From the NCBI GenBank assembly GCA_021323895.1, contig JAJPKD010000150.1:1-47422 (forward strand): a stretch of 47,422 nt of DNA, in the 5' to 3' direction. A model generated the notes under the pieces. The model saw only the letters and a program-made list of their open reading frames with translations, did no database searches and was not told the DNA's origin. The position numbers and the translations under genes were made by a program. Of this stretch, positions 1 to 47,422 are shown one piece after another. The stretch comes from Acidobacteriota bacterium. GTDB taxonomy: Bacteria > Acidobacteriota > Blastocatellia > Pyrinomonadales > Pyrinomonadaceae. Numbering within the stretch: the first letter of the stretch is position 1; each line of letters begins with the position of its first letter.

Positions 1-570
1 CGTTAACGTGGCCGGGGCGACTTCGGTCGTGAGCGGCAGAACATTCTTCTGGCTGTTCGAATCTTTTTTCTCCACGCCACCCACGCCGAGCATTCGCAAA
101 ATCGTTTTCCAGGTCGAATGCGGCTGCGTGGTCTGGGGCCGCAGAAAAGCCTGATTGTGTTCGAGATCGAGCGTCTTAACGACGCGACGCAGCAGGCCAG
201 GACTCGTCAAAATTTGAAGTTGAGTGTTGAAGTAAGCGGGATCGTTAACTGGACTGACGATCATCGGCGCGGTTTTGCCCGCGTACATCGGATTATTTTC
301 GAGATCGACCTGCACGCGCGACGAAGCTTCGTAGATGTCCGGCTTGCGCGCGACGTAAACCAGCGCCAGCGCCGTCATCAACGCCGCCACGCCAATCACC
401 AGCCAGAGGCGCTTGCGGATGGCTCGCCAATAATCGAGCAGATGAACTTCGTTCTCGCCGCCATCGAGGTTGTATCCGTAGGCTGCGCGATACGCAGCCG
501 TCTCGTCGGGCCGGCGATCAATCTCGCGCGGCTCGTCTTCGCGCTTCACTAGTTTTGTGGCTTGGTTCAT
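1..570 (-). CDS. Wzz/GumC-type polysaccharide chain-length determinant, N-terminal part (runs off window)
   Basis: The first 190 codons of a minus-strand gene start at an ATG at 570 and stay open to the window edge. Residues 1-45 are polar and charged. Residues about 54-74 (LWLVIGVAALMTALALVYVA) form one membrane helix, followed by a periplasmic stretch with the Wzz-like elements YEASSRVQVD and QLQILTSPGLLRRVV. This matches inner-membrane chain-length regulators or co-polymerases of Wzx/Wzy exopolysaccharide export. It lies downstream of the Wza/GumB-like gene on the same strand, 127 bp away with a repeat hairpin between them, so the two are probably one export machine. Whether a C-terminal tyrosine-kinase domain is present cannot be seen because the gene is cut. 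Confidence 0.85.
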   Translation of the reverse strand, partial: MNQATKLVKREDEPREIDRRPDETAAYRAAYGYNLDGGENEVHLLDYWRAIRKRLWLVIGVAALMTALALVYVARKPDIYEASSRVQVDLENNPMYAGKTAPMIVSPVNDPAYFNTQLQILTSPGLLRRVVKTLDLEHNQAFLRPQTTQPHSTWKTILRMLGVGGVEKKDSNSQKNVLPLTTEVAPATLT

Positions 571-603
571 GGTTGTTTGATAAGGGCAAAGAGCATGGAG
601 CTA

Positions 604-696
604 AGGGCAAAGAGCAAAGTGGCAAGAGCAAGAGTCTGACAATTTGCGGGCGCGCCGGACGTTTCGCTCTTGGCGCTTTACTCTTTGCTCTTGGCC
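604..696. repeat. Imperfect inverted repeat between the two polysaccharide-export genes
   Basis: The left arm at 604-635 (GGGCAAAGAGCAAAGTGGC and onward) pairs imperfectly with the right arm at 665-696 (read in reverse, GGCCAAGAGCAAAGAGTAAA and onward). The arms are rich in the unit GCAAAGAGC, which also occurs at 585-594. There is no T run, so a simple Rho-independent terminator is unlikely. The element fills nearly the whole gap between the two genes and ends 2 bp before the stop codon of the export gene. A processing or attenuation role is inference. Confidence 0.55.
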
Positions 697-697
697 A

Positions 698-1633
698 TCA
701 CGGAATAACTCGCACCGGCATCTGCGCCACCGAAGGAGCGACCGCGCCGAGTAAGCTGCGAATCAAACTCTTTCCGGTTGATTCAGGTACTTCCACGATG
801 TCGTTCGGTTGCAGCAGAAGGTCGTCCTCTTTCTTTCGCGCAATCGCGCTCAGGTTGACGTACATCTCCGATTTTCCCGTCGCTGACTGTCGCACGATAT
901 GCACGCGATCAGTTTTGGAATCGCGCAGCGGCCCACCGGCCATCGCAATCGCGCGCGATACAGTGATTGGTTCTTTCAAAGGGAGCGATTTTGGACTGTA
1001 AACGTTGCCGACCACATAAATCTGCTCAGCTTCAGGAATCGTGACGATGTCGCCGGGCTCGACGAAGGGATTCGCGTTTTCTGCGCCACGCAGAGTGTCG
1101 TTTAGTTTCAGTGTGATGAAGGCTTCGGATGTTTGCGAATCGGTCGAGCAAATATCTTGCCGCGGCGCGCGCACAATGTTGATGGTTTGGCCGGCCTTGT
1201 CGGAAGGACCTTTGGCAAACGTAAGCAGTTCGAGCAGACGGATGTGGCGCTGCATCTGATAGCGGCCCTGTTCGTTGACGGCGCCGATCAGCGCGACTTC
1301 GCGCGCGTGGTATTCCTTGATGAAGACATCGACGGGAAGGTTCCGATAGTAGCGCGCATATCGCGTCGAGATTTCTTGCGCCAGCTCGCCTTCGGTCTTG
1401 CACGCTGCCTGAATCTCGCCGTCGATTAGCGGCATGCGAATCATCCCGTTGCCTTCGACGCGCACAGCATCGCGCGAAAGCTGCGGCCGGTTATACACGC
1501 GGATGTCGAGCACGTCGCCGACGCCAATTCGATAACGTTCTGGTTGCGGCGCGACCATCGCTGGACTTTGCGCGCCAACCGTCGTTGTCAGGATGACAAA
1601 GATGAAAGCGGTACCAATTACTTTGTATTTCAT
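698..1633 (-). CDS. Polysaccharide export outer-membrane protein (Wza/GumB family)
   Basis: A 311-residue protein begins with a Sec signal peptide (MKYKVIGTAFIFVILTTTVGA-Q). The Poly_export domain follows at about residues 34-110 (YRIGVGDVLDIRVYNRPQLS, VDVFIKEYHAREV). Two SLBB-like segments come next: ALIGAVNEQGRYQM...LLELLTFAKG and IYVVGNVYSPKSLPL...VSRAIAMAGG. This is the usual order in periplasmic/outer-membrane export proteins that pair with a Wzz-type co-polymerase, which is the next gene downstream here. There is no lipobox Cys at the cleavage site, so unlike E. coli Wza it is probably not lipidated. Its stop codon TGA is at 698-700. A small Lys-rich protein ends 3 bp upstream, so the genes are likely cotranscribed. 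Family assignment is firm; the polymer exported is unknown. Confidence 0.9.
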   Translation of the reverse strand: MKYKVIGTAFIFVILTTTVGAQSPAMVAPQPERYRIGVGDVLDIRVYNRPQLSRDAVRVEGNGMIRMPLIDGEIQAACKTEGELAQEISTRYARYYRNLPVDVFIKEYHAREVALIGAVNEQGRYQMQRHIRLLELLTFAKGPSDKAGQTINIVRAPRQDICSTDSQTSEAFITLKLNDTLRGAENANPFVEPGDIVTIPEAEQIYVVGNVYSPKSLPLKEPITVSRAIAMAGGPLRDSKTDRVHIVRQSATGKSEMYVNLSAIARKKEDDLLLQPNDIVEVPESTGKSLIRSLLGAVAPSVAQMPVRVIP

Positions 1634-1636
1634 AAG

Positions 1637-1906
1637 TTACTTTCCACCCAGGCCGATGCGGCGCGAGAGCAAAGCCTCGCGCATGTGATTAGGCCGCGCC
1701 AGGTTCAAAACTGTGTTGCTGACCAGCACCATCAGCTCGTCATGCTCACGTCGAAAAGCACCGGTCAGCGGCTGTTCGCCGGTCTTGTCGATGACGCCGT
1801 CGCGGACCCACTGCCAAAATTGCTTCTGCGTGGTCCAGAATTCTTTTTCGTCGCGGCAAATTACCAGCGCGGTTTTCTTCTTCTTTTTCTTTTCCTTCTT
1901 GGTCAT
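1637..1906 (-). CDS. Small hypothetical protein with a poly-lysine N-terminus
   Basis: An 89-residue protein opens with MTKKEKKKKKKTALV and then has a compact predicted helical body (RDEKEFWTTQKQFWQWVRDG, LMVLVSNTVLNLARPNHM). I do not recognise the family. Support for it being real is positional: it ends 3 bp before the start of the polysaccharide-export gene on the same strand and begins after a free 178-bp gap that could hold the locus promoter. The aromatic helix EFWTTQKQFWQWV could bind a partner or a membrane surface, but that is a guess. The A/T-rich lysine run is compositionally unlike the rest of the gene. Confidence 0.55.
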   Translation of the reverse strand: MTKKEKKKKKKTALVICRDEKEFWTTQKQFWQWVRDGVIDKTGEQPLTGAFRREHDELMVLVSNTVLNLARPNHMREALLSRRIGLGGK

Positions 1907-1923
1907 GTGATTGTCCGAGATTT

Positions 1924-1946
1924 CCCTCCCTCGCGGCCGGGCTTCT
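1924..1946. repeat. Half copy of the AGAAGCCCG repeat family upstream of the export locus
   Basis: Read on the minus strand this segment is AGAAGCCCGGCCGCGAGGGA followed by GGG. It matches one arm of the two complete hairpins at 15591-15657 and 16493-16555 (AGAAGCCCGACCGTCAGGGA followed by GGGC). Only one arm is present. It lies in the leader of the small Lys-rich protein and export protein. The weak palindrome TCGTT-cgca-AACGA at 1988-2001 in the same gap could be an operator, but nothing confirms it. Confidence 0.5.
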
Positions 1947-2084
1947 CACAATAGCGACAGACGCACTTCTCCGCCTGCGTGATCTAATCGTTCGCAAACG
2001 AATGCACGCGGCGACCCCGAAGGGAAACCTCTTACGCGAGGCAGCTTCAGTTTTTCAAAACGCCAAAACTTGCGGCGCTTCCAT

Positions 2085-2744
2085 CTAGAAATCCGGGCCT
2101 CCGTCGCGCAACAGGTGCGAAACCAACTCAGCGCGACGCTTAACTCCGAACTTCGCAAAAATATTTCGCAGATGAAACTTTATCGTCTGCTCGCTCACTT
2201 CCAGGCGCGATCCAATCTGTGCGTTCGTCAAGCCTTGCGCGCAGCAAAGCGCGACTTCAGTTTCGCGGCGACTCAAACTTTTTGTTCCCGCAACCCGATG
2301 CACGGCACGCGCGAGCGACGATGCGCCGTGTTCATTCACTAGCGCCTTGGGATAAATCGAAACGCCAACGGCGCGGCGGCGCGCGAGAATTTCGTCCGGT
2401 GCGAACACCAGGTAAACCATCGGCGGATGATCGCCGTTGTGACCGGCCACCTTCTGACGCTCGATGCTTAGCTTATTGACCAGTCCCTGTACCCCGCGAC
2501 GCACGGTGCTGTAACCCTGAATTCCGCTTAGCGCCATCAAGCGCCGCGTGGTAAATGACGCCACGCGCGTTCCTACCGCAGCGATCTCGGCGAGCATCGC
2601 TGCGTACAACTGCTGCTCAGTCACGGTGTGGCTCAACGCCACGAGAGCCATCGCCTGCTCGTCAGTTAGCTGTTCGGAATTCCGGTCGAAAGGGTAGGTT
2701 GCTGGAGCAACGGCAGATGAACTTGAACCCTTGGAGAAAAGCAT
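2085..2744 (-). CDS. LuxR-family transcriptional regulator with an N-terminal winged-helix-like region
   Basis: A 219-residue protein. Residues about 155-211 are a clear LuxR/GerE helix-turn-helix (LSRRETEVALCCAQGLTNAQ, SEQTIKFHLRNIFAKFGVK, RRAELVSHLL). The N-terminal half is not a receiver or PAS domain. It has segments such as FTTRRLMALSGIQGYSTVRRGVQGLVNKL that look like a second winged helix, so the protein may contact DNA twice or sense through this region. It sits immediately upstream of, and on the same strand as, the polysaccharide-export genes, with a 178-bp gap, so it is a reasonable candidate local regulator of exopolysaccharide production. Family call for the C-terminus is firm; target and signal are unknown. 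Confidence 0.85.
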   Translation of the reverse strand: MLFSKGSSSSAVAPATYPFDRNSEQLTDEQAMALVALSHTVTEQQLYAAMLAEIAAVGTRVASFTTRRLMALSGIQGYSTVRRGVQGLVNKLSIERQKVAGHNGDHPPMVYLVFAPDEILARRRAVGVSIYPKALVNEHGASSLARAVHRVAGTKSLSRRETEVALCCAQGLTNAQIGSRLEVSEQTIKFHLRNIFAKFGVKRRAELVSHLLRDGGPDF

Positions 2745-3025
2745 CGCTGCTATCCGGACTTGCGTTTGAGGGGAGACGACTGCTGTCGCTTCTCAGTTAA
2801 CCGCTGCCAGACACCGCGCGCGCAAAATCAACGTTCAGTGCCGTCGAACTTTCTGTGATTAGGGCGAAGAGACTAATTCTTTGACCAAAACCTGTCAAGA
2901 AAAATTACCCGCTGAAATCAGGCAATCGCGAACTTGCGTGAATCGCTTTCGCGATGTAGGCTTGCGGCTTCTCGCGACGATGAAAAAGCGTTCGAGCTTC
3001 GATCACAACCTCTCACAGCAAATCG
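2745..3025. promoter_or_regulatory. Divergent intergenic region between the LuxR-type gene and mutS
   Basis: This 281-bp gap is the longest in the window and must hold the promoters of both divergent genes. The best plus-strand -35 candidate is TTGACC at 2881-2886, followed 17 bp later by a poor -10 (ATTACC at 2904). No convincing -10 was seen for the minus strand. No tRNA or small RNA is recognisable. Position is the main evidence. Confidence 0.3.
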
Positions 3026-5812
3026 ATGTCTGCGGCTAATACTACTCCAATGGTCAGGCAGTACCAGGAGCTGAAATCTCAGCATCCGGGGACGCTGCTT
3101 TTCTTTCGCCTGGGCGATTTCTATGAGTTGTTTTTTGAAGACGCGGTCATTGGCGCGAGAGAACTCCAAATCACTCTGACGGCGCGCCACAAAGAACGCG
3201 GCGATCCAATTCCCATGTGCGGCGTGCCACACCATTCGGCCGCTAACTACATCGCGAAGCTGGTGCGCAGGGGTTATCGCGTCGCCGTCTGCGAACAGAC
3301 CGAAGAGGCAAGCAAGACAAAAAAGCTCGTGCGCCGGGAAGTCATTCGCATTGTTACGCCCGGCACACCAATCGACCCACAGTTGTTGGAAGCGAAGGAA
3401 TCGACTTATCTCGCTGCAGTGTGCGCGCGCGGCAACAATGTCGGCGCGGCATTCCTCGATATCTCGACCGGCGAATTTCGCGCGACGCAGGCCAGCGGCA
3501 ACGAGGCTTGGACGCGCATCGCGGCAGACGTTGAGTCTTACGCACCGCGCGAACTTCTCTTCCCGGCGGCCTTGGCGCCGCTCGTTCGCGCTGGTTTTGG
3601 AGTTGCTCCGCATACGAAATCGCTTCCGCTGAGCGACGAATCAAACGGGGATCAAGTTCCTGGACCGCCGACCGACGCATCAGCCCTCACGTTCGGAAAT
3701 TCAGCGATAGCGCTGACCCCACTCGATGATTGGTTGTGGCAGGCGAATGATGCTGAGGCTTTGCTCCTGAAACAATTCGGCGTGCAGTCGCTCGATGGCT
3801 TTGCCCTGACTGGCAAGACTGAAGCGATCATGGCAGCCGGCGCATGCCTGCGCTACGCCCAGGACACGCAGCGCGCTGCCGCGGCGCACGTCAGCGACAT
3901 TGTCTATTTCGAGCCTCAGGATCATCTGGTCCTCGACAACATCACAGTTCGCAACCTCGAACTCGTTGAAGGGCTGGGCAGCGGGAATGCTTCGCGCTCG
4001 CTGCTCGACGTCATCGACGAGACGGTTACCGGAATGGGCGCGCGTTTGCTTCGTTCGTGGCTGCTCCGGCCGTCGATTCATCGTGGCGAAGTCGAAGCGC
4101 GACATGGCGCCGTCGCCGAACTGCATACCTCGCACATGAAGCGCGATGGCTTGCGCGCGTTGCTGAAAGAAGTTTCCGATGTCGAGAGACTATCCGGTCG
4201 CTTGAATCTTGGTTCGGCGACGCCGCGCGATCTGGTGGCGTTGCGCCGGTCTCTAGATCAAGTGCCTGGCATCCGCGAACGCCTGATGAATGCAGAGTCT
4301 TCCCTGCTTCAGGTGCTCAATGAATCGATTGATGAACTCGCCGACGTGCGGCTGTTAATAGCCTCAGCGATCGAAGACGATCCACCAGCGAAGGTGATCG
4401 ACGGCGGTGTGATCAAGAGCGGGTACTCAACCGAACTTGATGAACTTCGATCGCTCAGTCACGACGCCAAACAAACCATTGCGGCACTCGAGGCAGAAGA
4501 ACGCGCGCGCACCGGGATTGGGAATCTGCGCGTGCGCTACAACAACGTCTTTGGTTACTTCATCGAGGTCTCAAAAGGTAATGCGCCACGCGTGCCGGCA
4601 GATTACGAGCGGCGGCAGACATTGGCGAACGCTGAGCGATACACAACGACGGCTTTGAAAGAATACGAGAGCAAGGTGCTGGGGGCCGAAGAGCGCATTC
4701 TGCAACTCGAGTCAGAGGTCTTTTCTCTCATTTGCCGCCAGGTCGCGGCTGAAACTGCGCGCATCCAGGCAACCGCGCGCGCGTTGGCATGACTCGATGC
4801 GTTGGGCTCGCTTGCCGAAACCGCCGTGCGACGTCGCTACGTTCGTCCCGTCATGCATGATGGCGATCAGATTGAGATCATCCACGCTCGCCATCCCGTA
4901 ATCGAGGTCTTCATCGACGCGCCATTCGTTCCGAACAGTGTCTATCTGAACAACTCGACTGATCGATTGCTGATCATTACCGGCCCGAACATGGGCGGCA
5001 AAAGCACAGTCCTGCGCCAGACGGCGCTCATCTGCATTCTCGCGCAGATGGGCTCCTTCGTTCCGGCTGAGTCCGCCAAGCTACCGTTGCTGGATCGCGT
5101 CTGGACGCGCGTCGGTGCGTCGGATGATCTCGCGCGCGGCCGATCGACGTTCATGGTCGAGATGACTGAGACGGCCGCGATTCTGCATAGCGCGACGCCG
5201 CGTTCGCTCGTCTTGCTGGATGAAATTGGCCGCGGCACCGCCACGTTCGACGGGCTGTCAATCGCGTGGGCCGTCGCGGAGTATCTGCATGACTCGCCGG
5301 AACACTCCGCGAAAACTCTGTTCGCCACGCACTATCATGAATTGACCGAGCTGGCCGAGCGGCTGCCCGGTGCGCAGAACTATCAAATCACCGCGACTGA
5401 GCGCGAAGGCGAAGTGGTTTTTCTGCATCGACTGGAACGCGGTCGCACGTCGAAGTCGTACGGGATTGAAGTCGCGCGCCTCGCCGGCATGCCTCCCGCG
5501 GCATTAGGTCGCGCGCGTGAAGTCTTGCAACGGCTGGAACGTTACGAACTCGACGTATTTGCTGAAGAACAGACTAAAGTGGCATCCACGCGCGCCCTTG
5601 CCGTCGGTTCCAGCGCACCATCGGAAACAGACGATGCTGCGCTGCGTTCGGTTGCGACGAGTGCCGGACGGCGACGGTTGGCCGCGCAATCCTCGCTATT
5701 CGATCTTGCTAACCAGAGAGTTGTCGATGAACTACGCGACGCGAAAGTTGACGAAATCAGCGGCGACGAAGCGAAACGGTTGTTGCAGGAATTACGCGCG
5801 AAGTTATTGTAG
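3026..5812 (+). pseudogene. mutS: DNA mismatch repair ATPase MutS, interrupted by an in-frame TGA
   Basis: The span reads in one frame as a full-length MutS of 929 codons, including the final stop and one internal TGA at 4790-4792 (codon 589). The upstream part has the mismatch-binding F-x-E motif (F32-Y33-E34 in GDFYELFFEDA), the connector, core and clamp. The downstream part resumes in the same frame ([12 protein letters not shown]) and holds Walker [10 protein letters not shown] (about 653-661), [11 protein letters not shown], the Walker B region LLDEIGRGT and the ATHYHEL switch. The lesion separates mismatch recognition from the ATPase, so unless read through the gene is inactive. The flanking residues ALA[10 protein letters not shown] fit the normal family sequence, so a single substitution explains it. 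A TTG at 4802 could start a separate ATPase fragment but has no evident ribosome-binding site. The context UGA-C is a leaky stop, so limited readthrough is possible. Confidence 0.92.
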
Positions 5813-5813
5813 T

Positions 5814-6392
5814 TCAGGACGCCTTGGCCGCGTCGCGAATCACCAAATCGAAAGTTCCCGGAGACACTTTTCGAAATCGGCTGTTGCGATTCAACGAGAC
5901 AGCGATACTGATCGTCGGGTTGTGTCCGGTGAAGCTGAACCCACCTTCCATCAAGCGATTGTAAATTTCGTTCACGTGCAGCGGGCCACCGGCTTCGCGC
6001 AGGATCATGGTCGTCGCCTGAGGGATCGTGCGATCGAAGAAGCGATCGCTGGTTGCCTCGATATTTGGCTTGACGGTCGGGATGTTGTGTCGGGCCGGAG
6101 ACGTGCTGTGGTGCTCTTCCAACTCAATGCGCGCGAGACGCCGTTGCAGTGCCTCCATCTCACCGGAGAAATTCGCGTTGGCCGCAGTCGCGGAAGTATT
6201 CACGACGTTGGAAAGCAACCGCACGATGGCGGCTTCAGTCGTGCTCGCCAGCGCATCGATCTCGATTATCTCGGCGCGAATCATCTCGGCTTCCGATTCA
6301 ATCTCGGCGAGGCGCGCTGCCAGACGCGTCCGTGCCGCGCGCGATTGCCGCAGGTTCTGTTCGAGCCGGGCGATGAGGGTCTCGTTGGCCAT
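5814..6392 (-). CDS. Coiled-coil protein with a C-terminal HARE-HTH-type winged helix
   Basis: A 192-residue protein. Residues 1-95 are a charged, Leu/Ala/Glu-rich coiled coil (LIARLEQNLRQSRAARTRLA, MEALQRRLARIELEEHH). Residues about 127-183 resemble the HARE-HTH fold (ATTMILREAGGPLHVNEIYN, NPTISIAVSLNRNSRFRKV, SPGTFDLV). This winged helix is known from ASXL and RNA polymerase delta proteins and from some restriction-linked proteins. It is therefore probably a dimeric nucleic-acid-binding or chromatin-like regulator, but its target is unknown. It converges on mutS with one base between their stop codons. Its start ATG at 6392 is the only good one. No restriction system is visible nearby. Confidence 0.75.
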   Translation of the reverse strand: MANETLIARLEQNLRQSRAARTRLAARLAEIESEAEMIRAEIIEIDALASTTEAAIVRLLSNVVNTSATAANANFSGEMEALQRRLARIELEEHHSTSPARHNIPTVKPNIEATSDRFFDRTIPQATTMILREAGGPLHVNEIYNRLMEGGFSFTGHNPTISIAVSLNRNSRFRKVSPGTFDLVIRDAAKAS

Positions 6393-6436
6393 CTCAAGTT
6401 CGAATTTTAGATTGGAGATCGCCGATTGGCAATGAT

Positions 6437-7459
6437 TTAGTGATCGCGCTCGACTATGTACCCGGGAATGGAGCAGAGCGCGTCTTTGTAAACAGAATCA
6501 TTCAGGCCTTCGATCGAAGAGATCGCCGCGCTGGCGTACTCGATCGCGCGTTGGAGGGTCATCTGCAAAGCACCGGTGCGCTCCAGCGCCTCCAGGAGCG
6601 AGTCCCGCGTTACGTTGTGATAGCTCGCCTCGCTCATTACCTGTTGAATCTGTGCCCGCATCGCAGGCTCGGCCTGAAGTAACAAAATCAACGGCAGCGA
6701 AAGCTTTCCTTCGATCAAATCGGCGCCGGCTGGCTTTCCCAAAACTTCTTCGCTGCTGGTGAAATCCAAAAGATCGTCAATCAGTTGAAACGCCACACCG
6801 AGATTCATTCCGTAATCGCGCATCGCGATCTGCTGATCTGATGTCGCGTTGCCAAGCAGCGAGCCGATTTCACAACAGGCACTGAATAGGTACGCCGTCT
6901 TCCGCGCGATGACGTCGAAGTACTGCGCTTCGGAAATGTCTGTGCGGCCGAGCAGCGTCAGTTGCAAAAGCTCGCCCTCCGTCATCTTGCGCGTTACGGC
7001 CGTCAGAATGTCGAGAATGGAAAGCGAACGTTCCGCGAGACTGGTCTCGAACGCCGACATATAGAGCCAGTCGCCCATCAGCACTGCAGTCTGATTGCCG
7101 AATTCGGAGTTAATCGAAGGACGATTGCGACGGGTGTCGGCTTTGTCGATCACATCGTCGTGAACGAGTGTCGCGGTGTGCAGAAACTCCATCACAGTCG
7201 CCATGCGAATGGCGCTCTGATTTGATCCATTGCCGCCCACCGCGTAGTTCGAAAGGATGGTAAGCGCCGGACGCACGCGTTTCCCGCCCGAGCGTCGCAA
7301 GTGATCGCCGATGTAAGCAATCACCTGAATGTTCGATCGTGCCTGGCGTTCGAACTCGGTTTCGACGAGTTGAAGTTCATCCGCGATCGGCTCGAAGATA
7401 CGCCCCGCTGTTAAGCGAGTCTCTTCGAGCAATGCTGTTTGTCCGCTTGCGGTCATCAT
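6437..7459 (-). CDS. ispB: Long-chain polyprenyl diphosphate synthase
   Basis: A 340-residue trans-isoprenyl diphosphate synthase. The first Asp-rich motif is DDVID (101-105) and the second is DDLLD (228-232), with GGKRVRP at 58-64 for substrate diphosphate binding. The residue five positions before the first Asp motif is small (Ala96). By the known chain-length rule this argues for a product longer than farnesyl, such as the C30-C45 side chain of menaquinone or ubiquinone. It acts in the cytoplasm by adding isopentenyl diphosphate units. Two consecutive ATGs (7459, 7456) can start it. The exact chain length, and hence the choice among ispB, hepT and sdsA names, cannot be fixed from sequence alone. 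Confidence 0.9.
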   Translation of the reverse strand: MMTASGQTALLEETRLTAGRIFEPIADELQLVETEFERQARSNIQVIAYIGDHLRRSGGKRVRPALTILSNYAVGGNGSNQSAIRMATVMEFLHTATLVHDDVIDKADTRRNRPSINSEFGNQTAVLMGDWLYMSAFETSLAERSLSILDILTAVTRKMTEGELLQLTLLGRTDISEAQYFDVIARKTAYLFSACCEIGSLLGNATSDQQIAMRDYGMNLGVAFQLIDDLLDFTSSEEVLGKPAGADLIEGKLSLPLILLLQAEPAMRAQIQQVMSEASYHNVTRDSLLEALERTGALQMTLQRAIEYASAAISSIEGLNDSVYKDALCSIPGYIVERDH

Positions 7460-7497
7460 GTTGCGTTTGACCCACCCGCTACCGCAGGTGGTACTGA

Positions 7498-7995
7498 CTA
7501 GTTCGTTCGATATTTCGTAAACTGCATGTTGATGCCGAAGTCTTTCGCCTTCAACGTCGCGATTACCTGCTGCAAGGTATCTCGATCCTTGCCTGACACG
7601 CGCACCGTGTCACCCTGTATCGATGCCTGCACTTTCGCTTTCGAGTCCTTAATTAGCTTAACGATGTCTTTCGCCTTTTCCTGCGGAATTCCCTGCTGAA
7701 TCTGCGCCCGCTGGCGCACGGTCCCACCGGCCGCAGGCTCGACGGCCCCATAACTCAAAGCCTTCAAAGGGACACCACGTCGCACGAGTTTCTGCTGCAA
7801 GATATCATTCATGTTGCGGAGCTTGGTCTCGTCCTCAGCGGATAGCACCAGCTCTTTCTCTTCGAGAGCAACATCTGCGTGGCTGCCTTTGAAGTCGAAC
7901 CGCTGGTGTACCTCTTTCATCGTTTGATTAATCGCGTTTACGATTTCAGCGCGATCAACCTGCGAAACTATGTCGAATGAATTCTGTTGGGCCAT
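7498..7995 (-). CDS. yajQ: YajQ family nucleotide-binding protein (c-di-GMP effector family)
   Basis: A 165-residue protein matching the YajQ/UPF0234 family over its whole length: SFDIVSQVDRAEIVNAINQ, RFDFKGS, the central KALSYGAVEPAAGGTVRQ and the C-terminal KDFGINMQFTKYR. Members have two RNA-recognition-like folds; some bind c-di-GMP and alter transcription in gammaproteobacteria, but this has not been shown here. It lies 38 bp upstream of the polyprenyl synthase gene on the same strand and is followed upstream by a repeat and tatD. A link to the c-di-GMP genes at 30522-36145 is possible only by analogy. Confidence 0.95.
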   Translation of the reverse strand: MAQQNSFDIVSQVDRAEIVNAINQTMKEVHQRFDFKGSHADVALEEKELVLSAEDETKLRNMNDILQQKLVRRGVPLKALSYGAVEPAAGGTVRQRAQIQQGIPQEKAKDIVKLIKDSKAKVQASIQGDTVRVSGKDRDTLQQVIATLKAKDFGINMQFTKYRTN

Positions 7996-8060
7996 TTCGC
8001 TGGTTAGCTAGACGACGAGAATAACATCAAAGCGCGGGCATGTGAAAGTGTTCTCTATGT

Positions 8061-8116
8061 AAGCCTGGACTTCAGTCTGGGACTTCACCAGAACGTTCAC
8101 AGACTAAAGTCTAAGC
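8061..8116. repeat. Imperfect inverted repeat overlapping the 3' end of tatD
   Basis: The left arm AGCCTGGACTTCAGTCT near 8062-8078 pairs with CAGACTAAAGTCTAAGC near 8100-8116. The core ACTTCAGT/ACTAAAGT is nearly self-complementary. The stop codon of tatD (TAG, 8104-8106) and its last codons lie inside the right arm. It fills most of the gap between tatD and yajQ. Confidence 0.5.
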
Positions 8117-8904
8117 TGCGACCGCACGCCAAATAGTCTCGCGAAATTCTCGCTGGTAATGCGGCCGACGTCGTTCACCTGGCGATCGTGTAGTTCAGCG
8201 AGACACTTCGCGGTCTCGACTACGCGCGCCGGTTCGTTTCGCTTGCCTCGGAAAGGGACCGGTGTGAGATAAGGGCAATCCGTTTCTACCAGCAATCTAT
8301 CGAGCGGCAGTTGGCGGGCAATGTCACGCAAATCCTGAGCTTTCTTGAACGTAAGATTCCCAGCGAATGAGATCAAGAACCCGAGGTCGATTGCGTCCAA
8401 AGCCATCTGCAAATTACCGCCGAAGCAATGCAGAACACCAGCGCGTTCGTAGACGTCCAGTTCTTCTCGCAGGATGGCAATCGTGTCGTCTTTAGCTTCG
8501 CGTGAATGGATGACGACGGGAAGGTTCAAAGAGCGCGCAATGCGAAGTTGCCGGCGGAAGACTTCTCTCTGCACCTCGCGTGGCGAGTGATCGTAGTGGT
8601 AGTCGAGACCGATTTCGCCCCAGGCAACGACGCGAGAGTTTTTCGCCAGCTCAACGAGACTCGTTTCCACCGGATCGTCGAACAGTTTGGCATCGTGCGG
8701 ATGAACGCCGATCGCGCAAAAGATTTCTTCGTGCTGCTCGCTCAGCGCTACAGCGCGTTCGAACGCGCTGCTGTGCGGATCGCCCGTGCCCACATTGAGC
8801 ATCGTCGTGACGCCCGCAGCGCGCGCGCGCGCAATTACGTCATCACGATCCTCATCGTATTCCGGACCATCGATGTGGCAGTGTGAATCGACAAATTGAG
8901 TCAT
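8104..8904 (-). CDS. tatD: TatD family metal-dependent deoxyribonuclease
   Basis: A 266-residue amidohydrolase-fold protein with the TatD signatures: DSHCHID at the N-terminus (metal-binding His pair), NVGTGDPHSS, AIGVHPHDA, WGEIGLDYHYDHSP, VIHSREA, LHCFGG and LVETDCPYLTPVPFRGKRN. TatD-type enzymes are 3'-5' DNA/RNA exonucleases used in repair and turnover. The gene starts 12 bp downstream of the metG stop on the same strand, a pairing commonly seen in bacteria, so the two are probably cotranscribed. The C-terminus (QLRL-stop) is encoded by an intergenic repeat arm and may be altered relative to relatives. Confidence 0.93.
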   Translation of the reverse strand: MTQFVDSHCHIDGPEYDEDRDDVIARARAAGVTTMLNVGTGDPHSSAFERAVALSEQHEEIFCAIGVHPHDAKLFDDPVETSLVELAKNSRVVAWGEIGLDYHYDHSPREVQREVFRRQLRIARSLNLPVVIHSREAKDDTIAILREELDVYERAGVLHCFGGNLQMALDAIDLGFLISFAGNLTFKKAQDLRDIARQLPLDRLLVETDCPYLTPVPFRGKRNEPARVVETAKCLAELHDRQVNDVGRITSENFARLFGVRSQLRL

Positions 8905-8916
8905 TAGATGAACGAA

Positions 8917-11010
<2,094 letters not shown>

Positions 11011-11014
11011 GCGT

Positions 11015-11046
11015 AGTAAATCGTGAATCGTAAATCGTAAATAGAT
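11015..11046. repeat. Left 32-bp terminal repeat flanking the four-helix-bundle gene
   Basis: The sequence starts AGTAAATCGTGAATCGTAAA and continues TCGTAAATAGAT. Its reverse complement recurs at 11424-11455 with 29 of 32 positions identical, so the pair are inverted repeats around the four-helix-bundle gene. It begins 5 bp before the metG start and its last base is the first base of the four-helix-bundle stop codon. Confidence 0.8.
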
Positions 11047-11407
11047 CAGATTCCTCGCTGCTCGACGTGATGACGCAAGCCAGTCAGCATGCGGCCGATC
11101 TCATCAAGCGGCACCGCCAAGGCGCGGAAGTTTTCCGCCGACAGGTAATGAAGCTTATGTGCAATAAGCAGCTCCGTTTCGACTTCGCTGGCGGAACCTT
11201 GGGTGTTCGCAAGAAAATAGGCGAATTCCTTACGGGTTTTTCGTGCCGCTCCCTCTGCAATATTCGCGGAAATGGAAACCGCCGCTCTCCGCAGTTGTGA
11301 AGTCAGCCCAACTTCTCTTCGCTTGGAAAGCCTTCCGTAGCTCTGTACAAGTCCACAACAAAATCAATGGATTTATTCCATACGTCGAGTTTCTCATGAG
11401 GTCTCAT
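11046..11407 (-). pseudogene. Four-helix-bundle protein (23S rRNA intervening-sequence type), frameshifted
   Basis: Reading from the ATG at 11407 gives MRPHEKLDVWNKSIDFVVDL then YRATEGFPSEEKLG and a TGA. One base shift then restores LTSQLRRAAVSISANIAEGA, RKTRKEFAYFLANTQGSASE, VETELLIAHKLHYLSAENFR and a normal C-terminus ending RHHVEQRGI. Together this is the about 120-residue family often annotated as four helix bundle or 23S IVS protein. The 362-nt span is one base short of 121 codons. The family usually reads KFGLTSQ at the break, so loss of one T from AAGTTTGGG explains it. No canonical -1 slippery heptamer is present. Family function is unresolved; members are found inside 23S rRNA intervening sequences and scattered between genes. 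Confidence in the family and in the frameshift as sequenced is high. Confidence 0.88.
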
Positions 11408-11423
11408 GACTCATAAAGCCGAC

Positions 11424-11455
11424 ATCTATTTACGATTTATAATTCACGATTCACT
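11424..11455. repeat. Right 32-bp terminal repeat flanking the four-helix-bundle gene
   Basis: The sequence starts ATCTATTTACGATTTATAAT and continues TCACGATTCACT. It is the inverted partner of 11015-11046. The stop codon of the neighbouring M28 peptidase gene (TGA, 11451-11453 on the minus strand) falls inside it, so the repeat borders or overwrote the end of that gene. Confidence 0.8.
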
Positions 11456-13112
11456 TCTTCTTTGCGAACTCATCGTTAGGATTGAACTTCGGTAGCGAAG
11501 GTAAGTTCGCCACGCGCCTTCCAATCTCCATCGCAAAATCAGCTTCCTGAATCATGCCGGCGAAGTTCCAATCGTCGCGATATTCGTCCGAAGGCTGGTG
11601 TTAATGGGCTTCGTTGTATTCGCGAAACTTCTTCTCGCCCCAATCCTTCGGGTGGCCGATGTATTCATTCCCTTCCTTCAAGCTGATCGAAGGCACGCCG
11701 ACCTTTGCGAAAGGAAAATGATCCGAGCGATAGAACGATCCCTGCTCGGGGCGTGGATCGGGCGAGATGCGCAGGCCCCGCTCGCGGGCGATCTGGTCAA
11801 CGACTGCTTGCAGCGACGATCGCTCAGCGCCGAGCGGCACGAAGTCTCGCGTCGGGCCGAGTATGTTCATTGAATCGAGGTTGATGTCCGCGGCAGTCTT
11901 GTTTACCGGTACCAGAGGATGCTGGGCGTACCATTCAGCGCCGATTAAGCCCTGCTCTTCACCAGTTGTGATCAAGAAGAGCATCGAGCGACGTGGCTTC
12001 TGCGCAGGTGGCAGTGAAGACAGCGCGCGCGCAATTTCCAGTACCGACGCCACGCCGGTCGCATTATCCAGCGCGCCGTTATAAATCGTGTCACCGGTCT
12101 TGTCTGGCGCGCCGATGCCGAAGTGATCCCAATGAGCAGTGAACACGACGTATTCATCGCGCAACTTCGGGTCGCTTCCCGGCAGGATCGCCGCCACGTT
12201 TGGAGCTTCAACCCGTTTCAGTTCGCTCTTCAAATCGATCGAGGCGGTGAGATTCAACTTCACCGGCTTGAAATCACGCGACGCCGCCTGCTTGCGCACC
12301 TCATCGAGGCTCAATCCCGCGAGCTGCATCATCCGGTGCGCGGCTTCATCGGTCATCCATGATCGGATTTTCAGAAAAGGAGTCTTGTCGCTAGGGGTGC
12401 GCGCGATGTCGAAGCGCCACGAGCCATTCGACGTTCGCACCACGCTCCACGGATAACCCGCGGACTCGCTGGTGTGAAGCAAGATTGCGCCGACCGCTCC
12501 GCGGCGCGCCGCTTCTTCGTATTTGTAGGTCCAGCGTCCGTAGTAAGTCAGTCTACGACCGCCAAACAAATCGGGCTCCTGCGGAGTTGCTGGGGGATCG
12601 TTGACCAGCATGACGAGAATCTTGCCGCGATAATCTTCCTCCGGCAGCTTGTAATCATTCCACTTCTGTTCGGGCGCGTCGATGCCATAGCCTACGAACA
12701 CAAGCGGCGCGTCGACTTTCACCTGTTCCGTTTGCGCGCCCGTGAACGCCACAAAGTCATCAGCAAATTTGAAGTTCGCCGCTTCCGTTGGTCCATTGAT
12801 GTGCAGCTCCGTTTTCGGATCGGCTTTCACTCCGACCAGAGACACCGGCTGCCAGTAACTCCCCTTTTCGCCCGCGCCTTTCAATCCCAGAGCTTCAAAT
12901 TGCTCAGCGCAGTAGAGTGCTGCCAGTTCGCCGCCCTTGGCGCCTGTGCCGCGGCCTTCGAGTCGATCATCCGCGAGAAACTTGATATGAGCGCGCAACG
13001 CATTCTCGCTGATTGGGCTTGAAACTCTGGTTCCGCGCTGGGCCAGTACGACCGCGAGAGGAACGACTAGAGAAATCGCAACGACAGCAATTTTATTGTG
13101 CATTTTGAACAT
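11451..13112 (-). pseudogene. M28 family metallopeptidase, interrupted by an in-frame TAA near the C-terminus
   Basis: The span is a single frame of 554 codons with an internal TAA at 11601-11603 (codon 504). It has a Sec signal peptide (MHNKIAVVAISLVVPLAVVLA) and a PA-type insert. The M28 zinc motifs are TAHWDHFG, GALDNATG, TTGEEQGL, NLDSMN and SDHFPFAKVGVPSI. Downstream of the TAA the frame continues HQPSDEYRDDWNFAGMIQEA to a TGA at 11451-11453. HQPSD matches the place of the last conserved metal-binding His of M28 enzymes, usually preceded by Tyr, so TAC to TAA is the simplest lesion. The truncated product would lack that ligand and probably be inactive. The expected role is as a secreted or periplasmic aminopeptidase. 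The 5' neighbour is the toxin-antitoxin pair. Confidence 0.88.
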
Positions 13113-13121
13113 AAGGCTTGA

Positions 13122-13442
13122 TTAAGCGAAGTTGATATTGTTTTGGATGCCTTCTTCGCCGGCCCTCTCCAAGAGTCGAACCAAGGCGGCGCGCTCCCGA
13201 ATTCGAGCATTCCGGCGTATCAGAATTATTATCCCCGCATGGCTACTTATTTTCGCTGCCGAGAGAAAGTCATCACGATTACACGTCATCAGCACAAAGC
13301 CATTTTCGCCTGCGTACCGGAGCACCTCTTCGTCGGGCGTTTGTGGGTCAAGTAAATCTCGCAGCTTGGCAACCTGATGTCCCATAGCCACAAGCGTGTA
13401 GGCCATGTCATCAGGCACATCGTGATCAAAAAGGAATCTCAC
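13122..13442 (-). CDS. DUF5615 PIN-like protein, probable toxin of a toxin-antitoxin pair
   Basis: A 106-residue protein starting at a GTG: RFLFDHDVPDDMAYTLVAMG, followed by DPQTPDEEVLRYAGENGFVL, MTCNRDDF and GIIILIRR. This is the DUF5615 (Mut7-C-like PIN) pattern, with Asp at the start of strand 1 (DHDVP), TPDEEV and NRDDF as likely acidic metal ligands of a PIN nuclease. Its start overlaps the stop of the DUF433 gene by 4 nt (GTGA), which indicates translational coupling. DUF433-DUF5615 pairs are widely predicted type II toxin-antitoxin modules; activity is not shown by sequence. Confidence 0.85.
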   Translation of the reverse strand: MRFLFDHDVPDDMAYTLVAMGHQVAKLRDLLDPQTPDEEVLRYAGENGFVLMTCNRDDFLSAAKISSHAGIIILIRRNARIRERAALVRLLERAGEEGIQNNINFA

Positions 13443-13738
13443 GATGTTTCGCCATCGCTCATTTGCCGAGCGATCAATAAATCGATTTCACCTCTATGAT
13501 CCTCGTAGTATGCGAGGCATTCGTAGACTTGGGCCTTGCTTAAGTTGGGGAAACTCTGGGCCACGAGACTATCTATGGTTTCACCATTCTGTAGTAGTCC
13601 GATTACGTCATGGACTCCAATTCTCGTTCCTCTCACGATAGGATTGCCGCCACGCACGCCGGTTTCTTGAGTGATGTACGCATATTCCGTCGGCACGACA
13701 GATTCTGAATTGATCGCATTCGTCCTAAGGTCCTGCAT
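13439..13738 (-). CDS. DUF433 protein, probable antitoxin partner
   Basis: A 99-residue protein with the DUF433 helix-turn-helix core: YITQETGVRGGNPIVRGTRI, GVHDVIGLLQNGETIDSLVA, FPNLSKAQVYECLAYYEDHR. The GNPIVRGTRI signature is diagnostic. The C-terminal DLLIARQMSDGE would contact the toxin. It precedes and overlaps the PIN-like gene, which is the normal antitoxin-first order. It lies between the M28 peptidase gene and folE on the same strand. Confidence 0.88.
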   Translation of the reverse strand: MQDLRTNAINSESVVPTEYAYITQETGVRGGNPIVRGTRIGVHDVIGLLQNGETIDSLVAQSFPNLSKAQVYECLAYYEDHRGEIDLLIARQMSDGETS

Positions 13739-13777
13739 GATGATTCAGTCTATCGAGTTATTCGGTCAAAGGCCAGA

Positions 13778-14395
13778 TTACTTGCCCGTTATCAATGCCA
13801 TCGCCTCGGCCCGCGTGCGCGGGTCTTTGCGGAAGCCACCCAGCACCGCCGAGGTTACGGTCATCGCGCCGGATTTCTTCACGCCGCGCAAGGTCATGCA
13901 CGTGTGTTCGGCCTCGATCACGACCATCACGCCGAGCGGCTTCAGTTGATCGAAAAGCGTGTTCGCAATCTCTGAAGTCAAACGCTCCTGCAGTTGCAAC
14001 CGCCGCGCGAAGGTCTCAGACAGTCGCGCCAATTTGGAAACGCCGAGAATGTTTCCGTTGCGTGGAATGTAAGCGATGTGACACTTGCCCACGAACGGCG
14101 CTAGATGATGCTCGCACAGCGACGCTATGGAAATGTCTTTCACGATTACCATCTCGTCGTGCTTGTTACCTGAAAGTGGAACGATGTGCTCGCTCGGGTC
14201 TTCACGCATGCCAGCGGTGAGTTCGGCATACATTTCGGCGACGCGCTTGGGTGTGTCGCGCAAACCTTCGCGATTGGGATCGTCACCAATCCCCTCAAGA
14301 ATTAGCCGCACGCCACGAGCAATTCGATCGAGATCCAGCTCGCTGTGTTTCCGAAGTTTCGATCGCGACTTGATATTTGTGACCTTTGAACTCAT
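13778..14395 (-). CDS. folE: GTP cyclohydrolase I
   Basis: A 205-residue enzyme converting GTP to 7,8-dihydroneopterin triphosphate, the first step of folate/pterin synthesis. The zinc site is present: C94 with EHH in SLCEHHLAPF, and C166 in EAEHTCMTLRGV. Other signatures are TPKRVAEMY, GVSKLARL, RRLQLQERLT and KPLGVMVVIEA. It ends with the usual RTRAEAMALI region. It lies 6 bp downstream of larC and may share a transcript with it, although the two pathways are unrelated. Confidence 0.97.
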   Translation of the reverse strand: MSSKVTNIKSRSKLRKHSELDLDRIARGVRLILEGIGDDPNREGLRDTPKRVAEMYAELTAGMREDPSEHIVPLSGNKHDEMVIVKDISIASLCEHHLAPFVGKCHIAYIPRNGNILGVSKLARLSETFARRLQLQERLTSEIANTLFDQLKPLGVMVVIEAEHTCMTLRGVKKSGAMTVTSAVLGGFRKDPRTRAEAMALITGK

Positions 14396-14401
14396 ACGAA
14401 C

Positions 14402-15580
<1,179 letters not shown>

Positions 15581-15590
15581 AATGGTGGTG

Positions 15591-15657
15591 TCAGAAGCCC
15601 GACCGTCAGGGAGGGCAAGCTGACTGATCAAGCCCTTGCTTACGCGCGGGCTTCTGA
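15591..15657. repeat. Hairpin repeat (AGAAGCCCG family) between larC and the sirtuin gene
   Basis: The left arm TCAGAAGCCCGACCGTCAGG then GAGGGC (15591-15616) pairs with the right arm at 15631-15657, which read in reverse starts TCAGAAGCCCGCGCGTAAGC then AAGGGC. About 20 of 26 positions match. The right arm encodes the last residues (SEARA) and the TAA of the sirtuin gene. The same family occurs at 16493-16555 and as a half copy at 1924-1946. Confidence 0.75.
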
Positions 15658-16395
15658 CAGCATCGGCAGGATCTCGCCTGCCTTTCCCGTCAGAACTTCA
15701 TCGCATAAATCCGACAGAGGCGTCGCTTCGGGATTTACTTCCACGACGTAAGCACCCGCCGCGCGCGCAATTTCTGGAATCGATGCGGACGGATAAACCA
15801 CTGCCGAAGTGCCAACGACAAAGCACAACTCACAGTTTTCGGCCTCGTGCGCAGCGCGTTCAAATGCACCCGGCGGCAGCATTTCGCCAAACAAGACAAC
15901 ATCCGGCCGCATGTGACCACCACAATCGATGCAAACGGGCACGTCATGATCCATCCTCAATTCGCGCAGTTCATGGCGCTGGCCGCAATCAAAACAACGC
16001 GCGCGCCAGAGGTTGCCGTGCAACTCAATTACGTCGCGTGAACCGGCGGCCTGGTGCAAGCCGTCGATGTTCTGTGTCACCAGCGTGAAGTGCTTGAACT
16101 GCTGCTGCCATCCGGCGATTGTTTCGTGCGCCGGATTCGGTTTCAAAGTTTCCAGGCGACCACGACGATAATTGAACCATTCCCAAACCGCCCGCAAATC
16201 GCGTTCGAGCATTCCCGCCGATGAAATTATTTCGAACGGCATGCCCTTCCAGACTGCCGTATTTCCCCCGCCGCGAAATGTCGGCACGCCTGATTCAGCG
16301 GACACGCCGGCTCCCGTTAGGACGAGAACGTTTGCCGCGGTCTCGAACAAGCTGCGCAGCTTATTCGAAACGCCAAGTTGAGTGACTGTCTGCAT
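15640..16395 (-). CDS. cobB: Sir2-family NAD-dependent protein deacylase
   Basis: The start is set at the ATG at 16395 (MQTVTQLG), giving 251 residues. Sirtuin motifs present are GAGVSAESGVPTFRG (NAD loop), TQNIDGLHQAAG with the following catalytic His in ELHGNL, a four-Cys zinc site (CFDCG ... CIDCGG), GTSAVVYPSA and EVNPEATP. It removes acyl groups from lysines using NAD. Tyr and Arg in the pocket (WFNYRRGRLE) resemble the Y-x-x-R of desuccinylating CobB/SIRT5 types, so a preference for acidic acyl groups is possible. The last residues and stop come from an intergenic repeat. It diverges from argS. Confidence 0.95.
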   Translation of the reverse strand: MQTVTQLGVSNKLRSLFETAANVLVLTGAGVSAESGVPTFRGGGNTAVWKGMPFEIISSAGMLERDLRAVWEWFNYRRGRLETLKPNPAHETIAGWQQQFKHFTLVTQNIDGLHQAAGSRDVIELHGNLWRARCFDCGQRHELRELRMDHDVPVCIDCGGHMRPDVVLFGEMLPPGAFERAAHEAENCELCFVVGTSAVVYPSASIPEIARAAGAYVVEVNPEATPLSDLCDEVLTGKAGEILPMLSEARA

Positions 16396-16492
16396 CGGAA
16401 ACTCGGATAGTAACAAGCGAAGGAACAAGTCGCAATTTCGCGATTGCGCGGCGATTCATTAGAATGGGCGTTTGCTTAGATTGATAGTATCA

Positions 16493-16555
16493 AAGCCCGA
16501 GCGTCAGCGAGGGCTGGATGCAGGAGTGGCCCTCCCTGACGGTCGGGCTTCTGAC
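16493..16555. repeat. Hairpin repeat (AGAAGCCCG family) directly before argS
   Basis: The left arm AAGCCCGAGCGTCAGCGAGG then GCT (16493-16515) pairs with the right arm at 16529-16555 (GCCCTCCCTGACGGTCGGGC then TTCTGAC), with about 19 of 22 positions complementary. The right arm ends 2 bp before the GTG start of argS, so it probably folds in the argS leader. It also lies in the argS/sirtuin divergent region. Confidence 0.8.
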
Positions 16556-16557
16556 AC

Positions 16558-18591
16558 GTGAAACTTTTAGAACTCCAAAACAGAATTAAGTCCACTATTG
16601 GTGACGCAGCGCGCGAAGCCTTCCAAATCGATCTCGATCAGCTAGCCGCCGAAGTGCCGCCGCGCACGGAACTCGGTGACCTCGCGTTTCCCGTGGCGTT
16701 TGAACTGGCAAAGCAGCTCAAACAGAAGACTGGCGAGAAGCGCCCGCCGCGCACGATTGCTGAGGCGCTGAAACCAAAACTTGAGTCGATTGAATTTGTT
16801 CAGCAGGTGGAAGTCGCCGGCGCCGGCTATCTGAATGTCTTCTTCGATCGCGCGAAACTGTTATCGGCGCTGACGGCGAAATCAGTAGGCTCGCCCGCCG
16901 AATCGATCGATCGTCGCAAGCTGATGGTCGAGCACACCAGCATAAATCCAAACAAATCCGCGCACATCGGGCACGTCCGCAATTCGGTCATCGGAGATAC
17001 GTTCGTGCGAAGCCTCCAGGCCGCGGGCAATCGCGTTGAGGTGCAAAACTACATCGACAACACCGGCGTCCAGGTCGCGGACGTCGTCGTCGGATTCATG
17101 CATATCGAGAACATGACGCTCGACGACATCAAGAAGCTCGATGCATCGCTGCCGCCCGAAGAGCCGTTCGATCACTACTGCTGGGATTTGTACACGCGCG
17201 TCGGACTGTTCTATCGCGATGGCAATTTGGACGGCGAGCAGAATCCGGAAAAGCTGAAACTACGCGCAGAAATTCTGCACGCCATCGAAGAAGGAAACAA
17301 TCCGATAGCCGAGCTGGCCGACTATGTGGCGACGCGTAACGTCGAGCAGATTCTAGACACGATGGAGCGGCTCGGCATTCGTTACGATCTACTGGCGCGG
17401 GAATCAGAGATTCTTCATCTTCATTTTTGGGAGCGCGCATTTCAATTGATGAAGGAGCGCGGAGCGATTCACTTTGTCAGCGAAGGCCGCACCAGAGGTT
17501 GTTGGGTCATGCCATTCGAATCGCACACCGGCACAGAAGAGCACGAATCGGACAAGATTATCGTGCGGTCGAATGGCACGGTGACTTACACAGGAAAAGA
17601 CATCGCGTATCAACTTTGGAAGCTGGGCAAGCTGGGGCTGGACTTTAACTACAAGCCCTTTCGATCTTACGCGGATGGTCATGCAACGTGGGTGACGACA
17701 ACTGAACCGAACGCCGAAACTCAACCGGAAGTGCCGCGTCCTGATTTCGGCGGCGGCGCGATCGTTTACAACGTCATCGATTCGCGCCAATCGTACCCGC
17801 AGGAGATCGTGCGCAAAGGTGTAGCCGCAGTCGTGCCCGAAGTCGGAGAAGAGGCCAGCGTTCACCTCTCGTATGAAATGGTCGCGCTCTCTCCCGCCGC
17901 GTGCGAAGAACTGGGAATTGAACTTTCAGACGAAGATCGCAAGCGGCCGTACATCGAAATGAGTGGTCGCAAAGGTCTCGGCGTCAAAGCGGATGATTTG
18001 ATCAATCGCTTGGAAGCGGACGCGTTGGCCGAAGTGATCGCACGCCATCCTGATCTCACTGATACTGAGCAGCGCGAGACTGCGCACGCGATTGCCGTGG
18101 GGGCGCTGCGATATTTCCTTTTGAAGTTCACGCGGAATTCGGTTATCGCATTCGACTTCAAAGAAGCGCTCTCGTTTGAAGGTGAGACCGGTCCATACTG
18201 CCAGTACGCAGCCGTGCGCGCGAATTCGATCTTTAGAAAACTCGAAACGGCCGAGCTTACTGTGATTGATAGCGAGCGATCCCATCCGTCTAACGCTGCC
18301 ACCGAGACCCTTTCCGGTGAAGCCGGCGACGAGATTTGGTCGCTGTTAATGCTAGCGGCGCGGCTTGAAGAAGCGAACTCGCAAGCGGCGGCCAGCGCTG
18401 AACCGGCCGTGCTCGCGAAATACACGTTCAATCTGGCCAAGGCTTTCAATCTCTTCTACCACCGTCATCGAATAATTGCTGAGGAGAACGAAACAAAGCG
18501 CGCGATGCTGATAAATGTGGCCGATTACACGCGCCAACAATTAACCTCGGCGCTGGAGACGCTGGGAATTAGCGTTCCCGAAAGAATGTAG
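16558..18591 (+). CDS. argS: Arginyl-tRNA synthetase
   Basis: A 677-residue class I synthetase starting at a GTG. The N-terminal additional domain (residues 1-110, with [17 protein letters not shown]) recognises the tRNA D-loop. The catalytic signature HIGH is at 136-139 in [13 protein letters not shown]. The KMSKS region is replaced by [14 protein letters not shown], as is common in ArgRS. The C-terminal anticodon-binding helices include [14 protein letters not shown] and [11 protein letters not shown]. It is longer than the usual about 560-590 residues because of a larger catalytic insert. An AGAAGCCCG-type hairpin sits against the start, with no clear ribosome-binding site between. Confidence 0.96.
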
Positions 18592-18596
18592 CGCTC

Positions 18597-18632
18597 GATT
18601 TACTATTCACGATTTACCATTTACCATTCACT
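18597..18632. repeat. Solo arm of the TCGTGAATCGTAAAT repeat family before aroF
   Basis: GATTTACTATTCACGATTTA followed by CCATTTACCATTCACT is built of heptamer-like units (ATTTAC, ATTCAC). It matches the arms at 11424-11455 and 29608-29643 but has no inverted partner nearby. It ends 3 bp before the aroF start and begins 5 bp after the argS stop. Confidence 0.7.
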
Positions 18633-18635
18633 GCA

Positions 18636-19655
18636 ATGTTAATCGTCATGAAAGCCGACGCCACCGATGCGCAGATTGCGCATGTGTGTGACGTCGTCAC
18701 CGAACTGGGATTCAAACCGCACACAATGCCGGGCGCTACCCGCACGGCCATAGGCATCACCGGCAATCAAGGCGCAGTTGATCCCACCCGATTCGAAAAC
18801 TTGCCCGGCGTTGCCGAAGCAATCCGCGTCAGCAAGCCATACAAACTAATCACGCTCGATCTTCGTCCCGACAAAACGATTGTTCGCGTTGGCGATGCCA
18901 CAATCGGAGGCGATGAGTTGGCGATCATCGCCGGACCGTGCGCGATCGAGAGTCATGCGCAAGCTTTCGCGGTGGCAGAAGCTGTGCGGCGCAGCGGCGC
19001 GCGTTTCTTCCGCGGCGGAGCGTTCAAGCCGCGCACTTCTCCCTACGCATTTCAGGGGCTGGGGGAAGAAGGCTTGAAGATTCTCGCCGAAGTTCGTGAA
19101 ACCTACGGCTTGAAAATCGTCACAGAAGCTCTGGATGAATCAGGCGTTGATCTCGTCGAGAAGTATGCGGACATGATCCAGATCGGCGCGCGCAACATGC
19201 AAAATTTTTCGTTGCTCCGGCGCGCTGGACGTTCGCATTTGCCGGTCTTGCTGAAGCGTGGCTTGTCCGCGACGCTCGATGAATGGTTGTTGGCCGCCGA
19301 GTACATCATGTCGGAAGGCAACTACAATGTGGTGCTCTGCGAGCGCGGCGTGCGCACGTTCGCCCAGCACACGCGCAACACGCTTGACCTCGCATCCATT
19401 CCGGCGGTGCGGCGCATATCGCACTTGCCGGTGCTCGTCGATCCCTCGCATGGAACCGGAAAGAACTACATGGTGATTCCGCTGGCTTGCGCGGGTGTGG
19501 CAGTTGGTGCTGATGGATTAATCGTTGAAGTTCACGATCAACCAGAGAAGGCCTTGTCGGATGGCGCGCAAGCTCTAACACTCGAGCAGTACGCGCAATT
19601 GATCGAGGAAGTGCGGCCGATCCACGAAGTCGTTTCACCGCAACCCGTCGCCTGA
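18636..19655 (+). CDS. aroF: 3-deoxy-7-phosphoheptulonate synthase, type I-beta
   Basis: A 339-residue DAHP synthase, the first enzyme of the shikimate pathway, condensing phosphoenolpyruvate with erythrose 4-phosphate. Residues 1-70 ([20 protein letters not shown] and onward) are the ferredoxin-like regulatory domain seen in Thermotoga-type enzymes. The barrel carries [59 protein letters not shown] and [10 protein letters not shown]. The start ATG at 18636 follows a repeat arm and lacks a clear ribosome-binding site. Feedback control through the N-terminal domain is known for relatives and is inferred here. Confidence 0.96.
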
Positions 19656-19657
19656 CT

Positions 19658-20020
19658 TTATTCCGTTCCGGACAAAATCTGAGGGAGTGTGCTCGCGAAG
19701 AGTGAACGCGGAATCACTCGATCGAATCCCGCCTCTTGGGCCGCCTTCTGTACATCAGTCTGCACGTGCGAGAAGAATCCGAGCAGCTCGACCGAGGGCC
19801 CACCTTCTTCGGTTCTCAATCGTTTCGCGAATTCAATTGGATCAATACGCTGCGAATTTAGATCGCAGATAATGAGCGACGGTTGATGCTCTTTAACCGC
19901 TCCGATTGCGCCTTCGATCGTCCGTGGAAAATTAACGGCGACATCAACCTGCTCGGCGGTGCCGCGAATCTTCGAGGCGAAGAATAGTTCGTCAACTATC
20001 GCGATGATGTTCCTTGCCAT
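19658..20020 (-). CDS. Receiver-like protein with atypical active site
   Basis: A 120-residue single-domain protein with a response-regulator layout: strand 1 IIAIVDE (D10, E11), a central Asp in LIICDLN (D53), a Ser at the switch position (GFFSH, S84), and VIPRS where receivers normally have Lys (R105). Loss of the invariant Lys suggests it does not phosphorylate normally and may be a pseudo-receiver adaptor. It has no output domain. It converges on aroF with 2 bp between stops, and its start is only 5 bp from the start of the divergent EEP gene, so promoter and leader must lie inside the neighbour. Confidence 0.7.
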   Translation of the reverse strand: MARNIIAIVDELFFASKIRGTAEQVDVAVNFPRTIEGAIGAVKEHQPSLIICDLNSQRIDPIEFAKRLRTEEGGPSVELLGFFSHVQTDVQKAAQEAGFDRVIPRSLFASTLPQILSGTE

Positions 20021-20025
20021 ATATT

Positions 20026-20988
20026 ATGTCGTTGCGTAAAGATCGTTTCGTGCCTTCGCCATTAATCGATTTCGCAAATCGCCCCAACCAGGGAATCGAA
20101 TTCGGAAATCAATCAAGACTAAACCAGACTGATGGTGCGCCGACGCGTCTCATACTCGCCTCGTACAATATTCGATACGCGGTCGGCTCGCATCTGATTC
20201 CTTCGGGTCTCGCGCGCAGAGTTGGCTACAACTTTCCTCGACCTCGCGCCGCAGCAGTCAGACGCAACATCGAAATCGCCGCTCGCGCCTTCTCCGATAA
20301 TCGTCTCCTGCCGCCGCCCGACATTCTAGCATTGCAGGAAGCCGACAAAGAGACGGCGCGCGCGGGAGGCCAGCACGTCGCGGCGCGCCTCGCCGAGCGG
20401 ATGAACCTGCCGTACGTTCATGTCGGGGCAGGTTTGCCGCGCGGAGTGAATCCGAAACAACGCGAGTGGTGGTTGAATTTTGAAGAACAGATCGGAGTTG
20501 ATGAAGAGAGTGACACTGGCGTGGCGATGCTGAGCCGGTTGCCGCTTGAGCAGATTACGCGTATCGATCTGCCCTGGCATGATTGTGCGTGGCGACCGCG
20601 ACTGGCAATGGCGGCGACCATCAAATATGGCGAGGAAGATTTGCGAATCTTCAATGTGCACATGGATCCGCACGGACCGCTCGGCAATCAACATCAACAG
20701 ACGGAAACGGTCTTGCAGGTCGCAGAGCGGCACGAAGGACCAACAGTGATTCTTGGCGACTTCAATACGCTTTCGACGCACAAGGCGATTGAGATTAGAA
20801 AGTTGATGGAATCGAACGACTTCTTCACGCCGTTTCCCACGAAGGTGGCAACGTGGCGCGGAGCCGGCTTGCGTTACCATGCAGATTGGATTTTTGTCAG
20901 GGGCGTGCGTTTTAGCCGTTGGGGCGTAGTCAAGCCGCTCGGCGTTTCTGATCATTGGCCGATCTGGGCGGAAGTGCAGATAGCCTAG
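20026..20988 (+). CDS. Endonuclease/exonuclease/phosphatase (EEP) family protein
   Basis: A 320-residue protein when started at the ATG at 20026; a GTG at 20050 is an alternative. EEP fold motifs are in order: ILASYNIRYA, ILALQEADKE (metal-binding Glu), FNVHMDPHGP, VILGDFNTLS (Asp-x-Asn) and VSDHWPIWAEV (catalytic Asp-His). Substrates in the family range from DNA and RNA to phospholipids and inositol phosphates; nothing here narrows it. No signal peptide is seen, so it is probably cytoplasmic. Its TAG stop lies within a small palindrome (20981-20994). Confidence 0.85.
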   Translation: MSLRKDRFVPSPLIDFANRPNQGIEFGNQSRLNQTDGAPTRLILASYNIRYAVGSHLIPSGLARRVGYNFPRPRAAAVRRNIEIAARAFSDNRLLPPPDILALQEADKETARAGGQHVAARLAERMNLPYVHVGAGLPRGVNPKQREWWLNFEEQIGVDEESDTGVAMLSRLPLEQITRIDLPWHDCAWRPRLAMAATIKYGEEDLRIFNVHMDPHGPLGNQHQQTETVLQVAERHEGPTVILGDFNTLSTHKAIEIRKLMESNDFFTPFPTKVATWRGAGLRYHADWIFVRGVRFSRWGVVKPLGVSDHWPIWAEVQIA

Positions 20989-21147
20989 AGGCTAGAATGA
21001 AATTTTTCCCCTTAACGATCAGCACAACTTTCAGTGGCGAGTGTCCAGAGACTTGAGATAGCTTTTCGCGCACGACGGTTTCTCATTCTGTCAATTTGAG
21101 TTCTTCATGAAACCGCACTAGCCTCTAGTCTCTAATCCCCAGCCTCT
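20981..21147. repeat. CTAGCCTCTAG-type repeats flanking the gap before the SpoU gene
   Basis: TAGCC-taga-GGCTA at 20981-20994 and ACTAGCCTCTAGTCTCTAAT then CCCCAGCCT at 21118-21146 share the GCCTCTAG unit in opposite orientations. They bracket the gap between the EEP and SpoU genes. The first contains the EEP stop codon and the second ends at the SpoU start codon. The 120 bp between them show no recognisable gene or terminator. Confidence 0.5.
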
Positions 21148-21936
21148 ATGAAAATCACCAGCCGCGACAATTCCCTGCTCCGTCACGCGCGGGCGGTGCG
21201 TGATGGCAAGATTGATGAATCAATCTTCATCGAAGGGCTGCGCTTGTGTGAAGAAGCGCTGCGCTCGGGGTTACGACTCGAAGCGGTGATCTCTTCAGAT
21301 CATCTCTCGAAGAAAGATCGGGCAGCGAAATTGATCGATAAACTCGAGTCGCAGTCTGAGAAATCAGCGTTAGTAAGCGAGAAGCTGCTTGAATCGATCT
21401 CTTACACTAGGACTCCGCAAGGCATAGTCGTCATCGCGGCACGTCCAACGACCGGCGAAGACGAATTCACGGAGCGCCAGCCCTCCAAACCCCTGCTCGT
21501 AGTCTTGCATGGCCTGAATAATCCGGTAAACGTCGGCGCGATCCTGCGCACCGCCGAAGCTGCCGGCGCCACCGGCGTTATCACCACGGCGAACACGGCC
21601 GATCCGTTTTCGCCCAAGGCTCTGCGGGGCGCGATGGGGTCGGCGTTTCGTCTGCCGATTTGGTCCAACGGAAAGTACCCGACGGTGCTTGAGTGGTGTC
21701 GCAAGCAATCAATTCAAACAATCTGCGCGGATGCGGAAGCGTCGCATTCCTACACGGCAATTGATTGGCAAAGGCCGAGCGCTCTGATCGTCGGCCCAGA
21801 ATCGACCGGTTTGTCTGCCGAGGAAATGAAGCTTGCCGACATTGCTGCGCGGATTCCGATGAAGGGATCGACAGAGAGCTTGAATGTGGCCGTTGCCGCA
21901 GGAATATTTCTTTACGAGGCCAATCGCCAGCGCTAA
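21148..21936 (+). CDS. SpoU/TrmH family RNA 2'-O-methyltransferase
   Basis: A 262-residue protein with an N-terminal substrate-binding domain (ITSRDNSLLRHARAVRDGKI) and a C-terminal SPOUT domain. The three family motifs are NNPVNVGAILRTAEAAGATG, IVGPESTGLS and MKGSTESLNVAVAAGIFLYE. Such enzymes use S-adenosylmethionine to methylate ribose in rRNA or tRNA; an RlmB- or TsnR-like 23S rRNA target is likely but the exact nucleotide cannot be told. The start is fixed by the ATG right after a repeat. Confidence 0.92.
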   Translation: MKITSRDNSLLRHARAVRDGKIDESIFIEGLRLCEEALRSGLRLEAVISSDHLSKKDRAAKLIDKLESQSEKSALVSEKLLESISYTRTPQGIVVIAARPTTGEDEFTERQPSKPLLVVLHGLNNPVNVGAILRTAEAAGATGVITTANTADPFSPKALRGAMGSAFRLPIWSNGKYPTVLEWCRKQSIQTICADAEASHSYTAIDWQRPSALIVGPESTGLSAEEMKLADIAARIPMKGSTESLNVAVAAGIFLYEANRQR

Positions 21937-22045
21937 CGCGGGAAATACGTTACGATTATCAGGCCTTTTCAGCTAGAATAAACCTCACGAGTTCCGCATT
22001 AATCGAAGAGCGAACCCTGACCGAGCGGTACTCGTATTTTGATTC

Positions 22046-22870
22046 ATGGCTGACGAACAGAACCAATCCCCCAAGCGACGCGCCGATACGATCCTGCCTG
22101 AACGGTTGATGCGCCGTGTCCTCGAAGGCGTTGGCGATGTCGTCGATCGCAAACTCGGGCGCACCGGAGATCCAGCGTCGGGGCTCACCACGGATCAAAT
22201 TATTTATCGGATGAATCGCGCCATCGATGCCAAGGTGCGCGATGAAAAGGGTAAGGGCCGGATCGCTCCACACCATCTGAAGCTAAAAATCGAGTGGGGC
22301 ACGCATTCGGAAACTCCGCCGGAGGTCACGAAGCGTCTCGAGACAGAGTTGCTCGCCGCGGCCATCGATCACATCAACGATCAGCGTTATCGCACCTTCG
22401 CCCCGGTCGAGATTGAAACCGACGTTGACATTTTCACCAAGGGGATTTCTGTCGATCCGACGTTTGGCGAATTGGAAGAACAACTTCAGCGACAGGATCT
22501 CGAAAAGAAGCTGGGCCAGCCAATCAAGCCGCATCATGCCGAAAAGGCAGAGATTCCGATGATCGCGCGGGTGACTCTGCCAGAGGGATCGAAGGACGTT
22601 GAATTGACGTTGGTCGCCGGTGGCCGCCGTCTCAACGTCGGTCGAGGTACGGACAACGATCTGTACTTGAATCATCCAAGCGTCTCAAAAGTGCACGCCG
22701 CGTTGAAGATGGATGCCGGACAAAACCTCCTGGTCGCGGATACCGGTTCGACCAACGGCACGCATATCAACGGCGTGCGCATCCCCTACGGAGAAGCGCG
22801 GCCAATCGTCGATGGCGATGTAGTTGCATTCGGCGATGTCGAGGTTCGGTTTCGCAAAATCAATCCATGA
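22046..22870 (+). CDS. FhaA-like protein (DUF3662 plus FHA domain)
   Basis: A 274-residue cytoplasmic protein. Residues 15-130 resemble DUF3662 of mycobacterial FhaA (LKLKIEWGTHSETPPE, HINDQRYRTFAPVEIETDVD). A linker follows, then an FHA phosphothreonine-binding domain at about 185-270: NVGRGTDNDLYLNHPSVSKV and DTGSTNGTHINGVRI, with the conserved G-R, S-x-x-H and N-G residues. It likely binds phosphorylated partners such as the kinase encoded downstream. It overlaps the transpeptidase gene by 4 nt (ATGA). TAGAAT at 21974-21979 with TTACGA 18 bp upstream is a weak promoter candidate for this operon. Confidence 0.9.
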   Translation: MADEQNQSPKRRADTILPERLMRRVLEGVGDVVDRKLGRTGDPASGLTTDQIIYRMNRAIDAKVRDEKGKGRIAPHHLKLKIEWGTHSETPPEVTKRLETELLAAAIDHINDQRYRTFAPVEIETDVDIFTKGISVDPTFGELEEQLQRQDLEKKLGQPIKPHHAEKAEIPMIARVTLPEGSKDVELTLVAGGRRLNVGRGTDNDLYLNHPSVSKVHAALKMDAGQNLLVADTGSTNGTHINGVRIPYGEARPIVDGDVVAFGDVEVRFRKINP

Positions 22871-24744
22871 CATCGCTGGCGCTGTTTTTCTTACAAACTC
22901 CAACACCGCAAGTCGCCCCCACACCTGAGAAACTGCCTGCCTGGCTCACCCTGATCTATTTGATCGGTATCGGAGTCGTGGGACTGTTGTTGCTGGTCTC
23001 GCTGATTCGCAGTTGGTTTCGTCGCAACCCTTCAGCGCCCACTGCGCCAGCGACTTTGGCAAAGGACATTCGCAAGCGTTTGGGCGCTACCTCGACCAAC
23101 CGAGGTTTGCATGTGTGGCGAGTCATCTTCGCACTCGCGGCCATCTTTGTTTTCAGTTTTCACGTTTACTGGGCGCGATATGCAGCGGAGCGAAATCAGA
23201 AGTTTCAGGATCTGAGCTATAAGGATTTGCGCAATCGCCGGCTGACCGAATCAACCTTGCGCGGCTGGATTGACGATCGCAAGGGCCGGCCGCTCGCCTT
23301 GTACAAGAAAGACAACGCCGGAGACATCATTCGCGATTATCCGATGGACTCGGCTCTCGCCCACGTCTTCGGAACCGATCGCGGAGAACCGGGATTGGAA
23401 CGGGCGCTGTTCGGCGCAGAGAGCGGCGCCGTTCCGGAAGTTTGGCAAATCATCAAAGGACAAACCGTCGAGCAGAGGCTCAACAAGGATTACACGCTGA
23501 CGATCGATCGTGATTTGCAGCAAGCTGTCGTCGATCAATTGAAAGGCAATCACGGCGCCGTCGTCATGTTCAATCCGCAAACGGGCGACGTGCTGGCGAT
23601 GTACAGCAATCCTTCGTACAGCCTAAAGGATGTGCAGGACGAAGCGAAGTGGATCGCACTAGACAACGATCGCAAAGAGCGGCCGCTTTTGAATCGCGCG
23701 CTAAATGAATATTACGTGCCGGGCTCAACGTTTAAGACCGTGATGATGTACACGGCGTTTCGCAATGGCATGCAAGGCATTCACTTCAACACGAGCGGCG
23801 GCTTCACGCCGCCGGGTTGCGGACGAACAATCACGGACGATAACGGCGGCTGCGAGGCCTGCGGCAATATCGATATCGCCAGCGCCTACCAGCATTCGAG
23901 CAACATCTACTTTTCCTATCTCGGGACGCAGCTTGGCGGTGAAAAGATTCGCGACACGGCGAAACTGCTCGGGCTGGGCGCCTACGACAGTTTGACGGGT
24001 GAAGGACAAGGACGCCGCGAACCTGAAATCTGGAATGCAAGCAGCCAGGCAGTGAAGAACGCGCTCGCGCCAACCGAATCATGGTTGAAGGCTGGACCAC
24101 ACTCGACACGTTGTGAATTGATGTATGAAGGCTACGGCCAGGGTTACGCATCACAGATGACACCGTTTCAGATGGCGATGATTATTTCGGCCGCGGCGAA
24201 TCTCGAAGGCCGTCTGATGAAACCGAAGATCGAAGCCGATCGTCAGCCTGAAGTTTTGAATCAAGTGTTGACGCGCGATCAGGCCGCTGAAATCCGCCGC
24301 ATCATGAACCTCGTGAACGAGGGCGGCACCGGCACTGGCGCGATGGCGCCGGTCAAGGCTGCGGGCATTCGTAGCGGCGGCAAGACCGGCACTGCGCAGA
24401 AAGCCGTTCCGGTAATCGATCCCAAAACCGGCGAGCCAAAGAAGAAATTGGTCATTGAGCGCGACTTCAAAGGAAAGATCATCGGTCAGCATGAAGAAAC
24501 TGTGTTCGCGGACAAGCTGCGCAGCGACGCATGGTATTTGAGCTTTGCACCGCTCGATAAACCAGTGATCGCCATGGCAGTGTTACTGGAAGGTCCGGGG
24601 CCCGGGATTAGTTTTTACGGCGGCAAGAACGCCGCGCCAATTGCGGCGCAATTGATTTTGAAGGCGAAGTCGCTGGGATACTTTGGCGGCGGCGCCAATG
24701 CGCCCAATGCGCAGCCAACTCCTCAACAAAGGAGGAATCGATGA
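22867..24744 (+). CDS. pbpA: Penicillin-binding transpeptidase (PBP2/PbpA class)
   Basis: A 625-residue class B-like transpeptidase that cross-links peptidoglycan during elongation or division. The active site is complete: S287-T-F-K290, S344-S-N346 and K506-T-G508 (GGKTGTAQK). The N-terminus has two predicted membrane helices (about 25-47 and 83-102) rather than the usual one, and the dimerisation domain before the catalytic domain is short. A Cys cluster (C318, C329, C332) lies between the first two active-site motifs and is unusual. The start overlaps fhaA by 4 nt, and an FtsW/RodA gene follows, its usual glycosyltransferase partner. Confidence 0.94.
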   Translation: MTSLALFFLQTPTPQVAPTPEKLPAWLTLIYLIGIGVVGLLLLVSLIRSWFRRNPSAPTAPATLAKDIRKRLGATSTNRGLHVWRVIFALAAIFVFSFHVYWARYAAERNQKFQDLSYKDLRNRRLTESTLRGWIDDRKGRPLALYKKDNAGDIIRDYPMDSALAHVFGTDRGEPGLERALFGAESGAVPEVWQIIKGQTVEQRLNKDYTLTIDRDLQQAVVDQLKGNHGAVVMFNPQTGDVLAMYSNPSYSLKDVQDEAKWIALDNDRKERPLLNRALNEYYVPGSTFKTVMMYTAFRNGMQGIHFNTSGGFTPPGCGRTITDDNGGCEACGNIDIASAYQHSSNIYFSYLGTQLGGEKIRDTAKLLGLGAYDSLTGEGQGRREPEIWNASSQAVKNALAPTESWLKAGPHSTRCELMYEGYGQGYASQMTPFQMAMIISAAANLEGRLMKPKIEADRQPEVLNQVLTRDQAAEIRRIMNLVNEGGTGTGAMAPVKAAGIRSGGKTGTAQKAVPVIDPKTGEPKKKLVIERDFKGKIIGQHEETVFADKLRSDAWYLSFAPLDKPVIAMAVLLEGPGPGISFYGGKNAAPIAAQLILKAKSLGYFGGGANAPNAQPTPQQRRNR

Positions 24745-24752
24745 CAGTTTAG
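24728..24752 (+). promoter_or_regulatory. Orphan strong ribosome-binding site with a three-codon reading frame
   Basis: AAAGGAGG at 24728-24735 is an ideal Shine-Dalgarno sequence 5 bp before an ATG (24741) that overlaps the transpeptidase stop as ATGA. The frame reads Met-Thr-Val and then TAG, whose T begins the body of a palindromic repeat. This looks like the original coupled start of the next gene (rodA), cut off by repeat insertion. Confidence 0.55.
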
Positions 24753-24795
24753 AGCGCGCACTTGTGCGCGCCGGGCACAAGTGCCCGGTCTAAAC
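24747..24795. repeat. Double-palindrome repeat between pbpA and rodA
   Basis: An outer inverted repeat GTTTAGA/TCTAAAC (24747-24753 and 24789-24795) encloses two adjacent hairpins, GCGCGCACTTGTGCGCGC (24754-24771) and CCGGGCACAAGTGCCCGG (24771-24788). Their centres, CACTTGTG and CACAAGTG, are complementary to each other, so alternative pairings are possible. The unit is symmetrical and discrete, like a mobile intergenic repeat. Confidence 0.8.
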
Positions 24796-24811
24796 GTTCG
24801 CAATTATCTGG

Positions 24812-26497
24812 ATGCGTAATCGTCTGTCATCACATCTGCTTTTGCTCGTCGCGCTCGTCGCGATCGAGATTGTCGGTTACTACGCGATTCGTCGCGGCGC
24901 GCTCATTCGCGGGTACGACACGTCGGTAATTGGCGCGATGCGCGACATCTTCATGTATCTGCCCATTATCGTGATGGCGATTTGGGTTTCGGCGGTCAGA
25001 AAGTTCAAAGGCAACTGGGTGCTGTTCACGACGGCGATTTTGCTTTTCTCGATCGGACTACTAATCCAATATCGCCTATATAGCGATCCTGAATACAACG
25101 CGAAGAACAAAGCCGCCGCGCGCCAGGAAAAGACGGACACGCTCCGGATGCGTTACATCAATCAAAATTACGACGCGGCCAAGCGGCAGATGATGGGATT
25201 GCCGGCGACCCCGCCGCCCGTCGATCAGGAAGCCCCGCCGAGAGAATCGACGTACACCGCCAGCAATGCTTTGACTTCGAGTTATACCTGGATCCCAGTG
25301 TTTTCATTGCTCGGATTCGCACTTGCCTATTCTTTCTGTGTCAACGATCGATTTCTTTCCTGGATTCAGCGCAACAGTTTCATCGTGGTCCTGTTGACAT
25401 TGATTCCGCTGGGCGTTGCCATTGTAAGTTCAAGCGCCGGCAAAGCCGTCGGCAATACCACGCCGTGGGAACCGGCAAAAGTTCCCTTCCTGCTGGGCTT
25501 CGCCGGGATTCTGACCGCGCGCTACAAAGATCTGGCGCGGACGTATTGGGGCATTCCACGCGCGCGCGACATCATTCCTCTCGTGGTGATGGCGGCGATT
25601 CCCTTCATTCCCTTCTTTGCGCTGAAAGATTTTGGCCAGATGCTCATCTTCAGCGGCGCGTACGCGACCTTGTATCTCGTCGCGGTGCGACGCTGGCCGC
25701 AGCTTTTGGTCTTTGTCGGATCGGTCTTCCTTGTTATTTCAATTTTGGTGGTCGGTGCGTTACCGCGCGACGTCCAGGAGAAGTTTCCACTGATTCCCAC
25801 CATCGCGCGTCCGGTCGCGCATGCTCTGCCCGCGCGCATTCAGCAACGATTCCATTTGTGGCTGGATGGATTCGACCCACCTTCGCCGGACGAAGCCTGG
25901 TGGAAAAAGGACTACGACGAAGCTTTAGAGAAGAACCCGGAGATGAAACAACTCGCCGACCAGAGCGAGGCGATGAAGAAGAGCGTCAACACCGACATCT
26001 GGTTCGATAAGCTTGCCTTCCAACCCGCGCAAGCCATCTTTGGAATTGCTTCCGGCAAGAGTACTGGACGAGGACTGGGGCTCGGATATCCCGAGGTCAT
26101 TCCAATCGCCGACTCGGATTATGTTTACGCGGCGATTGCTGAAGAAATGGGATTATTCGGAGGCGCGCTGGTGGTGCTGGCGATAATCATTTTCGTGATC
26201 GCTGGCATTCGCACTTCGATTGAAGCGCGTGATATGTTTACCAAGTTATGCGCAGCCGGCTTGACTGCTTTCATCGGCATTCAGGCGTTGGTCAACATCG
26301 GCGGTATCACCCGCGCACTGCCCATGACCGGAATCACTCTGCCGTTCGTTAGCCACGGCGGTTTTAGTTTGATTACGAGCTTCGCAATGCTCGGAATGTT
26401 AATGGCCTTTTCACATCGCAACGCACAGGACGCGCGCGCGGTCGCCAAGATCACGCACGAGCCGGAAAGCCCTCTCGTTTTGGAGGCAGTCGAATGA
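24812..26497 (+). CDS. rodA: FtsW/RodA/SpoVE family peptidoglycan glycosyltransferase
   Basis: A 561-residue polytopic membrane protein. SEDS-family marks are QYRLYSDPEY, LKDFGQMLIF, GLGLGYPEVIPIADSDYVYA followed by AIAEEMG, and the C-terminal MTGITLPFVSHGGFSL. It is longer than the usual 370-420 residues because of two extended hydrophilic loops (about residues 90-150 and 345-400). It polymerises lipid II together with the transpeptidase encoded just upstream. The start at ATG 24812 has only a weak ribosome-binding site; a better orphan site lies at 24728-24743. It overlaps the PP2C gene by 4 nt. Confidence 0.94.
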   Translation: MRNRLSSHLLLLVALVAIEIVGYYAIRRGALIRGYDTSVIGAMRDIFMYLPIIVMAIWVSAVRKFKGNWVLFTTAILLFSIGLLIQYRLYSDPEYNAKNKAAARQEKTDTLRMRYINQNYDAAKRQMMGLPATPPPVDQEAPPRESTYTASNALTSSYTWIPVFSLLGFALAYSFCVNDRFLSWIQRNSFIVVLLTLIPLGVAIVSSSAGKAVGNTTPWEPAKVPFLLGFAGILTARYKDLARTYWGIPRARDIIPLVVMAAIPFIPFFALKDFGQMLIFSGAYATLYLVAVRRWPQLLVFVGSVFLVISILVVGALPRDVQEKFPLIPTIARPVAHALPARIQQRFHLWLDGFDPPSPDEAWWKKDYDEALEKNPEMKQLADQSEAMKKSVNTDIWFDKLAFQPAQAIFGIASGKSTGRGLGLGYPEVIPIADSDYVYAAIAEEMGLFGGALVVLAIIIFVIAGIRTSIEARDMFTKLCAAGLTAFIGIQALVNIGGITRALPMTGITLPFVSHGGFSLITSFAMLGMLMAFSHRNAQDARAVAKITHEPESPLVLEAVE

Positions 26498-27990
26498 GCA
26501 CTCCATCACCTGCAAACAACATCGAAGTTGCTTCGATTTCAGATCGCGGCCTCAGTGAGAAGCGTCCGCTAAACGAAGATTCGTTTCTGGCGGACGCGGA
26601 TCGCGGCATCTTTGTGGTTGCCGACGGAGTGGGCGGCGCTGACGCCGGTGAGATTGCTTCGCAAACTGCAGTCGATGTTTTGAACGAAGCCTTTCGACAG
26701 AAGCTACCCGCCGATGAAGACGTCGAAGATTTGATGGAGCTGGCGATTCAGCGTGCCAACAGTTCGATCCATCAGATCGCGCTCGATAACCCGCGCTTCT
26801 CGATGATGGCGACGACGGTGGTCGCGCTGCACCTCGACGGCAATCGCGCGACGATCGGCCATGTAGGCGATTCGCGACTGTACCGATTGAGTCCCGATGG
26901 CCAGCTACTCCGTGAGACCGAAGACCACTCAGTCGTCGAAGAAGAGGTGCGCGCCGGCCGCATGACGCCCGAACAGGCGGCGAATCATCCAAGCAAGAAC
27001 GTCATCAGTCGCGCGCTGGGCGCCGAAGCTTCAGTCGAAGCCGACATGAAAGTGATTGAGGTCGAAGACGGCAGCGCGTTTCTTCTCTGCACCGACGGCA
27101 TCACACGTCACATTCCCGACACTGAGTTGCGCGAGTTGATGACCAGCGGCCACAGTCCGACCGAAATCTGCGAAGAGATGAAGCGGCGCTGTTATCAGCG
27201 CGGCGCTGAGGACAACTTGACGGCAGTCATCGTTCAAGTCGGCACTCCGAAATTCACTCGTGTCGTCGCCGATGACGAGGAACGAACCAAATCTTACGAA
27301 CGATTCGATCCTCCGACGCCGGACATGCCGAATCTCCCGTTGGAAACGAAACACAAATTGACACCGGCTTCGCGCGTCGCTTTCCCTGGCCCGGAAACCG
27401 CTCCCGCAACTACCGCCCCGGCGACTATGGCTCCGAAAAAATCGGGAGGAAGTGCCGTGCTTCGTTTCTTTGTCTTCATCTTGTTTCTCGCCGTTGCCGC
27501 GGGTGCGTTTTATGGCGGCATGCGCTATCAACAGCAGCGCGCTGGAACGAATGTGACGGCGCAACCAAGTCCATCGGCATCCGGGCCGCAAACCACCGAC
27601 ACAACGAAGCGCGCCGCAGTTGACGCCGATCCGCGTAAGTGGTTGAACGACAACGTGCAACCGCAACTGACCAAGGAAAATATTTCGAAGCCGACGGATT
27701 CAAAAGATTCCGAGTTCCTTTACCTCTACGGCCGTGCGCTGATGCTCACGGGTAGCCATCACGAGGCGATGCAGGCGTTTGAACTGGCGCTCAACAACCT
27801 CCGCGCAAACAGCAAAGGTGGTCTGCCGATGGAAACTGAAATCAAATTAGCTAACGCCGCAGCCGGCTTGCGAGTGAGCAGAGAGTCAACCGCGTCTCCC
27901 AAACCGCCGGACGCCGTCGCGGCTGAAGAAAAAGCCGCCGGCGTCTTGGATGAAATTCTCGGCCTGAAGCCCCAACCCTCTCCCAAGTAA
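26494..27990 (+). CDS. PP2C-type Ser/Thr protein phosphatase with membrane anchor
   Basis: A 498-residue protein. Residues 10-250 are a PP2C/Stp1 catalytic domain with metal-binding motifs NED (27-29), ADGVGG (43-48), GDSR (125-128), CTDG (199-202) and ED-N (239-241). A Pro/Ala-rich linker, one membrane helix (about 321-340) and an extracytoplasmic region of about 150 residues follow. That region has a TPR-like segment (EFLYLYGRALMLTGSHHEAM). The layout matches actinobacterial PstP, which reverses the partner kinase, except for the TPR-like tail. It overlaps rodA and is followed 14 bp later by the kinase gene. Confidence 0.92.
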   Translation: MSTPSPANNIEVASISDRGLSEKRPLNEDSFLADADRGIFVVADGVGGADAGEIASQTAVDVLNEAFRQKLPADEDVEDLMELAIQRANSSIHQIALDNPRFSMMATTVVALHLDGNRATIGHVGDSRLYRLSPDGQLLRETEDHSVVEEEVRAGRMTPEQAANHPSKNVISRALGAEASVEADMKVIEVEDGSAFLLCTDGITRHIPDTELRELMTSGHSPTEICEEMKRRCYQRGAEDNLTAVIVQVGTPKFTRVVADDEERTKSYERFDPPTPDMPNLPLETKHKLTPASRVAFPGPETAPATTAPATMAPKKSGGSAVLRFFVFILFLAVAAGAFYGGMRYQQQRAGTNVTAQPSPSASGPQTTDTTKRAAVDADPRKWLNDNVQPQLTKENISKPTDSKDSEFLYLYGRALMLTGSHHEAMQAFELALNNLRANSKGGLPMETEIKLANAAAGLRVSRESTASPKPPDAVAAEEKAAGVLDEILGLKPQPSPK

Positions 27991-28004
27991 TCCGCACCCA
28001 TTCG

Positions 28005-29561
28005 ATGAGTGAACTCAAGCTTCTTCAGTGTCGCCTCGACAGCCGTTATGACATCGAAGAATGCCTCGGCCGCGGTAGCTATGCCGAAATTTACATGGCC
28101 CGCGACCTGGCCGCGACTGACGAGCAGTTTCGCAAAGTCGTTGTTAAAGCGCTGAATGTTCTGCTTCAGGGTTACCAGGATCCGGAGCTCGAACGCACGT
28201 TAATCCAGAACTTTCAAAACGAAGCGATCGCGCTCGATCGCGTACGGCATCCGCACATCATCAGTCGTCTGGGACATGGCACCGCCTTCGATCTAAATGG
28301 CACCGCGTTTCACTATCTCGTGCTCGAGTATCTCGGCGGCGGCGACATGGCAAAGCTGGTTCGATCCGAACCGCTGCCGCTTGAGCGCGCGCTTTTTTAT
28401 CTCCAACAGGTTTGCGCAGGGCTGGCCCATGCACACGAATGCGGCGTCATCCATCGCGACATCAAGCCACAGAATCTCTTGCTGACGACGGATCGCGAGA
28501 CCGTCAAGATTGCAGACTTTGGCGTGGCGCGGATCGAAGCCACCGACGGCGCCATCACGCGCGTAGGCACGAACATCTACGCGCCGCCTGAACACAGTCC
28601 CCTGCTTCAGACGGCGCAGCTTGATACGGCATCGCTGCAATCGTCGCAGTTAACGCCGGCGGCTGACATTTATTCGCTCGCGAAGACTTCGTACACGCTG
28701 CTTTGCGGCGTGTCTCCGCGAACGTTTGCGCATGAACCGATCACCGAATTGCCCGCGCCGCTTTCGTTTCAGCCGTGGGCGCCATCACTCTTGCGCGTGT
28801 TAGAGCGCGCAACCCAAACGCGTCCCGCGGATCGTTATCAGACGGTGCAGGATTTCTGGGACGACTTGAATGATGTTGGGATGCCGGTGACGCAACCTCT
28901 CGCGGGTGCCGCCGCGCGCCGGCGACCTAGTTCGGATCTACATGTTGAGCCTGAAGTCTTGACGTTAGCCGCGCCACCGCGCCCGCGCTTTGAAACTTCG
29001 CTGGAACTGCAGCAGCACGAGCTGGGCCGTAATGGAAGTTCGCGACCAAAGATTGTGGTTCCCATCACCGGACATCGCCCGCTCAGCCCCACTCAGGAAT
29101 TGGCAGCACGGCTCGAACCGGGTCGCGTCACCGTGCAAGTCGGCAAGAACGATTTGCCCGGGCCGCGCTCAGCCGCGCAGATGGCGATCGCCAAGTCCCG
29201 AAAGCGCGGGCGCGACTTCGTCGTCGGCCTCGTTCTTGTGTTATGTTTCGCCGGTTTGCTCGCGGCAACGGGGGCGTATGTTCGTTCACTAATCCGACAA
29301 CGGCAGAGCCAGCAAACAACTACAACGACCGACGTCGGCAAGCAAGCGGTGACCGTCACCGATGTGAACTTGCGGGCCGGGCCAAATAAAAGCACCGACA
29401 TCGTCGGTCTGGCTGAGTCAGGTTCGAAAGTGCAGATTCTGAATTCGAGCGGCACGAGCAACTGGTGCGAAGTTCAAGTGGTGCAGCACGCTCGACCGAA
29501 GGACGATCCGAATTCAGCCGATCGCGGTTGGCTGAATCGGACGTACCTAAAGTTTGACTAG
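28005..29561 (+). CDS. Transmembrane Ser/Thr protein kinase with extracytoplasmic SH3b domain
   Basis: A 518-residue protein. The kinase domain spans about 15-290 with GRGSYAEIY (22-30), catalytic Lys48, HRDIKPQN (150-157), DFG (171-173) and APPE (193-196). A 100-residue linker, a membrane helix (about 405-425) and an SH3b domain (about 449-515: VTVTDVNLRAGPNKSTDIVG and RGWLNRTYLKF) follow. In mycobacterial PknB the outside part is PASTA repeats that bind muropeptides; here an SH3b domain, often a cell-wall ligand binder, takes that place. It is predicted to phosphorylate cell-wall proteins and create sites for the two FHA proteins of the operon. Confidence 0.93.
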   Translation: MSELKLLQCRLDSRYDIEECLGRGSYAEIYMARDLAATDEQFRKVVVKALNVLLQGYQDPELERTLIQNFQNEAIALDRVRHPHIISRLGHGTAFDLNGTAFHYLVLEYLGGGDMAKLVRSEPLPLERALFYLQQVCAGLAHAHECGVIHRDIKPQNLLLTTDRETVKIADFGVARIEATDGAITRVGTNIYAPPEHSPLLQTAQLDTASLQSSQLTPAADIYSLAKTSYTLLCGVSPRTFAHEPITELPAPLSFQPWAPSLLRVLERATQTRPADRYQTVQDFWDDLNDVGMPVTQPLAGAAARRRPSSDLHVEPEVLTLAAPPRPRFETSLELQQHELGRNGSSRPKIVVPITGHRPLSPTQELAARLEPGRVTVQVGKNDLPGPRSAAQMAIAKSRKRGRDFVVGLVLVLCFAGLLAATGAYVRSLIRQRQSQQTTTTTDVGKQAVTVTDVNLRAGPNKSTDIVGLAESGSKVQILNSSGTSNWCEVQVVQHARPKDDPNSADRGWLNRTYLKFD

Positions 29562-29566
29562 TCATG

Positions 29567-29643
29567 AAATCGTGAATCGTAAATAGAAACTGCCAACGGC
29601 GGCTTCTCTATTCACCATTCACGATTTACTATTCACCATTCAT
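29567..29643. repeat. 'Empty' inverted-repeat pair of the TCGTGAATCGTAAAT family
   Basis: AAATCGTGAATCGTAAATAG (29567-29586) pairs with CTATTCACCATTCACGATTT (29608-29627), 18 of 20 positions, around a 21-nt loop containing GCCAACGGCGGC. The right arm extends as ACTATTCACCATTC up to the start codon of the second FHA gene at 29642. The arms match the terminal repeats at 11015-11455, but no gene lies between them. Confidence 0.75.
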
Positions 29644-30517
29644 GAGCCTAATCGAATCAATTCGTAAATGGATCGACGGCGAAACTGCCGACGATGTTTT
29701 GGAAGAAGCCGAAGAGCACGCGCGGCCTCGGCGTGTCTGGGAAGAATTCCTGGTAAAAATTGCGCGCGAGGTTGAAGCTTGCATGCAGCGTGAAATGTTC
29801 ACGCCGCCGGGCGGACCTACCTACATTCCGCGCGAATACATCGTTTACCTAAGCAGCGAAGACGACAAAGAATGGCAGGGCGACAAGCGCCGCGGCCTCG
29901 AGCAGGGTTTGTTCCACGTGCTGTCTGAGCGCGCCCGGGAATTAGCTGGCTCAGTTCAATTGCAAACCAAATCATTCGCGATTGAATTGCGCGTCGATGG
30001 CACGCTGAACAAGGGCGAATTCCGCGTCCAACCCGTGTGGGACGAAACCGAAGCCGGCCATACGATGGTGACCGTGCGCCCAGCGACCACGACTTCCGGT
30101 GCTGCACCTGCCACGACCTCAACCGAAACCCCAGAGGCTGATTCGGATGAAACCGGCATGACGACATCCGAAGGCGAGATTACCGTCGTACGCCCGCGCG
30201 TCACCGAGCTTTACGCGATTGAGGTTTGGCGCGAAGGCGTGCGCCAGTCAGTCGTGAAGATTTCGAAATCGGAAATCACGATCGGCCGCGGCTCACGCAC
30301 AGTTGCGGTTGATTTACCTTTGAAAGGCGATCCCGAAATCAGTCGAGTGCACGCCACGCTGACGTTCGATGATCAAGGCCGCTACTGGATTGTTCCGAAG
30401 GGACGCAACCCTACGACAATCTCCGCGAAAGAAATTCCGCGCGAGCAGCGCACGATGGTCCAGCCTGACGAGAAGATTGGGATTTGCAGCTTCACCTTGC
30501 GGATTCAGCCGAAGTGA
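29642..30517 (+). CDS. Second FHA-domain protein with DUF3662-like N-terminus
   Basis: A 291-residue cytoplasmic protein. The N-terminal 130 residues (RRVWEEFLVKIAREVEACMQ, YIPREYIVYLSSEDDKEWQG) resemble the DUF3662 part of FhaA-type proteins. A Thr/Ala/Glu-rich linker (about 145-180) follows, then a C-terminal FHA domain at about 200-290 with ITIGRGSRTVAVDLPLKGDP and EISRVHATLTFDDQGRYWIV. The usual N-G turn is replaced by KGRNPTTI, so binding may differ. It is the last gene of the wall and phospho-signalling operon and converges on the HD-GYP gene with 4 bp between stops. Confidence 0.88.
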   Translation: MSLIESIRKWIDGETADDVLEEAEEHARPRRVWEEFLVKIAREVEACMQREMFTPPGGPTYIPREYIVYLSSEDDKEWQGDKRRGLEQGLFHVLSERARELAGSVQLQTKSFAIELRVDGTLNKGEFRVQPVWDETEAGHTMVTVRPATTTSGAAPATTSTETPEADSDETGMTTSEGEITVVRPRVTELYAIEVWREGVRQSVVKISKSEITIGRGSRTVAVDLPLKGDPEISRVHATLTFDDQGRYWIVPKGRNPTTISAKEIPREQRTMVQPDEKIGICSFTLRIQPK

Positions 30518-30521
30518 GCAG

Positions 30522-31778
30522 TTAGTGGGCTGTGGCTGCGAGCGAGCCGCCATCAAAATCAACCAGGAGTTGATTCAATAGCGGGCTGACGCTTTCGACG
30601 TTATCGTAGTTCCGATTGAGCAAGTTCAAGAGACGCCTCTCTTTACTTCCTTCGATCTCTTTCAGAAACGCGCGACAAAAAGCACAGACAACGACCGGAT
30701 CGAATTGCGTTCCGGTGTTCGCGCGGAAATCTTCCAGCACGTCTTCCAGCGGCAGCTTATTGCGATAAGGACGATCGGTCGTCATCGCGTCGAACGAATC
30801 GGCGAGCGTAACGATCTTGGCGCCGGGCGGAATCTGGTCGCCCTTCAAGCCGTCGGGATAACCGTTGCCGTCGATGCGCTCGTGATGATAGCGGGCCATC
30901 AAAGGGATCTCTGCGTAAGGATGATTGATGCGCGCGAGAATTTCGTAACCTGCCGAAGGATGGCGCGACATCTCTTTTGATTCTTTCGCGCTGAAACGCT
31001 CGGGCGAATTGATCACGCTGAGATCCACGATCAATTTGCCGATGTCGTGCAGGTAACCGGCTATGGTTATTCCTTCTACCTCGTCATCGCTCCAGCCCAT
31101 TTCGCGCGCGATGATTTCGCTGTACTTGCCGACGCGCACCGAATGGCCTTGCGTGTATCGATCCTTGATGTCGATGGCCGCGGCAAAGGCATGCACCGTT
31201 TCTTTGTAGATTTTTCGCAGCCCATCGTACAGCTTCTGGTTTTCGATGGCTTTGTGTTCGACTTCTTCCAGCAGGCGATGGCTATGAATACCGACGCCGA
31301 TGTGCCGCGACAGAACCTTGAGCGTTTCGAAATCTTCTTCAGTGAATTTCTCGCCCGAAGCTTTTTCGCCGAGCAAGACGATCCCGATCAGGCGTTCGCG
31401 CACCACCAGCGGCAGCAGTAGATCGATCTCAATCGAGGCCAATTCGCTTTTATGATCTTCGAGGAACCGTTCAGCTTCTTTCGTCGCGTCGGCGAGCGTG
31501 ATCGCCGAGCCGAGACTCGCCAGATCCCGCGCGTGATGGGCTGCGATGTTGAAAGTTTCGCTCGTGCCCACACCCAACCCGCGCGCGGCCACCAGGCGCA
31601 ATTGGTGCCCTTCACGGTCATATTCCGTCACGCCGCCACGGCGAATCGCGAGCGATCCCAGCAGCAGATGAAACGAATTGCGCAGCATCTCTTCGAAGTC
31701 GCCCGTGTCGGCAATCTCCTGTCCGAGATCCGCCAGTGCCGAAAACGTGTGAAGCAATCGTTGTGTGTCTGTATCCAT
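30522..31778 (-). CDS. GAF-HD-GYP cyclic di-GMP phosphodiesterase
   Basis: A 418-residue protein. Residues about 20-170 form a GAF sensor domain (LLLPLVVRERLIGIVLLGEK). A helical linker leads to an HD-GYP domain with HDIGKL (H244-D245), RHPSAGYEIL, ARYHHERIDGNGYPDG (GYP at 306-308) and LADSFDAMTTDRPYR. The HD pair, the HHE and the GYP motif are all present, so hydrolysis of c-di-GMP is expected. It is the last gene of a four-gene minus-strand set with a diguanylate cyclase, so synthesis and breakdown are encoded together. It is 14 bp from the STAS gene. Confidence 0.93.
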   Translation of the reverse strand: MDTDTQRLLHTFSALADLGQEIADTGDFEEMLRNSFHLLLGSLAIRRGGVTEYDREGHQLRLVAARGLGVGTSETFNIAAHHARDLASLGSAITLADATKEAERFLEDHKSELASIEIDLLLPLVVRERLIGIVLLGEKASGEKFTEEDFETLKVLSRHIGVGIHSHRLLEEVEHKAIENQKLYDGLRKIYKETVHAFAAAIDIKDRYTQGHSVRVGKYSEIIAREMGWSDDEVEGITIAGYLHDIGKLIVDLSVINSPERFSAKESKEMSRHPSAGYEILARINHPYAEIPLMARYHHERIDGNGYPDGLKGDQIPPGAKIVTLADSFDAMTTDRPYRNKLPLEDVLEDFRANTGTQFDPVVVCAFCRAFLKEIEGSKERRLLNLLNRNYDNVESVSPLLNQLLVDFDGGSLAATAH

Positions 31779-31792
31779 TGAAGTTGTGTCAG

Positions 31793-32155
31793 TCAGATCT
31801 GCGCGGCGAGGGAGAGCGCTTCGTCCTCGTTCGTGGCCAGGCTGACGTGACGTGTCAGCCCCAGCATCTCGAACAAATTGGCCGTGTGATTATTTACGTC
31901 TGAAAAAATGAGGCGCGCAGTACTTTGCTCAGCCGCGTCGATTACGCCCACCAGAATCGAAACGCCGATGCTGTTAACGAGTTCCGTGTCGCGAAAGTTA
32001 ATAATCAGCGTGCGACAGCCTGACTCGAGTTGCCGCCGGCATTCCCGTTCGATGCGCTCGCCGCTGAGTTTATTGAGATAATCGCTTGCGTAAATGATCG
32101 CGACATCACCCACGCTGCGCGACTGCACCGCGATCTCCCGACCAGCGTCCGTCAT
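31793..32155 (-). CDS. STAS-domain anti-sigma-factor antagonist
   Basis: A 120-residue SpoIIAA/RsbV-like protein: VGDVAIIYASDYLNKLSGER, CRTLIINFRDTELVNSIGVS and ILVGVIDAAEQSTARLIFSD. The phospho-acceptor is most likely S62 in NSIG, the usual position for phosphorylation by an RsbW-type kinase. Such a domain is encoded directly upstream (32229-34436), so the pair probably form a partner switch. A cognate PP2C phosphatase is not in this operon. The palindromic repeats at 32160-32232 separate it from the kinase-like gene. Confidence 0.92.
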   Translation of the reverse strand: MTDAGREIAVQSRSVGDVAIIYASDYLNKLSGERIERECRRQLESGCRTLIINFRDTELVNSIGVSILVGVIDAAEQSTARLIFSDVNNHTANLFEMLGLTRHVSLATNEDEALSLAAQI

Positions 32156-32159
32156 GCTT

Positions 32160-32232
32160 CAGTAAGGCCCCCCTCTTACTGAGTAGCGCAAGTTGATAAC
32201 TTGCGAGATCGCAAATTAACAATTTGCGCTAC
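32160..32232. repeat. Three palindromes between the RsbW-like and STAS genes
   Basis: CAGTAAG-gccccccct-CTTACTG (about 32160-32182) is followed by CGCAAGTT-gat-AACTTGCG (32187-32205) and CGCAAATT-aac-AATTTGCG (32210-32228). The last two are members of a 19-bp family with a 3-nt variable centre. They are bordered by GTAG and CTAC, as seen also at 39405-39423 and 43003-43022. The TAG stop of the RsbW-like gene is formed by the border. Confidence 0.8.
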
Positions 32233-34436
32233 CGTAAGTATTTCGTCATTCTCAGTTGCGTGCCGTCGTCCACGTGAACGAACTCGACTTCGTCCATCAA
32301 CGTCTTGATCAGCTTCAAGCCCCAGCCTCGGCGGCTCTTTGCGTTCGGCTCGATGCTCGCTTCTTGTCCGTTCCGTCCGGGCAATTGCGTGGGCACGACG
32401 CCGCGACTCGCTACCGTAACGACTAATTTATCATCTTCTAACCGAAAGCGCTGGTAAATTCTTCGATCGGGACTGAGGCTGTGTTCGGTGGCATTGATGC
32501 ACGCTTCGACCAACGCCGTCTTAATTTGATTTATTGCTTCGGGCTGGAAGTTGATCCGTCGCGCAATCTGCTCCACGGCTCGCGCCGCGACGAGTTCCGA
32601 ATCCTCACCCATTGGGATGATCATTTCATACTCGTCCGCATCAATCGTGCTTGGTTCAAGAGTCTCGGTCGAGACAAGCTTCGCGATCAATTCAAACTGC
32701 TGACGGCTCGAGCCGAACGCCTTCCGTTCATTCAGGAAATCACTTGCGTCCTTCGAGAACCCTTCACGCGTGATTAGCCAAATACGGAAGCGTTCAAAAC
32801 CATTCTCGCGGGCGAGACTGGTCAGGCGATCGCAGGACGCTTCGATGAGTTCTCTGCTCGCTTCCAGTTTTGAATCGATTTCCGTAACCAGCCAAACCAC
32901 TTCGCTTTCGGTTTCGTACTCCGCGTTTTCAAAAGCATGCGCCACCACACAGCGTTCTGATACGGAGCCGGCCGTATTCGTAATGGCTCCGCAGCAAACG
33001 GCCTGTATCACCTGGGGCAGGCGAAGCAACTCCGATTCTGTTTCCAAGCCGCTCTCGATCGCGTCAGGCGTTTCGCCCTTGTACCTAGCCGCAAAGCGAT
33101 CGTAATGAAACAACACGGCGGGAATGTCCTGACAATTGAACTGTGGCAGCAAATCAGCCAACCCGAGCGCCGATTCGCGGCGGTACTTCTGCGCCATCGT
33201 TTGTGGCGCGCGCTTCAGCGTCTCTGCCAACATTGCGCCGACAACCCTGGCGCGCGGCCCACCCGACACTTCCAACTCGTATTGAGTGCGCAGGTAATCG
33301 ATCCACGGATAGGAGTCGGTGTTGACTTCGATGAAAGCTGCGGTTGAGTTCACCATCTCGTACACGTGAAGCGCTTCGATCAGTTGCTCGAACTCATGAG
33401 ACGCCAGCCCGATTCTCTTCTTCCAGGCCCCCAGCGACGACTTGCGCGTCTCGCTGGCCGCGGACTCATACAAAACTCGAAGCAATGTGCGCTTCGTTTG
33501 CGAAGAGTCCGCCAGGCCATTAATGATTGAATCGAAGTGGCGCTTGATGCTTCCGCCCATCAAATCGTCAACGTAGAGCCGCTGGCAATTCAGAAAGCTG
33601 ACGAGCGAAGTCTGTTTGTCATGCGCAGTCCGCAGAAACGTGCTGATGAAAAGTGGGCTGCCACCAAGTTGCTGCGCAATGAGATCGCGCGAAGCCTCGT
33701 CAATTTTGATATTCCGACGTCGTGCCAAAGTGTCTATGAGGCGGCTGGCCGCTTCATCGTCAAGTCGATCGATATTGACGGTACCGCTGGCATCGCTGAT
33801 CGTTCGGTCCGCGTCGTGAAGTAATTGGGCCACCTGCCGGCGCAGGCCGGCTATCGCAAACGGGCCTCGAGTTCGCCTAATGAGCCGCAGCAGGCTACCA
33901 GCGATCGTAGCTCCTGGGCCGAATGGTTGCGTCGCCATGCAATCCAAAAGTGGATAAACAACTCGGCCATTGACGGAAAGCCGATGCGGCATACTGAAAC
34001 AGAATTCAAGAAATTCGTTTTCGGAGGTTTGTTCGCGTTCGAACCTGTCGATCAGCGTGGTTACCAACTCGTAATCAGACGGCAGCGCCAAGTCGGAGAG
34101 ATCATTTAGCGTTAGAGGCGCCGTACACAGCAGCGAGTCAACGCGGCGATAGGCTATGTACTGCTGCAGAGCAGTTTTGAAAAACCGGCGCCCTGTCTCA
34201 GATGCGGATTCATTTGCCTTCCAGGGAAAGTAAACTGGAATTGCAAAGCCACGTTGCTGAAACAACTGATCGTATGTCTGCCGAAGCAACTCTCCGGCGC
34301 CGGCGCCGGGCGCGCTCATCAGAATGATGCCGCGGGCCGTGGCCGCAACCGCCTGCTGCGTGAGCGCGCGCAGTTCCGCATCGCGACCGACGAAGTCTTC
34401 GCGAGGCGTCAGGGCAAGTATCTGAGTTTGTCTCAT
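32229..34436 (-). CDS. NTPase-like protein fused to a C-terminal RsbW/HATPase domain
   Basis: A 735-residue protein starting at the ATG at 34436, whose A overlaps the upstream stop (TGATG). The N-terminus (REDFVGRDAELRALTQQAVA) is typical of AAA/STAND NTPases, but the P-loop reads SAPGAGAGELL with no Lys-Thr/Ser, so nucleotide binding is doubtful. A helical middle of about 400 residues follows. Residues about 616-735 form an anti-sigma kinase-like HATPase fold: the N box EACINATEHS and the G2 box RRGWGLKLIKTLMD are present, but the G1 Asp (normally D-x-G) is replaced in VASRGVV. It probably binds the STAS protein encoded next, though kinase activity is uncertain. Confidence 0.8.
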   Translation of the reverse strand: MRQTQILALTPREDFVGRDAELRALTQQAVAATARGIILMSAPGAGAGELLRQTYDQLFQQRGFAIPVYFPWKANESASETGRRFFKTALQQYIAYRRVDSLLCTAPLTLNDLSDLALPSDYELVTTLIDRFEREQTSENEFLEFCFSMPHRLSVNGRVVYPLLDCMATQPFGPGATIAGSLLRLIRRTRGPFAIAGLRRQVAQLLHDADRTISDASGTVNIDRLDDEAASRLIDTLARRRNIKIDEASRDLIAQQLGGSPLFISTFLRTAHDKQTSLVSFLNCQRLYVDDLMGGSIKRHFDSIINGLADSSQTKRTLLRVLYESAASETRKSSLGAWKKRIGLASHEFEQLIEALHVYEMVNSTAAFIEVNTDSYPWIDYLRTQYELEVSGGPRARVVGAMLAETLKRAPQTMAQKYRRESALGLADLLPQFNCQDIPAVLFHYDRFAARYKGETPDAIESGLETESELLRLPQVIQAVCCGAITNTAGSVSERCVVAHAFENAEYETESEVVWLVTEIDSKLEASRELIEASCDRLTSLARENGFERFRIWLITREGFSKDASDFLNERKAFGSSRQQFELIAKLVSTETLEPSTIDADEYEMIIPMGEDSELVAARAVEQIARRINFQPEAINQIKTALVEACINATEHSLSPDRRIYQRFRLEDDKLVVTVASRGVVPTQLPGRNGQEASIEPNAKSRRGWGLKLIKTLMDEVEFVHVDDGTQLRMTKYLR

Positions 34437-36145
34437 CAATTGTGCCGAGGATTCATGGGACCGGCCGGCTGCGCTCCTTGAAACGCGTACGCTCGATTCT
34501 TTCCATGATGCTTCGCGTGATAAAGAGCGCGATCCGCCGCGCGCACAATTGCTTCGGCTGAATCAAGGGTGCCGGAGAGCGTTGAAAGGCCAATGCTCAC
34601 CGTTACGCTGCCCAGCGGCTGTGTCTTGCCGTGCGGAAACGGCGTGGTCATGATTTTCCGGCGAATGCGATCGGCGATCACGCCCGCCTCTTCCAAACTA
34701 GTTTGCGGCAGCAGGATCGAGAACTCTTCGCCTCCATAACGCGAGGCGACGTCAACTTTGCGCAGCTCTGCCCGCAAGCATTGCGCGGTGATCTCCAGAG
34801 CGCGATCGCCCGCCTGATGGCCATTGCGATCGTTATAGAGCTTGAAATCGTCGATATCGATCATCATGAAGCTGAGTGGATAGTCATACCGTTTTGAACG
34901 GCTTAATTCTTCGGCCAGTCGCGCTTCCAGATAACGTCGATTGTGCAAGCCCGTGAGCGGGTCGGTGATCGACATCAACTGAAATTGATTCGCGCGCTGC
35001 TGCCACTCAGCTCGTTCAAGCGCCAGCGCAATCTGCGGCGCCACCAGGTCGATCACGCTCAAGTCGTGAATGTCATAAGCGCCGCCGCCGATCTTGTCCG
35101 CGAGATTCAAGACACCAAAGCGGCGCGCGCCGATCGTAATCGGGTAGCTGATAAACGACTTGGTTTTGTACCGGCGCTCAGACGGACTCACTCTCCCCAA
35201 CTCGTCAACCGTCGCGACCAGCGGCCGATTCTCCCGCATGACCGCGCCGGCAATTCCCTCGCCCATCGCGATCGGAGCGACTTCGGCGACCGCCGCGGGA
35301 ATACCCCGCGCCGCGGTCATCGTCAGACTATTTGCCGATTCATCAAACAACAAGAGCGAGCTGCGCTCGGCGCCGACCAAGTCTGCCGACTGCGCCACAA
35401 TCGATTGATAAGTTCGCGCTGGATCGGAAGCATCGATCTGTTCGGCGAACCTGCGAATCGACTCAGCCAGGCTGGCTGCGGTTGATGAGGGCGAAGGCTC
35501 CGGCCCGGAAATTAACTCATCGCGAAGAGCCGGCTCGTCACTGGGCACAAGCTCATCGGCCGCAACCGCGATCTCTTCGTCTCCCGGCGGCTGCGTCGTT
35601 ACGAACTTTTGCGCCGCATTGCTCACTCGCAGTGCCGCATGATCTAGATCGGCCTCGTCGGCGAAGATCACGTTTTGGAACAGCTCGGTTGAACACAGAT
35701 CCTGAAGGTCACCCGAGCGAAATCGTTCAACGAGTTCTCGATAATCCGTTCCGTGCAAGAACGCTCGTCCGCCGATGACTACGAGTTCACGCGCCTCATC
35801 GATTTCGATCGGCATCGCGAAGCACTGCAAACCAGCATGACAGCGGTAGTGTGTGATCGTCCCTGCGGCTGTGGCACGCGCGTGCGCTTCCCCGCAAAAC
35901 GGATCGCAAAGCTTGACGTAATCAGGTGACGATTGCAGCGCCTGGCAAATCGAGTTGTTGTTAGTTACCGACAGCGCGGGTGGTTGGTGACCTTCAACCA
36001 GCAGCAGCGAAATTCCGGACGAGGCGGAGATCTCCGCCTGCACCTTGGACCAGTTGGCCGGCGCGCCTCCCGGCTCTTCCTGCGGAGTCTCGCGCGCTGG
36101 TTTTTTCCGGGACTTCACCTTCGTGTTTGAATCAGATTGCTGCAT
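34436..36145 (-). CDS. PocR-GAF-GGDEF diguanylate cyclase
   Basis: A 569-residue soluble protein. Residues about 30-185 are a PocR-type sensor with the conserved Cys set C80, C84, C102 and C108 (YVKLCDPFCGEAH, YRCHAGLQCFAMPI). Residues about 220-380 are a GAF domain. The GGDEF domain at about 393-555 has DPLTGLHNRRYL, the active site GGEEF (471-475) and a product-inhibition I-site R462-K-V-D465 exactly five residues before it. It should therefore make c-di-GMP under feedback control. PocR may sense a small ligand or redox state through its Cys residues. It is the first gene of the four-gene set and is translationally coupled to the next. Confidence 0.94.
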   Translation of the reverse strand: MQQSDSNTKVKSRKKPARETPQEEPGGAPANWSKVQAEISASSGISLLLVEGHQPPALSVTNNNSICQALQSSPDYVKLCDPFCGEAHARATAAGTITHYRCHAGLQCFAMPIEIDEARELVVIGGRAFLHGTDYRELVERFRSGDLQDLCSTELFQNVIFADEADLDHAALRVSNAAQKFVTTQPPGDEEIAVAADELVPSDEPALRDELISGPEPSPSSTAASLAESIRRFAEQIDASDPARTYQSIVAQSADLVGAERSSLLLFDESANSLTMTAARGIPAAVAEVAPIAMGEGIAGAVMRENRPLVATVDELGRVSPSERRYKTKSFISYPITIGARRFGVLNLADKIGGGAYDIHDLSVIDLVAPQIALALERAEWQQRANQFQLMSITDPLTGLHNRRYLEARLAEELSRSKRYDYPLSFMMIDIDDFKLYNDRNGHQAGDRALEITAQCLRAELRKVDVASRYGGEEFSILLPQTSLEEAGVIADRIRRKIMTTPFPHGKTQPLGSVTVSIGLSTLSGTLDSAEAIVRAADRALYHAKHHGKNRAYAFQGAQPAGPMNPRHN

Positions 36146-36305
36146 TAACTCGACATAAGCCGCGGCGATTGCTCGCGAGTATAGGTTGGAAGCCGACGCT
36201 CACCAACCATTTGTTGCGAACACACACGCCAAGCGAAAGCCCCGCGGCCCGGCGGACAAGAAATTCAACTCACAATCTCCGTAAACGACTAATAGCCTGA
36301 GGTTT

Positions 36306-37355
36306 TCAAGCGAATTCGGCCTTCAGCCCGGGCGCGTCTCCGGGCGCGACCCGTTCGATGTCCGGTTGGTCGGGACTGATACGAATGCAGGCGGCGAAAT
36401 GATTGGGCTTAATTTGCACGAGTTGTGGCTCGACCTCGCGGCAGGCGTCAATGGCGTATGCGCAGCGGGTGTGAAAGCGACAGCCGCGCGGCGGATTAAT
36501 GGGCGAAGGCACGTCGCCTTTCAAAACGATACGTTGCCGCACCGTTTCAATTTTCGGGTCAGGCACGGGCACAGCCGAAATCAAGGATCGCGTGTAAGGC
36601 ATCAAGGGATCTTCGTACACGGCTTTTGCCTCGCCGAGTTCGACAATCTTTCCGAGATACATCACCGCAATTCGATCCGCGACGTGTCGCACAGCGCGCA
36701 GATCGTGGGAAATGAATAGATAGGTCAGCTTCTTCTGGTCGCGCAGCCGTGCAAGCAAATTCATTATCTGAGCTTGAATTGACACATCGAGAGCAGAGAT
36801 CGGCTCATCCGCAACGATGAACTCGGGATCGACGGCAAGCGCGCGTGCGATTCCAATTCGCTGGCGCTGGCCACCCGAAAATTCATGAGGATAACGATTT
36901 AGAAATCGCGAACTCAGACCGACCATCTCCAACAATTCCTGCACGCGGCGTTTTCGCTCGGCGCCATCGGCGATCCGAAATGTCTGCAACGGTTCGCCGA
37001 CGATTTGGCCCACAGTCATGCGAGGATTGAGGGATGCGTAAGGATCTTGAAAGATGATCTGCAACTTCCGGCGCAACTTACGCATTTCCGAATTCGACAC
37101 TTGAGCCAAATCTTGATCGCGAAACAGAATCTGTCCGGCGGTGAGATTAGTGAGCCGGAGGATCGCGCGCCCGAGCGTCGTCTTGCCACAGCCGGACTCG
37201 CCCACCAAGCCCAACGTTTCACCGGACCGAATCGTCAAATCAACGCCATCGACGGCCTTCACCACTCGCCCTGCTCGACCAAACAATCGGCGGCTTGCGG
37301 CAAAGTGCACCTCTAAACCGCCAACAGAAATCAATGCTTGATCGCTATTCGTCAT
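36306..37355 (-). CDS. oppF: Oligopeptide ABC transporter ATP-binding protein OppF/DppF
   Basis: A 349-residue ATPase of the peptide/nickel transport family. It shows Walker [13 protein letters not shown], the signature [15 protein letters not shown], Walker [14 protein letters not shown] and the C-terminal oligo_HPY region with [14 protein letters not shown], a Cys-rich patch that can bind an iron-sulfur cluster in relatives. It energises import together with OppD. Its start follows the oppD stop directly (TAA then ATG), so translation is coupled. Last gene of oppABCDF. Confidence 0.95.
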
Positions 37356-38363
37356 TTAAGCAGCGCTCTTCGTCTCCGCGTAAATCTCGTTTGCAAAATG
37401 GCAGAGCGATCGATGGCTCATCGTCAGTTCGACAAACGGCGGAAACTCTCTCCGACAAATTTCTTCGGCACGCTCGCAGCGCGGCGCGAATGGACACCCG
37501 GGCGGTAGATGCGCCAAGTCCGGGGGCTGCCCGGGAATCTGATACAGCGTCTCGTGCTCGCTCGTCGGGTCGGGCACGGAGCGCAACAGACCTTTCGTAT
37601 AAGGATTTGCAGTTCGTTCGAACAATTCGCGGGTCGGTGCCTCTTCAAAAAGTTTTCCCGCATACATCACGACAACTCGATCCGTCATGCCGGCAACGAC
37701 GCCAAGATCATGCGTGATGAGGATGACGCTAGCGCCCGTCTCGCTCTTCAAATGCTTGATAAGCTCGAGTATCTGCGCCTGAATTGTGACGTCGAGCGCG
37801 GTCGTAGGTTCATCGGCAATCAGCAATTCCGGCTGACATGAAAGCGCCATTGCAATCATGACGCGCTGGCGCATTCCGCCGGAAAACTCATGAGGATAAC
37901 TATCGACGCGCTCGTGAGCGTCGGGAATTCCCACTTGCTCGAGCATCTTGATCGCGTGCGCGCGCGCCTGCTGCTTCGTGTGGCCCAGATGGAGTTGTGT
38001 TACTTCCATCAATTGCTTTGACACGCGCATGAACGGATTGAGCGAAGTCATCGGGTCCTGGAAAATCATCGCGATGCGTTTGCCGCGCAGTCCGCGAATT
38101 TCAGTTTGGGAAAGCTTGAGTAGATCGCGACCACCAAACTCGATAAAGCCTGACTCAATTTTTCCCGGCGGTTCTGGAATCAGACGCAATAACGACAGAT
38201 TCGCGACGGTCTTGCCCGAGCCCGATTCGCCGACGATGCCCAGCGTCTCGCCCCGCTTCACTTCGAAGCTGATGCCGTCAACGGCCTTAACCGTGCCATC
38301 TTCTGTTTTGAAGACGACGCACAGGTCGCGCACGCTTAAGAGATTTCCGTTCTCAGTACTCAT
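37356..38363 (-). CDS. oppD: Oligopeptide ABC transporter ATP-binding protein OppD/DppD
   Basis: A 335-residue ATPase when started at the ATG at 38363. It has Walker [14 protein letters not shown], the signature [15 protein letters not shown], Walker [14 protein letters not shown], the switch His in LITHDLGV and the C-terminal Cys motif [15 protein letters not shown]. It pairs with OppF on the cytoplasmic face. The gap from oppC is 8 bp. Confidence 0.95.
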
Positions 38364-38371
38364 CAAGACAA

Positions 38372-39397
38372 TCAGTTACGGCGAGCCTGCGGATCGAGCG
38401 CGTCGCGCAATCCGTCGCCGACGAAATTCAACGAGAAAAGCATCAGCGCCATCGTTACTCCGGGAAAGATCAATTGCCAGGGAAAAACCGCAAGATTCGC
38501 CGCGCCTTCTGCGGCTAAACTTCCCCACGATACGCGCGGCGGCCGCACGCCGAGCCCAAGAAACGAAAGAAAAGCCTCGCTCAACATTACGGTCGGAATC
38601 GTGAGCGTGGCGTAAACGATCACCGGTCCGAGCGCGTTGGGAATCAGATGGCGGAAGATAATTTTCGGCGTCGAAACGCCGGTTGCGCGCGCCGCCAAAA
38701 CAAACTCCTGGTTCTTCAGAGACAGAATTTGGCCGCGAACGATGCGCGCCATCGTCAGCCATGACACGGCGCCGAGCGCGAAAAACAACTGCGCCAGTTG
38801 CGCCGTCGGCGTCTTAGCCGGCAGCAGTGCCAACAGAACGATCACGATGATCACGTATGGCAATGAATACAGAACATCGACAATGCGCATCATCAGATCA
38901 TCCAATGGGCCGCCGAGATAGCCGGCGATGGCCCCGTACGAAACCCCGATGACCAGCGAGACCAGCGTCGCGATTAGCGCGACCATCAAAGAAATCTGTC
39001 CGCCTGAGAGCACGCGTGCCAGAATGTCGCGTCCGGCGGCATCAGTGCCCATCGGATGCGCAAGCGAGAATCGCCCGTCCGGTCCGCGAAACGGCGGAAA
39101 CGATTTCAACAGCGCGGAGTCTTTGGGAATTGAGTCGTAGGTGTATCCCGTCGTCTTCTGAATAATAGTTGGACCGATGAGCGAGGCCACGACCAGCACC
39201 AGCACCACAATCATTCCGAAGACGGCCAGCTTGTTCTTCAACAACCGCCGCCACGCGTCTCGCCAGAGCGAACTGCCGACGACGACTTCTCCCGTGACGA
39301 GTTCGGCGATGTCTCTCTCGGCTACCGCGTACTCTGCGCTGATGTGCAAATCGGCTGAGTCGGGGATTTGGTCCTTCTGTTGGCGATTCTCTTCCAT
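38372..39397 (-). CDS. oppC: Oligopeptide ABC transporter permease OppC/DppC
   Basis: A 341-residue inner-membrane permease. The start is at the ATG at 39397 because the upstream in-frame TTG lies in a palindromic repeat. A long N-terminal cytoplasmic tail precedes the first membrane helix ([19 protein letters not shown]). The OppC_N region and the EAA loop are present ([20 protein letters not shown]), followed by [18 protein letters not shown]. It forms the channel with OppB. Confidence 0.95.
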
Positions 39398-39404
39398 GAC
39401 GGTT

Positions 39405-39428
39405 CGCAAATTAGAAATTTGCGGTACT
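39405..39428. repeat. 19-bp palindrome CGCAAATT-NNN-AATTTGCG before oppC
   Basis: CGCAAATT-aga-AATTTGCG at 39405-39423 is followed by GTAC. It has the same arms as 32210-32228 with a different 3-nt centre. It lies between the oppB stop (39428-39430) and the oppC start (39397). Confidence 0.8.
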
Positions 39429-40348
39429 CAATAGCGAATGCGCGGATCGATGAATGCGTACGAAATATCGACAAGCAGGTTAAAAACCAAAACTGAAATT
39501 GCGATGAACGCGACGATCCCGATGATGAGCGGCTCGTCGCGATTGAAACAGGCGTTGATGAAATAGTTTCCCAAGCCCGGCAACGCGAAGATGCGTTCGA
39601 CGACGACAGTCCCGGTAATCAGAAAAGCCAGCGCCGGCCCCGAGAACGAGACTACCGGGAGCAAGCCTCCCCGCAGCGCATGGCGCGTAACCACTTGCGT
39701 TTCGCTCAAGCCTTTTGCGCGCGCCGTCCTAATGTAATCTGAACGCATGACCTCTAGCATTCCCGATCGCGTCAAGCGCGCGATGTAAGCGATGTAGATC
39801 GCGGACAGTGTCAGCGCCGGCAGCACCAGGCTCTTGCTGGGAAATCCATTCCAAAGCGCCGGCGGAAACCAGAACAGCGTCAGCGAAAACAGAAGCACCA
39901 GCAGAGGCCCGAGTACAAAATTTGGAATTGAGATTCCCAGCATCGCGAGAGTCATGCTCGCGTAGTCGAGCCAGGAATTAGGTTTGAGCGCGGCGAGCGC
40001 ACCCATCGTGATCCCGACTAGCAAAGCGATCAGGTATGCGGTAATTCCGAGCGTCGCGGATACCGGCAGCGCTCGCAACAGAATCTGGTTGACCGATTGG
40101 CCTTCGTACTTGAGCGAATTCCCGAAATCAAACCGCGCAATGTTCTTCAGAACCTTTCCGTACTGCACATACCACGGCTTATCGAGTCCGTATTTCTCAC
40201 GCAGATTCTTTTCCACCGCGGGCGCCAGCTTCTTCTCGCCGGTGTAAAAACTGCCGGGGGCCAGGCGCACGAGCGTCCACGTCAGCGACACGACGATCAA
40301 AAGCATTGGAATAATGACGATGACGCGGCGGATGATGAAGCGCAGCAT
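39428..40348 (-). CDS. oppB: Oligopeptide ABC transporter permease OppB/DppB
   Basis: A 306-residue permease with a first membrane helix at the N-terminus (MLRFIIRRVIVIIPMLLIVV), the periplasmic LREKYGLDKPW segment typical of the family, five further helices and the EAA loop RTARAKGLSETQVVTRHALR. It starts 1 bp after the oppA stop codon. Complete, with no sign of damage. Confidence 0.95.
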   Translation of the reverse strand: MLRFIIRRVIVIIPMLLIVVSLTWTLVRLAPGSFYTGEKKLAPAVEKNLREKYGLDKPWYVQYGKVLKNIARFDFGNSLKYEGQSVNQILLRALPVSATLGITAYLIALLVGITMGALAALKPNSWLDYASMTLAMLGISIPNFVLGPLLVLLFSLTLFWFPPALWNGFPSKSLVLPALTLSAIYIAYIARLTRSGMLEVMRSDYIRTARAKGLSETQVVTRHALRGGLLPVVSFSGPALAFLITGTVVVERIFALPGLGNYFINACFNRDEPLIIGIVAFIAISVLVFNLLVDISYAFIDPRIRY

Positions 40349-40349
40349 T

Positions 40350-42317
40350 TCAGTTACCCATCTCCGGCATGCCGTAATCCCACTTGGAAGAATCGCGTTC
40401 GATGAAGGCGTACTTCCACGGATGAAGCATCGCCGGATTCGGATAGAACCCTTTCAAGTAGGGTTTTTTTAATGAGCGCGTGGTGCCGACAGTGAGCGGA
40501 ATCACGGGTTGAGCATCGAGCAGAAGTTGTTCGGCCTGAGCTAACAGTTGATATCGCTTTTGGTGATCGACAGCGCGATTTGCTTCTTCGAGCAGCGCCA
40601 CGTACTTCGGATCCAACCATCCGGTGTTGTTCGCTCCACCCGTCGAGCCGAAGATGCTCAGGAACGTGTATGGATCCATGTAGTCCGCGGCGTAACCCGT
40701 GCGGGCAACGCCTTTGTATTCGAGTGCGGACATGGTCTTAGAGAGCGTCTTCGCTTCCATAACGCGAATCGAGATCGTCACGCCAAGATTTTGTTTCCAC
40801 TGTGCCTGAATGAACTCTGCATACGGAAGATTATTGGCATCAGGATTGACGATCAGTTCCACCTCGCTGGCTTCGAATTTCTTCGGATCGAAATTACCGG
40901 AGGCGTCGCGATATCCGGCCTCTGCCAGCAAGCGTTTTGCTTTCTCAGGATCGAATGGATCGCCTTTTGGCTGCGGGTAACCGGGAAAGATCCCGTCGGG
41001 CGTCATAGCCGTTAGCGCTTTCACATGACGCCAATTTGCCAAAGCCTTTTTGTCGAGCGACATGTTCATCGCTTTGCGCACGCGCACATCAGCAGTCGGT
41101 CCCTTGCTCGTATTGAAGTTGTAGTAATCGATGGCGGCTTCCGGCGCGTCCATGAAATCCTTCAACGGCCCAATCACATCCAGCCAGGCGGACGGCACCG
41201 TGTGATTGTAGGTCGCATCCAACTCGCCGGCCTTATACAGACTCATCATCGTCGCGTTCTCGGTCAGTAGATAAAACACGACGCGATCGAGCTTGACGTT
41301 GCGCGCGTCCCAATTCATTGGATCGCGCGCGACGACGATTCGATCGTAATGCTTCCATGATTCGAGCTTGAATGCGCCGCTGGTGACGATGTTCCCAGCG
41401 TCAGTCCATGCGCTGCCAAACTTTTCAATCGTCTTCTGATGAAGCGCGCGAAAGAACTGGTGCGGCATCATGTTGATGAAATATGGCGCGGGTACTGAAA
41501 ACGAAATTCGCAGAGTGTAGTCATCGACAGCTTCGACGCCGATGTCTTCGGCGCCAACAGGCACAAGCTGCTTGCCCGTAACGGCGGCGTTCAGTTTTGG
41601 GTTCGCATCGAGGATTTTCTTGCGGTTCTTCTCAGACTTGGGCAAGACAACGCGGGCCGGCGAGTGCATCAATTGATGGAAAGCTGTGTCACTCGCAGGC
41701 GTCTTTCCTTCGCTGCTGGCTGGATATTCGTCTGAAATCGATTTGATCGGCTGAGAACTAAGGGGCGCACTCGCCTGATTGTTCCCTTCCTCAAAATCTC
41801 TTTCCAACAGAAAGATCTTCGCGACGGGATCGTAAACGAAGACGTCCCCCTCGTTGAACGCGTGCGCGTATTTGATTGGGTATGCGAGCTGCGCCGTGCG
41901 CGATCCGGTTTCCGGGGTCAGCCCGCGCCGGATGGTGTAAACGAAATCGCGCGCGGTAATCGGATCGCCATTTGAGAAACGACCATCATGCCTAAGATGG
42001 AAGACAAACTCTGACGAATCTTTGTTGACTTCCCAACGCTCGGCGAGCGCGGGAATCGCTTCGCTGGTTTTCGGATCGTATTCAGCCAGCCCTTCGTACA
42101 GGGCCAGACAAATGCGCGCCTCGTTTTGCCCGGGTGATATTTGCGGATCGATCGATTCCGGCTCCGATCCGGAAACGTAACGAAGAATGTTTTCGCGGGG
42201 CGGGTCAGTCTTGCCGAAGAAAACAGCGTTCCTGGCTTACACAGCGCAACCGGCGACGACGAGACATCCGATCAGCGTGATCGAAAGAGTCCGAAATCGC
42301 GAATGCGCGTTAGACAT
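40350..42317 (-). pseudogene. oppA: Peptide ABC transporter substrate-binding lipoprotein OppA, in-frame TAA after the lipobox
   Basis: One frame of 656 codons starts at the ATG at 42317. The signal peptide is MSNAHSRFRTLSITLIGCLV then VAGC, a lipobox with C24 as the lipidated residue. Three codons later comes TAA (42237-42239, codon 27). The frame continues as a normal SBP_bac_5 protein: ENILRYVSGSEPESIDPQIS, ARICLALYEGLAEYDPKTSE, VFHLRHDGRFSNGDPITARD FVYTIRRGL, and on to MPEMGN at 40353. A TAC (Tyr) to TAA change would explain it. As written only a 26-residue lipopeptide would be made, and oppBCDF would lack their receptor. A TTG at 41807 opens a long internal frame but would lack the export signal and about 170 residues. 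Confidence 0.9.
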
Positions 42318-42392
42318 CTTAGTCAATTCGGTGAGGTAGCGGGAAAGTTAACATGAGACTTGCGCTGCATCAATAATTTACTTTCTTAGTAG

Positions 42393-42992
42393 TTAGTTGC
42401 CGCGCAATTGCGCGAACACGCTTTCGACTTGTGTGCGCGTGTTGGCAAAGTCGCCGGAAGTGTCGATGAGATAGTCCGCATACTTCATTTTCTCTTCCTG
42501 CGGCATCTGCGCGTTGATTCTTTCCAAGGCGGCCTCGCGCGAGAGCGAGTCGCGCCTCATCAAGCGGTTCAACTGAATTTCCGGCTCGCAGTGCACGACG
42601 ATCAGATTGTCGAGTCGCTGGTAGCCGCCGGACTCAATCATCAGCGCGGCATCGACGATCACGATCCCTTCGGGGTCTTTCGATCCCAGTTCGCGAATCA
42701 TTTCATCCTGCGTAGCGATGATAATCGGGTGCAGGATTGAATTAAGCTTCTTTCGCTTTGTCTCGTCGCCAAAAACGATTGCCCCGAGTCGCTTTCGATC
42801 CAATGCGCCGGCATGGTCGAGCAACTCCGCGCCGAATTCATCCACAACCGCCTTGAGTCCCGCGGATCCGGGCGCAACCACGTCGCGCGCAATCTGGTCA
42901 GCGTCAATCACGTGGCAGCCGAGTTCCTTCAGCATTGCCAGCACGTGCGACTTGCCAACGGCGATCGATCCGGTGAGTCCGACTTTCAACAT
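42393..42992 (-). CDS. coaE: Dephospho-CoA kinase
   Basis: A 199-residue P-loop kinase when started at the ATG at 42992 (MLKVGLTGSIAVGKS). It catalyses the last step of coenzyme A synthesis. P-loop GSIAVGKS is followed by CHVIDADQIARDVVAPGSAG, LHPIII and IVVDAALMIESG, with the LID-type RLMRRDSLSREAALERI. The longer upstream start falls in a palindromic repeat and is rejected. It lies just upstream of oppA on the same strand. Confidence 0.94.
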   Translation of the reverse strand: MLKVGLTGSIAVGKSHVLAMLKELGCHVIDADQIARDVVAPGSAGLKAVVDEFGAELLDHAGALDRKRLGAIVFGDETKRKKLNSILHPIIIATQDEMIRELGSKDPEGIVIVDAALMIESGGYQRLDNLIVVHCEPEIQLNRLMRRDSLSREAALERINAQMPQEEKMKYADYLIDTSGDFANTRTQVESVFAQLRGN

Positions 42993-42997
42993 GGTCC

Positions 42998-43026
42998 GGT
43001 ACCGCAAAATTCGCAATTTGCGTTAC
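42998..43026. repeat. Palindrome of the CGCAAATT family between folD and coaE
   Basis: GGTACCGCAAAATTCGCAAT then TTGCGTTAC: arms CGCAAAATT and AATTTGCG around a 3-nt centre (43003-43022), with GTAC and TTAC borders. The TAA stop of folD (43023-43025) is in the border, and the coaE start is 6 bp beyond the other side. Confidence 0.75.
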
Positions 43027-43967
43027 AGATTCCTGCGCCACTTCGCAGCTTGCAGCGTGTTTCGCATCAACATGGCGACGGTCAGCAACCCGACGCCGCC
43101 GGGCACCGGCGTGCGATATCCCGCCACGAGATCGGCTTCGGCGGGATGCACATCGCCAATTAGCGTGTAGCCGCGTTTCTCGATCGCTTCGATACGTCTA
43201 TTCGATTCAGCACCGAAAAACTCGCGCGCCTGATCGACATTTGACAACTGGTTGACGCCGACATCAACTACGGTCGCCCCAGGCTTGATGAAATCGCCAC
43301 GGATAAAGCCGGGCCGTCCGATCGCTGCAATCAGAATGTCCGCCTGACGAGTGACTGATGGCAGGTCGCGCGTCTTTGAATGACAGATCGTGACCGTGGC
43401 GTGTCTTTGCAGCAGCAGACTGGCGACCGGCCTTCCCACGATTTGACTGCGGCCGACAACACAGGCGTTCGCGCCGGCGATTGCAATCTGGTTCCGATCG
43501 AGCAATTCGATGATTCCCGCCGGTGTACACGGGACAAATCGCGGTCGGCCCATGGCCAAATATCCCACGTTGGTTGGATGAAAGGCGTCCACGTCCTTCG
43601 CGGGATCAATCGCCTCAATGATTTGCGAATCATCAATCTGTTTCGGCAAAGGCAACTGCACCAGGATTCCATCTACATCATCATTAGATTTCAGGCGCTG
43701 GACCACGCTTAGCAACTCTGCGCTCGTCGTACTGGCGGGCAAATCGATCTTCTGTGAATTAATTCCAACCTCAGCACAAGCGCGCACCTTGTTGCGCACA
43801 TACACGGCCGACGCGGGATCATCTACCACGAGCACTGCAGTCAGGCACGGTGTCACGCCGTGTTGGTCCCGAAGTTGAGCAACCTCGCGCGCAACTTCCT
43901 GCTTAATCGCATCGGCGACCTGCTTACCTTCCAGCAATCGCGCTTGTGATTGTTCCTGCGCCATCAT
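43023..43967 (-). CDS. folD: Bifunctional methylenetetrahydrofolate dehydrogenase/cyclohydrolase
   Basis: A 314-residue enzyme that interconverts 5,10-methylene-, 5,10-methenyl- and 10-formyl-tetrahydrofolate. Family motifs are PASAVYVRNKVRACAEVGI (catalytic Lys), GILVQLPLPKQID, KDVDAFHPTNVG, PCTPAGIIELLDR, VVGRSQIVGRPVASLL and the C-terminal TPVPGGVGLLTVAMLMRNT. It has about 20 extra residues compared with the 285-300 usual. It diverges from the SCO1 gene across an 84-bp gap. Confidence 0.96.
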   Translation of the reverse strand: MMAQEQSQARLLEGKQVADAIKQEVAREVAQLRDQHGVTPCLTAVLVVDDPASAVYVRNKVRACAEVGINSQKIDLPASTTSAELLSVVQRLKSNDDVDGILVQLPLPKQIDDSQIIEAIDPAKDVDAFHPTNVGYLAMGRPRFVPCTPAGIIELLDRNQIAIAGANACVVGRSQIVGRPVASLLLQRHATVTICHSKTRDLPSVTRQADILIAAIGRPGFIRGDFIKPGATVVDVGVNQLSNVDQAREFFGAESNRRIEAIEKRGYTLIGDVHPAEADLVAGYRTPVPGGVGLLTVAMLMRNTLQAAKWRRNL

Positions 43968-44051
43968 TGCGGCAATCCTAACACAAAACCTGTTGCGCCT
44001 TTTGAGATCCGCGTGACAGCCGTTAACCTATCCTTGCCAATTATCAACATC

Positions 44052-44933
44052 ATGCTCAAAGCAATTTCTTTTCTTCTCGCGCTCGCGGTTGTCATCGCGT
44101 GCGCAAGTTGCACTCGCCGTCCGGCAAATGAGAAACGATATCCAATCAAGGGCAAAGTGATCGCCGTAAGCAAGCCTGATCGCACCGCGACGATCTCGCA
44201 CGAGGACATCCCTGGTTACATGCCGGGCATGACGATGGAGTTCAAGATCAAGAAAGACATCGATCTTGAAATGATAAAGGCGGGAGATATCGTCACTGGC
44301 ACCTTGGTTGTCACAGACACCTCGTCATGGATTGAGATCACTTCGAGCACAGATGGCGGATCGCAATTGACGCCGATGACCATCGTTCCCGGCGAGCCAA
44401 AGCCCGGCGACGCGATTCCGGATTACGCGCTGGTCAATCAGGACGGAAAAGCGATTCGGATTTCGCAGTACAAGGGGAAGGCGCTGGCGCTGACTTTTAT
44501 TTACACGCGTTGCCCACAGCCCGATCAATGCACGCTGATGAGCAGTAATTTCGCGCAGATTGATCGCGAACTGCAGAAGTTGCCCGACATTTACAGTCAA
44601 ACTCATTTGCTGTCGATCACCTTCGATCCTGAATACGACACGCCGCGGGTTTTGCGGAGCTACGGCGCTTCACATACGGAACGCTATTCAGACGAGACGT
44701 TTCAGCATTGGGAGTTCGCCACCGGGACCAAAGACGAAATCAAAGGCATGGCGCAGTTCTTCGGCCTGCGCTATTTCATCGACACCGAATCTGGCGAAGA
44801 ACAAATCATGCATTCACTGCGCACGGCGGTTATCGACAAGAACGGCAAGCTCGTGAAGCTGTACCGCGGTAATGAATGGAAGCCGGCGGAGATTGTCGAA
44901 GATTTGAAATCGCTGGCTACTGGACTGAAGTGA
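44052..44933 (+). CDS. CusF-like domain fused to SCO1/SenC copper chaperone, lipoprotein
   Basis: A 293-residue protein started at the ATG at 44052, chosen because it gives a lipoprotein signal (MLKAISFLLALAVVIACAS-C). Residues about 30-110 look like a CusF copper-binding domain (YPIKGKVIAVSKPDRTATIS, HEDIPGYMPGMTMEFKI with His and Met ligands). Residues about 120-290 are the SCO thioredoxin fold with TFIYTRCPQPDQC, where the Cys pair is spaced C-x5-C rather than C-x3-C, and the conserved His in IMHSLRT. SCO proteins deliver copper to cytochrome oxidase CuA. The fusion suggests copper capture and delivery on one membrane-tethered protein. No oxidase genes are nearby. Confidence 0.9.
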   Translation: MLKAISFLLALAVVIACASCTRRPANEKRYPIKGKVIAVSKPDRTATISHEDIPGYMPGMTMEFKIKKDIDLEMIKAGDIVTGTLVVTDTSSWIEITSSTDGGSQLTPMTIVPGEPKPGDAIPDYALVNQDGKAIRISQYKGKALALTFIYTRCPQPDQCTLMSSNFAQIDRELQKLPDIYSQTHLLSITFDPEYDTPRVLRSYGASHTERYSDETFQHWEFATGTKDEIKGMAQFFGLRYFIDTESGEEQIMHSLRTAVIDKNGKLVKLYRGNEWKPAEIVEDLKSLATGLK

Positions 44934-44947
44934 AACCGCAGACGAAC

Positions 44948-45006
44948 GCGGATGAAACGGATCAGAAAACCGCCAACCGCGACCTTCCGTATCCGTGTTC
45001 ATCCGC
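44948..45006. repeat. Inverted repeat between convergent SCO1 and M13 peptidase genes
   Basis: GCGGATGAAACGGAT (44948-44962) pairs with ATCCGTGTTCATCCGC (44991-45006) with one bulge, around a 28-nt loop. It is centred between two convergent genes, where it could act as a bidirectional terminator, although no T run follows. Its GCGGATGAACACGGAT core is typical of a dispersed repeat. Confidence 0.6.
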
Positions 45007-45030
45007 GCAAATCCACACCCGAAACTCTTC

Positions 45031-47124
45031 CTACCAAATCTGGCAGCGCTTCTCAGGTGGTCGCACCATCAGATCGCCGGCTTTGCAGGCATAGGCGGCG
45101 GCAAACTGCGGCATATTCGACAGCGGCCCGTTGACGCGGAACTTCGCGAGCGGATGCGGGTCCGTCGCGTTCCGCAGCCGCGCGGCTTCCGGTCGAATGT
45201 TCTGCGCCCACACCTGCGCCCAACCCAGGAAGAATCGTTGCTCAGGCGTAAAGCCGTTGATGATCTTAGGTCGCGGCTTGCCTTGCAGCGACTTCTGGTA
45301 GGCCGCGTATGCGACCGTCAGCCCACCAAGATCGGCGACTGATTCACCAACGACAAGCTGGCCTTTCTGATGCAGGCCCGGCTCGACTTCAAACGAATCG
45401 AACTGTTGCACGACACAGTTCGTCCGTTCGGTGAACTTCTTGTAGTCATCCGGCGTCCACCACATCACCAGGTTTCCATTCGCGTCGAAGCGCGCGCCGG
45501 AATCGTCAAAGCCGTGCGTCATCTCGTGCCCAATTACCGCGCCGATGCCACCGTAGTTGATCGCATCGTCGGCTTTCGGATCGTAGAACGGCGGCTGCAG
45601 AATTCCTGCCGGAAAGACAATTTCGTTGAACTGCGGATTGTAGTAAGCATTCACCGTCGGCGGCGACATGCCCCATTCAGTCTTATCGACAGGCTTGCCG
45701 ATCTTGCCGAGGTTGCGCTTGAACTCAAATTCACCTGCCGATACAAAATTGTTGTAGTAAGCTCCGCGTCGAATTTGCAGCGCCTCGTAATCGCGCCACT
45801 TGTCGGGATAACCAATCTTGCGGTTATAGGCTTCAAGTTTCGCGATCGCTTTCTTGCGCGTTTCATCGCTCATCCAACTGAGCGTTGTCAGATCGTCCTT
45901 CAACGCGGCAATCAAGTTGGCCACCATCGCGCGCGCGCGTTCCTTGGCTTGCGGCGTGAACGTCTTGGCGACGTAGAGTTGTCCCAGTGCTTCGCCGAGC
46001 GCGCGATCGGTGCTGGCCACACAGCGTTTCCAACGGGGCAACATCTCCGTAGTGCCTTGCAGGTATTTGCCGTTGAAGTTGAAACTCTCTTCCACGAATT
46101 TCGACGACAAGGTGTTCGAGGCGGCGTTCACCACGTGCCAGCGCAAGTAAACTTTCCAATCATCGATCGGAGTGTCCTTCAGAATCTTATCGGCTGCTTT
46201 GAAGAAGTCGGGTTGGCCCACGTTGACCTTCGCGATCTGCGGCATTCCGATGTTGCGGAAATAACGGCCCCAGTCGAAATCCGGCGTCATTTCGAGCAAC
46301 ATTATCTTGGTCATCGGATGATAATTTGCCTCGGGATTGCGTCGCTGGATTCGCGTGGAAGAATTTTCAGCCAGTTTCGTTTCGATCTTCATCACCGTGC
46401 TGGCCTCGGCGGCGGCTTTGTCAGGAGCGTCTCCCATCAATTGAAACGTCCGCGCGACGTGCTTGACGTATTCATCACGCGTGGCTTTGCTCTTCGCATC
46501 GTCGCTCGTGTAGTAATCGCGGTCCGGCAAACCCAAACCGCCCTGGACCAACTGGGCAATAATCTGCGTGGAGTCTTTGAAATCCTGACTCGCGCCAAAG
46601 CCAAAGACCGCTGGGATGCCATGCGCATGCAGATTCGCGAGCTCATCCTCAAGGCTGAGCAGATCAGAGACTTGAGAAATGCGCTGAAGTTCAGGCTCGA
46701 GCGGCTTCAAACCTTCAGCTTCAATTTTCTGCTCGTCCATGCATGAACCATAGAAGTCGGCAATTTTCTGCTCGTTACCCGGAGCGGGCGTCTTTTTCTT
46801 CAGCAGTCCATCGAGAATGTCGTGCAGCACGTTGATGTTTTGCTCATCGAGCTGCGTGAAGCGTCCCCACACGGAATACGCACCGTGGATTGGATTCTTC
46901 GCCATCCAGCCACCATTCGCGAACTGATTGAAGTCCTGACAAGCATTCGCGCTCCGATCGAGATTCGAGAAGTCGAAGCCTCCGACGACGGAATTCTGCG
47001 GATTGTCGAACGGCAAGCTCGCGTCATTCGCCAGAGCTGCCGAAGTGTGTTGAGTGCGCAACGTTGCGAAGCCCGCGAGCACCAGAACAGTTACTACCAA
47101 AACACAACGATAGAACGGATTCAT
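45031..47124 (-). CDS. M13 family zinc metallopeptidase (neprilysin/PepO type)
   Basis: A 697-residue protein started at the ATG at 47124, supported by GGAGG 8 bp upstream. It has a Sec signal peptide (FYRCVLVVTVLVLAGFATLR). The catalytic zinc motif is HEMTH (533-537), with the third ligand E594 in GESVADLGG and the substrate-binding VNAYYNPQFNEIVFPAGIL upstream. The C-terminus ends CQIW, the classic C-x-x-W end of M13 enzymes. It is expected to be secreted or periplasmic and to cleave small peptides. Complete. Confidence 0.95.
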   Translation of the reverse strand: MNPFYRCVLVVTVLVLAGFATLRTQHTSAALANDASLPFDNPQNSVVGGFDFSNLDRSANACQDFNQFANGGWMAKNPIHGAYSVWGRFTQLDEQNINVLHDILDGLLKKKTPAPGNEQKIADFYGSCMDEQKIEAEGLKPLEPELQRISQVSDLLSLEDELANLHAHGIPAVFGFGASQDFKDSTQIIAQLVQGGLGLPDRDYYTSDDAKSKATRDEYVKHVARTFQLMGDAPDKAAAEASTVMKIETKLAENSSTRIQRRNPEANYHPMTKIMLLEMTPDFDWGRYFRNIGMPQIAKVNVGQPDFFKAADKILKDTPIDDWKVYLRWHVVNAASNTLSSKFVEESFNFNGKYLQGTTEMLPRWKRCVASTDRALGEALGQLYVAKTFTPQAKERARAMVANLIAALKDDLTTLSWMSDETRKKAIAKLEAYNRKIGYPDKWRDYEALQIRRGAYYNNFVSAGEFEFKRNLGKIGKPVDKTEWGMSPPTVNAYYNPQFNEIVFPAGILQPPFYDPKADDAINYGGIGAVIGHEMTHGFDDSGARFDANGNLVMWWTPDDYKKFTERTNCVVQQFDSFEVEPGLHQKGQLVVGESVADLGGLTVAYAAYQKSLQGKPRPKIINGFTPEQRFFLGWAQVWAQNIRPEAARLRNATDPHPLAKFRVNGPLSNMPQFAAAYACKAGDLMVRPPEKRCQIW

Positions 47125-47132
47125 GACAGAAA

Positions 47133-47137
47133 CCTCC
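47133..47137 (-). promoter_or_regulatory. Shine-Dalgarno GGAGG deciding the M13 peptidase start
   Basis: GGAGG lies 8 bp before the ATG at 47124 on the minus strand, selecting that start over the in-frame GTG at 47139. It is one of the few strong ribosome-binding sites in the window. Confidence 0.75.
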
Positions 47138-47221
47138 ACAGCAAGGTAAGAAATTAGGTTTTCGAGGGAACGGTGGAATGTTAAGACTTAAGCGCCCGAA
47201 ACGCAAAACTTCGCAGTGCCA

Positions 47222-47422
47222 CTAGCCCTTCAGCTTTTTGATTCCTTCAGTGAGCACCGGCACGGCTTCGAACAGGTCGCCGACGATTCCATAATCAGCG
47301 ATGTCGAAGATCGGAGCTTCGGGATCTTTGTTGATGGCGACGATGGTTTGGGAGTTTTTCATGCCGACGAGGTGCTGAATCGCGCCTGAGATACCAATCG
47401 CGATGTAGAGCTTCGGCGCCAC
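47222..47422 (-). CDS. etfA: Electron transfer flavoprotein alpha subunit, C-terminal part (runs off window)
   Basis: The last 66 residues of a minus-strand gene open at the window edge. [39 protein letters not shown] and [20 protein letters not shown] are the FAD-binding C-terminal region of EtfA. The protein pairs with EtfB to carry electrons from acyl-CoA dehydrogenases to the quinone pool. Any etfB or dehydrogenase partner lies beyond the window. The 97-bp gap to the M13 gene shows nothing else. Confidence 0.93.

Follow-up and report, generated by a model that had tools for sequence, protein, structure and literature searches.

Gene content of the locus

The window, which is the whole stretch of 47,422 nucleotides that was analysed, corresponds to contig C207 of an acidobacterial genome assembly (4.4 Mb in 322 contigs, 95% complete). 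Four genes are encoded co-directionally on its minus strand between positions 30522 and 36145. Their open reading frames and Pfam domains agree with an earlier note on this DNA, which had described them as coupled or separated by short gaps. The first codes for a diguanylate cyclase of 569 amino acids (34436..36145; Pfam PocR 4.5e-13, GAF 1.3e-13, GGDEF 1.2e-46), comprising a PocR sensor (~35603-36052), a GAF domain (35015-35428) and a GGEEF domain with an RxxD I-site (34493-34969). The second, here termed the hub gene, codes for a protein of 736 amino acids (32229..34439, with a probable ATG start at 34436; Pfam HATPase_c_2 6.7e-20) with a pseudo-STAND ATPase fold (~33285-34418), a PD-(D/E)xK-like fold (32649-33152) and an RsbW-type HATPase domain (32241-32588). 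The cyclase stop codon and the hub ATG overlap in the sequence TGATG. A gap of 73 nt separates the hub gene from that for a STAS anti-sigma-antagonist-like protein of 120 amino acids (31793..32155; Pfam STAS 1.2e-9; Ser62 codon at 31970-31972), and 14 nt separate the latter from the gene for a GAF-HD-GYP c-di-GMP phosphodiesterase of 418 amino acids (30522..31778; Pfam GAF, HD_5 1.5e-33), whose HD domain is encoded at 30690-31184.

Two parts of the locus had been missing from the earlier note. Directly upstream of the four genes, after a gap of 160 nt, the minus strand encodes an SBP-OppB-OppC-OppD-OppF peptide-type ABC transporter (36306..41807), which is found beside the set throughout most of the order and could connect peptide uptake to the c-di-GMP module. 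In the gap from the hub gene to the STAS gene lie two head-to-head copies of a palindromic, REP-like repeat, GTAGCGCAAATTGTTAATTTGCG (32183..32232, without strand assignment). About 40 near-identical copies of this repeat occur in the genome, several of them as opposed pairs, and the pair in the locus is predicted to form a strong RNA hairpin (-37.6 kcal/mol, z -6.4). No Rfam family was matched within the window, while a promoter and terminator scan returned no sigma-70-like site and nothing decisive. On the plus strand, a convergent run of genes for FtsW, an Stp1/IreP-type PP2C phosphatase, a Ser/Thr kinase and an FHA protein (24812-30517) stops 5 nt short of the HD-GYP gene, and many genera of the order share this layout.

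Conservation and co-occurrence of the four genes

An alignment-based scan of genomes for the hub yielded 273 candidates, resolved to 80 loci, whereas a single-sequence hub query alone retrieved none. The loci recovered with the hub are labelled Pyrinomonadaceae or Blastocatellia (Acidobacteriota), the closest being that of 'Blastocatellia bacterium UBA11740', and the four-gene set is also found in the named strain Pyrinomonas methylaliphatogenes K22. A contig labelled Deltaproteobacteria (L099) carries the set at 45-76% identity and probably derives from a mislabelled or contaminated assembly. In the phylum sample, the full-length hub is confined to two families of the class Blastocatellia, matches elsewhere covering the RsbW-type domain only.

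Gene neighbourhoods were counted at 43 loci, 40 from the order and three from the second family. At 42 of these loci the PocR-GAF-GGEEF gene immediately precedes the hub gene, the sole exception falling at a contig end. The spacing of the two genes ranges from overlap up to ~140 nt, with one outlier, and many loci show overlap or a gap of less than 10 nt. The STAS and HD-GYP genes follow the cyclase-hub pair in most loci. In the largest genus the two pairs are separated, and in all 17 genomes where the STAS-GAF-HD-GYP pair has moved away from the cyclase-hub pair it remains intact. The second family retains the four genes in collinear order at 30-44% identity with no adjacent Opp transporter (for example L164 and L172). 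Where STAS and HD-GYP genes are not adjacent, the hub gene is in some genomes followed instead by a gene of the FHA-GGDEF type (L167, L173 and L174).

Among 119 genomes of the order, 99 carry the full-length hub, 92 the STAS gene and 90 the HD-GYP gene, the last set of genomes being identical to the STAS set less two genomes of low completeness. According to counts tallied by hand from the tables, hub and STAS are both present in 91 genomes and both absent in 19, with nine discordant cases, comprising one genome with STAS only and eight with hub only, most of which are incomplete or have cut contigs. A Fisher test of this co-occurrence gave 8e-15, a value uncorrected for phylogeny and drawn from related genomes that are not independent. 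The joint absences are scattered over several genera, as in the comparisons of genome G019 with G020, of G039 with G040 and G041, and of G010-G015 with G016 and G018. The four genes are thus a conserved module and not a chance cluster, so that the proposal in the earlier note, for which lack of conservation in relatives had been named among the refuting observations, came through that check. The set probably represents one functional module, evolutionary linkage of this kind being evidence of shared function rather than of wiring.

The c-di-GMP enzymes and the STAS protein

The I-site reported as intact in the earlier note is present in the window, and both the GGEEF motif and the RxxD I-site are kept in all 42 aligned cyclases with letters at these positions, three of which show an AGEEF/AGDEF-type change of the first glycine. 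The GG(D/E)EF and substrate residues are likewise invariant or nearly so across the 42 aligned rows. The HD and HHExxDGxGYP metal ligands of the HD-GYP domain are intact in 46 of 46 sequences. The invariance of the catalytic and I-site residues suggests that both c-di-GMP enzymes are probably active. In the PocR part, in sequences re-extracted after correction of start sites, Cys67, Cys80, Cys84 and Cys102 are invariant (39/39) and Cys108 is kept in 37 of 39. The four invariant cysteines make a metal, redox or small-ligand input plausible, in keeping with the ligand or redox cue proposed earlier. For the PocR part, no relative appeared among the matches listed by a PDB sequence search.

The STAS protein matches SpoIIAA-type antagonists in sequence. 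Its TxxxNSIGxS motif is invariant in 48 of 48 relatives (Thr57, Asn61, Ser62, Ile63, Gly64 and Ser66), with NSIG in place of the DSSG of SpoIIAA. Ser62 aligns with Ser58 of SpoIIAA, the phosphorylation site of that protein, and the predicted STAS fold thus bears a serine of the phosphorylatable type before a conserved glycine.

A hub protein lacking key nucleotide-binding residues

The AlphaFold model of the hub has a mean pLDDT of 90. Residues 8-385 match archaeal STAND-type ATPases over ~318 residues (2qen, Z 17.4; 2fna, Z 17.1), and some hub relatives reach the Pfam models ATPase_2, AAA_16 and nSTAND1. The Walker A lysine is missing in all 66 relatives, position 48 being occupied by Ala, Val, Leu or other small residues; GxSEL replaces GKS/T, and the P-x-x-G-x-S/T-E skeleton is kept without the lysine. 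The fusion of NTPase-like and RsbW-like parts described earlier therefore holds for the fold and for the HATPase domain, but the P-loop of the NTPase-like part is dead. An NTPase activity of the hub was considered and rejected as improbable on the state of this motif.

Folded alone, the middle domain (residues 430-597) gives a pLDDT of 92. It weakly resembles restriction-endonuclease folds (AF1548, Z 8.6; EndoMS, 7.4; MspJI, 6.8), with nearly all top rows belonging to this one fold. Only some of the results of this search rose above background, and the nuclease reading applies at the level of the fold only. The corresponding (D/E)xK motif is largely kept apart from its first Asp, with an acidic residue at 522 in 62 of 66 relatives, Lys524 in 63 and the first Asp in only 35.

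Residues 602-736 match RsbW (6m36) with Z 16.4 and an rmsd of 1.6 over 105 aligned residues, and the C-terminus matches Bacillus subtilis RsbW at the sequence level (6.2e-9), with a score of 55.9 bits against the curated NCBIfam RsbW model, below its cut-off of 145. The N-box residues Glu645 and Asn649 and the G2-box glycines are intact in all 66 relatives, so that the hub may still bind ATP. The G1-box Asp (DxGxG), which is present in RsbW and SpoIIAB, is replaced in all 66, by Asn in 41 and by Ser in 25. This residue contacts adenine in GHKL proteins, and its loss makes normal ATP use by the hub doubtful; the standard RsbW kinase implied by the earlier note is not supported at this position. 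In the model the region of the ATP lid shows little order (pLDDT ~40), and it is not conserved. The G1-box Asp is kept in two further RsbW-type proteins encoded in this genome, one on contig C202 (VKDQGEGFD) and one on contig C272 (VEDEGDGFN). The protein on C272 (L215, 4559-5320, minus strand) is receiver-like and RsbW-type, and a GGDEF-EAL gene occurs on the same contig; C202 carries a canonical RsbV-RsbV-RsbW cluster.

Sigma factors and phosphatases

The earlier note had envisaged the release of an anti-sigma-like target and had suggested a search for a sigma factor and an RsbU-type PP2C elsewhere in the genome. The sigma factor was not forthcoming, since no SigB/F/G-type match exceeds the curated cut-off in this genome, which is 95% complete, and the best match is RpoD-like (573 aa). 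No sigma gene occurs within the set in any locus examined. The search for the phosphatase gave three strong SpoIIE/RsbU-type domains encoded elsewhere in the genome. The strand coding for the set carries no phosphatase gene, the nearest PP2C being the convergent one at 26494-27990; this was set aside as the missing phosphatase, since it is of the Stp1/IreP type and on the other strand.

Relationship to known partner switches

STAS or STAS-like antagonists that control diguanylate cyclases are established in the pairs SiaC-SiaD, HsbA-HsbD and BgrV-BgrR (PMC8457831, PMC6482189, PMC7647112), and in Moorella thermoacetica the RsbT-like GHKL protein MtT binds and damps the diguanylate cyclase MtG (PMC7647112). 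The earlier description of the locus as a previously undescribed combined circuit cannot be upheld in that form, as cyclase-setting partner switches are already published in SiaABCD, HsbRAD, BgrUWV-R and MtT-MtG (PMC8457831, PMC7647112, PMC6482189). A literature search, in a corpus of incomplete coverage, found no description of the present architecture.

Resembling the set, the SiaABCD operon of Pseudomonas aeruginosa couples a phosphorylatable antagonist and its kinase to a GGDEF cyclase, in that case tied to carbon availability (PMC7647112, PMC8457831). However, SiaC is a DUF1987 protein rather than a STAS protein, the SiaA phosphatase is encoded in the operon, there is no phosphodiesterase gene, and SiaB is a working kinase that has no STAND or nuclease-like domains. 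In the same species the STAS-type antagonist HsbA binds the diguanylate cyclase HsbD, but HsbR combines receiver and PP2C domains with a kinase, HsbA also targets FlgM, and there is no HD-GYP partner (PMC6482189). The STAS protein BgrV of Sinorhizobium meliloti, under a phosphatase/kinase couple, sets the activity of the cyclase BgrR; phosphatase and kinase are separate proteins there, and the sections consulted describe no phosphodiesterase (PMC8457831, PMC7647112). The Moorella pair shares with the set a GHKL-type protein acting on a diguanylate cyclase (PMC7647112), but it is stressosome-based; MtT, a switch kinase of the RsbT type, has no STAND fusion, and there is no HD-GYP in that set. 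The likeness to B. subtilis RsbW/RsbV lies in the matches of the hub C-terminus and of the STAS protein, while the hub differs from RsbW in its fusion to STAND and nuclease-like folds, the loss of the G1-box Asp and the apparent lack of a sigma partner. The set belongs to a known kind of system, from which it differs by the inclusion of both c-di-GMP enzymes, the pseudo-STAND/nuclease-fold/RsbW hub, the PocR input and the lack of a phosphatase gene. In the known cyclase-coupled partner switches described in the cited texts, the cyclase is the sole output. The present set conserves a phosphodiesterase alongside the cyclase, and the exchange of one protein would thereby be able to determine in which direction c-di-GMP is turned over.

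Proposed mechanism and alternatives

On an evenly balanced judgement, the four genes serve as a dedicated partner switch, with c-di-GMP turnover at a local level as its output. As the cyclase gene is welded to the hub gene and the phosphodiesterase gene to the STAS gene, the two c-di-GMP enzymes are the economical target, and the fact that no SigB-type sigma factor was found likewise makes them a more likely output than a sigma factor. The cyclase would hold the hub, the two presumably being translated together, and the hub would report or set the state of the cyclase. The STAS protein may shuttle between the RsbW domain of the hub and the phosphodiesterase (or the cyclase), and PocR/GAF input would switch the making and breaking of c-di-GMP in opposite senses. 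Judged from the residues it has lost, the Walker lysine and the G1-box Asp, the hub probably works by binding rather than by ATP-driven kinase action of the usual kind. Any phosphorylation of Ser62 may then fall to a different kinase. In a comparison of distances across 32 loci by partial correlation, controlled by OppD/OppF, the HATPase of the hub follows the PocR part most closely (partial r 0.47, p 0.001), the STAS protein follows HD-GYP (partial r 0.27, p 0.007), and the hub HATPase-STAS correlation is weak (partial r 0.21, p 0.065). These correlations are weak evidence for partner links, and neighbouring genes can share history.

It is possible, if rather unlikely, that the system instead runs as in SiaABCD, with the RsbW domain phosphorylating Ser62, an unlinked RsbU-type PP2C reversing this, and unphosphorylated STAS activating the cyclase or the phosphodiesterase. 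Such a switch would account for the invariance of Ser62, the N-box and the G2 box and could draw on the three SpoIIE/RsbU-type domains elsewhere in the genome, but it has to accommodate a G1-box Asp lost throughout the hub relatives and kept in the RsbW-type proteins on C202 and C272, a disordered and variable ATP lid and a set without a phosphatase gene. A switch wholly independent of phosphorylation is also a rather unlikely proposition; the hub, with both nucleotide sites disabled, would be a pure docking platform that holds the PocR cyclase and trades STAS with HD-GYP, one exchange setting synthesis and breakdown oppositely. The locus also poses the question of whether partner switching is possible around a hub from which the customary kinase residues are missing.

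A classic anti-sigma arrangement, in which an unlinked sigma factor is bound by the hub and freed by STAS, with c-di-GMP as a side input, is improbable; the RsbW-like domain does resemble anti-sigma factors in sequence and fold, but the loci read have no sigma gene in the set and the genome gives no SigB/F/G-type match over the cut-off, a target of the ECF or RpoD type being conceivable. Most improbable is that two conserved pairs lie side by side by inheritance without working together, since, for all that the pairs separate in the largest genus and much local synteny (the Opp and FtsW-PP2C-STPK-FHA genes) is conserved anyway, both pairs are kept when separated, both are missing together in ~19 genomes of several genera, and in the second family the four genes are kept whereas the Opp genes are not. 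The favoured reading of a partner switch directed at c-di-GMP turnover, in these soil Acidobacteriota of the class Blastocatellia, is testable via P. methylaliphatogenes K22.
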